Assembly: GCA_017535865.1 (NCBI GenBank)
Contig: JAFXTM010000090.1
Location: forward strand, 1-45,271
DNA length: 45,271 nucleotides
Source of the DNA: Oscillospiraceae bacterium
Lineage (GTDB): Bacteria; Bacillota; Clostridia; Oscillospirales; Oscillospiraceae
Reading direction: 5' to 3'
Numbering within the stretch: position 1 is the stretch's first letter; the number at the start of each line of letters is the position of its first letter. Shown here piece by piece: positions 1 through 45,271 of the stretch. A program made the translations under genes and the position numbers. Below the pieces are notes generated by a model. The model did not search any database. It saw only the letters and a list, made by a program, of their open reading frames with translations, and had not been told where the DNA came from.

Positions 1-1
1 C

Positions 2-859
<858 letters not shown>

Positions 860-872
860 TCGCAAAGAAGGA

Positions 873-904
873 AAGCGGGACTTCATCCGAAGTCCCGCTT
901 GTCT
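873..904 (+). terminator. Hairpin after asnS
   Basis: Perfect 12-bp stem (873-884 with 889-900) around an ATCC loop. Only a weak T-run follows (CTTGTCTT), so termination may be partial. The next gene starts 14 bases later with no room for a promoter in between, so that gene probably depends on read-through or on a promoter inside asnS. Confidence 0.7.
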
Positions 905-917
905 TACGGAGGAGAAC

Positions 918-2477
918 ATGAAGTTTTTCAGAGCGCTCGGCGCGTTTTTTCTGACCCTGCTGCTCCTTGCGGGCGGCCTGCTGGTCTATGTGCGCGTCAC
1001 GGGCGGGAGCTTGACGGACCCCTTCTCCCCGCCCGCGCCGGACGCAGAGGCGCTGCTGAGCGGCCTCCCGCTGCCGGACGTGCCGGAGGCGTTCACCGCG
1101 GACGGGCAGGCGCTGCGGGCGGCCTGGCTCCGGGAGAGGAGCGCTGCCGCTGCCGGGCCCTGTGTGCAGGAAAAAAGGAGCGCCGTCCTGCCGGTGCGCG
1201 TCACACTGACGGATCCCGAACGGCTCGCCGAGGAACTCACAGCCTCGCTGCGCGCTGCCATGGAGGAAAAGGTGCTCGCGGCCTCGCGTGCGGACGAGAT
1301 CTATGAAAACGGGGCCTACCGGCCCGAGCTGCTGCGGAGTGTGTTTTCCGGGCTGCTCGCCGACCGGCTGAGCGCGGGGGATCTTCCGCTGCGCGAGAGC
1401 GAGGCGGAGCTTCGTCTGCGCTTCACGAACGGCGACTGGATCGTCGAGGACCCGGAGCCGCTCGCGCAGGCGCTGCGGAACGGCGAAGAGGACGCCGACG
1501 CGGCGGCGGAGCGCCTTTTTGAAGCCGCGGCCGCGGCCCTGCCCGTTATCCCGCTGCACTATACGATCGACGAGAACGCGCTTGCTGGCCCTGCTCCGGA
1601 CCCGGCAAACTTCGGCGTGACGGACGACCCCGCCGTGATCGAGGCGCTGCTGCAGCGCACGGAGGCGCAGGCCCTGACCGCCGGACAGGCCCTCTGCTGG
1701 AACGCGCAGATCGAGCGCTTCCCGAACTCCTCCATCGGCTATTATCTGGATGAGACGATCCTGGTCCTGGTCTGGCAGGAGGTGGAGGCCCGCGCGGTCG
1801 GTACGTTTTCGGAGGTCTTCATCGCCGACGGCTCGCAGCTGCGGCGCAAGATCGCGGGGGACACGCCCTTCGACCTGCACTTTGAGACCTGCAGCCAGTT
1901 CGCGCGGGACACGAACGCCGTGCTCGCCGTGGGCGGGGACTTCTACCACCACGGGCGGGCCTGCGGCGTTTCCGTCTATCAGCGGGAGATCTGCCGCTTT
2001 GAGCCGAACACCTGCGACGTCTGTTATATCACCGCGGACGGGGACCTGCTCTTCAGCTACCGCGGGCAGTTCACGAGCGAGGACGAGGCCCGGCGGTTTA
2101 TCGCCGATAACGACGTGCTCTTCTCCCTGGCCTTCGGGCCGGTGCTGATCGACGGGGGCGCGGACGTGACGCCGACGAGCTACGTCTGGGGCGAGATCGA
2201 CGACACCTATGCCCGCAGCGCGCTCGGCCTGCTCGGGCCGCGCCACTACCTGACCATGAACATCAACTGCGGTCAGGGGCAGTACTACTACCTCGCCACG
2301 CTCCGCCAGGCGGCGGACGCGATGATCCGGCGCGGCTGCGTCAAGGCCTACACGCTCGACGGCGGCCAGACGGCCACGACGGTGTTCAACGGGCAGCTCG
2401 TCAACCCCGTGCAGTTCGGCTGGGAGAAGGAGATCAGCGACGTGATCTACTTCGCCACGGCCCTGCCGGAGGGTTAA
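918..2477 (+). CDS. Membrane-anchored phosphodiester glycosidase (NAGPA) domain protein
   Basis: A 519-residue protein with an N-terminal hydrophobic segment (about residues 5-27, LGAFFLTLLLLAGGLLVYV) that should anchor it or act as a signal peptide, leaving the rest outside. The C-terminal half (about 290-515) looks like the NAGPA/phosphodiester glycosidase fold: VLAVGGDFY, GPVLIDGG and the late block YTLDGGQTATTVFNGQLVNP. That family cleaves sugar phosphodiesters such as those of envelope polymers; the substrate here is unknown. The N-terminal 260 residues match nothing I recognise. The start is the ATG behind GGAGGAGA. It follows asnS closely and faces a convergent secreted-protein gene across a shared terminator. 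Domain call fairly sure, function inferred. Confidence 0.75.
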   Translation: MKFFRALGAFFLTLLLLAGGLLVYVRVTGGSLTDPFSPPAPDAEALLSGLPLPDVPEAFTADGQALRAAWLRERSAAAAGPCVQEKRSAVLPVRVTLTDPERLAEELTASLRAAMEEKVLAASRADEIYENGAYRPELLRSVFSGLLADRLSAGDLPLRESEAELRLRFTNGDWIVEDPEPLAQALRNGEEDADAAAERLFEAAAAALPVIPLHYTIDENALAGPAPDPANFGVTDDPAVIEALLQRTEAQALTAGQALCWNAQIERFPNSSIGYYLDETILVLVWQEVEARAVGTFSEVFIADGSQLRRKIAGDTPFDLHFETCSQFARDTNAVLAVGGDFYHHGRACGVSVYQREICRFEPNTCDVCYITADGDLLFSYRGQFTSEDEARRFIADNDVLFSLAFGPVLIDGGADVTPTSYVWGEIDDTYARSALGLLGPRHYLTMNINCGQGQYYYLATLRQAADAMIRRGCVKAYTLDGGQTATTVFNGQLVNPVQFGWEKEISDVIYFATALPEG

Positions 2478-2493
2478 AACAGATCGATAAAAG

Positions 2494-2531
2494 AAAGCGC
2501 CGACTGGGTTGAAAAACCCAGTCGGCGCTTT
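2494..2531. terminator. Bidirectional terminator between convergent genes
   Basis: Perfect 17-bp stem (2494-2510 with 2515-2531) capped by a GAAA tetraloop. It lies between the stop codons of the plus-strand glycosidase-like gene and the minus-strand secreted-protein gene. T-rich flanks occur on the minus side (CTTTCTTTTATC). Confidence 0.88.
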
Positions 2532-2573
2532 GGTATGTCGGGTGTCGGCGGTTCGCGGGAACTGCCCTCGTCT

Positions 2574-3752
2574 TTAGCCGAACAGCCCGGACCCGGCCGC
2601 CGCGCGCATCACGAAGCTGAGCACCGGCATGATCGTGACCTGCAGCTCCTGCGTGAGTTCGTTCTGCTGTTCCTCGCTCAGCTCGCCGCTGAGCTCGATC
2701 ACCTCGTCCGGAAAAGCGCAGCGCTGCAGCTCCGCCTCGCCGCTGACAGCGGTCGCCGTCAAACTGGCCTTGAAGGCCTCGGTCTCCGCGTTCAGCAGGA
2801 TCGTACCGGCCTCGCGCGCAAAGCGCAGATCAAAGAGGAAAGCGTCGGGCGCCGAGAGCGTGAACGAAACGTCCTTGCCCGCCGCAAGATCGAGGACGAG
2901 GCTCGGGGCGCCTGCGGCAATGGCCTCCGCGTCCGCGAAGACATCACAGTGCGTGGTCAGGCCCTGTTCGCCGGTACGGAAGGAGCCCTCCATGCGAAAC
3001 ACGGGGTCGTTACCCTCCGCGGGCTTGAGGCAAAAGAGATAGAAGTCTCCGCCGTCCTCAAGCGTCTCCAGATCGAAGAGAAGGCGGCGCGTATCCTCGG
3101 ACAGCAGCGTTCCGCCGCTGACGGGCGTGACGTTGAGCTCAGCGTGTACGCCGCCGTTGCCGGACACGGAACCGGAGAGCTCCACACCCTCACCCTTGGC
3201 CTCAAGCTCGTCCAGCGCCTCCTGCAGCCCCTCCGCGTTCGGGGCGCTGCCCATCAGGGGGACAAGCTCTCTAAGCAGCTCGCTCACGGCGGTGTAGGGA
3301 AGGCGGAACGTGATGGCGTCGCCCTCCATGCCGATCTCGGCCTGGGACAGGACCTTCTCTGTCAGCGCGGAAACGAGGGCGTCAAGGTCCGGGCCTTCAC
3401 CGTCCGCGCCGGCAGGGGACAGGGCCGCAGAGGTCCCGGCGACGGGGAGAGCGTAGCTGTGGCTGAACCCGTCGGCTGCGAGCAGCACGCGCTCGCCGTC
3501 CATGCGAAGAGCGGCGGTCAGGAGAGGCTTGTCGGCACCGAGCAGGTTCAAGACCAGGCAGGCGTCCTCTTCCTCCTCACCGAGCACGCCGACGCGCAGC
3601 GTGAGGCCGGAGAGATCGAGGCGGACGGTCTCGCCGGAGGCGGTAAAGTCCAGTACAGGGTCCTTCAGTTCCAGGGCCGGGGCGGCCTCGGCAAAGGCAG
3701 CGGCCGAACCGAGCAGCAGCACGGCCAGGATCACGGCGATCAGTTTCTTCAT
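2574..3752 (-). CDS. Secreted protein of unknown function
   Basis: A 392-residue protein with a clear signal peptide (MKKLIAVILAVLLLGSAAAFAEA, cleavage probably after AFA). It has no lipobox and no further membrane span. The mature part is acidic and alternates short beta-type segments (TVRLDLSGLTLRVGVLG, SLTATAVSGEAEL) with loops, and ends in a moderately hydrophobic tail (TIMPVLSFVMRAAAGSGLFG). I do not recognise a family. The start ATG has GAAAGGAG eight bases upstream. It is the last gene of the minus-strand run repressor-ATPase-permease, separated from the permease by a GC-rich hairpin, so it may be a secreted accessory of that ABC system; this is context only. Confidence 0.7.
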   Translation of the reverse strand: MKKLIAVILAVLLLGSAAAFAEAAPALELKDPVLDFTASGETVRLDLSGLTLRVGVLGEEEEDACLVLNLLGADKPLLTAALRMDGERVLLAADGFSHSYALPVAGTSAALSPAGADGEGPDLDALVSALTEKVLSQAEIGMEGDAITFRLPYTAVSELLRELVPLMGSAPNAEGLQEALDELEAKGEGVELSGSVSGNGGVHAELNVTPVSGGTLLSEDTRRLLFDLETLEDGGDFYLFCLKPAEGNDPVFRMEGSFRTGEQGLTTHCDVFADAEAIAAGAPSLVLDLAAGKDVSFTLSAPDAFLFDLRFAREAGTILLNAETEAFKASLTATAVSGEAELQRCAFPDEVIELSGELSEEQQNELTQELQVTIMPVLSFVMRAAAGSGLFG

Positions 3753-3801
3753 GGGAAGACTCCTTTCGAAATGAGCGCGGATTTCCCGCTTGTTTTATGT
3801 A

Positions 3802-3834
3802 TCACGCGCGGCGGCGGACAGCCGCCGCGCGTGA
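3802..3834. terminator. GC-rich intercistronic hairpin
   Basis: Perfect 14-bp stem (3802-3815 with 3821-3834) and a 5-base loop between the ABC permease stop and the secreted-protein start, both on the minus strand. No proper T-run follows in the minus direction, so it is more likely an attenuating or RNA-stabilising hairpin than a full terminator. Confidence 0.6.
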
Positions 3835-3853
3835 ACCGGGGTGAGAAGATCTA

Positions 3854-4687
3854 TCAGCTGAGGTTCAGGCCGCGGCGCAGGCTCAGCGTGGTCGCAAAGT
3901 ACAGCAGCGCGCCCTGCAGCAGCGCAGCGCCGAGGGAGAAGCGCAGTAGCCGCCGTTCGTAGAATATCAGCATCTCCAGCTCTCCCTTTTCGACCGTGAG
4001 CGCGGCCAGATCATGCAGCCGGAAACCCAGGAGATTGGTCGCAAGGCTCAGCACGAAGCTGAGCGCCACGAAAAAGACGATGCTCAGGAGGATCTTGTCT
4101 TTACTGAACATGTGGCCCATGGCCATGGCCGCGTAGAAGTGCAGGCAGCCCGCGATCGAGCCGAGCAGGATCAGCGCGATGAGCTCGGTGAAGAAGATGG
4201 TGATGTCCCCGCTGTGGATGCCATGGGCGGACAGAAGGGCCTTGATCTCGGCCCAGCTGGGCAGCTGCGCGAAGAGCTCGCTCAGGTTCGTGCCGGACTG
4301 GATCAGCGCGGTCAGGGAGACGATCGCAAGAATCAGAAGACCAGTTGCAATGAACCAGACCAGCGAGACGAGCAGCTTCGACCAGACCAGGCCGTGAACG
4401 CTCACCGGCAGGGTGTGCATCAGATAGCCCTCATCCTTGAGCAGGTTGCGGTAGAAGCGGGAGACCATCAGCCAGAGCGTCACGATCATTGCGCCGAAGA
4501 CGGCGAACCCGAAGAAAATGAGCACGATGACGGCGAGGATGCGCAGCACGGCGCTGTCGCTCATGCTGGAGTCGAGGAAACGGATGGAAAAGTTGGCGAA
4601 CACGCTGAGGATCAGCAGCGCGCCGAAGACGGGCAGCATGATGCGCCCGGTGGCGCGGAATTCCTGTTTCAAAAGCTTTCCTAACAT
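3854..4687 (-). CDS. ABC-2 type transporter permease
   Basis: A 277-residue integral membrane protein with about six hydrophobic spans, starting MLGKLLKQEFRATGR, the basic N-terminal stretch common in ABC-2 permeases of the bacitracin/Ytr type. Spans are visible at about 17-38, 52-75, 103-128, 165-190, 200-222 and 250-268. It overlaps the upstream ATPase gene by seven bases, so translation is probably coupled. With the GntR-family gene it forms a regulator-ATPase-permease set. Such systems usually respond to envelope stress or export peptides or lipids; the substrate cannot be read from the sequence. Confidence 0.82.
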   Translation of the reverse strand: MLGKLLKQEFRATGRIMLPVFGALLILSVFANFSIRFLDSSMSDSAVLRILAVIVLIFFGFAVFGAMIVTLWLMVSRFYRNLLKDEGYLMHTLPVSVHGLVWSKLLVSLVWFIATGLLILAIVSLTALIQSGTNLSELFAQLPSWAEIKALLSAHGIHSGDITIFFTELIALILLGSIAGCLHFYAAMAMGHMFSKDKILLSIVFFVALSFVLSLATNLLGFRLHDLAALTVEKGELEMLIFYERRLLRFSLGAALLQGALLYFATTLSLRRGLNLS

Positions 4688-5376
4688 CTGAATACCTCCC
4701 GGAAATACTGGTCCACGCTCATGCCCTTTTCCTCGCGGATGCTGTCCACGGAGGACTGGAGCAGGATCTGTCCGTTCTGAATAAAGAGCACCTCGTCGAG
4801 TACCGGTTCCACGTCGGCGATCAGGTGCGTGGAGATTACGACGGCGGCCTCGGGGTTGTAGTTGCGGATGATGGTGTCGAGGATATAGTCCCGGGTGGCC
4901 GGGTCAACGCCGCCGATGGGCTCGTCGAGCAGATAGAGCTTCGCCCGGCGGCTCATGACCAGGATGAGCTGCACCTTCTCGCGCGTGCCCTTGGACATCT
5001 GCTTGACCTTCTGCGCCGGATCGAGGCCGAGGCGCGCGAGCATCTCCTCGGCGCGGGCGCGGTCGAAGTCCGCATAAAAGTCCTGGAAGAAGTCCATCAG
5101 CTGCTTCGGGGTCATCCACTCCGGCAGGTACTCCTTGTCGGAGAGGTAGCTGACGATGGCCTTGCTGTGCGGGCCGGGGGCCTCGCCGTCGATGAGGATC
5201 TCGCCCTCCGACGGGGTCAGCAGGCCGTTGGCCAGCTTGATGAGCGTGGTCTTGCCGCTGCCGTTCGGGCCCAGCAGGCCGATCACGCGGCCCGGCTCGA
5301 TGCTCAGGCTCACCCTGTCAAGCGCCGTGGTCCTGCCGAAGCGCTTGCTCAATTCTCTGCATTCCAAAATCGGCAT
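4681..5376 (-). CDS. ABC transporter ATP-binding protein (YtrB-like)
   Basis: A 231-residue nucleotide-binding subunit, cytoplasmic partner of the adjacent permease. Walker A is GPNGSGKTT (about 36-44), Walker B LYLLDEP (about 147-153) followed by a D-loop GGVD, and the switch His is in ISTHLIADVE. The signature is MSKGTREK (about 127-134) in place of LSGGQ, a form common in YtrB-type ATPases. The gene ends inside the permease start and begins two bases after the repressor stop codon, so the three genes are one translationally coupled operon. Family assignment is firm, substrate unknown. Confidence 0.9.
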   Translation of the reverse strand: MPILECRELSKRFGRTTALDRVSLSIEPGRVIGLLGPNGSGKTTLIKLANGLLTPSEGEILIDGEAPGPHSKAIVSYLSDKEYLPEWMTPKQLMDFFQDFYADFDRARAEEMLARLGLDPAQKVKQMSKGTREKVQLILVMSRRAKLYLLDEPIGGVDPATRDYILDTIIRNYNPEAAVVISTHLIADVEPVLDEVLFIQNGQILLQSSVDSIREEKGMSVDQYFREVFRC

Positions 5377-5378
5377 CT

Positions 5379-5735
5379 TTACGCCTCCTCCTCTAACAGG
5401 GCGATGATCTCCGCCCGTTCATAGCCCAGCTTTTTCATGGCGTCCAGAAAGGCTGCCAGCTGCCCCTGGGCGAGGGCACGCTTGTTTTGATCGATCACGT
5501 TCGCATCCTCCGTTACAAATCGTCCGTTCGTGCGCTGGGAATAGACCAGCCCCTGGCGCTCAAGCTCCTGCAGCGCCCGCTGCAGGGTGTTGGGATTCAC
5601 GCCCGCCTCAGCGGCCATGTCCCGGACGGAGCTCAGGCGCATCCCCGGGGTGAAGACGCCGGATACGATCGCAAGTCGGATCTGCTCGACCAGCTGGGAA
5701 TAGATCGGCAGATCGTTCCGAAAGATCCACTCCAT
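5379..5735 (-). CDS. GntR-family repressor, YtrA type
   Basis: A 118-residue regulator: a winged helix-turn-helix (about residues 10-75: PIYSQLVEQIRLAIVSG, LSSVRDMAAEAGVNPNTLQR, GLVYSQRTNGRFV) and a short helical C-terminal tail without a ligand domain, as in the YtrA subfamily. The ATG at 5735 is preferred over an in-frame GTG 21 bases upstream, because AAAGGAGGT sits just before the ATG and would lie inside the longer reading frame. It opens the ABC operon and has a palindrome over its own -10 box, so it very probably represses its own operon until an unknown signal arrives. Confidence 0.9.
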   Translation of the reverse strand: MEWIFRNDLPIYSQLVEQIRLAIVSGVFTPGMRLSSVRDMAAEAGVNPNTLQRALQELERQGLVYSQRTNGRFVTEDANVIDQNKRALAQGQLAAFLDAMKKLGYERAEIIALLEEEA

Positions 5736-5756
5736 GCGGCACCTCCTTTGTGTCAC

Positions 5757-5776
5757 TGTATTAAGCGATTAGTACA
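5757..5776. promoter_or_regulatory. Probable YtrA-type operator
   Basis: Near-perfect palindrome TGTACTAA-N4-TTAATACA (minus strand, 7 of 8 positions matched). It overlaps the -10 box and the expected transcription start of the repressor-ABC operon. GntR/YtrA proteins bind as dimers to such dyads, so autorepression is expected. Confidence 0.72.
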
Positions 5777-5802
5777 ATAACACACGCGTGCGGTCCTGTC
5801 AA
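5774..5802 (-). promoter_or_regulatory. Promoter of the repressor-ABC operon
   Basis: Sigma-A type: TTGACA at 5797-5802, 17-base spacer, TATTGT at 5774-5779. The -35 box is consensus. Confidence 0.85.
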
Positions 5803-5831
5803 GTGCTTTTTGAAAAAAAGATAAAAAAATT

Positions 5832-5859
5832 TTTGCCTCCCCGAAACCGGGGAGGCAAA
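5832..5859 (-). terminator. Terminator of the murI-argS operon
   Basis: 12-bp stem (5832-5843 with 5848-5859), AAAC loop on the plus strand, followed on the minus strand by a long T-rich tract (AAAAATTTTTTTATC). Classical intrinsic terminator 25 bases after the argS stop. Confidence 0.92.
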
Positions 5860-5883
5860 GACAACAGAAAGAGGGAAAGACGC

Positions 5884-7623
5884 TCACATCTTTTCCGGGG
5901 CGCTCACGCCGACGATTGAGAGCGACAGCGCGATCACGCGGCGCGTGCAGTCTGCCAGGAGCAGCCGGGCGTCCCGGATCTCCGCCTCAGCGCCCTTGAT
6001 GCGGCAGGCGGTGTAGAAGCGGTGGAAGCGGGCGGCGAGCTCGGTCACATACTTGTTGATGCGGCTCGGGTCGTAGCTCTGCGCGGCGAGGCGGATCTCC
6101 TCGGGCAGGGCGGCGAGCTGCTTGATGAGCTCGCGCTCGCTGGGCTCCGTCAGCAGCGAGAGCTCCGCCGTCTCCGGGACGGGGCAGCCCTCGGCCTCGA
6201 GCGCCGCGAGCAGGCTGCAGATGCGCGCGTGCGCATACTGCACATAGTAGACCGGGTTCTCGCTGTCCTGCCGGACGGCGAGATCAAGGTCGAACTCCAC
6301 GGGGCTCTCGGGCCGGGAGTTAAAGAAGTAACGGGCGGCGTCCACCGGGATCTCGTCGAGCAGATCGGTGAGGGAGATGGCCTTGCCGGTGCGCTTGGAC
6401 ATGCGGACGACCTCGCCGTTGCGCGTGAGCTTCACGAGCTGCATCAGCACGATGTCGAGCCGGTGCTCCCCGTCGAGGCCGAGCGCGTCGAGCGCGGCTT
6501 TCAGTCGGGCGACGTGGCCGTGGTGATCGGCGCCCCAGACGTTGATGGCCTTGTCGAAGCCGCGCTGCTCGAGCTTGTTGCGGTGATAGGCGATGTCCGC
6601 GGCAAAGTAGGTATAGAAACCGTTGGCGCGGCGCAACACGTCGTCCTTGAGCTCGAGCTTTTCGATCTCCTCCTCGCTCTTGCCCTGCTGTCTCAGCTTG
6701 TCCGCGAGGATGCGGGAGGTGGCCAGCCATTGCGCGCCGTCCTTCTCATAGATCCAGCCGCGCTCGGCGAGCGCCTGCACGGACGCGGCCACATAGCCGC
6801 TCGCGTGCAGCTCGGACTCGAAGAACCAGCGGTCGTACTCGATGCCGTAGCGGCGCAGGTCGCACTGCATCCGGGGGATGTTGTGCGCCAGCCCGAAGGC
6901 GGCCAGGGCGGCGTGGCGGTCGGCCTCGGGCCGCTCCAGCCAGCCCGGACCCTCCTCGGCGAGGAAGGCCGCGGCGAGCTCGCGGATATCGTCCCCGTGG
7001 TAGCCGTCCTCGGGAAAGGCCACGGCGTCTTCCCCGAGAAGGAGCTGCTGATAGCGCGCGTCGAGGGAGCTCGCGAACTTCTCGATCTGGTTGCCCGCGT
7101 CGTTGACATAGAACTCGCGCCAGACCTTCCAGCCCGCACGGTCGAGCACGCTCGCGAGCGCGTCGCCCAGCACGCCGCCGCGGGCGTTGCCCATGTGCAT
7201 GGGGCCGGTGGGGTTGGCGGAGACGAACTCCACCATCACGGTCCGCCCCTGCCCCTCGTCGAGCCTGCCGTAGTCCGCGCCCTCGGTCCGGACGGCGGCG
7301 AGCACGTCGGCGTACCAGCGCGCGGAGAGGCGGAAATTCAAAAAGCCGGGACCGGCAGCCTCGAGGGAGTCGAACCAGGTCCCCGCGAGCTCCGCGTTTT
7401 CGATGAGGATCTCCGCGATCCGGCGCGGGGCCATGCGCAGCGCGCGGGCGCCGGTCATGGCGTGATTCGCGGCGAAGTCGCCGTTGGCGGTGTCCTTCGG
7501 GATCTCCACCGTGCCGGCGAGCGCCGCCCCTGCGGGCAGCTGCCCCTTCTCCACAGCGGCGCGGTACGCCGCCTGCAGGATCTCGTTGACGCTGTCTTTC
7601 GCAGCCTGGATCAGATTGGCCAT
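5884..7623 (-). CDS. argS: Arginine-tRNA ligase
   Basis: Class I synthetase charging tRNA(Arg), 579 residues, normal length. The HIGH-type motif is HMGN (about 143-146) inside the family block VSANPTGPMHMGNARGG. The KMSKS-type motif is RMSKRTGKAISL (about 407-418). The C-terminal anticodon-binding helical domain shows VQYAHARICSLL and ends SLSIVGVSAPEKM, typical for ArgRS. It starts seven bases after the DUF1934 gene in a murI-DUF1934-argS operon, an arrangement (DUF1934 beside argS) recurrent in Firmicutes. No T-box leader is seen; expression should come from the murI promoter. A strong terminator follows. Confidence 0.97.
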   Translation of the reverse strand: MANLIQAAKDSVNEILQAAYRAAVEKGQLPAGAALAGTVEIPKDTANGDFAANHAMTGARALRMAPRRIAEILIENAELAGTWFDSLEAAGPGFLNFRLSARWYADVLAAVRTEGADYGRLDEGQGRTVMVEFVSANPTGPMHMGNARGGVLGDALASVLDRAGWKVWREFYVNDAGNQIEKFASSLDARYQQLLLGEDAVAFPEDGYHGDDIRELAAAFLAEEGPGWLERPEADRHAALAAFGLAHNIPRMQCDLRRYGIEYDRWFFESELHASGYVAASVQALAERGWIYEKDGAQWLATSRILADKLRQQGKSEEEIEKLELKDDVLRRANGFYTYFAADIAYHRNKLEQRGFDKAINVWGADHHGHVARLKAALDALGLDGEHRLDIVLMQLVKLTRNGEVVRMSKRTGKAISLTDLLDEIPVDAARYFFNSRPESPVEFDLDLAVRQDSENPVYYVQYAHARICSLLAALEAEGCPVPETAELSLLTEPSERELIKQLAALPEEIRLAAQSYDPSRINKYVTELAARFHRFYTACRIKGAEAEIRDARLLLADCTRRVIALSLSIVGVSAPEKM

Positions 7624-7629
7624 CTCTTT

Positions 7630-8073
7630 TTACTCTCCCATTTGTCGGATCGTGATCGAAAACCTGTTGCGCGCCACCACGGCGTGCTCCATGTCCACCA
7701 CGTAGTCGATCTCCACCCTGCCGCCGTGCTCATTCACATCCTGGCGGATGCTGCGGGTGTCCACGCCCATGGTCGCCTGCCCGAAGGGCGTCGAGTAGAG
7801 GAAGGAGCTCTTGCTCCCCTCCTTGAAGACCATACGGCTCTGCACCGTGCCGGCGCGGTCAACGACCACCTGGTCGGGCAGGATCGTCACGCTCGTGCGT
7901 GTGCCCTCAAGGCCGGTGACCTCGCTCTCCTGATAGCTCAGACGGGCGACGGGGGCCTGAAACTGGTACTGCCCGTCGGTGGAAAACTCCAGGCTGTCCG
8001 GCTCCTCGTCGTCATATCCGTTGACGCTGTGGAAGGAGATCCAGACGTCCATCACATCTTTTTTCTTTTTCAT
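7630..8073 (-). CDS. DUF1934 family beta-barrel protein (YwiB-like)
   Basis: A 147-residue cytoplasmic protein without signal peptide, starting MKKKKDVMDVWISFHSVNG. It matches the DUF1934/YwiB pattern of small calycin-like beta-barrel proteins found next to argS in Firmicutes: successive strands DSLEFSTDGQYQFQ, YQESEVTGLEGTRTSVTI, QSRMVFKEGSKSSFLYSTPF and EIDYVVDMEHAVVARNRFSI, ending IRQMGE. The molecular role of the family is not known. It lies between murI and argS on the same strand with short gaps, so it is co-transcribed. Family assignment is from recall of the pattern and context. Confidence 0.8.
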   Translation of the reverse strand: MKKKKDVMDVWISFHSVNGYDDEEPDSLEFSTDGQYQFQAPVARLSYQESEVTGLEGTRTSVTILPDQVVVDRAGTVQSRMVFKEGSKSSFLYSTPFGQATMGVDTRSIRQDVNEHGGRVEIDYVVDMEHAVVARNRFSITIRQMGE

Positions 8074-8099
8074 AGGGTACTCCTTGTGTCTGTGCTGTA

Positions 8100-8909
8100 T
8101 CAGTTCACGCTCCAGACCGGCAGCGCCTCGACCGGACTGCCGAGAGGACGGCCGAGCAGCCGGACGGCGGCCCGCTCAAAGACGGCCGGATAGCCGGAGG
8201 TGAAAAAGCGCTCCTGTCCGCTGCCGCCCCCGGCCAGACCCTCGCGTACGAGGTAGTCCCGGAGCTGGGCGGCGCCGCAGACGCTGGCGCTGACGGTCCG
8301 GACCTCCGGACCGAGATAGGCGCGTACGGCCTCGTCGACGATGCCGTAATGCGTGCAGCCGTAGAGCAGGCCCTGCGCCCCCGCGCGCTTCACGGGGCCG
8401 AGGTATTCGTCGATCGCGTCGTGCAGCGGCCCGTCGTCCGGCGTGATATGACCGCTCTCGATGAGCGGGACGAAGGCGGGGCAGGGAACGGCCAGGATCT
8501 CCCGCCCGGGGCAGCGCGCCGTCAGCGCGCGCGAAAAGGCCCCGCTGTCGATGCTGGCCTGGGTGGCGATGACGGCGAGCGGCCCGTCCCCGGGGATCTG
8601 CGCCATGGCCTCCACGCTTGCGCGCAGGACGCCGAAGCAGGGGATCGGATAGGCGTCCAGCAGATCGGCCGCCGTGCTCGAGAGCGTCCCGCAGGCCACA
8701 AAAACGGCCTTGACGCCGAAGCCCGCCATGAAATCGAGATTCTGCCGCCCCATCCGGCGCAGCTGCTCCTTCGGGCGCCCGCCGTAGGGCATGCGCCCGG
8801 TATCGCCGAAAAAGATCAGATCCTCCTCCGGGAGCAGCGCGCGCAGGGCCATCAGCCCCGTCAGCCCGCCCAGGCCGGAATCTATAATACCGATCGGTCG
8901 TGTATCCAT
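8100..8909 (-). CDS. murI: Glutamate racemase
   Basis: Makes D-glutamate from L-glutamate for peptidoglycan, cytoplasmic, cofactor-independent, 269 residues. Family motifs: IIDSGLGGL (Asp10-Ser11), GDTGRMPYG (about 35-43), the first catalytic Cys in ACGTLSS (Cys73) and the second in GCTHY (Cys185, His187). Both catalytic cysteines are present. The usual Asn after the first Cys (ACNT) is Gly here and the Pro after GCTHY is Gly, so the substrate pocket departs from the textbook enzyme. AAGGAG lies seven bases before the ATG. It leads the operon murI-DUF1934-argS from a good promoter. A related amino-acid racemase is less likely but possible. Confidence 0.88.
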   Translation of the reverse strand: MDTRPIGIIDSGLGGLTGLMALRALLPEEDLIFFGDTGRMPYGGRPKEQLRRMGRQNLDFMAGFGVKAVFVACGTLSSTAADLLDAYPIPCFGVLRASVEAMAQIPGDGPLAVIATQASIDSGAFSRALTARCPGREILAVPCPAFVPLIESGHITPDDGPLHDAIDEYLGPVKRAGAQGLLYGCTHYGIVDEAVRAYLGPEVRTVSASVCGAAQLRDYLVREGLAGGGSGQERFFTSGYPAVFERAAVRLLGRPLGSPVEALPVWSVN

Positions 8910-8937
8910 ACTTGAACTCCTTACCTGCAGACAATTT

Positions 8938-8966
8938 AATATACACTAAAAGCATGCCGATGACAA
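8938..8966 (-). promoter_or_regulatory. Promoter of murI-DUF1934-argS
   Basis: TTGTCA at 8961-8966, 17-base spacer, TATATT at 8938-8943 (minus strand). The leader is about 20 bases and ends in AAGGAG. Confidence 0.78.
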
Positions 8967-8973
8967 GCGTTTT

Positions 8974-8987
8974 CGAACGCGTGTTTA
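8974..8987. promoter_or_regulatory. Possible LexA (SOS) box
   Basis: CGAACGCGTGTTTA fits the Firmicute LexA consensus CGAACRNRYGTTYC in 13 of 14 positions. It lies between the divergent murI and small-ORF promoters, just upstream of both -35 boxes, which is not the usual place for a repressor site. Weakly supported. Confidence 0.3.
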
Positions 8988-8997
8988 CAAATTCCAC

Positions 8998-9025
8998 TTG
9001 TTCTTTTCCGAAAAAGGTATATAAT
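8998..9025 (+). promoter_or_regulatory. Promoter of the small ORF-greA pair
   Basis: TTGTTC at 8998-9003, 16-base spacer, consensus TATAAT at 9020-9025. About 95 bases of leader precede the start codon at 9128. Confidence 0.72.
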
Positions 9026-9127
9026 ACGAATCCATAGCCGTGGTTTGAGCGTCGAACAGCGAAAACGACCGGGGATCCGATGGTTCTCGCTGCCATAAAA
9101 ACCGGAGCTTCACGGGGAGGCGAGAGC

Positions 9128-9538
9128 ATGAACATCGAACTGAACGAAAAAGAATACCGGCGGCTGCTGGATATGGTCTATATCGGCAACTGGATCCTGA
9201 ATTCCGCGCGCGGAGACGACCGCTTCGAGGATTACGACCGCGTGGAGGAAAAGATCTTCTCTCTCGCGCCCTCGCAGGGCATGACCTCCCTGGTCCAGAT
9301 CTGGCAGGGACACATCTACCCCTCGCAGGCCTTTGCCGACGGCGGCATCCACGAGGCCATCGCCGATTACGAGGACGCGGTGTTCTTCGATATCCTCGCC
9401 GAAGAGCTGGCGCGCCGGGATCTCGGCCTCGAGGACTCGGACCCGGAGGACCTCTCCGAGCTCAGCGCGCGCATGGAGGAGTATCTGGACGAGTTCGACC
9501 GCAACGGGCTGAGCACCGTCACCGTGGAGAATATATGA
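9128..9538 (+). CDS. Small acidic cytoplasmic protein, unknown function
   Basis: A 136-residue acidic protein without signal or membrane segments: MNIELNEKEYRRLLDMVYIG, then helical stretches rich in Asp and Glu (RFEDYDRVEEKIFSL, EAIADYEDAVFFDILAEELA, DPEDLSELSARMEEYLDEFD). I do not recognise a family. The ATG at 9128 is chosen because GGGGAGGCGAGAGC precedes it; the reading frame extends further upstream but without a ribosome site. It ends 19 bases before the GreA-type gene on the same strand, so the two are probably co-transcribed from the promoter at 8998-9025. Function cannot be stated. Confidence 0.7.
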   Translation: MNIELNEKEYRRLLDMVYIGNWILNSARGDDRFEDYDRVEEKIFSLAPSQGMTSLVQIWQGHIYPSQAFADGGIHEAIADYEDAVFFDILAEELARRDLGLEDSDPEDLSELSARMEEYLDEFDRNGLSTVTVENI

Positions 9539-9557
9539 GGGAAGGCGCACATTCAGA

Positions 9558-10061
9558 ATGCACGACGAACTGACGCGCGAGGATATCCGCAAGATGCAGG
9601 AGGAGCTGGACTGGCGGCGGCTGGAGCTGATGCCCGGCCTGATCGAGGAGGTCAAGCGCACCCGCGCCTTCGGGGATCTGAGCGAGAACTTTGAATACAA
9701 GGCGGCCAAGCAGGCCCAGAACAAGAACCGCAGCCGCATCCGCTATCTCGAGGGCATGATCAGGACCGCGAAGATCATCCGCGACACTGCCGGGGAGGAT
9801 CAGGTCGGGCTCTTCGACAGGGTGGAGATCTATCTGCCGGAGGATGACGAGACCGAGACCATCCAGGTCGTGACCACGGTGCGCTGCGATCCGCGAAAGG
9901 GGCTCATAAGCAAGGAGTCTCCCTTTGGCAGGGCGGTGCTCGGCAAACGTGTGGGCGACCGCTTCACGGTCCGGGTGGACGAGAGCTTCAGCTATGAGGC
10001 AGAGATCCGCTCCATCACCAAACAGCAGGACGACGGCTCGGCTCCGCTGATGGAATATTGA
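9558..10061 (+). CDS. greA: GreA/GreB-family transcription elongation factor
   Basis: Rescues backtracked RNA polymerase by stimulating transcript cleavage through the secondary channel. 167 residues in the expected two parts: an N-terminal antiparallel coiled coil (about 1-85) with the tip motif GDLSENFEY carrying the metal-coordinating acids Asp40 and Glu43, and a C-terminal FKBP-like domain (about 90-160, DRVEIYLPEDDETETIQVV, SPFGRAVLGKRVGDRFTV). The last part is the conserved GreA block SPxGxAxxGxxxGD. The tip acids are intact, so it should be active in cleavage rather than an inhibitor of the Gfh type. The gene may be one of several Gre paralogues in the genome, so the symbol is a family label. 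Confidence 0.88.
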   Translation: MHDELTREDIRKMQEELDWRRLELMPGLIEEVKRTRAFGDLSENFEYKAAKQAQNKNRSRIRYLEGMIRTAKIIRDTAGEDQVGLFDRVEIYLPEDDETETIQVVTTVRCDPRKGLISKESPFGRAVLGKRVGDRFTVRVDESFSYEAEIRSITKQQDDGSAPLMEY

Positions 10062-10075
10062 TGGGATGAAAAGGA

Positions 10076-10112
10076 ACAAGCGGCCGCGCTTTGGTGCGGC
10101 CGCTTGTATTTG
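10076..10112 (+). terminator. Terminator after the GreA-type gene
   Basis: 12-bp stem ACAAGCGGCCGC (10076-10087) with 10096-10107, 8-base loop, followed by ATTTGT. The dehydrogenase promoter begins four bases further on. Confidence 0.82.
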
Positions 10113-10115
10113 TCG

Positions 10116-10144
10116 TTGAAATCGGGACATGGCTGTACTATAAT
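10116..10144 (+). promoter_or_regulatory. Promoter of the 2-hydroxyacid dehydrogenase gene
   Basis: TTGAAA at 10116-10121, 17-base spacer, consensus TATAAT at 10139-10144. Confidence 0.87.
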
Positions 10145-10186
10145 AAAAATACAGCGCCCCATTATTTTGGAAATGAGGTTTTGAGC

Positions 10187-11143
10187 ATGAAAAACGTTTT
10201 GGTCATCCTCCCCCTGAGCGACGAACAGAAGGCCCGCCTCGAGGCGCTCGGCCGCGACTGCGCGTTCACTTACACCAGCGAGGCCGCGGTGACCGGCGAG
10301 CAGATCCGCGCCGCGAACATCATCCTCGGCAATCCCGCCCCGGGCCAGATCCGGGCTTCGGAGAACCTCGAATTCCTGCAGCTGGCCGCCTCCGGCGCCG
10401 ACGGCTATGTCAAGCCCGGCGTCCTCAAGGAGGGCACCAAGCTCTGCAGCTCCACCGGCGCTTACGGACAGGCCGTGTCGGAGCACGCCTTCGCGCTGAC
10501 CTGGGCCCTGGTGAAGAAGCTGTACCTGTACCGCGACGACCAGACCAAGGCCGTGTGGGGCGACCACGGCATGGTCGGATCCCTGCGCGGCGCGACCGTG
10601 GCGGTCGTCGGCCTCGGCGACATCGGGCTGCAGTACGCCCGCCTTGCCCACGCGGTCGGCGCGCATGTGATCGGACTCAAGCGCCGCATGTCCGCCTGCC
10701 CCGAGGGCGTGGACGAGCTCTGCCTGACCGACGAGCTGGATAAGGTCCTGCCCCGGGCCGACGTGGTCTGCAGCTTCCTGCCCGGCACGGCCAGCACCTT
10801 CCACCTCTTCAACGACGAGCGCTTTGCCCTTATGAAGCCCACGGCTTTCTTCGTCAACTGCGGCCGCGGCACCGCCATCGACAACGAGGCCCTCTGCCGC
10901 GCGCTCCGGAACGGCGTCATCGCCGCAGCGGCCGCTGACGTGATGGAGATCGAACCGCTGCCCGCGGACAACCCCCTCTGGAAGCAGCCCAACATGCTTA
11001 TCACCCCGCATATCTCCGGCGGCTTCCACCTGCCGGCCACGCTTGAGAACATCGTGGAGATCAGCTTCTCGAACTTCGCTGCGTGGCTCAAGGGCGAGCC
11101 CCTGCGCAACGAGATCGACTTCACTACCGGCTACAAGAAATGA
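10187..11143 (+). CDS. D-2-hydroxyacid dehydrogenase, probably NADP-dependent
   Basis: A 318-residue cytoplasmic oxidoreductase that interconverts 2-oxoacids and D-2-hydroxyacids; exact substrate unknown. The Rossmann motif VGLGDIG is at about 141-147. The catalytic triad is Arg227 (NCGRGTAID), Glu256 (IEPLP) and His275 (ITPHISGG). After the second beta strand the sequence reads GLKRR, without the acidic residue that selects NAD, so NADP is the likelier cofactor. The ATG at 10187 begins the conserved fold and follows GAGG. The longer reading frame from 10091 runs back through the promoter and is rejected. It stands alone between two terminators. Confidence 0.88.
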   Translation: MKNVLVILPLSDEQKARLEALGRDCAFTYTSEAAVTGEQIRAANIILGNPAPGQIRASENLEFLQLAASGADGYVKPGVLKEGTKLCSSTGAYGQAVSEHAFALTWALVKKLYLYRDDQTKAVWGDHGMVGSLRGATVAVVGLGDIGLQYARLAHAVGAHVIGLKRRMSACPEGVDELCLTDELDKVLPRADVVCSFLPGTASTFHLFNDERFALMKPTAFFVNCGRGTAIDNEALCRALRNGVIAAAAADVMEIEPLPADNPLWKQPNMLITPHISGGFHLPATLENIVEISFSNFAAWLKGEPLRNEIDFTTGYKK

Positions 11144-11151
11144 TCGAAAAA

Positions 11152-11190
11152 GCAAAAACTCCCGGATGCACAGCATCCGGGAGTTTTTGC
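11152..11190. terminator. Bidirectional terminator
   Basis: Perfect 18-bp stem (11152-11169 with 11173-11190), 3-base loop, with A5 and T5 inside the stem ends. It serves the dehydrogenase (plus) and the TRAP-glycerophosphodiesterase operon (minus). Confidence 0.92.
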
Positions 11191-11199
11191 GTAAGCGGC

Positions 11200-11937
11200 T
11201 CATTTTCTGGCGGCGAGCCAGGCCATCGGAACGCTCGGATAATTGGTGATGATCCCCTCCACGTCCCAGGAGTAAAGCTTTTCCAGTCCGGCCATGTCGT
11301 TGACGGTCCAGACGTTGATTTTGACGCCATGCGTTTTGCAGTCCCGTACATTCTCGTCGCTCAGCGCGGTGATGGGCGGATGGTAGCATTGGAAGCCCGC
11401 GGCCTCGCAGTAGGCGCCGGGATAGACCTTCACGCCGCTCTCGTGCTCGACAAGGGCGCCGAGTTCCACATACTCCGGCACGATCCTCCTCATGCGCGTG
11501 AGCGAAAAGTGGTTGAAGGAGGAGAAAAGGACCTTTTTCTCCAGACCGTATTTTACGACAGTCTCCCAGGTCTTTTCTTCGATGCGGGGGTAGTAGGTGT
11601 TGTCGGTCTTAATCTCGATGTTGGTAAAGATATCCTCGCCAGCCGCCCATTCGCAGTACTCCTCAAAGGCGGGGACCTTTTCGGGGGCATAACGGCCAGC
11701 CCAGAGCTTGGCGGCGTTGAAGCGGCGCAGCTCCTCAAAGCTCAGGTCGCAGATCCGTCCGGTGCCGTCGGTGGTCCGATCCAGACGCTCGTCGTGGTGG
11801 ACGACGAGCACGCCGTCCTTTGTGGCGTGAACGTCTAACTCGATCCCGTGCGTCCCGACCTCGACGGCCTTGCGGAAGGCCAGCATGGTGTTCTCAGGAT
11901 AAGCACCGCTGTAGCCGCGGTGTGCCATTACTTTCAC
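11200..11937 (-). CDS. ugpQ: Glycerophosphodiester phosphodiesterase
   Basis: Hydrolyses glycerophosphodiesters to glycerol 3-phosphate and an alcohol. A 245-residue TIM-barrel enzyme with the GDPD signatures HRGYSGAYPENT (about 6-17), ELDVHATKDGVLVVHHD (metal Glu and Asp, catalytic His) and, late, INVWTVND and GIITNYP. There is no signal peptide, so it acts in the cytoplasm on imported or internal substrates. The start is a GTG with GGGAGGG eight bases upstream; an ATG nine bases later is the alternative. It begins 16 bases after dctM on the same strand, making it the last gene of a dctP-dctQ-dctM-ugpQ operon. This suggests the TRAP system may import a glycerophosphodiester. Symbol is by family. 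Confidence 0.9.
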   Translation of the reverse strand: MKVMAHRGYSGAYPENTMLAFRKAVEVGTHGIELDVHATKDGVLVVHHDERLDRTTDGTGRICDLSFEELRRFNAAKLWAGRYAPEKVPAFEEYCEWAAGEDIFTNIEIKTDNTYYPRIEEKTWETVVKYGLEKKVLFSSFNHFSLTRMRRIVPEYVELGALVEHESGVKVYPGAYCEAAGFQCYHPPITALSDENVRDCKTHGVKINVWTVNDMAGLEKLYSWDVEGIITNYPSVPMAWLAARK

Positions 11938-11953
11938 AGATGCAGCCCTCCCG

Positions 11954-13240
11954 TCAATAGATCAGGTTGGGCAGCAGCAGGGAGATGCCCGGGATATAGG
12001 TGAGCAGCAGCAGTGCGATGATGAGCGCCAGGATGAAGGGCTGCACCTCGCGGATGAACTCGGACATTTTGCATCCGGTGATGGAGACGCAGGTGAACAT
12101 CATCGAGCCGAAGGGAGGCGTCAGGCCGCCGATCATGATGTTGACGTTGACGACGATGCCGAAATGGACCAGATCTACGCCGGCCGCCTTCACCAGCGGC
12201 ACCATGAGAGGCGCGAGGATGATGAGCGCCGCGCCGCCCTCGAGGAACATGCCCATGACCAGCAGGGCCGCGTTCAGGATCAGCAGGACCAGATATTTGT
12301 TGGTCGCGATGCCGCTCACGGCCCGGAGCAGGGTGTTGGGGATGTTCTCCCAGGTCAGATAGTAGCCGAAGAGGTTCGCGGCCACGATGATGAGCATGAC
12401 CGTGCAGGTGCCGGCGATCGTCTCCCGGAAGATGGGAATGAAATGCTCCTTGCGCAGGCCCTTGTAAACGAACTTGCCGATCAGGAAACAGTAGAGGATG
12501 CCCACGCCGCCGGCCTCGGTCGGCGTGAAGAGGCCCATGCGCATGCCCATGATGATGCCGAGCGGGAAGAACAGCGCCCAGAAAGAGTCCAGCGCCTGCT
12601 TGGCGATCACCTTGCCGGAGGCGCGCTTATCCCGGCTGGGAGCGTAGCCGCGCTTTTTGGCGATGATATGCACGGCGACCATCAGGGCCGCGGCCATGAC
12701 GAAGCCGGGCAGGTAGCCGGCCGCGAACAGTTTTCCGACCGACGCACCGGCGATCAGACCGTAGACGATCAGGTTGATGCCGGGGGGGATGATGGGCGTA
12801 ATGCAGGAGGAGGCCGCCGTGATGGCGGCGGAGAAGCCCTTGCCGTAGCCGCGTTTCTCCATTTCGGGCACCAGCATTTTGCACTCCATCGCCGCGTCCG
12901 CGTTGGCGGAGCCGGAGCAGCCGCCCATCAGCATGCTCAGCAGGACGTTCATCTGGGCGAGCCCGCCCTCGGAATGGCCCGTGAGCGCGTCGGCGAAGGC
13001 CATGAGCTTGTCGCTCATTCCGGAGTAGTTCATAATGGAGCCGGCCATGATGAAGAAGGGAATGGCCAGGAAGGGGAAGGACTGCGTGGAAGTGATGAAC
13101 TTCTGCAGCAGCAGGTAGGTCTTGGAGGTCGTGTCGATGAAGCCGAAGTAGTACAGCGTGCCGGCCATCAGCGCGTAGGCGATGGGGATGCCGGTGAAGT
13201 ACAGGACGAGGGCGATGATGATCGGGAGATACATGGTCAT
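11954..13240 (-). CDS. dctM: TRAP transporter large permease (DctM), cluster 1
   Basis: A 428-residue inner-membrane protein with about 12 hydrophobic spans, the ion-coupled transport subunit of a TRAP system. Family landmarks: the start MTMYLPIIIALVLYFTGIPIAYAL, SFPFLAIPFFIMAGSIMNYSG, AQMNVLLSMLMGGCSGSANAD, ITPIIPPGINLIVYG and GGLTPPFGSMMFT. Its start overlaps the dctQ stop by four bases (ATGA), so translation is coupled. It works with DctQ and the binding protein DctP to take up an organic anion with a sodium or proton gradient. The glycerophosphodiesterase gene follows 16 bases later. Substrate unknown. Confidence 0.95.
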   Translation of the reverse strand: MTMYLPIIIALVLYFTGIPIAYALMAGTLYYFGFIDTTSKTYLLLQKFITSTQSFPFLAIPFFIMAGSIMNYSGMSDKLMAFADALTGHSEGGLAQMNVLLSMLMGGCSGSANADAAMECKMLVPEMEKRGYGKGFSAAITAASSCITPIIPPGINLIVYGLIAGASVGKLFAAGYLPGFVMAAALMVAVHIIAKKRGYAPSRDKRASGKVIAKQALDSFWALFFPLGIIMGMRMGLFTPTEAGGVGILYCFLIGKFVYKGLRKEHFIPIFRETIAGTCTVMLIIVAANLFGYYLTWENIPNTLLRAVSGIATNKYLVLLILNAALLVMGMFLEGGAALIILAPLMVPLVKAAGVDLVHFGIVVNVNIMIGGLTPPFGSMMFTCVSITGCKMSEFIREVQPFILALIIALLLLTYIPGISLLLPNLIY

Positions 13241-13737
13241 CCTGCCTGCACCTCCTGTTCCTTGGGACGCGCCATCCTGACCACGTCTTCGATGCAGTGG
13301 ACGAGGGAATAGACCGCCATCAGCCCGAAGCCGATGAGCAGCGCCGCGTACAGGTAGTTCACGGAGATCTTCATAATCGGCATGGTCTTGGCCTTGGAGG
13401 AGCGCATGAACAGCACGGCCAGATAGGTGATATAGGCGTTGAGCGCGAAGATCACGATGTCGGTCAGCAGATGGACGACCTCACGTGCCTTTCCCGGCAG
13501 GCGGTCGACCAGCAGATCGACGCCGACATGCTGCCGTGTCCGCAGACACCAGGCCGCCCCGATGAACACTGTGTACACGAAGCAGCTGGTGGCGACCTCT
13601 TCGCTCCAGGCGATCACAAAGTTGAAGATATACCGCGTAAAGACGTTCATGATAACCAGGGTCATCGTGACGGCAAACAGGGTGCCGGCGATATAGGCGT
13701 CGAGGTTTTTCAGAATGTGCATGCCTCTTTGTTTCAA
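13237..13737 (-). CDS. dctQ: TRAP transporter small permease (DctQ), cluster 1
   Basis: A 166-residue protein with four membrane spans (about 17-37, 52-70, 92-113, 132-152), the small subunit that scaffolds DctM. Family signs are LDAYIAGTLFAVTMTL, NVFTRYIFNFVIAWSEEVA and LRTRQHVGVDLLVDRLP. Two starts compete: a TTG at 13737 with AAGGTG eight bases upstream, and an ATG at 13722 whose AGAGG is too close. I keep the TTG. It follows dctP after a 114-base gap that holds a strong hairpin and is coupled to dctM by a four-base overlap. Confidence 0.92.
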   Translation of the reverse strand: MKQRGMHILKNLDAYIAGTLFAVTMTLVIMNVFTRYIFNFVIAWSEEVATSCFVYTVFIGAAWCLRTRQHVGVDLLVDRLPGKAREVVHLLTDIVIFALNAYITYLAVLFMRSSKAKTMPIMKISVNYLYAALLIGFGLMAVYSLVHCIEDVVRMARPKEQEVQAG

Positions 13738-13771
13738 GCTTGGGGCACCTTCTTTCTCGGAAAATCGGCAG

Positions 13772-13803
13772 TCGCCTGCCGCGGGGAAAACCGCGGCAGG
13801 CGA
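13772..13803. terminator. Hairpin between dctP and dctQ, cluster 1
   Basis: Perfect 13-bp GC-rich stem (13772-13784 with 13791-13803), 6-base loop. No long T-run follows on the minus strand (ACTGCCGATTTTCC), so it is best read as a leaky attenuator or 3' stabiliser that gives more binding protein than permease. Confidence 0.7.
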
Positions 13804-13851
13804 TCTTTTCAGTTATGGGGTTTCGATCTCGTTTCGGACAGGAGGCGGGAC

Positions 13852-14880
13852 TCAGGCATTGGCAGCGTCGTACTCGGCGACGAGAGCCTGCAGCGCGGGG
13901 ATGAAGTCGGCGTCCACGCCGTCCTCTTTGACCAGACGGTCATACTCGACCTGCATCACGGCACGGAAGGCGTCCATGTCGACCTCGTTGAAGTGGCAGC
14001 CCTGCTCGGCCTCCAGCTTCTCCATGGTGGACTGGAAGTTGTCGTCGGTGAACTGGGTCAGCTCGGCAGCGCCGAAAGTGAATTCTTCCTGGATGATGTC
14101 GCGGTACTCCTCGGGGATGGAGTTCCACACATCGATGTTGATGTAGGCGCCGCAGGTGCCGATGAGGTGGTTGGTGAAGCTCATCTGCTTGGCGACCTCG
14201 GCGGAGCCGTTGGTGGAGTACGCGTTCATGTTGCCCTCAAGGCCGTCGACAACACCCTGCTGCACGGCGGAGATGGTCTCGGAGAAGGCCATCGGGATGG
14301 GGGTGGCGCCCATGGCGTTCATGAGGTTGATGTACATGGAGCTGTTGGGAACGCGGATCTTCATGCCCTTCAGATCGTCGGGGGTGGTGATGACCTTGTT
14401 GGTCTGCATGCAGCGCAGGCCGACGTTGAAGTCAAGGGCGAGGACATGGATGCCGTAGTTGTCCTCGATGTCCTGGCAGAGGGCCTTGACCAGATCGGAC
14501 TGGCAGACATAGGAGTACTCCTGGAGGTTGGCGTACAGCATCGGGGCGATCAGCGCCTCAAAGTTGATGTTGTAGTCGGCGAGGTAAGAGGGGTCCTCGC
14601 AGGCGATCCAGTTGGAGCCGTCGACGACCTGCTGGAGGTTGTCCTTGTAGACGGCGAGCTGGCCGGAGCCATAGGTCTGGATCTCCACAGCGCCGTTAGT
14701 CTTCTCATAGATGCGGGCCGCGACCTGCTCCATCTCAACGGTGAGCTGCTCGGTGGGGGCGAAAACGTGGCTGAGCTTCAGCACGATGTGGAAATCGTCG
14801 GCGGAAGCGGCGGGGGTGGCGATCGTGCACAGCGCGAAGACCATCGCGAGGCACATCAGCATGGCGAGAAGTTTTTTCAT
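13852..14880 (-). CDS. dctP: TRAP transporter solute-binding protein (DctP), cluster 1
   Basis: A 342-residue extracytoplasmic binding protein with a signal peptide (MKKLLAMLMCLAMVFALCTI, cleavage probably after PAASA). The DctP core follows: LKLSHVFAPTEQLTVEMEQ, then GMKIRVPNSSMYINLMNAMG, whose Arg is the residue that grips the ligand carboxylate in this family, then AFSETISAVQQGVVDGLEG. The two signal-peptide cysteines do not form a canonical lipobox, so the protein appears not to be a lipoprotein. AGGAGG sits six bases before the ATG. It is the first gene of the TRAP-GDPD operon and has its own promoter with repeated GCCAA elements, divergent from the lacI-family gene. Confidence 0.95.
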   Translation of the reverse strand: MKKLLAMLMCLAMVFALCTIATPAASADDFHIVLKLSHVFAPTEQLTVEMEQVAARIYEKTNGAVEIQTYGSGQLAVYKDNLQQVVDGSNWIACEDPSYLADYNINFEALIAPMLYANLQEYSYVCQSDLVKALCQDIEDNYGIHVLALDFNVGLRCMQTNKVITTPDDLKGMKIRVPNSSMYINLMNAMGATPIPMAFSETISAVQQGVVDGLEGNMNAYSTNGSAEVAKQMSFTNHLIGTCGAYINIDVWNSIPEEYRDIIQEEFTFGAAELTQFTDDNFQSTMEKLEAEQGCHFNEVDMDAFRAVMQVEYDRLVKEDGVDADFIPALQALVAEYDAANA

Positions 14881-14914
14881 AGTGTTCCTCCTGTTAAATA
14901 TTTGCTTAATTTTT

Positions 14915-14930
14915 TTGGCGTCAAAGCCAA
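14915..14930. promoter_or_regulatory. Inverted repeat, candidate LacI-family operator 2
   Basis: TTGGC-N6-GCCAA, perfect 5-bp arms, downstream of the dctP start of transcription. Its centre is about 63 bases from the other GCCAA dyad (14979-14993), close to six helical turns, as expected for DNA looping between two repressor dimers. Confidence 0.45.
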
Positions 14931-14943
14931 TCCTGCTGGAATA

Positions 14944-14972
14944 ATGGTAGCGTATTTTTGGCTTGAAGTCAA
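14944..14972 (-). promoter_or_regulatory. Promoter of the first TRAP operon
   Basis: TTGACT at 14967-14972, 17-base spacer, TACCAT at 14944-14949. A further GCCAAAAA half-site lies in the spacer. Confidence 0.75.
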
Positions 14973-14978
14973 CACAGT

Positions 14979-14993
14979 GCCAAAATGTTTGGC
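14979..14993. promoter_or_regulatory. Inverted repeat, candidate LacI-family operator 1
   Basis: GCCAAAATGTTTGGC: perfect 6-bp arms with a 3-base centre, immediately upstream of the dctP -35 box and between the divergent dctP and lacI-family genes. The family usually prefers a central CG, which is missing here, so the assignment is tentative. Confidence 0.5.
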
Positions 14994-15103
14994 CAATTGC
15001 ACAGTTCTTGCTAAAAAGATTTATGCATCTTGTCAGTTGAAAAACGCTTAATAATGTGATTAAATTTCAGCATACACAGTTTCAGCGAAAGAGGAGAACG
15101 GGA

Positions 15104-16159
15104 ATGGCCAAAAAAGTGACCCTGAAGGACATCGCGCAGGCGACCGGCGTGACCACGGCGAGCGTATCGATGATCCTCAACGGCAAGGAGCTCTCGCGCT
15201 TCACGCCGGAGCTGGTCGTCCGGGTGCTCGACTGCGCCAAGCGGCTCGGCTATGCCCCGCCCTCGTCCCGCAGCCGGGTGCGCCAGATCGCCGTCATCAG
15301 CCCCTCGGTGAACAACCCCTATCACACGACCATCATCATGGGGATCGACCGCGCGGCACTTGCCAGCGGATATGTGGCGCACGTCTACAATACGTACTGG
15401 AACCCGCATGTGGAGCTCGCGATCCTGAACATGCTCGAGCAGCAGCGCGTCGCCGGCATTATCTATCTGATGAACCCGCTGCAGATCGAGCGCGCACGGG
15501 AGATAAGCCGCCACACGCCGCTGGTCGCGGTCTGTGACACGGTGAACGATCTCGGCATCGACACGGTGGACGTGAACAACTTCAAGGCAGGCGAGCTCGT
15601 GGCGGAGCATCTGATCGGGCTCGGACACCGCCATATCGCCTATCTGACCACGTCGCTCAACGCGCATCACCTGGCCCGCGTACGCCGCTGTGAGGGCCTG
15701 CAGGCGGCCTTCCGCCGCCTCTGCCCGGAGGGGAGCGTTACCGTCTACTGCAAGGACAACCGCTACGAACAGGAGATCCAGTCGCACCTGATCGAGATGG
15801 ACTCCGGGCGCGCACTGGCGCAGGAGTGCCTCCAGAACCCCCGGATCACCGCCATCGTCGCCATTAACGACATGGTAGGCTACGGCGTGCTGGACGGGCT
15901 GCTGGAGAAGGGCTACCGCGTGCCGGAGGACTACAGCCTCTGCGGCTTCGACAACGTGTTCCCCTCCGGCTTCCGGCGCATCGGCCTGACGACGGTGGAC
16001 CACTCCACCGACGAATTCGGCGCACGGGCCTTTTATCTGCTCCGGGAAAAGGTGGAAGATCCGCTCGACAGCTCCACGGCCATTCCAATCACGCGCGTGG
16101 AGTACCGCAGCCGGCTTGTTCTCCGTGAGAGCACCGCGGCTCCGCGGCGGGAGGTGTGA
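15104..16159 (+). CDS. LacI-family transcriptional regulator
   Basis: A 351-residue regulator. The N-terminal helix-turn-helix is plain: MAKKVTLKDIAQATGVTTAS followed by VSMILNGKE (about 1-30), then the helix ending KRLGYAP. The periplasmic-binding-like ligand domain follows (about 60-335): IAVISPSVNNPYHTTIIMGI, VDVNNFKAGELVAEHLI, GLGHRHIAYLT, and the end block YSLCGFDN plus GLTTVDHS. The hinge region reads PPSSRSRVRQ, without the usual Leu-Ala hinge helix. The ATG at 15104 follows GAGGAGAACGGGA. It is divergent from dctP and is the obvious candidate to control the first TRAP operon. The effector is unknown, perhaps the TRAP substrate. Confidence 0.9.
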   Translation: MAKKVTLKDIAQATGVTTASVSMILNGKELSRFTPELVVRVLDCAKRLGYAPPSSRSRVRQIAVISPSVNNPYHTTIIMGIDRAALASGYVAHVYNTYWNPHVELAILNMLEQQRVAGIIYLMNPLQIERAREISRHTPLVAVCDTVNDLGIDTVDVNNFKAGELVAEHLIGLGHRHIAYLTTSLNAHHLARVRRCEGLQAAFRRLCPEGSVTVYCKDNRYEQEIQSHLIEMDSGRALAQECLQNPRITAIVAINDMVGYGVLDGLLEKGYRVPEDYSLCGFDNVFPSGFRRIGLTTVDHSTDEFGARAFYLLREKVEDPLDSSTAIPITRVEYRSRLVLRESTAAPRREV

Positions 16160-16160
16160 G

Positions 16161-16748
16161 ATGGCACGCTTTGACGTCACGATGAAGCACGGCGAGGACA
16201 GCCTGTTTGCCCTCGCCCACATGCAGTACGACCTGTTCTGTACCCGCAATTTCATCGCCCGCAATCTCCTGAGCGCAGCGCTGATCCTGCTGGGCGCATA
16301 TTTCATGTCCCGCGTCTGGGGCATATTCCTGATCCTCTACGGCATCTATCTGATGACCAGCACCTACGCCTCCTCCAACCACACGGTCCGCAAGCTGATC
16401 GCGCAGATCGAGGCCTCGGGCAAAGGCTATCCGAGCTCCCGCTACCGCTTTGAGGAAAAGCGCATCGCGATCACCTTTCACCCCGGGCAGAAGGACGAAG
16501 AGGAGCTGGCGCCTGTGTCCTACGGGGACCTGATCAAGCTGGGGGAGGACGGCAAGTATTTTTATCTTTTCCCCAATCCGCACGGCGGCTACTGCATCCC
16601 CAAAGGGCTGCTGAACGGGAAGCAGAAGGAATTTGCGGCCTTTCTCGAGGAGAAGACCGGCCAACGCTTCTACCGCCGCCGTCCCTCGCCGCTGCGCCGC
16701 CTGCGCGAGTGGATGAGAAGGCGCGCCGAGGAACCGGAACACCTGTAA
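16161..16748 (+). CDS. YcxB-like membrane protein
   Basis: A 195-residue protein with two adjacent membrane spans (about 32-50 and 51-70, ARNLLSAALILLGAYFMSRV and WGIFLILYGIYLMTSTYAS). These are flanked by soluble parts that resemble the YcxB-like arrangement: an N-terminal beta stretch (MARFDVTMKHGEDSLFAL) and a C-terminal domain with YRFEEKRIAITF, VSYGDLIKLGEDGKYFYLFP and CIPKGLL. It ends in a very basic tail (YRRRPSPLRRLREWMRRRAE). It starts one base after the lacI-family stop with GGGAGGTG before the ATG, so it is translationally coupled to the regulator. Function unknown. Confidence 0.72.
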   Translation: MARFDVTMKHGEDSLFALAHMQYDLFCTRNFIARNLLSAALILLGAYFMSRVWGIFLILYGIYLMTSTYASSNHTVRKLIAQIEASGKGYPSSRYRFEEKRIAITFHPGQKDEEELAPVSYGDLIKLGEDGKYFYLFPNPHGGYCIPKGLLNGKQKEFAAFLEEKTGQRFYRRRPSPLRRLREWMRRRAEEPEHL

Positions 16749-16753
16749 AGCAG

Positions 16754-16796
16754 AAAAAGAGACGTGAGGATCGGAAGATCCTCACATCTCTTTTTT
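16754..16796. terminator. Bidirectional terminator
   Basis: Long stem with one mismatch (16754-16772 with 16777-16795), GGAA loop, T6 at 16791-16796 and A5 on the other arm. Shared by the YcxB-like gene (plus) and the second TRAP cluster (minus). Confidence 0.92.
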
Positions 16797-16805
16797 GAGC
16801 GAGGG

Positions 16806-18137
16806 CTAACTGAAGTTCACGAGATTGCCGCTCGCAGTGCCGTAGACCAGATCGGGAACGATCGTCACCAGGCGAGGCACGAAGGTGATCAGCAGCAGCA
16901 CGAGGAACAGACAGAGTATGAATGGCCAGACCTCTTTAATGAAGGCGCTGATCTTGCAGCCGGTGATGCCGCAGGTGGTGAACATCATCGAGCCGAAGGG
17001 AGGCGTGATGCCGCCGATCATGATGTTGACGATGCACACGAGACCGAAGTGGATGACGTCCACGCCCAGGTTCTTGGCCACGGGCAGGAGCAGCGGGGTC
17101 GCGATCATCAGCGCCGCGCCGCCCTCGAGGAACATGCCCAGGACCAGCAGGACCACGTTGACCAGCATCAGGAACACGTACTTGTTGGTGGTCAGGTTGG
17201 TGATGGAGCCGGCTACGATCTTGGGCAGGTTGATGTAGCTCATGTACTGGCCGAAGGTACTGGCCGAGACCATGATCAGCACGACGCTGGAGGTGCCGGC
17301 GATAGTGTCGAGCATGATGGGGATGAAGTGCTTCCGGAAGCTCAGCTGCTTGTAGACGAATTTGCCGATGATGAAGCAGTAGAGCACGGCCACGGCGCCG
17401 CCCTCGGCGGGGGTGAACAGACCGAAGCGCATGCCGAGGATGATGCCGAAGGGGAAGAACAGACCCCAGAAGGAGATGAAGGCCTGCTTCAGGATCACCT
17501 TGGCGGGGGGCATCCTGTCCCGGGTGGTGGGATAATTACGCTTGTGGGAGATGATGGTCACGGCGATCATCATCGAGATACTCATCAGGATGCCGGGCAC
17601 ATAGCCGGCCGCGAAGATACGGCCGAGGGAGGCCTGCGCGATCAGCGAGTAGACGATCAGGTTGACGCCGGGCGGGATGACGGGCGTGGCCGCCGAGGAC
17701 GACGCGGTGATGGCGGCGGCGAAGGCCTTGGAAAAGCCGCGCTTTTCCATCTCGGGCACCAGCATCTTGGACTGCATGGCGCAGTCGGCGTTGGCGGAGC
17801 CGGAGCAGCCGCCCATCAGCATGCTCAGCAGCACGTTGACCTGTGCCAGACCGCCCTTCATGTGGCCGGTGACGCATTCGCAGAAGTCCATCATCTTGTC
17901 CGCAATGCCTCCGTAGTTCATGACCGAGCCGGACATGACGAAGAAGGGGATGGCCAGCATCGAGAAGGAGCCGGTGGAGTTCATGACCTTCTGGAGGATG
18001 CTCCAGGGCTGCACGGAGGTATTGATGAACAGAAAGTAGAAGAAGGTGGAGCCGAAGAGCGCGTACACGATCGGCATGCCGAGGAAATAAAGGATGAAGA
18101 CCAGAAAGACGGGGATCAGATTGGTAAAGGTCAACAT
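16806..18137 (-). CDS. dctM: TRAP transporter large permease (DctM), cluster 2
   Basis: A 443-residue multi-span permease with the same landmarks as the copy in cluster 1: IPVFLVFILYFLGMPIVYAL, AIPFFVMSGSVMNYGG, AQVNVLLSMLMGGCSGSANA, TPVIPPGVNLIVYSL and GGITPPFGSMMFTTC. Its start and the dctQ stop share one base (TGATG), so translation is coupled. The two DctM proteins are clearly related but far from identical, so the clusters are diverged paralogues rather than a recent duplication. It should form a sodium- or proton-driven importer with DctQ and DctP of this cluster. Substrate unknown. No accessory enzyme gene follows; a terminator does. Confidence 0.95.
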   Translation of the reverse strand: MLTFTNLIPVFLVFILYFLGMPIVYALFGSTFFYFLFINTSVQPWSILQKVMNSTGSFSMLAIPFFVMSGSVMNYGGIADKMMDFCECVTGHMKGGLAQVNVLLSMLMGGCSGSANADCAMQSKMLVPEMEKRGFSKAFAAAITASSSAATPVIPPGVNLIVYSLIAQASLGRIFAAGYVPGILMSISMMIAVTIISHKRNYPTTRDRMPPAKVILKQAFISFWGLFFPFGIILGMRFGLFTPAEGGAVAVLYCFIIGKFVYKQLSFRKHFIPIMLDTIAGTSSVVLIMVSASTFGQYMSYINLPKIVAGSITNLTTNKYVFLMLVNVVLLVLGMFLEGGAALMIATPLLLPVAKNLGVDVIHFGLVCIVNIMIGGITPPFGSMMFTTCGITGCKISAFIKEVWPFILCLFLVLLLITFVPRLVTIVPDLVYGTASGNLVNFS

Positions 18138-18733
18138 CAGTACGCACCTCCCTCTTCCGCGGGCGCGGCCTCTTGGACCGGCTTGGACTTGATCAGGTGC
18201 AGACGGTCACGCAGGAAGAAATAGACCGCATAGATCAGCGACAGACCGAAGCCGAGGGGGACGGCGATGCCGGTATACCACTTGGGGATACGCAGCGTGT
18301 CGGTGTAGGTCAGCTTGATCTGCCCCGCATACCGAAAGACGCCGTCGACGGTCTTGAAGACGATGCCGCGCTTCCAGATCAGGTTGCAGACGTACTGGGC
18401 GCTGATATAGGTCAGCAGGATAAGGATCAGGATCTGCAGGATGTCCATGATGAACTCGATGGTCTGACGGCTCTTGCCGTGGATCAGGTTCACCACGATA
18501 TCCACGCCGAGATGCGCGTGCCTGCGGTGCGCGTAGGCGCTGCCCATAAAAACGGTCCAGATGAAGAGGCTGGTCACAACCTCGTCGGTCCACTTGATGG
18601 GGCTGTTCAGAAAATAGCGGAAGATGACGTTCAGATTGACGAGGATCACGCAGGCTGTCAGCGTCGCGCCGCAGATGAACGCGTCAAGATTCGTCAGGAT
18701 CCGCCTGGGTAGACTTTTCTTTTTCATAGGCAA
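18137..18733 (-). CDS. dctQ: TRAP transporter small permease (DctQ), cluster 2
   Basis: A 198-residue small TRAP subunit with four spans (about 18-38, 53-70, 93-115, 155-177) and the family patterns LTNLDAFICGATLTACVIL, NVIFRYFLNSPIKWTDEVV and RRHAHLGVDIVVNLIHG. It has a longer loop between spans 3 and 4 and a longer cytoplasmic C-terminus (LHLIKSKPVQEAAPAEEGGA) than its cluster-1 counterpart. The first possible start is a TTG at 18733 with AAAGGA nine bases upstream; an ATG at 18727 is the alternative. It is coupled to dctM by a one-base overlap and separated from dctP by a hairpin. Confidence 0.92.
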   Translation of the reverse strand: MPMKKKSLPRRILTNLDAFICGATLTACVILVNLNVIFRYFLNSPIKWTDEVVTSLFIWTVFMGSAYAHRRHAHLGVDIVVNLIHGKSRQTIEFIMDILQILILILLTYISAQYVCNLIWKRGIVFKTVDGVFRYAGQIKLTYTDTLRIPKWYTGIAVPLGFGLSLIYAVYFFLRDRLHLIKSKPVQEAAPAEEGGAY

Positions 18734-18779
18734 TCAAGGCGTTCCTTTGTTGTGTTGAAAGAAGGCATAATACCGGACA

Positions 18780-18807
18780 TGGACTGCCCGATTTTTCGGG
18801 CAGTCCA
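18780..18807. terminator. Hairpin between dctP and dctQ, cluster 2
   Basis: Perfect 12-bp stem (18780-18791 with 18796-18807) around TTTT, in the same position as the hairpin of cluster 1. Likely attenuator or 3' end stabiliser of the dctP message. Confidence 0.72.
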
Positions 18808-18849
18808 GTCTGTTGAGGTAAAATTGCAGAGAATTGCGGAGCGTCTGCC

Positions 18850-19881
18850 TTACGCGGCCTGCCCGGCACGGAAGTCGGCGATCAGGTCGACCAGCTGCTG
18901 ATGCAGATCGGGATTGGCACCGTACTCTTCGACGATCCAGTCGTAGACGGGCGCGCAGGCCTCGGTGAAGGCGTCGAGGTCGACCTCATTCCAGGTCACG
19001 CCGTCCTCGGTCTTCATCTTCTCGATCTGAACGGCCTCGTCCTCGGCGCAGGAGGTCTGCTCCCACATACCGAACTCGACGGCGCACTCGTCGAGGATGT
19101 CACGCCACTTCTCGGGGATGGACTCATAGACGTCCTGGGCCATGAACAGCCAGCGGGTGGCGATGAAGTGGTTGGTCAGAGCGACCTTCTTGACCAGCTC
19201 ATAGGGAGCGCCGGCGCCGGCCAGGGTGGAGGTGGAGCCCTCAAAGCCGTCGACAACACCGGAGGAGATGGAGGAGAGGCACTCGGTGAAGCTCATGGGA
19301 ACGGGGGTGGCGCCCAGGCACTCGATGGTCTTGATGAACAGGGAGGCGGTGGTGGAGCGCAGCTTGACGCCGTTCAGATCAGCGGGAGTATAGATGTCCT
19401 TGTTGGTGACGACGGAGCGGTAGCCGAAGGAGTAGTGGGTGTCGAGGATGTGGATGTTCTCCTCGGCCAGACGGGCGATGACGTCCGCGACCAGATCGGA
19501 ATCCATGACATAGTTGTACTCGGCGTCGTTGTTGTACAGCATCGGACCGACCAGCACGGCGCAGTCGCCGACCCAGTCGGCAAACAGGGAGGGCTCCTCC
19601 AGGCCGATCCAGTTGTCGCCGTTCTCGGCATGGACAACGGAGTCACGGTAGCAGTCGAGCTCGTTCAGGCCGTGAAAGGTGACGGTGATGTGGCCCTCGG
19701 TGCGCTCGGTGACGGCCTCGGCGAACAGCTCGGCGGCCTTGTAGTTCCACTCGGCGGGGTTGAAGACGTCGGAGTAGGTCAGGTCGATGTGGAAATCATC
19801 CGCGTCGTCGGCGGAGGCGGAGACGGCGCTCAGTGCGAAGATCATGGTCAGCGCGAGCAGAATGGCAAGGATCTTTTTCAT
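18850..19881 (-). CDS. dctP: TRAP transporter solute-binding protein (DctP), cluster 2
   Basis: A 343-residue extracytoplasmic binding protein. Signal peptide MKKILAILLALTMIFALSAV with cleavage after VSASA; there is no cysteine in the signal, so it is not a lipoprotein. DctP core: HIDLTYSDVFNPAEW, GVKLRSTTASLFIKTIECLG (Arg that binds the ligand carboxylate) and SFTECLSSISSGVVDGFEG. The reading frame extends to 20064, but the stretch above 19881 lacks a signal peptide and overlaps the promoter. The ATG at 19881 follows AGAGGAAG and starts the signal peptide; an ATG eight codons upstream is less likely. It works with the dctQ and dctM genes downstream. Confidence 0.94.
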   Translation of the reverse strand: MKKILAILLALTMIFALSAVSASADDADDFHIDLTYSDVFNPAEWNYKAAELFAEAVTERTEGHITVTFHGLNELDCYRDSVVHAENGDNWIGLEEPSLFADWVGDCAVLVGPMLYNNDAEYNYVMDSDLVADVIARLAEENIHILDTHYSFGYRSVVTNKDIYTPADLNGVKLRSTTASLFIKTIECLGATPVPMSFTECLSSISSGVVDGFEGSTSTLAGAGAPYELVKKVALTNHFIATRWLFMAQDVYESIPEKWRDILDECAVEFGMWEQTSCAEDEAVQIEKMKTEDGVTWNEVDLDAFTEACAPVYDWIVEEYGANPDLHQQLVDLIADFRAGQAA

Positions 19882-19995
19882 CGTTTGTGTTCTTCCTCTT
19901 TTCATACAAGATTTATTTCCGCGTGCAGAGCACGGTGAAATACAGGGGCCGGCGGGGCGGGCCGACACGCGGCATCGAATCATAAACCTAAAAAA

Positions 19996-20024
19996 ATGAT
20001 ATGCCGAAAGCAGGGGAAAGTCAA
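19996..20024 (-). promoter_or_regulatory. Promoter of the second TRAP operon
   Basis: TTGACT at 20019-20024, 17-base spacer, TATCAT at 19996-20001. The leader is about 105 bases. It lacks the GCCAA repeats found before cluster 1, so the LacI-family regulator need not act here. Confidence 0.85.
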
Positions 20025-20122
20025 CCGCTTTTCGTCGGTCCGCGGGACTTTCGCTTTCTTGCACAAATTAAACTTTCCATTTTTGTGAGGGTTTTTCCAT
20101 TCCCGGCTGTGCCGCCGCGCTC

Positions 20123-20151
20123 TTGAACAGGGAAGAAAAAAGTGGTAGGAT
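20123..20151 (+). promoter_or_regulatory. Promoter of tcdA
   Basis: TTGAAC at 20123-20128, 17-base spacer, TAGGAT at 20146-20151. Moderate match. The 300-base gap 19882-20181 holds this and the divergent TRAP promoter and nothing else that I can see. Confidence 0.6.
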
Positions 20152-20181
20152 GGGAGCGATCCGGAGAGAGGAGGAAGGGGC

Positions 20182-20925
20182 ATGGCCGAGCAGTTTTCAA
20201 GGACGGAGCTCATTTTCGGCCGTGAGGCCATGGAGAAGCTCGCGCGCAGCCGCGTGGCCGTGTTCGGCGTCGGCGGTGTCGGCGGCTACGCCGTCGAGGC
20301 GCTGGCGCGCTCGGGCGTCGGCGCGCTGGATCTGATCGACCCGGACCGCGTCAGCCTCTCAAACCTCAACCGCCAACTCCATGCGCTGCACAGCACGCTC
20401 GGCCGTCTGAAGGTCGAGGCGGCGGCGGAGCGCGTGCGGGACATCAACCCCGCCTGCGCAATCCGGACCCGGCCGGTCTTCTTCCTGCCCGAGACGCGCT
20501 CACAGTTTGACTTTGCGCAGTATGACTACGTTGTGGACGCCATCGACACCGTGACCGGCAAGCTCGCGCTCATCGAAGCCGCGCGGGAGGCCGGCGTCCC
20601 GATTATCTGCGCCATGGGCGCCGGCAACAAGACGGATCCCTCCGCCTTTCGCGCGGCCGATCTCTATGAGACGAGCGTCTGCCCGCTGGCGCGCGTGCTG
20701 CGAAAGGAGTGCCGCCGGCGCGGGATCGAGCATGTGAAGGTCGTCTGCTCCGAGGAAAAGCCGCTGCGTCCGCTGGCGGAGAGCGCCGAGACGCCTCCGG
20801 AGGGACGGCGGGCGCTCCCCGGCTCCACGGCCTTTGTCCCCGCCGCGGCGGGGCTCGTGCTCGCGGGCGAGGTGGTCAGGGACCTGATCGGCTTCGACCG
20901 TGCCGCCCGGGAAGAAAAAGAATGA
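20182..20925 (+). CDS. tcdA: tRNA threonylcarbamoyladenosine dehydratase (ThiF/E1-like)
   Basis: A 247-residue ATP-dependent enzyme of the E1-like (ThiF/MoeB/HesA) superfamily. The TcdA/YgdL branch cyclises t6A at position 37 of tRNAs into ct6A. It begins [20 protein letters not shown], then the nucleotide loop [18 protein letters not shown] (about 28-45), [18 protein letters not shown] with the adenylation residues, the Asp in [14 protein letters not shown], and MGAGNKTDP, a stretch characteristic of TcdA rather than ThiF. It lacks the paired zinc cysteines of MoeB and has no MoaD/ThiS partner gene nearby, which also favours TcdA. GGAGGAAGGGGC precedes the ATG. Confidence 0.87.
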
Positions 20926-20938
20926 TCGGAAAAGAATA

Positions 20939-20977
20939 CGGCAGAAGACCGCTGCTTTCTGCAGCGGTCTTCTGCCG
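20939..20977. terminator. Bidirectional terminator between tcdA and rpmE
   Basis: Perfect 17-bp stem (20939-20955 with 20961-20977), 5-base loop. T-rich tails are weak on both sides. Confidence 0.82.
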
Positions 20978-20996
20978 GTTCGGGCTTTATGGGCTC

Positions 20997-21197
20997 TTAC
21001 TTGATGCCGTACTTCTTGTTGAACTTATCCACACGGCCGCTGGTGTCGACCAGCTTCTGCTTGCCGGTGAAGAAGGGGTGGCACTTCGAGCAGATCTCAA
21101 CGGTGATATTCTGCTTGGTAGAGCCGGTCTCGATCACGTTGCCGCAGGCGCAGCGGATCGTGGTGGGTTTGTAGTTGGGATGGATTCCAGACTTCAT
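20997..21197 (-). CDS. rpmE: Ribosomal protein bL31, zinc-binding type
   Basis: A 66-residue large-subunit ribosomal protein, complete. The four zinc cysteines are present: Cys16 and Cys18 (RCACGN), Cys36 and Cys39 (EICSKCHPF), followed by the typical [22 protein letters not shown]. Zinc-type L31 is the form used when zinc is sufficient; many genomes also carry a zinc-free paralogue, which is not in this window. GAGGAG precedes the ATG by about 11 bases. The gene has its own promoter and a leader that folds into a hairpin at the very 5' end of the message, a plausible autoregulatory site. Confidence 0.97.
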
Positions 21198-21224
21198 GGG
21201 TCAAAACGCTCCTCTTCCAAGGCT

Positions 21225-21259
21225 GTCATGATTGTACAGAACCTGTATAGTTACATGAC
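21225..21259 (-). promoter_or_regulatory. Structured 5' leader of rpmE, candidate L31 autoregulatory hairpin
   Basis: Nested inverted repeat: outer GTCATG/CATGAC (21225-21230 with 21254-21259) and inner TACAG/CTGTA (21235-21239 with 21243-21247), separated by an internal loop. Transcription should start at about 21262, so the hairpin is the first thing on the message. L31 leaders of this sort are known in several bacterial groups; the match to a named motif was not tested. Confidence 0.55.
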
Positions 21260-21268
21260 GCAAAGCGG

Positions 21269-21297
21269 ATTGTAACACAGTTTTTTCCGGAATGCAA
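21269..21297 (-). promoter_or_regulatory. Promoter of rpmE
   Basis: TTGCAT at 21292-21297, 17-base spacer, TACAAT at 21269-21274. I see no hairpin between the addA stop and this promoter, so addA transcripts may read into rpmE. Confidence 0.82.
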
Positions 21298-21330
21298 GGA
21301 CTTTTTTCAATCTTTTTTGCCGGAGGGCGC

Positions 21331-24300
21331 TTACAGGGTCACGGCCTCGCCTGCCGCGAGGAAATACAGCACGCGCTCCTTTACAGGCCTGCCCGTGATC
21401 CGCTCGAGCGCGGCGGCGTAGGCGGCAAGCTGGCCGCGATAGAAGGCGGCGCGCTTTTCGGCTTCGGCGCAGTTCCTGAGCCGGTCGGTCTTGTAGTCGA
21501 TGACGGTGAGGCCGTCGTCCTCCTCGAGGAAGCAGTCCACCACGCCCTGCAGCAGCAGTTCCTCGCCCGCGGCCCTGCCGAAGAGCTCGTTTGCATCGCA
21601 GAGCAGCGAAAAATGGAATTCCCGCCGAAGCGCGGGGGCACGGCGCATCCGCTGTCCCAACGGGGAAGCGAAGAGCTTGCGGATCGCCTCGGCGTCCACG
21701 GCCGCGGCCTCGCGGTCGGAGAGGAAGCGCTGCGCGCGCAGACGCTCGATCTCACTCTGCACGGCCTCGAGGCTGTCGGTCTTCGCAAAGTCCATATACT
21801 GCAGCACCAGATGGGTGGCGATACCCTTTTCGGCCCCGGTGGCGGGCCTGTTCTTCCGGCTGAAGTCCGGCATGCGGAAGTCCCCGCGCCGTTTCGGCAG
21901 GAGCGGAGCGGCCTCCGCGTCCGGCTCCGCGCGGTCCTTGAGGCCCGTGGCCGTGATCTTGGAGGGGAGCTTCTCCGCCTCCGCGTGGGGATAGACGAAG
22001 CGGAGCCGGCGCTCGAGCTCGCGCAGCGTTTCCCCGTCGGCCCGGACGGGCGGGAGCGCGTCCTCCGCGGCGGCCGCGTCGTCCTCCGTCTCGCAGATGC
22101 GCAGGTTCAGGGTCTCGCCGCCGTCGGCGAGCGCGGCGCTGAGCAGCCAGTCGACCGGCGCGGCGGCGCCGGCCAGCGCCTCCGGCGCCATCGGCTCGCT
22201 GAGCCCGGCACGCAGCTTGTCCATGCGCCCCTCCGGATCGGCGAGCGCGGCGGTCATATAGAGCCGCTCCTGCGCCCGGGTCAGGGCGACGTAGAGCAGG
22301 CGCATCTCCTCCGAGAGCGTCTCGCGCTCCAGGCGCTGCCGGATCGCGCTGCGCGCGAGGCTCGGATACTCCACGCGGCGCTCAAGATCCGTCACCTTCG
22401 GGCCGAGCCCGAGCTCCGGATGCACGAGCACCGTGTCGCGGGCGTCGGCCTTGTTGAAGCGGCGGCCGGTGTCGCAGAGGAAAACGACGGGGAACTGGAG
22501 GCCCTTGGACTTGTGGACGGAGAGGATCTGCACCGCGGAGCCGCCGTCGGCGCCGAGGGCGGGCTCCTCTCCGCGCTCGGCCTGCCGCCGCAGCCAGAGC
22601 ACGAAGCGGTGCAGGCCGCGGAAACCGCTGCTCTCAAAGCGCTCGGAGAGGGAGACGAAGGCCATGAGCCGCGCCCTGCGCTGCTCGCCGTCGCTCATCG
22701 CGCTGCAGAGCGCCAGCAGGTCCAGCTCCTCGATCAGCCGCCAGACGAGCTCGACGGCGGGCAGATCCGGCGTTTCGCGCCTGCGCGCGTCGAGCCAGGC
22801 GCAGAAGGTCCGACAGCGCGCGTCCGTCTCCGCGGCGGCGCGCAGTGCGGTATAGAGATCCCCCTTGCGGTCGGCGGTGCGGATGCGGCTCAGCTCGTCG
22901 GCCGAGAAGCCGAAGGCCGGGGAGCGCAGCACCGCGATCAGCGGGATGTCCTGATGGGGATTGTCGAGCACGGCCAGCAGGGACAGGAGCGTGGACACCT
23001 CGACGGACTGGAAATAGCCGCCGCCCTGCCCGCTCGAGACGGGGACGCCCTCCTGCGCGAGCGCGCGGCGATAGACGCCGCCCACGGTGTTGGCCGAACG
23101 CAGGAGGATCGCGATGTCGCCCCAGCGCAGCGGCCGCTGCCGACCGTTCTCCGTGACCGTGACGCCGCGCTCCGCCAGACCGCGGATGGCTTTCGCGGTC
23201 ATCCGCGCCTCGAGCGCCGTCTTGTCCGGGCGCTCCTCGCCCTCCCCGGTTTCCGGCAGGCGCAGCAGCAGGATCTCGGGCCGCGCGCCTTCGCCCGGAT
23301 AGGACGCGCCGGGGATCAGCGCGGCGTTTTCGTCGTAGTCGATATCGCCCAGCCGCCGCGACATGCAGCGGGTAAAGACCGCGTTGGCCCCCGCGAGGAT
23401 CTCCCGCCGCGAGCGGAAGTTCTCCCGCAGCAGCACGCGCCGCGGCGCGCCGGGGGCGGCCTCGGCCGCGTCTGCCCAGGCGCGGTATTTCTCGTTGAAG
23501 ATCTCGGGATCGGCCAGACGGAAGCGGTAGATGGACTGCTTCACGTCGCCCACGAGAAAGAGATTGGTCCCGTCGCGGGAGAGGGCGCGGAAGATCGCGT
23601 CCTGCACGCGGCTGACGTCCTGATACTCGTCCACGAGGATCTCGGTGTAGCGCTCCGAGAGACGGCGGGCGAAAGCCGTGGGCTCGCCGGAGCGCTCGGT
23701 CAGCAGCTGCGCGGTCTTGTGCTCGAGATCGGCATAATCCACGAGCCCGGCGCGCTGCTTGTCCTTCCCGTATTCCTCGTCAAAGAGCAGCACCAGCTCG
23801 AGCAGCGCGCTCATGGCGGGCTCGGTGCGGGCCATGTCGGTCAGCAGCTTTTCCGAGGCGCCGTCGAGCGCTTTTTCATACTCCGCCGCGGCTTTTTTGC
23901 AGGCCGTGCGGCGGCCCTTCACCCAGTCCGAAAGCGCCGGGTCCGGAGAGCTGCGCAGACTGCCCAGCTTTGGGAAGGGGATGGGCAGCGCCTCGCGCGC
24001 CCGGTCCCAGCCCAGCGCCAGGCGGCGGCCGAACTCCCGCAGGGCGTCGGCGGTCTCGGCAAAGCTTTCCGTATAGGCCGCGGCGATCTTCGCCTCGCCC
24101 CGCATGGCCGCGAGGCAGCGGTCCATCTCGCCGCTCCAGTAGGCGGCGCTCTCCGCCGCCCCGGCCAGGATCTCCCGGCCCCAGGGAGTCTCGGCGGCGT
24201 CGGCGGCCGGGGCGCGCAGCAGCGCCACCTGCTCCGCGGCCCAGGCGTCCGGCCAGGGGTGACACTGCATGCGGCTGTGCAGACCGAGTACGAGCGCGGC

Positions 24301-24822
24301 GAGGCGCCGGTCGTCCCTGCCCGCGCCGACGGTATCGGCGAGCAGGAGGACGCCCGGGTGCTTCTCCGGCTCCTCATAGCAGCGATCGAGCGTACGCTCG
24401 AGGGCGGCAGCCTTCAGCGCCTCGGCGCGGTCCTCGTCCGCGACGCGGAAGTCCGGCGAGAGCCCGGCCAGATGACTGAACTCCCGCAGCAGAGAGGCGC
24501 AGAAGCTGTGGATGGTCCCGATCTGCGCCCGCCGGCAGAGCGCGCTCTGCCGCCGCAGGTGCCGGTTGCCGGGGTCCTCCGCCAGCGCGGCGGCGAGCTC
24601 CTCGAGGATGCGCCCGCGCAGCTCTCCCGCGGCGGCGCGGGTAAAGGTGATGACGAGAAAGCTGTCCAGAGCTGCCGGGTCCTTCTCGTCCCGCAGCCGC
24701 TCCATCAGGCGCTCGGTGAGCACCTTGGTCTTGCCGCTGCCCGCTCCGGCGGAGACGAGCAGCGCGCTGCCGCGCTCGCGGACTGCCTGTGCCTGCGAGG
24801 CGGTGGGTCGAAAATCAGCCAT
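21331..24822 (-). CDS. addA: Helicase-exonuclease AddAB, subunit AddA
   Basis: The 1163-residue UvrD-type helicase and nuclease subunit of AddAB, which processes double-strand breaks for recombination. Helicase motifs: Q-motif region FRPTASQAQAV, Walker A SAGAGSGKT (about 23-31), TFTRAAAGELRGRI, Walker B ILVDEYQDVSRVQ, VGDVKQSIYRFRLADPEIF, SVHKSKGLQFPVVFL and the late LLYVALTRAQERLY. The C-terminal RecB-type nuclease site is GVVDCFLEEDD followed by VIDYKTD. The ATG at 24822 starts the family sequence MADFRPTASQAQ and follows AGAGGAGAAC; the frame extends upstream inside addB and is rejected. It overlaps the end of addB by eight bases. Confidence 0.96.
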   Translation of the reverse strand: MADFRPTASQAQAVRERGSALLVSAGAGSGKTKVLTERLMERLRDEKDPAALDSFLVITFTRAAAGELRGRILEELAAALAEDPGNRHLRRQSALCRRAQIGTIHSFCASLLREFSHLAGLSPDFRVADEDRAEALKAAALERTLDRCYEEPEKHPGVLLLADTVGAGRDDRRLAALVLGLHSRMQCHPWPDAWAAEQVALLRAPAADAAETPWGREILAGAAESAAYWSGEMDRCLAAMRGEAKIAAAYTESFAETADALREFGRRLALGWDRAREALPIPFPKLGSLRSSPDPALSDWVKGRRTACKKAAAEYEKALDGASEKLLTDMARTEPAMSALLELVLLFDEEYGKDKQRAGLVDYADLEHKTAQLLTERSGEPTAFARRLSERYTEILVDEYQDVSRVQDAIFRALSRDGTNLFLVGDVKQSIYRFRLADPEIFNEKYRAWADAAEAAPGAPRRVLLRENFRSRREILAGANAVFTRCMSRRLGDIDYDENAALIPGASYPGEGARPEILLLRLPETGEGEERPDKTALEARMTAKAIRGLAERGVTVTENGRQRPLRWGDIAILLRSANTVGGVYRRALAQEGVPVSSGQGGGYFQSVEVSTLLSLLAVLDNPHQDIPLIAVLRSPAFGFSADELSRIRTADRKGDLYTALRAAAETDARCRTFCAWLDARRRETPDLPAVELVWRLIEELDLLALCSAMSDGEQRRARLMAFVSLSERFESSGFRGLHRFVLWLRRQAERGEEPALGADGGSAVQILSVHKSKGLQFPVVFLCDTGRRFNKADARDTVLVHPELGLGPKVTDLERRVEYPSLARSAIRQRLERETLSEEMRLLYVALTRAQERLYMTAALADPEGRMDKLRAGLSEPMAPEALAGAAAPVDWLLSAALADGGETLNLRICETEDDAAAAEDALPPVRADGETLRELERRLRFVYPHAEAEKLPSKITATGLKDRAEPDAEAAPLLPKRRGDFRMPDFSRKNRPATGAEKGIATHLVLQYMDFAKTDSLEAVQSEIERLRAQRFLSDREAAAVDAEAIRKLFASPLGQRMRRAPALRREFHFSLLCDANELFGRAAGEELLLQGVVDCFLEEDDGLTVIDYKTDRLRNCAEAEKRAAFYRGQLAAYAAALERITGRPVKERVLYFLAAGEAVTL

Positions 24823-27800
24823 GTCCGTTCTCCTCTCCCGCCGGGCGCGCCCAGCGCTCCCGCAGCATGCCCCAGACGCGGTCCTCCGAGAGCGGGGGCA
24901 GGAAGCGGCTCCGCTCGCCGTTTTCGCCCTCGGCGAAGTGGCAGGCGTCAAAATAGTCGCAGTTGAGACAGGCGTTCTCCTGCTGGCTGCGGTAATAGGG
25001 ATCGGCGGCGATGCTGCCGCGGTGGAGCTCCTTCGCCATCTCCCCGAGCGTGCCGCGGATATGCCGCCCGAGCAGGCCGAGCTGCTCGAGCGAGGCCAGG
25101 CCCTCCGGATCGGCGGTCTTCCTGAACTTCACGGGGATATAGCGCTTCTCCGAGCCCTTCTCCCAGGCCTCCAGCAGCGCCGGCTCGTCGAGCACGAGCC
25201 CGCTGCGGCGCAGCGCGTCAGCCCGCTTTTTTTCGGCCTCGCCGTCCTCCGGGTCTTTTGTCATGGACAGCAGCGCGTCGCGCGCCGGGACGTACATGAC
25301 CCCCGCCGGGACGATCTCGTGGCCGTAGCGGTTCGCCCCGTCCGCCTCCAGCGCAAAGAGGTACAGCAGCATCTGCAGGCCCATGCCGTACCACACGTCG
25401 GAGAGGGAAAACTTCTTCTGCCCGGTCTTGTAGTCCACGACGCGCAGGTAGAGCTTGCCCTCGTGCAGCCAGCCGTCCACACGGTCGGCGATGCCGGTGA
25501 GGCTGACCGCGCTCTCGCCCTCGCCGAGCTCCAGCGGGCGGATATCGCTCGCCTCGGCGAAATCCAGCTCAAAATCCAGCGGCTCGAAGTCCGAGAGCCG
25601 CAGCTCCCGCGCGGTGTCGAGCACCACGCGGTGCGCGTCGCCGCAGAGGCGGCGGAAGAGATAGACGAAGCGGGGGGATTTCTCCTTGAAATCGTTGAGC
25701 TCCGTGCGGACATAGTCCGCCACGAAGCGGTCGGTCAGCCGGTGCAGCTCCTCGTCGCTCACCGCGGCGAAGCCCCCGCGCGCCCGCGCCTCCCGGACGA
25801 CCTGCTCGAGCACATAGTGCAGGAAGGTGCCGATCTCGGGCGGGGTGAAGCCCGCGGGCTCGTAGGGCTTGGCCCGCAGGCCGTACTGGCAGAAATAGGC
25901 GTAGCGGCAGGAGGCGAAGCGGTCGATGCGCGAGGCGCTCAGCCGCGGGCGGCGGCCGTACAGGGCCTCCACCGCCGCGGGGGAGAGCCGGCCGCGCGTC
26001 TGCCGGGCAGCGGCGCGCAGCTTCTCAAAGCGGGCCGGCTCCTTCTCCGCAAACCAGGCCGCGGCCGCGGCCGAACGCGGGGAGCCGCCCGTCACGGCCT
26101 GGGCTGCAAGCGTCAGGGCGGGGGCCGGGGCGGAGAGGCGGAGCGCCTCGGGATCGCAGGACTCCGGCTCCATGCCGAAGAGCGCGCGGGCGCGCTGGAA
26201 GACAAAGGCAGGGCGCAGCGCCTCGCCGTCCGCTCCGCAGAGGGGATAGCTCAGCGTCAGGCTCTCCGCGGGCAGGGTCAGCGTCGCGTACAGCAGCGAA
26301 AACTCCCGCCAGAGCTCGCCGTCGCCGCTGCCCAGATCGATGTCCAGGTCCAGCAGCCGCTCGCGCTCCGAGGCGTCGAACACGCCGCCGCGCTCCTCAG
26401 TCTGCGGGAGGCGGTCGTCGCTGCAGCCGAGCACCAGCAGATGCCGGATGTGCCGGCTGCGCATGCGGTCGAAGTCGCCGGCGGAGACCCGGTCCAGCGA
26501 GACCGGGATCAGACCGATGTCGTACCGGGAGAGCATGTGGAGGAAAAGCCGCCCGAAGACGCCGCGCTCCATGGCCGTGTCCCCGAGGATGGCGGCGCAC
26601 TGCTCCAGCGCGGAGACGAGAATGTCCCAGAGCTGGCCGTACTCGGCGGCGAGCTCCGCCTCCCCGGCGGCCTCGAGCGCAGCCGCGCGCGCCTCAAGCT
26701 GCGCGGGCATGCGCCAGTCGGCCAGCAGCCCGGCGAGCGCCGCTGCCTGACCCTCGGCGGTTTTCGCGCGCCCGGAGCGCTCCGCGAAGCGCAGCAGGGG
26801 CGCCGCAAAGCGGCGGCGCAGCGCGTTGATATCCGCCAGCCGCACCTCGGTCGCCTCGTCGAAGGGCGCGCCGTAGCCGTCGGGGTGCTGCCGCCAGTCT
26901 CCCGGACGCTCCCAGGCCCGGCCGCGCAGCTGCCACTTGAACACATAGTCGGCGAGGCGGTCACACGCTTCCGGGTCCAGCCCCGTGAGGCCCGTCCGCA
27001 GGCAGCTGATCACATCGTCCACGGCCCAGCCGCCCTCGGGCAGCTCGTAGGCCAGGGCGATCAGCGCCGGCAGGGGCTTGGACAGCAGCTCCTCCCGCCG
27101 GGCGGTGAAAAGGGGGATGCCGTAGTGGCGGAACACGCTCTCGAGCGTGCCGCGGTAGTCCTCAAAGCCGCGCACCGCGACGGCAATATCCCGCCAGCGG
27201 CAGCCGCCGTCCCGCACGAGCGCGAGCACCTGATCCGCCGCCGCCTCGCACTCGGCGCGCAGGCTCTCGGCTGCGCGCAGGCGGATCGGGACCTCCCCGC
27301 CCTCGAAGCGCGGGCTCCCGTAGCGGAACAGCTCTTCGGAGAACCAGCGCAGCGCCGGCGCACGCCCCTCCTGCTTCTCCAGGACGCGGACCTCGGCCTC
27401 CAGACCGAGCTCCCGCGCCGCGGCAAGCAGCCGCCCTGCGGCGATGCGGGAGAGGGCGTAGAGCTCGTTGCTGCTCTCAAGCGTGTCCACCGTGAGGCAG
27501 ACCGTGAGCTCCACGCCCTGCCGCAGCAGCGCGGTCAGCACCGCCTGCTCCTGATAGGTGAAGTCGATGAAGCCGTCGACGTAGACCGCTGTCTGCGGCC
27601 CGAGAGCGCTCTGCGGGATCTGCGCGGCCAGTACGTCGAGACGCTCCGCCGGGTCCGCCCGGCCGTTGGAGACGACCGCGTCGTAGGCCGCGGCGATGAG
27701 GGCGAGATCGGAGAGCTTCTCCCCAAGGCTGTCCCCGGCCAGCTCCGCCGCGCGCGCCAGCCGCTCGGGCGTGACGCGGGCGGTCTTGAGCTCGTCGAGC

Positions 27801-28168
27801 TCCCGCAGCAGCATGGCCTGCAGCTCCACCTTGTACGCCGCGGAGGGGTAGACCTGCAGACGCGGCCCGACCTCGGAGAGCGCCAGCGCCATGCACAGCA
27901 GCCGCCCGCCCTTGTCGAGCCAGGGCGCGGCGCTCCCGCCCAGCTCGCTCATGAGCCGCCGGGCGAGCCCCGTGAAGCTGAACACCTCGCCGTAGAGCGA
28001 GAGGCTGTCGCCGCAGACGGCGCAGAGCTCGCGCTCGGCCTCGTGGCTGTACTGCTCGGGGACCAGCAGGATCTGCCCGCCCCGGCGCTCCTCAACGGCG
28101 CGGCGGATCGCAGCCATGACGGCGGCGGTCTTGCCCGTGCCGGCCTTGCCCAGGATCAGATGCAGCAT
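24815..28168 (-). CDS. addB: Helicase-exonuclease AddAB, subunit AddB
   Basis: A 1117-residue partner of AddA. The N-terminal ATP-binding loop is GKAGTGKT (about 7-14) with ILLVPEQYSHEAER. The middle carries an inactive helicase-like domain. The C-terminal nuclease domain has RVVDYKTGQKKFSL. An iron-sulfur cluster is indicated by a cysteine in FASCRYAYFCQYG and the late group ACLNCDYFDACHF. Loss of the cluster inactivates AddB in known cases; here the cysteines are all in place. The ATG at 28168 follows GGGAGGGAACGCG; the longer frame from a GTG at 28183 would consume the ribosome site. It is the first gene of addB-addA, with its own promoter. Confidence 0.95.
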   Translation of the reverse strand: MLHLILGKAGTGKTAAVMAAIRRAVEERRGGQILLVPEQYSHEAERELCAVCGDSLSLYGEVFSFTGLARRLMSELGGSAAPWLDKGGRLLCMALALSEVGPRLQVYPSAAYKVELQAMLLRELDELKTARVTPERLARAAELAGDSLGEKLSDLALIAAAYDAVVSNGRADPAERLDVLAAQIPQSALGPQTAVYVDGFIDFTYQEQAVLTALLRQGVELTVCLTVDTLESSNELYALSRIAAGRLLAAARELGLEAEVRVLEKQEGRAPALRWFSEELFRYGSPRFEGGEVPIRLRAAESLRAECEAAADQVLALVRDGGCRWRDIAVAVRGFEDYRGTLESVFRHYGIPLFTARREELLSKPLPALIALAYELPEGGWAVDDVISCLRTGLTGLDPEACDRLADYVFKWQLRGRAWERPGDWRQHPDGYGAPFDEATEVRLADINALRRRFAAPLLRFAERSGRAKTAEGQAAALAGLLADWRMPAQLEARAAALEAAGEAELAAEYGQLWDILVSALEQCAAILGDTAMERGVFGRLFLHMLSRYDIGLIPVSLDRVSAGDFDRMRSRHIRHLLVLGCSDDRLPQTEERGGVFDASERERLLDLDIDLGSGDGELWREFSLLYATLTLPAESLTLSYPLCGADGEALRPAFVFQRARALFGMEPESCDPEALRLSAPAPALTLAAQAVTGGSPRSAAAAAWFAEKEPARFEKLRAAARQTRGRLSPAAVEALYGRRPRLSASRIDRFASCRYAYFCQYGLRAKPYEPAGFTPPEIGTFLHYVLEQVVREARARGGFAAVSDEELHRLTDRFVADYVRTELNDFKEKSPRFVYLFRRLCGDAHRVVLDTARELRLSDFEPLDFELDFAEASDIRPLELGEGESAVSLTGIADRVDGWLHEGKLYLRVVDYKTGQKKFSLSDVWYGMGLQMLLYLFALEADGANRYGHEIVPAGVMYVPARDALLSMTKDPEDGEAEKKRADALRRSGLVLDEPALLEAWEKGSEKRYIPVKFRKTADPEGLASLEQLGLLGRHIRGTLGEMAKELHRGSIAADPYYRSQQENACLNCDYFDACHFAEGENGERSRFLPPLSEDRVWGMLRERWARPAGEENGHG

Positions 28169-28284
28169 CGCGTTCCCTCCCACCCCTGTCCGATCGCGGG
28201 ACAGGCTTTGCGATCGACAGGATCTTTCTCACCTGTCAGTATACCGGATGCGATCCGGCTCTTTGATTCCGTTTCGATATTATA

Positions 28285-28313
28285 ATTATACCAAATCCGT
28301 ATGGCCCGCGCAA
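28285..28313 (-). promoter_or_regulatory. Promoter of addBA
   Basis: TTGCGC at 28308-28313, 17-base spacer, consensus TATAAT at 28285-28290. The leader is about 110 bases. Confidence 0.82.
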
Positions 28314-28340
28314 GGGAGGGGCGAAAACCGCCGCCTTCGC

Positions 28341-28369
28341 TTGCGTTCGCGAGGCGGCTGTGTTATAAA
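28341..28369 (+). promoter_or_regulatory. Promoter of the aminotransferase gene
   Basis: TTGCGT at 28341-28346, 17-base spacer, TATAAA at 28364-28369. It is arranged back to back with the addBA promoter, with 27 bases between the two -35 boxes. Confidence 0.78.
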
Positions 28370-28408
28370 AAAATATATACTTTCCGCGAAGAACAGGAGG
28401 GGACCCCC

Positions 28409-29599
28409 ATGAAACTATCATCCAAGATGGAGCGCTGCGGCCTGTCGCCCATGCGCAAGTTCAACGGCGAGGCGGCGAAGGCGGTCGAGCGCGGGCTCAA
28501 GATCTACCACCTGAACATCGTCCAGCCGGATATCCTGACCCCGCCGGCCTACTTCGAGGCGCTGCGCGAGCACGCGCAGCCGGTCCTGGCCTATTCGCCC
28601 TCCGGCGGCCTCCCGGTGCTGCTGGACGCGGTGCGCAAATACTACGCCCACATCGGCGCGGAGCTCAGCCGCGCCGAGATCCTGCCCACCAACGGCGGCA
28701 GCGAGGCCCTGCAGATGGCCATGGCCTCCATCCTCGACGACGGGGACGAGATCGTGATCCCGGAGCCCTTTTATCCCAACTACCACACCTCCGTCACGCT
28801 GGCAGGCGCGTCGATCCGGCCGCTCACCACCTGCCCCGAGGAGGGCTACCGCTACGCCGTGCGCGAACGCGTGGAGGCCTGCATCAACGAGCGCACGCGC
28901 GCCATCCTGATCACCAACCCCGGCAACCCCACCGGCGCGGTGCTGAAGCCGGAGGAGCTCAAGCTGATGCTCGACATCGCAAAGGAGCACGGGCTGTTCA
29001 TCATCTGCGACGAGGTGTACCGCGAGTTCGTCTACGCCGGCGAGCCGCTGATCTCCGCCCTGCAGTTCGAGGGCTACGAGGACAACGTCATCGTCATCGA
29101 CTCCGTGTCCAAGCGCTTCTCTGCCTGCGGCGCGCGCATCGGCATGCTGATCTCCCGGAACAAGGCCTTCATGGGCGCCGCAATGAAGTGGTGCCAGTGC
29201 CGCCTGGCCGTCTCCACGATGGATCAGATCGCCTCGGCCGCGCTCTACGACCTCGACGAGCACTATTTCGACGCGACCCGCGCGGAGTACAAGCGCCGCC
29301 GCGACACGCTGCTGGGCAAGCTCCGGCAGATCCCGGGCGTGGTCTGCGAGGAGCCGAAGGGCGCCTTCTACGTGATGGCCGCCCTGCCCGTGGACGACGC
29401 GGACGCCTTCCAGCACTGGCTGCTCAACGAGTTCGACGACAACGGCGACACCGTGATGTTTGCCTGCGGCGAGCCCTTCTACGCCACGCCCGGCAAGGGC
29501 AAAAACGAGGTGCGCATGGCCTATGTGCTGAAGGAGGAGGACCTCTCCCGCGCGATGGACATCCTCGCCGTCGCGATCGAGCGCTACAACAAGCGCTGA
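28409..29599 (+). CDS. Pyridoxal phosphate-dependent aminotransferase, class I/II
   Basis: A 396-residue fold-type I transaminase, cytoplasmic. PLP-binding residues: the NGGSEAL block (about 95-101), Asn173 in NPGNPTGAVL, Asp201 and Tyr204 in IICDEVYREF, the Schiff-base Lys235 in SVSKRFSACGARIG, and a C-terminal substrate Arg in NEVRMAYVL. It resembles aspartate/aromatic-type aminotransferases of the AspB branch, but substrate cannot be fixed from motifs. The ATG at 28409 follows GGAGGGGAC; the frame upstream runs through the promoter. It stands alone, divergent from addBA, and ends at a strong terminator. Confidence 0.9.
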   Translation: MKLSSKMERCGLSPMRKFNGEAAKAVERGLKIYHLNIVQPDILTPPAYFEALREHAQPVLAYSPSGGLPVLLDAVRKYYAHIGAELSRAEILPTNGGSEALQMAMASILDDGDEIVIPEPFYPNYHTSVTLAGASIRPLTTCPEEGYRYAVRERVEACINERTRAILITNPGNPTGAVLKPEELKLMLDIAKEHGLFIICDEVYREFVYAGEPLISALQFEGYEDNVIVIDSVSKRFSACGARIGMLISRNKAFMGAAMKWCQCRLAVSTMDQIASAALYDLDEHYFDATRAEYKRRRDTLLGKLRQIPGVVCEEPKGAFYVMAALPVDDADAFQHWLLNEFDDNGDTVMFACGEPFYATPGKGKNEVRMAYVLKEEDLSRAMDILAVAIERYNKR

Positions 29600-29613
29600 C
29601 GAGGCCCGAAACG

Positions 29614-29655
29614 CGAAAAAGGACCGCGGAGAAAGCTCTCCGCGGTCCTTTTTCG
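29614..29655. terminator. Bidirectional terminator
   Basis: Stem of about 19 bp (29614-29632 with 29637-29655), AAGC loop, with A5 and T5 in the outer part. Shared by the aminotransferase (plus) and the TlpA-like lipoprotein (minus). Confidence 0.92.
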
Positions 29656-29672
29656 GTGCCGGACACCGCAAT

Positions 29673-30257
29673 TTACAGCAGATCCTCGACGATCTGCGCC
29701 CAGGCCTCGTAGCTGCGCGAGCCGACATAGCTTTCGCTCACCGTCTCGCCGGCGCTGTTGAGAAAGACCGTGGTGGGCACATAACCGCTCTGGAAGACGT
29801 CAAAGGCGCCGCAGTAGTGCAGGATGGGGTACTGCACGCCGCTCTTCTCCAGAACGGAGGCCACGTCCTCCTCCATGCCCTCGGTGGAGTAGACGCCCAG
29901 GATCAGCAGGCCGCGGTCGGCATAGGCCTCGCTGAGCTTCGCGAGGTCCGGCATCTCTCCCACGCAGGGCGGGCACCAGGGCTCCCAGAAATTGAGCATG
30001 ACGAGCGTATAGTCGGCCAGTCGCCCCGTATCCCAGACATTCCCCTCGCGGTCGGTCGTGGAGAAGTCCAGCGGCGCGGGTTCTTCCGCCGCCGCGGGCT
30101 CTTCGGTCGGCGCGGGTTCTTCCGCCGGCGCGGGCTCTTCGACCGGCACGGGTTCTTCGGTCGGCGCGGGCGCGGACGGCGCGGGCGCGGACGGCGCGCA
30201 GGCGGCGAGAGCGGGCAGCAGGGAAAGGACAAGAAGCAGAGCAAACAGGCGTTTCAT
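29673..30257 (-). CDS. TlpA-like thioredoxin-fold lipoprotein
   Basis: A 194-residue exported thiol-disulfide protein. The signal peptide is a lipoprotein type with lipobox LAAC (Cys20). A low-complexity linker of Ala, Pro and Glu repeats follows (about 22-63, units of the EEPAPAEEPAP kind), then a redoxin domain (about 64-194) with the active site WCPPC (Cys95, Cys98), preceded by LNFWEP and followed by the cis-Pro turn GYVPTTVFL. It should reduce or reshuffle disulfides at the outer face of the membrane. The ATG at 30257 follows GGGAGG; the very long upstream frame is an artefact. It has its own promoter. No partner cytochrome or CcdA gene is nearby, so its electron source is unknown. Confidence 0.9.
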   Translation of the reverse strand: MKRLFALLLVLSLLPALAACAPSAPAPSAPAPTEEPVPVEEPAPAEEPAPTEEPAAAEEPAPLDFSTTDREGNVWDTGRLADYTLVMLNFWEPWCPPCVGEMPDLAKLSEAYADRGLLILGVYSTEGMEEDVASVLEKSGVQYPILHYCGAFDVFQSGYVPTTVFLNSAGETVSESYVGSRSYEAWAQIVEDLL

Positions 30258-30321
30258 GGAAAAGCGGCCTCCCAAAATCATAGATCGTATGCAGATCCGC
30301 GCACCATGCGCGGCTGCGCTT

Positions 30322-30349
30322 AGTATACCACAAGTTTCCGCGTTGACAA
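30322..30349 (-). promoter_or_regulatory. Promoter of the TlpA-like gene
   Basis: TTGTCA at 30344-30349, 16-base spacer, TATACT at 30322-30327. Confidence 0.75.
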
Positions 30350-30388
30350 GCCGGATTTTCGCCTCCCGCGCTTCCAGCAAAAAAATGC

Positions 30389-30416
30389 TTGACTTTCCGG
30401 CGGAAACCGCTATAAT
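30389..30416 (+). promoter_or_regulatory. Promoter of rpsF-ssb-rpsR
   Basis: TTGACT at 30389-30394, 16-base spacer, consensus TATAAT at 30411-30416. Confidence 0.88.
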
Positions 30417-30423
30417 AAATAAG

Positions 30424-30469
30424 CCTGTCCAAAGGACGGGACATCCTTGCTCTCCCTGCGGGGGAGGGC
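30424..30469 (+). promoter_or_regulatory. Structured leader of the rpsF operon
   Basis: Two stem-loops lie at the 5' end of the message: CCTGTCC/GGACGGG (30424-30430 with 30434-30440, AAA loop, one G-U pair) and GCTCTCCC/GGGAGGGC (30449-30456 with 30462-30469, TGCGG loop, G-U pairs). An S6:S18-binding leader is known for this operon in other bacteria, but I do not see its conserved CCG bulge, so this is only a candidate. Confidence 0.4.
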
Positions 30470-30494
30470 CAATAGACCAGAAGGAGGTGCAACC

Positions 30495-30791
30495 ATGGCA
30501 AAAGCAAGCGAAAAGTACGAGGTCATGTACATCATCAACCCGACGCTCTCCGAGGAAGAGACCGCCGCGGTCGTTGAGAAGTTCAAGGGGCTTGTTGAGG
30601 CAAATGGTACTTTGGAGGAGCTGGAGGATATGGGCAAGCGCAAGCTCGCCTATGAGATCAACTACCTGACCGAAGGCTACTATGTGCTGATGAAGTTCAC
30701 CAGCGGACCGGAGTTCCCGGCCGAGCTGGACCGTATCCTCGGTATCACCGACGGCATCCTGCGTCGCCTGATCACCCTGCGTGCAGAGTAA
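30495..30791 (+). CDS. rpsF: Ribosomal protein bS6
   Basis: A 98-residue small-subunit ribosomal protein that pairs with S18 on 16S rRNA. Recognisable start and middle: KYEVMYIINPTLSEEETAAV, MGKRKLAYEINYLTEGYYVL and ending ILRRLITLRAE. A strong ribosome site AAGGAGGTG precedes the ATG at 30495. It opens the classic operon rpsF-ssb-rpsR, with ssb 12 bases downstream. A good promoter and a hairpin-bearing leader lie upstream. Confidence 0.97.
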   Translation: MAKASEKYEVMYIINPTLSEEETAAVVEKFKGLVEANGTLEELEDMGKRKLAYEINYLTEGYYVLMKFTSGPEFPAELDRILGITDGILRRLITLRAE

Positions 30792-30803
30792 AGGAGAGGC
30801 CCG

Positions 30804-31265
30804 ATGCTCAATCACATCACCATCATGGGTCGTCTGACCCGGGACGTCGAGCTGCGCACCACGCAGTCCGGCGCCAGCGTGGCGTCTTTCTCCGTCGCGG
30901 TGGAGCGCGACTTCGGCGGGCGTGACGGCGGCGAGCGGCAGACCGATTTCATCGACTGCGTCGCCTGGCGTCAGACCGGCGAGTTCGTGTCGAAGTACTT
31001 CCGCAAGGGGAGCATGATCGTCGTCTCCGGCCGCCTGCAGAGCCGCAAGTGGCAGGACCGCGACGGCAACAACCGCACCAACTGGGAAATCGTCGCGGAC
31101 AACGTCTACTTCGGCGAGGGCCGTCGGGACAACGAGTCCAACAGCTTTGAGACCGGCCGGACCGCCTATGACAGCGGCCGCGGCGCCTCGCAGCCGGGCA
31201 GCACGCCCGCGCGCAGCGGGTTCGACGAGCTGGGCGACGGCGACGACGGCGAACTGCCATTCTAA
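30804..31265 (+). CDS. ssb: Single-stranded DNA-binding protein
   Basis: A 153-residue SSB. The OB-fold is at about 1-105: MLNHITIMGRLTRDVELRTT, FIDCVAWRQTGEFVSKYFRK, GRLQSRKWQDRDGNNRTNWE. A flexible Gly/Ser-rich linker follows, then the acidic tip DDGELPF, which recruits replication and repair proteins. This is the standard length and form for the essential chromosomal SSB. It lies between the genes for S6 and S18 with short gaps, so its supply is tied to ribosome synthesis. Confidence 0.97.
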   Translation: MLNHITIMGRLTRDVELRTTQSGASVASFSVAVERDFGGRDGGERQTDFIDCVAWRQTGEFVSKYFRKGSMIVVSGRLQSRKWQDRDGNNRTNWEIVADNVYFGEGRRDNESNSFETGRTAYDSGRGASQPGSTPARSGFDELGDGDDGELPF

Positions 31266-31289
31266 TTATTTGATAAGGAGGATACCGCT

Positions 31290-31529
31290 TTGGCTTTCGA
31301 TAAAACCAACCCCAAGAACCGCAAACGCAGGAAGGTCTGCCAGTTCTGCGTGGACAAGGCCACGTTCATCGACTATAAGGACACCGTGAAGCTGCGCCGC
31401 TTCCTGTCCGAGCGCGGCAAGATCCTGCCCCGCCGCACCACCGGCACCTGCGCCATGCATCAGCGCGAGCTGACCGAGGCGATCAAGCGCTCCCGCCAGA
31501 TCGCTCTCCTGCCCTACGTGCTGGATTAA
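31290..31529 (+). CDS. rpsR: Ribosomal protein bS18, zinc-binding type, TTG start
   Basis: A 79-residue S18. Sequence [20 protein letters not shown] and [20 protein letters not shown] is diagnostic. The residues Cys17, Cys20, Cys54 and His57 form a probable zinc site, so this is the zinc-containing version. The start codon is TTG, with AAGGAGGAT eight bases upstream; no ATG or GTG lies in a better place. It closes the rpsF-ssb-rpsR operon and is followed by a strong terminator. Confidence 0.96.
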
Positions 31530-31537
31530 GCAGCATA

Positions 31538-31579
31538 ATAGAAAAGCACCCTTTCCGACCGGAAAGGGTGCTTTTCTAT
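31538..31579. terminator. Bidirectional terminator
   Basis: Perfect 19-bp stem (31538-31556 with 31561-31579), GACC loop, with A4 and T4 runs inside. Shared by rpsR (plus) and the M56 receptor gene (minus). Confidence 0.93.
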
Positions 31580-31595
31580 ACCTTTGAACCGATGA

Positions 31596-34121
31596 TCAGC
31601 CGACCGTGAGCGTCATCTCCGCGCGGTGCCCTCCGTAGACGGCGGTGATGGTGACCGGCTCCCGGGAGGGGCGCAGCGTCTCCAGCACACAGCAGCCGTC
31701 CACCCGCACGGTGACGCGGGCCACGCTCTCATCCGAGCTCGACCACTCGGCCAGGACCTGCCCGCCCGGCGTGCACTGGGCGTAGAGCTCGTAGAACAGG
31801 CCGGCAGAAGTGGTGAAATCCGTGAGCGGGCGTCCGTTCAGGCGGATACTCAGCTCGCTCACCTCGGCCGGGTCCGGTTCATCGTACAGGTGATAGGCAA
31901 GGCCGGAATCGTTCGGCACCACGCTGACGGCGAGGGTATAGGTCTCCTTGAGGGTGTGGACCTCCACGCGCACCGGCGATGCGGTGGGGACCTTGGCGAG
32001 CAGGCAGGGCTGGCCGTCCTCACTGTTGAAGAGCTGGAGATACCCGGCGTCGAAAATGTCCATGCCGACCCCGGAGGGCCGGACACTGTCGAGTCCCAGA
32101 GCCGGGCGGATCGGGGCGATCATGCCGACCGGCACAGTGATCGCGGCGTCATACAGGAAATCCGCTTCTCCGCTGAGTCCGACCCGATAGCTCAGCATAG
32201 GGCCGCTCTTCGACGGCTCGGATTCGGCCATCTCGACATGCTCGAGAAAATGACGGACAGCCTCCGGACTGGTCCCGCCGTCGATGTCGTAGTAGCGCAG
32301 GACGACATCGGTATCGGACACTCTGCCGCGTGCCTCCGCCAGGAAATTGACCCAGCCATGGAGACTGTTGGGGCGCTCATAGCTCATCTGCAGGGGGCTG
32401 TCCGGCCCGGGATTGCGGCGCCAGCTCGCAAACAGCAGCTTTCCGTCCTCCTCGTTCGTCCAGACCGCGGCGAAGCGGGGACGCTCCAGCTCCGTGCCCA
32501 TGACGTATAGGATATCCCCCGACTGGAAGCGTGCGGGGAGTTCCGGCAGCGTCAGAAGCGGCGCGCCCCAGCGGGCGCTCAGCTCCTCCCGCGTGATCTG
32601 CTCATAGCCGCCGAGCTCGAGCGCTGAGAGGCGGCTCATGCGGACGACCGTCAGCTGCTGCGGACTGAGGAGGCTCTCCGCGGAAGCGAAGTGCATGCCC
32701 TCGGTCAGCTTGATGTAGCCTCCGATCGGCTCTTCGGCTTGATAATAGTGGAGGTCTACCCAGGTGCCCTCAAAGTCGAAGCTCGAATCGACCGTGGATT
32801 GGGACCAGGCATAGCGCGGGTAGCGGAGACCATCCGCCGGAGACGGATCCGCTTCCGCGGTGTAGGCGGGATCCGCTTCCGCCGCCCCGGGGCTCCAGCG
32901 TACGACCAGCGCTTTACGCCCGGCCTCGTCGTACCAGAGTTCCTTGATCCGGAGACGGCCGAGGCCGTCGTCCCAGACGAAGACATAGCCGCTGTCGGTC
33001 ATGTTCCGCTCCGCCCAGGGGAAGCGGAGGAGAGGCGCGTCATAGCTGCACGCATAGCCGACGTAGGTGAGGGGCCCGCCGTAGCTGCCGTCCGCGCTCT
33101 CGACGCGGATGAGCTCGGAGAGAAAATCGCTCCACTGGGCTGTGCGGTCAGGCCCCTGCATTTCCGAGGCCGCGTCCGCCGCATGCTCCATCGGATCGGT
33201 GAGGAAGCACACGCACAGCACCGCCGCGGCGAAGGCCGCCGCGAGATGGATCCAGAAAGTCGGTTTTTTATAGGCCAGTACGTTCCGGATGCGGAGCTTC
33301 ACATCGCTCTGCCCGAAGGCAAGCGGGCAGACGCCGGGGGTGTGACCGGGCATACTGCAGGAGAGCAGCGCCGCGGAATAGGCCTTCTTGATCTCCGGGC
33401 CCTGGGTGCGCAGGACGTGCTCGTCACAGGCGAGCTCGATGTCCCGGCAGAAGAGGACATAGGCCAGCCAGGCGAGCGGATGGAACCAGCAGAGCGCGAG
33501 GAACAGGAAACCGAAGGGCTTGACCCAGTCGTCGTTTCGGTCGATGTGTCCCTGCTCGTGGGCGAGTACCAGGGCCTGCGTCTCCTCGTCAAGGCCGAAG
33601 GGCAGATAGATCCGCGGCCGGAGCAGCCCCAGCACGAAGGGAGAGTCGATCCGGTCGGAGAGGCGGATGTTGTCCCGCAGCGGGACGGAGTCCGCCACAC
33701 GGCGGCGCAGCCGCAGATAGGAAACGACGGCGTAGAGCAGCATCGCCGCCATCCCGCAGAGCCAGAGGACGGCGCCGAGATGCACCCAGACCTGCAGCGG
33801 GTTCACACTATCGCCCACTGCGGGAGCGAAGCTCTCCGCCAACACGGGATTCACTGCCTGATCTACAGCGACGAAACCTGTCTGAATCGAGGGCTCGCTG
33901 CTCAGAAGGATCTCCGGGCGGATCGTCTGCGCCGAGGGGATCAGGCTATATGCAGTCTTTCGCAGGGACGGGAGCAGCAGCCGAAGAATGACAAGGCCCC
34001 AGAGATGACAGCGCTGCTGCTTCGGCGCTCTCCACAGCAGCGCGCGCAGCGCGACGACCGCCAGTACCAGCCAGCCCGCCGCGATGCTGCGGTTCAGCAG
34101 TTCGAGAAAGACAGCGTCCAT
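31596..34121 (-). CDS. BlaR1/MecR1-like M56 metalloprotease receptor with large C-terminal region
   Basis: An 841-residue membrane receptor. The N-terminal 310 residues are the M56 part: spans at about 15-30, 38-52, 112-135 and 205-225, the zinc motif HEQGH (188-192), the third ligand Glu229 in ELACDEH, WFHPLAW, and a last span at about 290-312 (LAAAFAAAVLCVCFLTD). The remaining 530 or so residues should lie outside. They lack the penicillin-binding signatures (no STxK, SxN or KTG set) and end in a region like a bacterial Ig-like (BIG2) domain: WSSSDESVARVTVRVDG and EPVTITAVYGG. It starts two bases after the BlaI-type repressor stop. Presumed action: ligand sensing outside, proteolytic inactivation of the repressor inside. 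The ligand is unknown. Confidence 0.88.
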   Translation of the reverse strand: MDAVFLELLNRSIAAGWLVLAVVALRALLWRAPKQQRCHLWGLVILRLLLPSLRKTAYSLIPSAQTIRPEILLSSEPSIQTGFVAVDQAVNPVLAESFAPAVGDSVNPLQVWVHLGAVLWLCGMAAMLLYAVVSYLRLRRRVADSVPLRDNIRLSDRIDSPFVLGLLRPRIYLPFGLDEETQALVLAHEQGHIDRNDDWVKPFGFLFLALCWFHPLAWLAYVLFCRDIELACDEHVLRTQGPEIKKAYSAALLSCSMPGHTPGVCPLAFGQSDVKLRIRNVLAYKKPTFWIHLAAAFAAAVLCVCFLTDPMEHAADAASEMQGPDRTAQWSDFLSELIRVESADGSYGGPLTYVGYACSYDAPLLRFPWAERNMTDSGYVFVWDDGLGRLRIKELWYDEAGRKALVVRWSPGAAEADPAYTAEADPSPADGLRYPRYAWSQSTVDSSFDFEGTWVDLHYYQAEEPIGGYIKLTEGMHFASAESLLSPQQLTVVRMSRLSALELGGYEQITREELSARWGAPLLTLPELPARFQSGDILYVMGTELERPRFAAVWTNEEDGKLLFASWRRNPGPDSPLQMSYERPNSLHGWVNFLAEARGRVSDTDVVLRYYDIDGGTSPEAVRHFLEHVEMAESEPSKSGPMLSYRVGLSGEADFLYDAAITVPVGMIAPIRPALGLDSVRPSGVGMDIFDAGYLQLFNSEDGQPCLLAKVPTASPVRVEVHTLKETYTLAVSVVPNDSGLAYHLYDEPDPAEVSELSIRLNGRPLTDFTTSAGLFYELYAQCTPGGQVLAEWSSSDESVARVTVRVDGCCVLETLRPSREPVTITAVYGGHRAEMTLTVG

Positions 34122-34123
34122 GC

Positions 34124-34483
34124 TCAGCCCTCCGTGTGTGCGTCGATCAGGCGGCGCAGCTCCTCCGCCTCGGCGGCGCTGAGCCCGCGGCGCGTGAAGG
34201 CGGCGACGAAGGCGGGCAGCGAGCCGTCAAAGGTCTTCTCCATCAGCTCGTCCACAGCGGCGGTCTGCGCCTGCTCCTTGCTGACAAGCGCCGTCACCAC
34301 CGCGTCCTCGCTCTTCACGACGCCGCGCTCGCTGAGGCGCTTGATGACCGTGTAGGTCGTGGCCTTGCTCCAGCCGAGCTTCTCCCGACAGAGCTTCGCC
34401 AGCTCCGTGCTCTTCACGGGCTCGTGTTCCCACAGGATGCAGCAGAAGCGGTATTCACTTTCAAATATCTTCGGTGTCTCCAT
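34124..34483 (-). CDS. blaI: BlaI/MecI-family repressor
   Basis: A 119-residue winged-helix repressor. Pattern: IFESEYRFCCILWEHEPVKS, GWSKATTYTVIKRLSERGVV (recognition helix and wing), then the dimerising helices (about 75-119, LVSKEQAQTAAVDELMEKTF, SAAEAEELRRLIDAH). BlaI-type repressors bind paired dyads and are cut by a cognate M56 protease, which is the next gene. The ATG at 34483 is preceded by GGGGAGGAACTCCT. Its promoter is overlaid by a long paired dyad, so autorepression is expected. The symbol denotes the family; I see no beta-lactamase gene and do not claim resistance function. Confidence 0.9.
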   Translation of the reverse strand: METPKIFESEYRFCCILWEHEPVKSTELAKLCREKLGWSKATTYTVIKRLSERGVVKSEDAVVTALVSKEQAQTAAVDELMEKTFDGSLPAFVAAFTRRGLSAAEAEELRRLIDAHTEG

Positions 34484-34509
34484 AGGAGTTCCTCCCCGAC
34501 AAAAAATAA

Positions 34510-34551
34510 GTCGAACGCGTTAGACCTTACATGCAGTCTAACGCGTTCGAC
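34510..34551. promoter_or_regulatory. Twin operator for the BlaI-type repressor, also a terminator-like repeat
   Basis: Perfect 16-bp inverted repeat (34510-34525 with 34536-34551), 10-base spacer. Each arm is itself an imperfect palindrome around CGCG (14 of 16), giving two dyads 26 bases apart centre to centre. One dyad sits between the -35 and -10 boxes, the other downstream of the start. On the minus strand the repeat is followed by TTATTTTTTG, so an RNA spanning it would form an intrinsic terminator, serving the transporter operon that ends at 34587. Confidence 0.82.
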
Positions 34552-34563
34552 CATATTTGTCAA
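34535..34563 (-). promoter_or_regulatory. Promoter of the blaI-M56 operon
   Basis: TTGACA at 34558-34563, 17-base spacer, TAGACT at 34535-34540. The start of transcription should fall at about 34528, within the spacer of the operator repeat. Confidence 0.8.
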
Positions 34564-34586
34564 GTGCCTTTATGAGAAATTAAGAT

Positions 34587-35570
34587 TTATCGCTCCTCAC
34601 GGAAGTAGGCGAGGCCCAGGGAGGCGGGGGGCTGGTTCTCGCGCTTGTTGCGCAGAGAGGAGAGCACCAGCACGATGATCGTCACCACATAGGGCAGCAT
34701 CTTGTAGAGCTCCTTGACGGCGAGGTTCATGCCCGAGGGGATGTACATGTGCAGGATGTACAGGCCGCCGAAGAGAAAGGAGGCCAGCACGCCGACGTTC
34801 GGCCGCCAGACCGTGAAGATGACCAGCGCGATGGCGAGCCAGCCGCGGTCGCCGAAGGCGTCGTTGGCCCAGACGCCGGAGGCGTAGTCCATGACGTAGT
34901 AGAGCCCGCCGAGCCCGGCGATCATGGAGCCGGTGCAGGTGGCGATGTATTTGTACTTCGAGACGTTGATGCCCGCGGCGTCGGCGGTGTTGGGATTCTC
35001 ACCCACGGCGCGCAGATGCAGGCCGACGCGGGTGCGGTTGAGGACCCAGGCCACGGTCAGGGCGATGATGACGGCGACATAGGCCAGAAAGCCGTAGGAG
35101 AGCACGAGCCTGCCGAAGACGCCCGCCTTCTCGGCCGCGGGAAGCGAGGTGCGGAAAGCGTTGCTCGTGGCGGAGAGGATGATCGAGGGCAGGGAGCTGC
35201 CGGAGAGCTTGATGAGCGAGCCGCCGAAGAAGTTGCCGAAGCCCACGCCGAAGGTCGTGAGCGCGAGGCCCGTCACGTTCTGGTTGGCGCGCAGCGTCAC
35301 GGTGAGGAAGCAGTACAGCAGGCCCATCAGGAGCGAACCGAGCAGGCAGCAGCCCAGCGGGATCAGGATCCCCGGGAGCGGGCGGAAATTCCCGGACTGT
35401 TCATAGAAGAAAGAGCCGATGACGCCCGAGATCGCGCCGACGTACATGATGCCGGGGATACCGAGGTTCAGGTTGCCGGACTTCTCGGTCAGGGTCTCGC
35501 CAGTGCTTCCGAGCAGCAGGGGGATGCCCTGGACGACGGCGCGGGGGATAAAGGAAATGAAATCGAACAT
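34587..35570 (-). CDS. Nucleoside/purine ABC transporter permease (NupQ/YufQ type)
   Basis: A 327-residue permease with about eight to ten hydrophobic spans, of the branched-chain/BMP-associated family. Landmarks: IPLLLGSTGETLTEKSGNLN at about 16-35, the family block LNLGIPGIMYVGA, FGVGFGNFFGGSL, VLNRTRVGLHLRAVGENPNT and DAAGINVSKYKYI, the last two being the cytoplasmic coupling region. It forms a heterodimer with the permease encoded just upstream, from which it is separated by four bases. It is the last gene of the binding protein-ATPase-permease-permease operon. The substrate is inferred to be a purine nucleoside or base from the guanine riboswitch upstream. Confidence 0.9.
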   Translation of the reverse strand: MFDFISFIPRAVVQGIPLLLGSTGETLTEKSGNLNLGIPGIMYVGAISGVIGSFFYEQSGNFRPLPGILIPLGCCLLGSLLMGLLYCFLTVTLRANQNVTGLALTTFGVGFGNFFGGSLIKLSGSSLPSIILSATSNAFRTSLPAAEKAGVFGRLVLSYGFLAYVAVIIALTVAWVLNRTRVGLHLRAVGENPNTADAAGINVSKYKYIATCTGSMIAGLGGLYYVMDYASGVWANDAFGDRGWLAIALVIFTVWRPNVGVLASFLFGGLYILHMYIPSGMNLAVKELYKMLPYVVTIIVLVLSSLRNKRENQPPASLGLAYFREER

Positions 35571-35574
35571 CGTC

Positions 35575-36675
35575 TCAGCCCTCCTTGCCGCCGGACTTCC
35601 GGAAGTGGATCTGATAGTTGATGAAGAACTCGCTGCCGATGATGAAGAAGAGGATCAAGCCCGTGAGGATGTCGCCGAAGGAGCGGTTGAGGCCGAACTT
35701 GGTGGCGATCTCGCCCGAGCCGCGCCCCAGGAAGACGATCAGGAAGCTGGTGAGGATCATCCAGATCGGGTTGAACTTCGCCAGCCACGACACCATGACC
35801 GCGGTGAAGCCGCGCCCGTCCACGATGGTGGTGGTCAGCGTGTGGTTGGTGCTGCCGACGAGCAGCAGGCCCGCCAGACCGCAGACCGCACCGGAGAGCA
35901 GCATCGTGCGGATGATGACCCGATCGACCTTGATGCCGACGTAGCGGGCGGTGCGCTCGCTCTCGCCGACGACGGCGATCTCGTAGCCGTGCTTGGAGTA
36001 GTTGAGGTAGATGTACATCGCGACGCACACGATCGCGACGATCAGGATGTTCAGCAGATATTTGTAGCTGCCGATCTGGGGGAACCAGCCGATCTCCGTG
36101 CTGGGGTTGATGACGCCGATGGTGCCCGAGCCCTTGGGGGATTCCCAGACCACGCAGTAGTAGGCGACGAGCTGGGTGGCGACGTAGTTCATCATCAGGG
36201 TGAAGAGCGTCTCGTTGGTGTTCCACCTGGCCTTGAAGACGGCGGGGATGGCCGCCCAGAGCGCGCCGGCCGCGAGGGACGCGACGCACATGCAGGCGAT
36301 CACGGCCCAGTTCGGCAGCGTCTTGCCCAGCAGGATCATGCAGGCCGCGGCGGCGAGACCGCCGATCAGCGCCTGGCCCTCGGCACCGAGGTTCCAGCAG
36401 CGCATGCGGAAGGCGGGCGTCACGGCGAGCGAGACGCACAGCAGCATCGCGATGTTCTGCAGCAGCACCCAGATCTTGCGGGGCGAGCCGAAAGAGCCGT
36501 TGATGATCGCGGCATAGACCTGGATGGGGTTCTGCCCGGTGACGAGCGAGGTGATGACGCCGCAGGCAACGAGCGCGAGCAGCAGCGCGGCGGCGCGGAT
36601 GGCCCAGGCCTTGTACCAGGGCAGCAGACCGCGCTTGGAGACGTGGAAGAGCGGCGTACGGGTCTTGTTATTCAT
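35575..36675 (-). CDS. Nucleoside/purine ABC transporter permease (NupP/YufP type)
   Basis: A 366-residue permease, first partner of the pair. About nine spans. Family patterns: NPIQVYAAIINGSFGSPRKI, RCWNLGAEGQALIGGLAAAA, NTNETLFTLMMNYVATQLVA, the coupling region YSKHGYEIAVVGESERTARY, and GRGFTAVMVSWLAKFNPI. Its start overlaps the end of the ATPase gene by eight bases, and the second permease follows after four bases, so the three are translated together. The substrate is inferred from the operon riboswitch. Confidence 0.9.
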   Translation of the reverse strand: MNNKTRTPLFHVSKRGLLPWYKAWAIRAAALLLALVACGVITSLVTGQNPIQVYAAIINGSFGSPRKIWVLLQNIAMLLCVSLAVTPAFRMRCWNLGAEGQALIGGLAAAACMILLGKTLPNWAVIACMCVASLAAGALWAAIPAVFKARWNTNETLFTLMMNYVATQLVAYYCVVWESPKGSGTIGVINPSTEIGWFPQIGSYKYLLNILIVAIVCVAMYIYLNYSKHGYEIAVVGESERTARYVGIKVDRVIIRTMLLSGAVCGLAGLLLVGSTNHTLTTTIVDGRGFTAVMVSWLAKFNPIWMILTSFLIVFLGRGSGEIATKFGLNRSFGDILTGLILFFIIGSEFFINYQIHFRKSGGKEG

Positions 36676-38197
36676 GCGCGTTTCCTCCGAGCTTCGTCAT
36701 CATCATGCCGACGTCGCGCTTCTTCGCGCCGCGGCCGGGCACGATGCCCGAGACCTTGCCGCCGCAGAGCACGAGGATGCGGTCGGCGAGCTCCAGCAGC
36801 ACGTCGAGATCCTCGCCCACGTAGATGACGGCGACGCCGTTCTTCTTCTGTTTGTTGATCAGGTCGTAGATCGTGTAGGACGAGTTGATGTCCAGCCCGC
36901 GCACGGCGTAGGCGGTCAGCAGCACGGTCGGCGCCGAGGCGATCTCGCGCCCGACGAGCACCTTCTGCACATTGCCGCCGGAGAGGCGGCGCACCGGCGT
37001 GGTGATGCCGGGGGTGACGACGTCCAGCTCCTCCACCACGTCCAGCGCGAGCTGGCGCGGGGTCTTGCGGTCGGTAAAGACGGAACGGCCGCTGCGGAAG
37101 GAGCGGAGCATCATGTTGTCGCCGAGGTCCATGTTCGCCACGAGGCCCATGCCCAGGCGGTCCTCCGGCACGAAGGAGAGGGAGACGCCCATGCGCTGGA
37201 TAGCCAGCGGGTCCTTGCCGATCAGCTGCTCGGCCGAGCCGTCGTCCCCGATGTATTCGATGCTGCCCTTCTCCACGGGCTGCAGGCCCGCGATGGACTC
37301 GAGCAGCTCCTTCTGGCCGCAGCCGGAGATGCCCGCGATGCCGAGGATCTCGCCGGAGTTGGCGGTGAAGGACACGTCGTCGAGCTTGAGGATGCCGTCG
37401 ATGCTGCGCACGGTCAGGCCCTTGACCACGATCCGCGGCTTGGGGTCCACCGGCTCGGGCCGGTCGATGTTCAGCGTCACGGCGTGGCCGACCATCATGT
37501 TGGTCATCTCCTGGGCGTTCGTGGTCTTCGTCGGCATGTCGCCGATGAACTGCCCGTGGCGCAGCACGGCCACGCGGTCGGAGAGCGCCTCCACCTCGTG
37601 CATCTTGTGGGTGATGATGACGATGGCCTTGTTGTCGTCGCGCATATTGCGCAGTACGGCGAAGAGCTTGTCGGTCTCCTGCGGGGTCAGCACGGCGGTG
37701 GGCTCGTCCAGGATCAGAATGTCCGCGCCGCGGTAGAGCACCTTCACGATCTCGACCGTCTGCTTCTGACTCACGGACATGTCGTAGATCTTCTGCTCGG
37801 GGTCCACCTCGAAGCCGTAGGCGTCGCAGATCTCGCGGATCTTCTTCGCGGCGGCCTTCAGATCGAGCTTGCCGGGCAGACCGAGCACGACGTTCTCCGC
37901 CGCCGTCAGCACGTCGACCAGCTTGAAATGCTGGTGGATCATGCCAATGCCGAGATCGAAGGCGTCCTTCGGGGAACGGATCACGACGTCCTTTCCGTCG
38001 ATGCTGATCTCGCCCTCGTCCGGGAAGTAGATGCCGGAGAGCATGTTCATCAGCGTCGTCTTGCCGGAGCCGTTCTCACCCAGCAGGGCGAGGATCTCGC
38101 CGCGGTAGATGTCCAGCCAGACCTTGTCGTTGGCCACGACGGGCCCGAAGGTCTTGGTGATGTTTCGCATTTTGACGGCGGGGGTCTTGTTGTCCAA
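36668..38197 (-). CDS. Nucleoside/purine ABC transporter ATPase (NupO/YufO type), TTG start
   Basis: A 509-residue tandem nucleotide-binding protein energising the permease pair. First domain: Walker A GENGSGKTT (about 40-48), MSVSQKQTVEIVK at the signature, and ILILDEPTAVLTPQE as Walker B. Second domain: GISGCGQKE in place of Walker A, an intact LSGGNVQK signature, and a degenerate Walker B (VLLTAYAVRGLD). One intact and one degenerate half is usual in this family. The TTG at 38197 is chosen because GGAAGGAGG lies nine bases before it and family homology begins there (AVKMRNITKTFG); the frame extends further but crosses two hairpins. Confidence 0.9.
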   Translation of the reverse strand: MDNKTPAVKMRNITKTFGPVVANDKVWLDIYRGEILALLGENGSGKTTLMNMLSGIYFPDEGEISIDGKDVVIRSPKDAFDLGIGMIHQHFKLVDVLTAAENVVLGLPGKLDLKAAAKKIREICDAYGFEVDPEQKIYDMSVSQKQTVEIVKVLYRGADILILDEPTAVLTPQETDKLFAVLRNMRDDNKAIVIITHKMHEVEALSDRVAVLRHGQFIGDMPTKTTNAQEMTNMMVGHAVTLNIDRPEPVDPKPRIVVKGLTVRSIDGILKLDDVSFTANSGEILGIAGISGCGQKELLESIAGLQPVEKGSIEYIGDDGSAEQLIGKDPLAIQRMGVSLSFVPEDRLGMGLVANMDLGDNMMLRSFRSGRSVFTDRKTPRQLALDVVEELDVVTPGITTPVRRLSGGNVQKVLVGREIASAPTVLLTAYAVRGLDINSSYTIYDLINKQKKNGVAVIYVGEDLDVLLELADRILVLCGGKVSGIVPGRGAKKRDVGMMMTKLGGNAHE

Positions 38198-38246
38198 GGC
38201 GGTCGTCCTCCTTCCGGGGCAAAGTGAAAAGCGCATGAAATGCTGC

Positions 38247-38288
38247 AAAGGGCAGCGCGGCGGCGGGAACGTCACTGCGCTGCCCTTT
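38247..38288. terminator. Intercistronic hairpin, copy 2
   Basis: Perfect 12-bp arms AAAGGGCAGCGC (38247-38258) and 38277-38288 with an 18-base loop, between the binding-protein gene and the ATPase gene. Second of two hairpins in a 146-base gap. Confidence 0.55.
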
Positions 38289-38298
38289 ACAGCAGGGG

Positions 38299-38330
38299 CT
38301 CCGCACTCCCGCCGGAGCGGGAGTGCGGAG
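38299..38330. terminator. Intercistronic hairpin, copy 1
   Basis: Perfect 14-bp stem (38299-38312 with 38317-38330), CGGA loop, 14 bases after the stop codon of the binding-protein gene. No T-run on the minus strand, so a stabiliser or leaky attenuator. Confidence 0.7.
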
Positions 38331-38343
38331 AAGAGAGACAAGA

Positions 38344-39525
38344 TCAGGCGTCGATGTTGGTGATGCCGTCGATGAACAGATCAAAGTAAGGAGCGCTGCG
38401 GTACTCGGACTCGTGGAAGTAGCCGTCGGCAATGACGTTGGTCTCGGGGACAAAGTCGCCCATGTCGTCCACGTCGGCCAGATACTCGGTCAGGGTCTCG
38501 CCGTTCGCGGTGAAGGTGGCGGTGTCAAAGACCTTCAGGGAGCCGTCCAGCAGAGCGGCCTTGACTTCCTCGAGCTTCTCCACGGTGCCGGCGGCGGCGG
38601 CCTGCTCATTGACCTCGGTCAGCAGGACGGAGTCGGTGGCGATGGTGCCGGTCCAGTCGGCGGGGATCTCCTCACCGTTGGCGACGCAGGTCATGGCAAA
38701 CTCCATGTAGGGAGCCCAGTTGATGCGGGAGGCGACGATGAAGGTGTTGGGGCAGGCGTCGGCGGCGGAGCCGTTATAGAACACGAAGGGGATGCCGTTG
38801 GACTCGCACTCGGTGGGAGCGCCCATGGAGTCGGCATGCTCGGAGAGCAGCACGCAGCCGTTGGAGATGAGCTTGATGGCGCCTTCCTTCTCGAGGGTCG
38901 GGTCATACCAGGAGTTGGTGAAGGTCACCTGCATGGTGGCGGAGGGGCAGACGTAGCGGACGCCCAGGAAGAAGGAGGTGAAGCCGGAGACGACCTCGGC
39001 ATAGGGGAACGCGCCGACGTAGCCGACCAGAGCCTGGTCCTCGGTGATGGCGCCGCTCTCGATCATCTCGTTGAGCTTCAGGCCCGCGGCGACGCCGCCC
39101 AGGAAGCGGCCCTCATAGATGGAGGCGAAAGCGTTGTGGTAGTTGGCCAGGCCCACGGTGTGCGCCTGGGTGCCGGTGGCGTGGCAGAATTCGACCTCGG
39201 GGAATTCCTTGGCGGCCTGGATCAGGAAGGGCTCGTGGCCGAAAGAGTCGGCAAAGATGAAGTTGCAGCCCTCGTCGACGAGCTCGGCGGCGGCGTCATA
39301 GCACTCCTGGCCCTCGGGGATGCCGGTCTTGAGCAGGTACTCGACGCCCAGATTCTCGCAGGCTTCCTTGGCGGCGTTGATGAAGTTCAGGTCATAGGTG
39401 GAGTTCTCGTCATGCAGGAAAATGAAGCCGGCCTTGACGGTGGTCTCGGCGGAGGCGGCGGGAGCGAAGGCGCCCAGGGCCACGACCATGACGACGGCGA
39501 GCATCAGCGCGATGAGCTTTTTCAT
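38344..39525 (-). CDS. BMP-family nucleoside/purine-binding protein
   Basis: A 393-residue extracytoplasmic substrate-binding protein of the basic membrane protein (Bmp/PnrA/Med) family. The signal peptide MKKLIALMLAVVMVVALGAF is cleaved probably after PAASA, with no lipobox cysteine. Family features: VKAGFIFLHDENSTYDLNFI, IFADSFGHEPFLIQAAKEFP, EFCHATGT, AFASIYEGRFLGGVAAGLK (the RYLAG-like block), VGYVGAFPYAEVVSGFTSFF and WYDPTLEKEGAIKLISNG. BMP proteins bind nucleosides or purines. It is the first gene of the operon, preceded by TAAGGAGA and by a guanine riboswitch, and followed by two hairpins that may favour its expression over the membrane genes. Confidence 0.93.
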   Translation of the reverse strand: MKKLIALMLAVVMVVALGAFAPAASAETTVKAGFIFLHDENSTYDLNFINAAKEACENLGVEYLLKTGIPEGQECYDAAAELVDEGCNFIFADSFGHEPFLIQAAKEFPEVEFCHATGTQAHTVGLANYHNAFASIYEGRFLGGVAAGLKLNEMIESGAITEDQALVGYVGAFPYAEVVSGFTSFFLGVRYVCPSATMQVTFTNSWYDPTLEKEGAIKLISNGCVLLSEHADSMGAPTECESNGIPFVFYNGSAADACPNTFIVASRINWAPYMEFAMTCVANGEEIPADWTGTIATDSVLLTEVNEQAAAAGTVEKLEEVKAALLDGSLKVFDTATFTANGETLTEYLADVDDMGDFVPETNVIADGYFHESEYRSAPYFDLFIDGITNIDA

Positions 39526-39567
39526 GTGTTTTTCTCCTTAATAATAAAAGATTTTGTGGATGTATCA

Positions 39568-39602
39568 GTGCCGGGGGAGAGGCGGAGGCCTCTCCCCGGC
39601 AC
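39568..39602. other. Long GC-rich hairpin in the BMP leader
   Basis: Stem of about 15 bp with one bulged G (GTGCCGGGG on one side, CCCCGGCAC on the other, 39568-39602), 42 bases before the BMP start codon. No T-run follows. It may protect the message from 5' decay or separate riboswitch and ribosome site; its role is not known. Confidence 0.5.
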
Positions 39603-39695
39603 ACCTAAACCGCTGCTGCGGAAAAGGGCGGGGCCGGGGCGGCGAAAAGCCGCAGAAAACAAAAACGGAGAGCGGACCGCAGTCCCTCCCCAAAG

Positions 39696-39735
39696 AAAAA
39701 CAGAGACTCCGACGCTCCGAAGAGAGCCGGCTCTG
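39696..39735 (-). terminator. Riboswitch expression platform: intrinsic terminator
   Basis: On the minus strand CAGAG, CCGGC, CTC, a TTCG tetraloop, GAG, GTCGG and CTCTG fold into a stem with one mismatch and one three-base bulge, followed by TTTTTC. The 3' strand of the aptamer P1 (CGAAGA) can instead pair with TCTTCG in the terminator loop (39718-39723), which would act as the antiterminator when no ligand is bound. Confidence 0.75.
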
Positions 39736-39742
39736 GAGTTTT

Positions 39743-39813
39743 CTTCGATAGTCCGGTCATTTACGGTGTCCGGGTAGAGACGTCAAATCCATATCATTTG
39801 CTTATATCGAAAG
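39743..39813 (-). promoter_or_regulatory. Guanine (purine) riboswitch aptamer
   Basis: Minus strand, in order: P1 5' strand CTTTCGATA, J1-2 TAAG, P2 CAAAT, L2 GATATGG, P2' ATTTG, J2-3 ACGTCTCT, P3 beginning ACCCGG with loop ACACCGTAAATGA and CCGG, J3-1 ACTA, P1 3' strand TCGAAG. The loops carry the kissing sequences of the purine class. The specificity base in J3-1 is C, so guanine or hypoxanthine, not adenine. U47 and U51 equivalents are kept, arguing against the 2'-deoxyguanosine variant. It precedes the BMP transporter operon. Confidence 0.93.
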
Positions 39814-39832
39814 ACTATTCAATTACACTCTT

Positions 39833-39861
39833 ATGGTATCAGCCGGGCCCCGAAAAGTCAA
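39833..39861 (-). promoter_or_regulatory. Promoter of the riboswitch-BMP transporter operon
   Basis: TTGACT at 39856-39861, 17-base spacer, TACCAT at 39833-39838. The aptamer begins about 13 bases after the expected start. Together with the riboswitch, platform and leader hairpin this accounts for the gene-free stretch 39526-39961. Confidence 0.82.
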
Positions 39862-39921
39862 GCCAAAAATTCGGAGATTTCGCCATTTTTCGACCCGAAA
39901 AACTGTACATTCTGCACAAGA

Positions 39922-39956
39922 AAAGGGCGTTTTCCAAACTCTGGAAAACGCCCTTT
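39922..39956 (-). terminator. Terminator of xpt
   Basis: Perfect 15-bp stem (39922-39936 with 39942-39956), 5-base loop, followed on the minus strand by TTTTCTTG. It lies directly behind the xpt stop codon. Confidence 0.9.
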
Positions 39957-39961
39957 CAAAG

Positions 39962-40534
39962 TCAGCAGAATGTGATCTCGCCTTCGTCGCTCATGGAGGC
40001 GATCCTCGCCAGCGACTCGATACGCATCCCTTCGGCGCGCAGCTTGTCGCCGCCGCCCTGGAAGGCCTTTTCGACCGCGATGCCCGCGCCGACCACCGTG
40101 CCGCCGGCCATCTCGACCAGGGCCTTGAGACCGACCAGCGCCGCGCCGGTGGCCAGAAAGTCGTCGATGAGGAGCACCCGGTCGCCGGGCTGCAGGTATT
40201 CTTTGGATACGACGACGGTGTTGGTGTTGCCGTGCGTGAAGGAGGGGATCTCGACGGCGTAGACCTCGTCGGAGATGTTTTTGGTCTTGCTCTTTTTTGC
40301 AAAGACCAGCGGCACGGAGAAGAGATAGGCCGTCATGGAGGCCAGAGCGATGCCGGAGGCCTCGATGGTCAGGATCTTGGTGACTTTCTCGTTCCCGAAC
40401 AGCCGCAGATACTCCTTGGACATTTCAAAAAGCAGGGCCGTGTCGATCTGGTGGTTGAGAAAATTGTCGACCTTCAGGATGCCGCCCGGGCGGATCTTGC
40501 CCTCGCGGCGGATACGCTCTTCCAAAAGCTGCAT
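39962..40534 (-). CDS. xpt: Xanthine phosphoribosyltransferase
   Basis: Salvages xanthine to XMP with PRPP in the cytoplasm. 190 residues, the normal length. Type I PRTase: PRPP loop VLLIDDFLATGAA (about 120-132), N-terminal MQLLEERIRREGKIRPGGIL and VDNFLNHQID as in Bacillus Xpt, and IPSFTHGNTNTVVVSKEYL. The ATG at 40534 is preferred, with GGGAGGC seven bases upstream; an ATG five codons earlier would overlap that site. It is transcribed from its own promoter and ends at its own terminator, just before the promoter of the riboswitch-controlled BMP transporter. The two units form a purine uptake and salvage neighbourhood. No riboswitch precedes xpt itself. Confidence 0.95.
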   Translation of the reverse strand: MQLLEERIRREGKIRPGGILKVDNFLNHQIDTALLFEMSKEYLRLFGNEKVTKILTIEASGIALASMTAYLFSVPLVFAKKSKTKNISDEVYAVEIPSFTHGNTNTVVVSKEYLQPGDRVLLIDDFLATGAALVGLKALVEMAGGTVVGAGIAVEKAFQGGGDKLRAEGMRIESLARIASMSDEGEITFC

Positions 40535-40566
40535 GCGCGCGCCTCCCATCGAACTTTGTCATATAC

Positions 40567-40596
40567 AGTATACCGTGCCGGACGGCGCGCTGTCAA
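40567..40596 (-). promoter_or_regulatory. Promoter of xpt
   Basis: Consensus TTGACA at 40591-40596, 18-base spacer, TATACT at 40567-40572. The leader is only about 25-30 bases, too short to hold an aptamer. Confidence 0.82.
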
Positions 40597-40656
40597 TGCT
40601 TTCGCCCGTGCCCGGCGGCGGGATCTCTTAAACTTTTATAATTTCCGCGTTTTTCG

Positions 40657-40685
40657 TGGACAGACCTTGACATTTGCGGTATAAT
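40657..40685 (+). promoter_or_regulatory. Promoter of the Pro/Thr-rich protein gene
   Basis: TGGACA at 40657-40662, 17-base spacer, consensus TATAAT at 40680-40685. Confidence 0.75.
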
Positions 40686-40740
40686 GCTGATACTTACAGG
40701 CGGCGGTTTGCCCCCCGCCTCAGGAAAGGAGCTTTCTGCT

Positions 40741-41448
40741 ATGAGAGGAAAATTCACGGCAGTTTTGTTTATCCTTGTGTTCATCCTCATCGCGGCCGCC
40801 GTTTTCGCCGTTCTCTCCGGCCTGGACAACCTCCGCGCCGCGCAGGCGACGCCCGCGCCGGTGGGCGGCGTGGTCAATGCGGATCCGCAGGCGACGCCCT
40901 ATGTGATCCCGGCCGCCGCGCCGACCGCTGTGCCGACGCCGGCCCCGACCCCGCTCCCGACGCCGGTCGTGACGCCGGTCCCGACGCAGGAGCCGGTCCC
41001 GACCCCGCTCCCGACCACCGCGCCGACCACCGTGCCGGTGCAGACGACGCTGGCCAGCGGCTCCTTCAGCTCCCAGACCGGCACCTGGCTGAACATCACG
41101 GCCGACTGGAGCGCCAAATCGCTGAGCCAGGATCACGTCGAGGTCACGGTTTCGGTCGCCGCGGTGTCCTATGCGCTGCACTATGTCGCCTACCCCGGCT
41201 CGTTGAACATCAGCCTGGACGGGCAGTACGTCTCGATCGACCCGCCCTCCATCACCTATGACGGCGGCGATCAGGCCGTCCACGCCCTCGGCACGACGAG
41301 CTTCACCGTCGATCTGCCGGCCAACAATTCCAAGGCGATGCTGCTGCAGGTGGAGTGGCAGTTCAACGGCGAGATGGGCAGCCCGAGCGGCGAGCGGATC
41401 CTGCTGCCCGTGATCGAGTGCGGCGGCACGATCAACCTCGCGCGCTGA
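40741..41448 (+). CDS. Membrane-anchored extracellular protein with Pro/Thr-rich stalk
   Basis: A 235-residue protein. The N-terminus MRGKFTAVLFILVFILIAAA is a membrane anchor or signal without lipobox (about 5-27). A stalk of Pro, Thr, Ala and Val follows (about 57-100, units such as PTPAPTPLPTP), then a C-terminal beta-rich domain (about 103-235): FSSQTGTWLNITADWSAKSL, VEVTVSVAAVSYALHYVAYP, and FTVDLPANNSKAMLLQVEWQ. It looks like a small surface domain held off the membrane, for example a wall-spanning binding or adhesion module; I do not recognise the domain. The ATG at 40741 follows AAAGGAGCTTTCTGCT. It is a single-gene unit between its own promoter and the hairpin that also contains the nth promoter. 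Confidence 0.75.
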   Translation: MRGKFTAVLFILVFILIAAAVFAVLSGLDNLRAAQATPAPVGGVVNADPQATPYVIPAAAPTAVPTPAPTPLPTPVVTPVPTQEPVPTPLPTTAPTTVPVQTTLASGSFSSQTGTWLNITADWSAKSLSQDHVEVTVSVAAVSYALHYVAYPGSLNISLDGQYVSIDPPSITYDGGDQAVHALGTTSFTVDLPANNSKAMLLQVEWQFNGEMGSPSGERILLPVIECGGTINLAR

Positions 41449-41478
41449 CCGGCGTTCCTTTTGCCCGGATTTGAGGAT

Positions 41479-41507
41479 TTGACGAAACAGCAGGCTCGGT
41501 GTATACT
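41479..41507 (+). promoter_or_regulatory. Promoter of nth, nested in a terminator hairpin
   Basis: TTGACG at 41479-41484, 17-base spacer, TATACT at 41502-41507. The -10 box lies in the loop of the hairpin at 41485-41520, so the nth transcript should begin at about 41514, within the 3' arm. Confidence 0.8.
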
Positions 41508-41523
41508 GGGCCTGCTGTTTTTT
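41485..41523 (+). terminator. Terminator of the Pro/Thr-rich protein gene
   Basis: 11-bp perfect stem AAACAGCAGGC (41485-41495) with 41510-41520, 14-base loop, T6 at 41518-41523. It works on RNA coming from upstream; the nth transcript lacks the 5' arm. Confidence 0.8.
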
Positions 41524-41537
41524 GAGGAGGGATGCCG

Positions 41538-42173
41538 ATGCGCAGCCAGGAACAGATCCGCGAGATCGTCCGTCTCCTGCTGGCGGAGTACCCGGACGAA
41601 AGATGCTCCCTGCGGTACGCCAAGCCGCACGAGCTGCTCTTCGCCGTGCGCCTCTCCGCACAGTGCACCGACGAGCGGGTCAATATGGTGACGCCCGCGC
41701 TGTACGCGCGCTTTCCGACGCTCGAGGCCTTCGCGGAGGCCGACGTGGAAGAGGTCGAGCGCTATGTGCACTCCTGCGGCTTCTACCGCGCCAAGGCGCG
41801 GGACATCGTCGCCTGCGCGCGCGTGCTGCTGGAAAAGCACGGCGGGCAGGTGCCCGCCACGATGGAGGAGCTCACGGCGCTGCCCGGCGTGGGGCGCAAG
41901 ACCGCGAACCTCATCCTGGGGGACGTGTTCCGCGTGCCCGGCTCCGTGGTCGTGGACACGCACTGCATCCGGCTGATGAACCGCATGGGCGTGGTGGACG
42001 GACTGAAGGACCCGGTCAAGATCGAGGCGGAGCTGCGGCGGCTGCTCCCGCCGGAGAGCTCCAACGACTTCTGCCACTGCCTGGTCCTGCACGGCCGCGC
42101 GGTCTGCGACGCGCGCAAACCGCTGTGCGAGCGCTGTTGCGTGCGGCATCTCTGCCGACACTTTTCCGGTTAA
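41538..42173 (+). CDS. nth: Endonuclease III
   Basis: DNA glycosylase/AP lyase removing oxidised pyrimidines in base excision repair. 211 residues. The helix-hairpin-helix LPGVGRKTANLILG holds the catalytic Lys, and VVVDTHCIRLMNRMG holds the catalytic Asp. The iron-sulfur cluster ligands are C-x6-C-x2-C-x5-C at the end (CDARKPLCERCCVRHLC). All key residues are present. Two close ATGs exist; the second (41538) is preferred because GAGGAGGG lies six bases before it and would touch the first (41532). The stop is followed after 12 bases by the M32 peptidase gene. Confidence 0.95.
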   Translation: MRSQEQIREIVRLLLAEYPDERCSLRYAKPHELLFAVRLSAQCTDERVNMVTPALYARFPTLEAFAEADVEEVERYVHSCGFYRAKARDIVACARVLLEKHGGQVPATMEELTALPGVGRKTANLILGDVFRVPGSVVVDTHCIRLMNRMGVVDGLKDPVKIEAELRRLLPPESSNDFCHCLVLHGRAVCDARKPLCERCCVRHLCRHFSG

Positions 42174-42185
42174 GGAGACAAGGGT

Positions 42186-43694
42186 ATGACGAACGAAGAA
42201 AAACTGCGGGAGCTGTTTGAGCGGCTCGACGAGATCGAGGCCTACGACCGCTGCCTCGGCAAGGTCCGCTTCGATATGGAGTGCTGCGCGCCGGAGGAGG
42301 GCATCGAGCAGGCCGGCGAGGATATGAGCATCCTCGGCAAGCATCTCTACAAGCTCACACACGATCCGCGCTTCGAGCAGCTGGTGGTCGAGCTGCACGC
42401 CGACGGGGAGGGCCTGACGGCGGTGCAGAAAAAAACCGTCGAACATCTCTACGACGACTACGCGCGCATCAAGAACATCTCCGCCGAGCTCGACTACGAG
42501 ATGGACAGCGCCGCCAACCGTGCCTACGGCGACTGGCTGAAGGCCAAGAAAGCCTCGGACTTTTCCCTGTTCCGGGATTCGCTGGCCGCGCTCGTGGACT
42601 TCACTCGCCGGGCGATCGACCTGCGCGACGAGAAGAAGGCCAGCTATTACGACACCTGCCTGGACGATCTGGAGAAGGGCGGGAGCATCGAACAGCTCGA
42701 CGCCTTTTTCGCCGCGCTCCGGGAGCGGATCGTCCCGCTGCTGCGCCGGATCGGCATGGAGGGCAAACCGATCCGCGAGGACTTTCTGAGCCGCCCGGTC
42801 CCCATCCCGCAGCAGGAGGCCATGTCCCGGTATCTGCTGGAGCTGGAGGGGCTGCGCTCGAGCGCGCTGGTGCTCATGACCACCGAGCACCACTTTACCG
42901 ACAACTTCGGTCCCCACGACGTGCGCGTCACCACGCACTATTACGAGGACCGCTTCGTCTCCAACATCTTTTCGACCCTGCACGAGGGCGGCCACGCGCT
43001 TTTCATGCAGAACGAGCCGGAAGAGGTGCACCGCAGCCACTGCGAGGACCGCATGTCGAACGCGATGCACGAGACGATCTCCCGCTTCTACGAGAACCTC
43101 ATCGGCCGCAGCGAGGCCTTCATCGCCTGCGTCGCGCCGAAGCTGCGCGAGCTCGCGGGCGGCGTCTTTGACGACGTCAGCGAGCGGGAGCTCTACGAGG
43201 CGGTCAACATCGCGCGGCCGAGCCTCATCCGCACCGAGGCGGACGAGCTGAGCTACTGCCTGCACATCCTGGTGCGCTACGAGATCGAGAAGGCCCTCCT
43301 CAACGGAGAGCTCGGCGTGGACGAGGTCCCGGCGCTCTGGAACGCCAAATACCGGGAGTATCTGGGCGTCGAGGTACCGGACGACGCGCAGGGCTGCCTG
43401 CAGGACGTGCACTGGTGCGGCTATGCCTTCGGCTACTTCCCCTCCTACGCCCTCGGCAACGCCTACGGCGTGCAGATCCTGCGCGCCATGGAGAAGGACT
43501 TCGACGTTTTCGCCGCGGTCCGGGAGGGACGGCTCGGCGTCATCCGCGACTGGCTCGCCGAACGCGTCTTCTCCATCGCCTCGCTCACGACGCCGGACGA
43601 GTGGATCCGCGCGATCACGGGCGAGAGCCTGAACGTGAACTACTACCTCGATTATCTGGAGGAAAAGTTCACCCGAATCTATGACTTGAAGTAA
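42186..43694 (+). CDS. M32 family metallocarboxypeptidase
   Basis: A 502-residue cytoplasmic zinc carboxypeptidase (thermostable carboxypeptidase Taq type) that trims C-terminal residues from peptides. Zinc motif HEGGH (266-270) in IFSTLHEGGHALFMQNEPEE. The substrate region is GPHDVRVTTHYYEDRFVSN, and the third-ligand helix reads NAMHETISRFYEN, where the more common form is HESQSR. IARPSLIRTEADELSYCLHI and YALGNAYGVQ near the end are also typical. AAGGAGACAAGGGT precedes the ATG. It follows nth by 12 bases and precedes the NYN protein by nine, so the three are likely co-transcribed. Confidence 0.93.
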   Translation: MTNEEKLRELFERLDEIEAYDRCLGKVRFDMECCAPEEGIEQAGEDMSILGKHLYKLTHDPRFEQLVVELHADGEGLTAVQKKTVEHLYDDYARIKNISAELDYEMDSAANRAYGDWLKAKKASDFSLFRDSLAALVDFTRRAIDLRDEKKASYYDTCLDDLEKGGSIEQLDAFFAALRERIVPLLRRIGMEGKPIREDFLSRPVPIPQQEAMSRYLLELEGLRSSALVLMTTEHHFTDNFGPHDVRVTTHYYEDRFVSNIFSTLHEGGHALFMQNEPEEVHRSHCEDRMSNAMHETISRFYENLIGRSEAFIACVAPKLRELAGGVFDDVSERELYEAVNIARPSLIRTEADELSYCLHILVRYEIEKALLNGELGVDEVPALWNAKYREYLGVEVPDDAQGCLQDVHWCGYAFGYFPSYALGNAYGVQILRAMEKDFDVFAAVREGRLGVIRDWLAERVFSIASLTTPDEWIRAITGESLNVNYYLDYLEEKFTRIYDLK

Positions 43695-43703
43695 AGGAAT
43701 ATT

Positions 43704-44495
43704 ATGGAAAATCTGCAGAAAATCGCCATGCTGATCGACGCGGACAACACCCAGCTCGCCAAGCTCGAGGCGGTGATCCAGGAGGTCAACACCCTGGGCC
43801 GCATCGTCGTCAAGCGCGCCTACGGCAACTGGAAGAAGGACGCGCTCAAGCGCTGGGAGGGCGAGATCAAGCGCCTCGCCATCAAGCCCGAGCAGCAGTT
43901 CGACTACGTCTCCGGCAAGAACGCGACCGACATGGCCCTCGTGATCGACACGATCGAGCTGCTGCACCGCGAGCTGTACGACGCCTTCGTCATCGTCGCG
44001 AGCGACAGCGACTATACGCCGCTGGCCCTGCATCTGCGCGAGCAGGGCGTGCACGTGGTGGGCGTCGGGGAGAAAAAGACGCCCGAAGCCTTCCGCAAGA
44101 GCTGCGACGAGTTCATCTATCTGGAAAACCTCGGCACGCCCGCGGCCGTCGCCGCCGCCGCCCCTGTGAAGGCCAGGCCCGAGACTAAGACCGGCAAGGG
44201 CAAAAAGACCAGAAAGACCAAGGCCGAGGAAGAGGCTGTGGCCAAGGCGGAGGACATCAACGAGATCCACATGCTGCTGCGCACCGCCTGGGACAAGTAC
44301 CAGGACGAGGACGGCTACGCCTACGTCAGCTCCGCCGGGCAGTTCCTCAAGCGCGCCAAGCCCGACTTCGACGCGCGCACCTACGGCTATTCCAAGCTCT
44401 CGGTGCTCATCAGCGCCTTCCCGAAGAAGTACCGGACCAAGAAGGAAGTCGGCAAGGCCGCCGGCGCGATCCTCTCATATCAGTGCATCGACTGA
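43704..44495 (+). CDS. NYN-domain predicted ribonuclease with C-terminal OST-HTH (LOTUS) domain
   Basis: A 263-residue protein of the LabA/DUF88 type. The N-terminal NYN (PIN-like) domain, about 1-145, keeps the acidic metal-site residues: MLIDADN (Asp at about 12 and 14), KNATDMALVIDTIELL and VIVASDSDYTPLALHLREQG. A charged linker rich in Lys, Glu and Ala (about 150-190) follows, then an OST-HTH/LOTUS domain (about 190-260, INEIHMLLRTAWDKYQDEDG, GYSKLSVLISAFPKKYRTKK). The pairing suggests an RNA-cleaving enzyme with its own RNA- or protein-binding module; targets are unknown. It lies nine bases after the M32 peptidase gene and before the rpmG promoter. Confidence 0.88.
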   Translation: MENLQKIAMLIDADNTQLAKLEAVIQEVNTLGRIVVKRAYGNWKKDALKRWEGEIKRLAIKPEQQFDYVSGKNATDMALVIDTIELLHRELYDAFVIVASDSDYTPLALHLREQGVHVVGVGEKKTPEAFRKSCDEFIYLENLGTPAAVAAAAPVKARPETKTGKGKKTRKTKAEEEAVAKAEDINEIHMLLRTAWDKYQDEDGYAYVSSAGQFLKRAKPDFDARTYGYSKLSVLISAFPKKYRTKKEVGKAAGAILSYQCID

Positions 44496-44545
44496 CCGGC
44501 TGAGGCAAGGCCCTGAAAAAACCTGAAAATTCCCGTAAAAAAAGA

Positions 44546-44574
44546 TTGACCTCCCCCGCAGGCTGTGCTATAAT
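44546..44574 (+). promoter_or_regulatory. Promoter of rpmG-secE-nusG
   Basis: TTGACC at 44546-44551, 17-base spacer, consensus TATAAT at 44569-44574. Confidence 0.87.
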
Positions 44575-44580
44575 CTGCAT

Positions 44581-44690
44581 TACCTGTCGGATGAGAGGTC
44601 TTCTTTTTGTGCGCATTTTTTCGCGCGGAGAGGGCGCTTGTCCCATACAGGGAGGCAATGCCCGCCGCACGCGCGGGTAAATAAAATAGG
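44581..44690 (+). promoter_or_regulatory. Long structured leader before rpmG
   Basis: About 110-120 bases between the promoter and the rpmG ribosome site. Small stems are visible: GCGC around an A/T-rich loop (44611-44626) and CCCGC/GCGGG (44661-44665 with 44673-44677). There is no match to a leader I know and no tRNA gene. A regulatory role is possible but not shown. Confidence 0.35.
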
Positions 44691-44703
44691 AGGTGCCGAA
44701 AGA

Positions 44704-44865
44704 ATGGCTGCAGGCGCAAGAGTAAAGATCACACTCAGATGCGATGAATGCAAGCAGAGAAACTACAACACGGTCAAGAACAAAAAGAATACCTCTGACC
44801 GTTTGGAGCGGAGCAAGTATTGCCCCTTCTGCCGCAAGCACACCAAGCACGTGGAAACAAAGTAA
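44704..44865 (+). CDS. rpmG: Ribosomal protein bL33, zinc-binding type
   Basis: A 53-residue large-subunit protein: [20 protein letters not shown], then [20 protein letters not shown] and KHTKHVETK. The cysteines Cys13, Cys16, Cys40 and Cys43 form the zinc site of the C+ form. The ATG at 44704 follows AGGAGGTG. It opens rpmG-secE-nusG, the usual order upstream of the L11-L1 ribosomal operon in Firmicutes; the tRNA(Trp) gene often found after rpmG is absent. Confidence 0.97.
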
Positions 44866-44886
44866 GTACGGAAAGGACGCGTAAAA

Positions 44887-45159
44887 ATGGCTGAAGAAAA
44901 GAAGAACAACGCAGCTCCGGCCAAAGCTGTCACTGCCGTCAAGAAGGACGACGCCAAGCCCGGCTTTTTCAAGCGCGCGGTCAAGTGGTTCCGTGAGATG
45001 AAGAGCGAGCTGAAAAAGGTCATCTGGCCCACCGGCAAGACCCTTTTCAACAACACCGCCATCTCCGTGGCCGTCATGCTGGCGTCCGCAGTCGTGCTCT
45101 GGTGCTTTGACGAGCTGGCTCAGATGCTGGTCCGTGCTCTCTTCACTCTCCTCGGGTAA
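44887..45159 (+). CDS. secE: Protein translocase subunit SecE
   Basis: The small clamp subunit of the SecYEG channel, 90 residues. A charged N-terminal extension (MAEEKKNNAAPAKAVTAVKK) precedes the conserved amphipathic part FFKRAVKWFREMKSELKKVI followed by WPTGKTLFNNT. One membrane span follows (about 60-85, AISVAVMLASAVVLWCF). One span is the normal form outside Enterobacteria. It follows rpmG by 21 bases and precedes nusG by six. Confidence 0.96.
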   Translation: MAEEKKNNAAPAKAVTAVKKDDAKPGFFKRAVKWFREMKSELKKVIWPTGKTLFNNTAISVAVMLASAVVLWCFDELAQMLVRALFTLLG

Positions 45160-45165
45160 GGCAGC

Positions 45166-45271
45166 ATGGCTGAAGAAGCAAAATGGTATGTCGTTCATAC
45201 CTATTCCGGGTATGAAAACGCAGTGGCGGCCGCTGTCATGAAGGCCGCGGAAAACCGCAGGATGACGGATC
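45166..45271 (+). CDS. nusG: Transcription termination/antitermination protein NusG, N-terminal part (cut by window end)
   Basis: The first 35 codons are present: MAEEAKWYVVHTYSGYENAV, the start of the NGN domain that binds the RNA polymerase clamp. It follows secE by six bases, the standard order. The C-terminal KOW domain lies outside the window. Confidence 0.95.
   Translation, partial: MAEEAKWYVVHTYSGYENAVAAAVMKAAENRRMTD

Follow-up and report, generated by a model that had tools for sequence, protein, structure and literature searches.

A canonical guanine riboswitch upstream of a BMP-type ABC importer operon predicted to carry purine bases in an Oscillospiraceae bacterium

The window analysed here, a stretch of 45,271 nucleotides from an Oscillospiraceae bacterium, carries on its minus strand, in this order, xpt, an inverted repeat, a promoter-like site, a purine riboswitch and the genes for a BMP-type substrate-binding protein, an ABC ATPase and two permeases. 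The initial annotation had placed a riboswitch upstream of a BMP-type ABC transporter, and a BMP-ABC operon does follow the aptamer. The genes and the elements between them are as follows.

40549-39962, minus: xpt, xanthine phosphoribosyltransferase (NF006671, 247 bits, cut-off 177; TIGR01744, 231 bits, cut-off 164)
39956-39922, minus: perfect 15-base inverted repeat, then T-rich sequence, the probable xpt terminator (from the sequence)
39861-39833, minus: promoter-like site TTGACT-17-TACCAT, its second hexamer preceded by TG (consensus match only)
39829-39729, minus: guanine-class purine riboswitch aptamer (RF00167, covariance search)
39525-38344, minus: BMP-type substrate-binding protein, 393 aa (PF02608, 83.4 bits, cut-off 24.1)
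38197-36668, minus: ABC ATPase, start codon uncertain (PF00005 in two stretches)
36675-35575, minus: ABC permease (PF02653)
35570-34587, minus: ABC permease (PF02653)

Due to the order of xpt, inverted repeat, promoter-like site and riboswitch, the riboswitch most likely has its own transcript, with xpt outside its control. The site at 39861-39833 would serve the riboswitch as a separate promoter downstream of the xpt terminator. Of 62 leaders examined, 43 have a promoter-like site ahead of the riboswitch, a count made without a chance control. These 62 belong to the 71 unique leaders obtained from 87 collected; eight of the 71 (L018, L068, L079, L081 and L129-L132) are not of the xpt-riboswitch-BMP kind of the genus. 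A scan for terminator-like sites did not list the inverted repeat at 39956-39922. Control of the window xpt gene by the riboswitch was rejected, as this gene precedes the riboswitch and has an inverted repeat of its own behind it. The transporter operon is directly followed by genes for a repressor of the BlaI/MecI type and an M56 peptidase sensor of the BlaR1 type (34483-31596, minus).

The aptamer is a canonical guanine riboswitch, real and well conserved, and is predicted to bind guanine. A covariance search with the Rfam purine model, the check suggested in the initial annotation, gave a full-length match (model positions 1-102) of 67.6 bits against a gathering cut-off of 37, with an E-value of 7.3e-10. 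The three helices, loop partners, J2/3 and specificity C described previously are all legible on the minus strand at 39829-39729: P1 is formed by 39813-39805 with 39750-39743, P2 by 39800-39784 and P3 by 39773-39753, the L2 and L3 loops can be read, J2/3 is GUCUCUACC, and the specificity position, C74, is 39751, in agreement with the guanine class assigned earlier. The base before U75 is a C in all 71 unique leaders. In the RF00167 alignment, P2 has one gap or bulge position and P3 one A-A mismatch, and the loops and core are otherwise aligned. Both of the J2/3 changes that had been pointed out, C at the 45 and 48 equivalents, are present; C45 stands opposite G25 in the alignment, so that the pair is retained as G-C, and C48 was found again in 14 of 70 tallied J2/3 variants. 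The adenine class is ruled out by C74 and a chance fold by the E-value of 7e-10. No other Rfam family matched the window at its gathering score, and the riboswitch of the window is the single purine riboswitch found in its own assembly (2.48 Mb, 80.5% complete).

The nearest relatives of the BMP protein are found in records titled Ruminococcaceae, Oscillospiraceae or Clostridia MAGs, several of which are named after ruminant gut samples. Among the BMP loci compared, the best 80 of 570 relatives, 35 have an RF00167 match (18/20, 6/20, 3/20 and 8/20 in successive batches); a riboswitch could be missed at L020 and L063, where just about 500 and 580 bases, respectively, precede the BMP match. Within the genus, a purine riboswitch was found in 49 of 61 sampled genomes, and in 22 of the 23 with a completeness of 90% or more and a contamination of 5% or less, while 11 of the 12 genomes with no match are less than 90% complete. 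Similarly, a DNA search with the leader gave matches in 82 of 102 genus genomes. Of the 52 riboswitch matches in the genus sample, 47 have a BMP gene behind them on the same strand; L096, which lies on a short stretch, is without a BMP match, and in L129-L132 the riboswitch precedes other genes. In 40 of 48 cases (the 47 with BMP plus L096) the riboswitch is preceded by an xpt gene on the same strand, within 310 bases in 38 of these 40 and at 764 and 1326 bases in the other two.

Some members of the set have a different arrangement. In L018, L068 and L081 the order is riboswitch-xpt-BMP rather than xpt-riboswitch-BMP, and xpt is therefore probably inside the regulated unit. The match in L129 (1516-1618) precedes an apparent PNP/UDP-type phosphorylase gene, and that in L131 (1538-1642) a gene that we take, from the appearance of its sequence, to encode an adenine deaminase (an amidohydrolase by Pfam); the gene behind the match in L132 (1570-1676) resembles it. 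The purine-family match in L130 (1528-1625), upstream of a MatE-family transporter gene (1671 onward), has a changed core with G for A before C74, and an altered ligand is possible.

Downstream of the aptamer, the leader contains the following elements.

39748-39739, minus: 3' strand of P1 plus flank (UCGAAGAAAA), able to pair with the P1 5' strand or downstream (folding, covariation test)
39735-39701, minus: hairpin A, TTCG tip, -16.0 kcal/mol, the terminator of the initial annotation (folding)
39700-39690, minus: UUUUUCUUUGG, with which the P1 3' strand is proposed to pair when no ligand is bound (folding, covariation test)
39691-39667, minus: hairpin B, a second intrinsic-terminator-like hairpin, -16.0 kcal/mol (folding)
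39621-39610, minus: small hairpin CCGC..GCGG (sequence and folding)
39602-39568, minus: long hairpin GUGCCGGGG..CCCCGGCAC (sequence and folding)

A single terminator with a TTCG loop and a T-run had been described for this leader. That hairpin is indeed present at 39735-39701, followed by TTTTTCTT, with UUUUUCUU at 39700-39693, but a second and more conserved hairpin had been missed: hairpin B, which is followed by G and T5 at 39665-39661, lies outside the interval annotated at first (39696..39861). By one common detection rule, 63 of 71 unique leaders have a B-type hairpin with a U-tract and 30 of 71 an A-type hairpin with a U-tract; four dinucleotide shuffles gave 9-19 of 71 and 2-5 of 71, respectively. 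The partner segment UUUUUCUUUGG doubles as the U-tract of hairpin A and shares its final two bases with the start of hairpin B. The simplest interpretation is that hairpin B acts as the main terminator, the U-run behind hairpin A being at least partly the complement of the A-rich 3' strand of P1. It is also quite possible, if somewhat short of an even chance, that A and B act as tandem terminators, both terminating in the presence of guanine and thereby giving a tighter shut-off in the sub-clade of the window: both hairpins have U-tracts in the window, L090, L002 and L119, both types are found together in 26 of 71 leaders, and each type exceeds its shuffles. However, sequence cannot separate the use of A from that of B, and U-richness after hairpin A need not mean termination, as this tract also complements the A-rich P1 3' strand. 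The leader illustrates that the main terminator is not necessarily the first T-run hairpin downstream of an aptamer.

How the aptamer would communicate with these hairpins depends on the partner of the P1 3' strand when guanine is absent. In the model put forward initially, hairpin A is the sole regulated terminator and CGAAGA of the P1 3' strand (39747-39742) pairs with UCUUCG in its loop. The complementarity to TCTTCG (39723-39718) is there, the duplex has -8.1 kcal/mol in the window and -6.8 kcal/mol in the near relative L090, compared with mismatched means of -3.6 and -3.0, and a U-tract follows hairpin A. In addition, the loop pairing makes up 0.38 of the ensemble of a transcript ending at 39717, and in a crude simulation it reached 0.23 without and 0.12 with a ligand bonus. 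Against this stand the fall of the loop pairing to at most 0.01 once hairpin A is complete, the occurrence of an A-type terminator in just 30 of 71 leaders and the behaviour of the leader set: no covariation was seen between the P1 3' strand and the interior of hairpin A, 4255 of 5000 permutations being as good as the matched pairs over 53 leaders and 4513 of 5000 over 19 dereplicated leaders. We therefore regard this exact switch as unlikely.

The same test gave a different result for the segment before and at hairpin B. Over 58 leaders, the mean energy of its pairing with the P1 3' strand is -7.63 kcal/mol when matched and -6.29 when permuted (sd 0.24), a value reached by 0 of 5000 permutations; over 23 dereplicated leaders the means are -8.17 and -6.41, again with 0 of 5000. 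When the pre-B segment was paired with just the variable portion of the P1 3' strand, 2 of 5000 (58 leaders) and 15 of 5000 (23 dereplicated) permutations were as good. The 58 and 53 leaders tested for the two partners are those of the 71 that have a P1 3' strand starting UAUCG and a detected B hairpin and, for the hairpin A partner, also an interior of at least 8 bases. Permutation values, like Fisher values, overstate independence here, as the relatives share descent. The signal of the pre-B partner sits in the mean and not in single leaders, of which 9 of 58 beat their own shuffles at p < 0.05, compared with 2 of 53 for the hairpin A partner. The window leader could form either pairing, and each is stronger than the mismatched means. 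In the window the proposed partner shares just two bases with hairpin B, and in some relatives, among them L004 and L009, none at all; its pairing with the P1 3' strand is absent from the minimum free energy structure of some truncated leaders.

Folded at equilibrium with P1 left free or forced, the window leader gave no clear ligand dependence: hairpin A forms at 0.97-0.99 just after its synthesis with or without P1, and for hairpin B the values are 0.92-0.95 when P1 is left free and 1.0 when it is forced. With B half made, forcing P1 lowered hairpin A to 0.04-0.87, an effect that is outside the proposed mechanism. A crude co-transcriptional simulation gave hairpin B at 0.16 and hairpin A at no more than 0.06 in both ligand states, values that say little, as the leading structures lack the native P3.

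We propose that guanine would close P1 and leave the downstream sequence free, so that an intrinsic terminator, mainly hairpin B and perhaps also A, would end transcription ahead of the BMP gene. If guanine is absent, the 3' strand of P1 would instead pair with the U-rich stretch that separates the two hairpins, extending into B by two bases in the window and further in several relatives, and this pairing would favour read-through and thereby the uptake of guanine or related bases.

Besides the terminator-like hairpins, BMP leaders repeatedly contain a hairpin just upstream of the ribosome-binding site (39621-39568 in the window; L004, L019, L085, L098, L113 and others), often with an outer UAUC/GAUA stem and an inner stem of variable sequence. 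Among 125 upstream regions, duplicates included, 25 distinct GAUA-closed hairpins were found, three of them weak (-2.4 to -3.3 kcal/mol), in a count without a chance control. The hairpin is also present in L012 and L047, which have no riboswitch. Within the incomplete genome of the window, the leader stretch before the ribosome-binding site showed no repeat elsewhere (one match each).

With regard to the substrate of the transporter, a purine base or nucleoside had been predicted from the riboswitch. Members of the BMP family are best known for nucleoside binding and the riboswitch senses guanine, which need not be the cargo, so that the transporter could carry nucleosides, like PnrA or NupN, with guanine signalling only purine sufficiency. 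We consider this improbable, as the family profile is far closer to base-binding proteins and the usual neighbour, xpt, encodes a base-salvage enzyme. The profile, compared with PDB sequences, gives 3s99 (E 3.7e-40) and AtzT, 6pi5 (E 5.3e-31), as the nearest solved chains, followed by 4p98 (7.6e-10) and 2hqb (5.8e-6). Chains of tmpC and related lipoproteins of the PnrA type, which we take to be nucleoside binders, score between 1.3e-3 and 1.9e-3, near evident chance matches such as streptavidin (3e-3). As described in the available text on AtzT, this protein was found with guanine bound and has a KD of 0.11 uM (110 nM) for guanine and 2.5 uM for adenine, and adenine was modelled in 3s99, a BMP protein of Brucella (PMC6834077). 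Ser97, Phe98, Glu165 and Trp194 of AtzT correspond to S94, F95, E177 and W206 of the window protein and are invariant in 20 aligned relatives, the AtzT numbering resting on an offset of five that we infer and that agrees at these four residues. The guanine-contacting residues Asn218 and Asn220 are H230 and D232 in the window protein, as in 3s99, and no clear equivalent of Tyr45 emerged from the alignment. The purine prediction is backed independently by the protein relatives, by the xpt neighbour and by PurBox-like sites of orthologous operons described below, but it can be narrowed: judged from these sequences, a purine base is a better guess than a nucleoside. This provides a testable substrate for a group of BMP transporters encoded in many Clostridia MAGs from the ruminant gut. 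The start of the BMP protein resembles a signal peptide (39525-39440, minus), and no lipobox cysteine is present in it; relatives including L004 and L033 have one, and of 73 BMP proteins encoded downstream of riboswitches, duplicates included, 43 have no lipobox as judged by a simple rule.

The relatives of this operon that have no riboswitch point to a second mode of control. PurR and its PurBox regulate purine transport and salvage, according to the accessible parts of two reports (PMC8789054, PMC3547956). We scanned about 300 bases before the BMP gene at the same 80 of 570 loci with a PurBox pattern in which one base was relaxed (AWWWNCGAACWWT; consensus as printed in the excerpt of PMC3547956: AWWWCCGAACWWT), allowing at most one mismatch. 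PurBox-like sites were found at 22 of 45 riboswitch-free loci (shuffled expectation 2.15) and at 0 of 35 loci with a riboswitch (expectation 1.10); exact sites were found at 9 of 45 and 0 of 35, respectively. In the window, no PurBox-like site with at most one mismatch lies within 700 bases upstream. PurR (TIGR01743) was searched for in the genomes of 66 of the 80 loci, in batches of 16, using the family cut-off, and 50, using E <= 1e-30, where one match (L067) is partial and under the family cut-off; in the first of these searches, a looser default threshold gave matches in all 17 genomes via other phosphoribosyltransferases. PurR was present in 27 of 45 genomes of riboswitch-free loci (9/12 and 18/33) and in 0 of 21 searched genomes of riboswitch loci (0/4 and 0/17). 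It was likewise found in 0 of 102 genus genomes, with B. subtilis and L. lactis positive as control genomes, and the 80.5% complete genome of the window has no PurR above the cut-off. Among the 45 riboswitch-free loci, PurBox-like sites accompany PurR in 19 of 27 cases, compared with 3 of 18 without PurR. All of these riboswitch, PurBox and PurR counts are over relatives that share descent.

In this lineage the riboswitch may stand in for a protein repressor that seems to control the same genes in some relatives, and in this genus it appears to substitute for PurR/PurBox control on the same operon. A swap of regulators is not universal, as PurR is lacking as well in 18 of the 45 riboswitch-free genomes. 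One might speculate further that the whole genus went through a swap from protein to RNA control: PurR repression of a base-specific BMP-ABC importer would have given way to a guanine riboswitch with a relayed switch, which runs from the P1 3' strand to a pre-terminator segment, encloses a spacer hairpin and is accompanied by tandem terminators in some members, and the recurrent leader hairpin before the ribosome-binding site would have joined it; as a whole, we hold this proposal to be tentative and rather doubtful. An orthologous operon with either a guanine riboswitch or PurBox-like sites offers a natural comparison of RNA and protein control.

Taken together, we propose, with a probability of roughly 0.75, that the BMP-ABC importer takes up purine bases and that its operon is under the control of a canonical guanine riboswitch, which most likely acts as a transcription-terminating OFF switch. 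The aptamer, the terminator-like hairpins, the gene order and the conservation of all of these are directly established; the OFF direction of the switch is plausible, and its ligand dependence we infer from the riboswitch class and its conservation.

The riboswitch type is already known, and the window presents a further canonical guanine riboswitch, here on a BMP-ABC operon. Among open-licence papers, with looser matches judged by title and the start of the abstract, none was found that pairs a guanine or purine riboswitch or RF00167 with BMP, and the pairing is unmentioned in the available portions of PMC3766115 and PMC9295807 (0 term matches). The purine riboswitches of Clostridioides difficile are similar in that they are clostridial, belong to the guanine class and target purine transport and xpt; the table of that report lists four targets, guaA, two AgzA-family permeases and xpt, and the term "bmp" is absent from its main text (PMC11477304). 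On the protein side, AtzT (6pi5) and 3s99 are the closest solved relatives, and the Ser-Phe pair, the Glu and the Trp of AtzT are kept, whereas its Asn218 and Asn220 are replaced by H230 and D232, as in 3s99 (PMC6834077, in part). The PurR/PurBox system resembles the present case in that purine transport is regulated and PurBox-like sites occur upstream of part of the orthologous BMP operons; it differs in that the window has no such site and that its own genome and genus have no PurR. The closest parallel for the RNA is the xpt-pbuX guanine riboswitch of Bacillus subtilis, which has a terminator-based OFF expression platform and shares with the window the RF00167 class, C74, the predicted terminator-based OFF logic and the association with purine salvage genes. 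Unlike in B. subtilis, xpt lies upstream of the riboswitch in the window and is probably uncontrolled by it, a BMP-ABC importer is the regulated target, and two terminator-like hairpins follow the aptamer.
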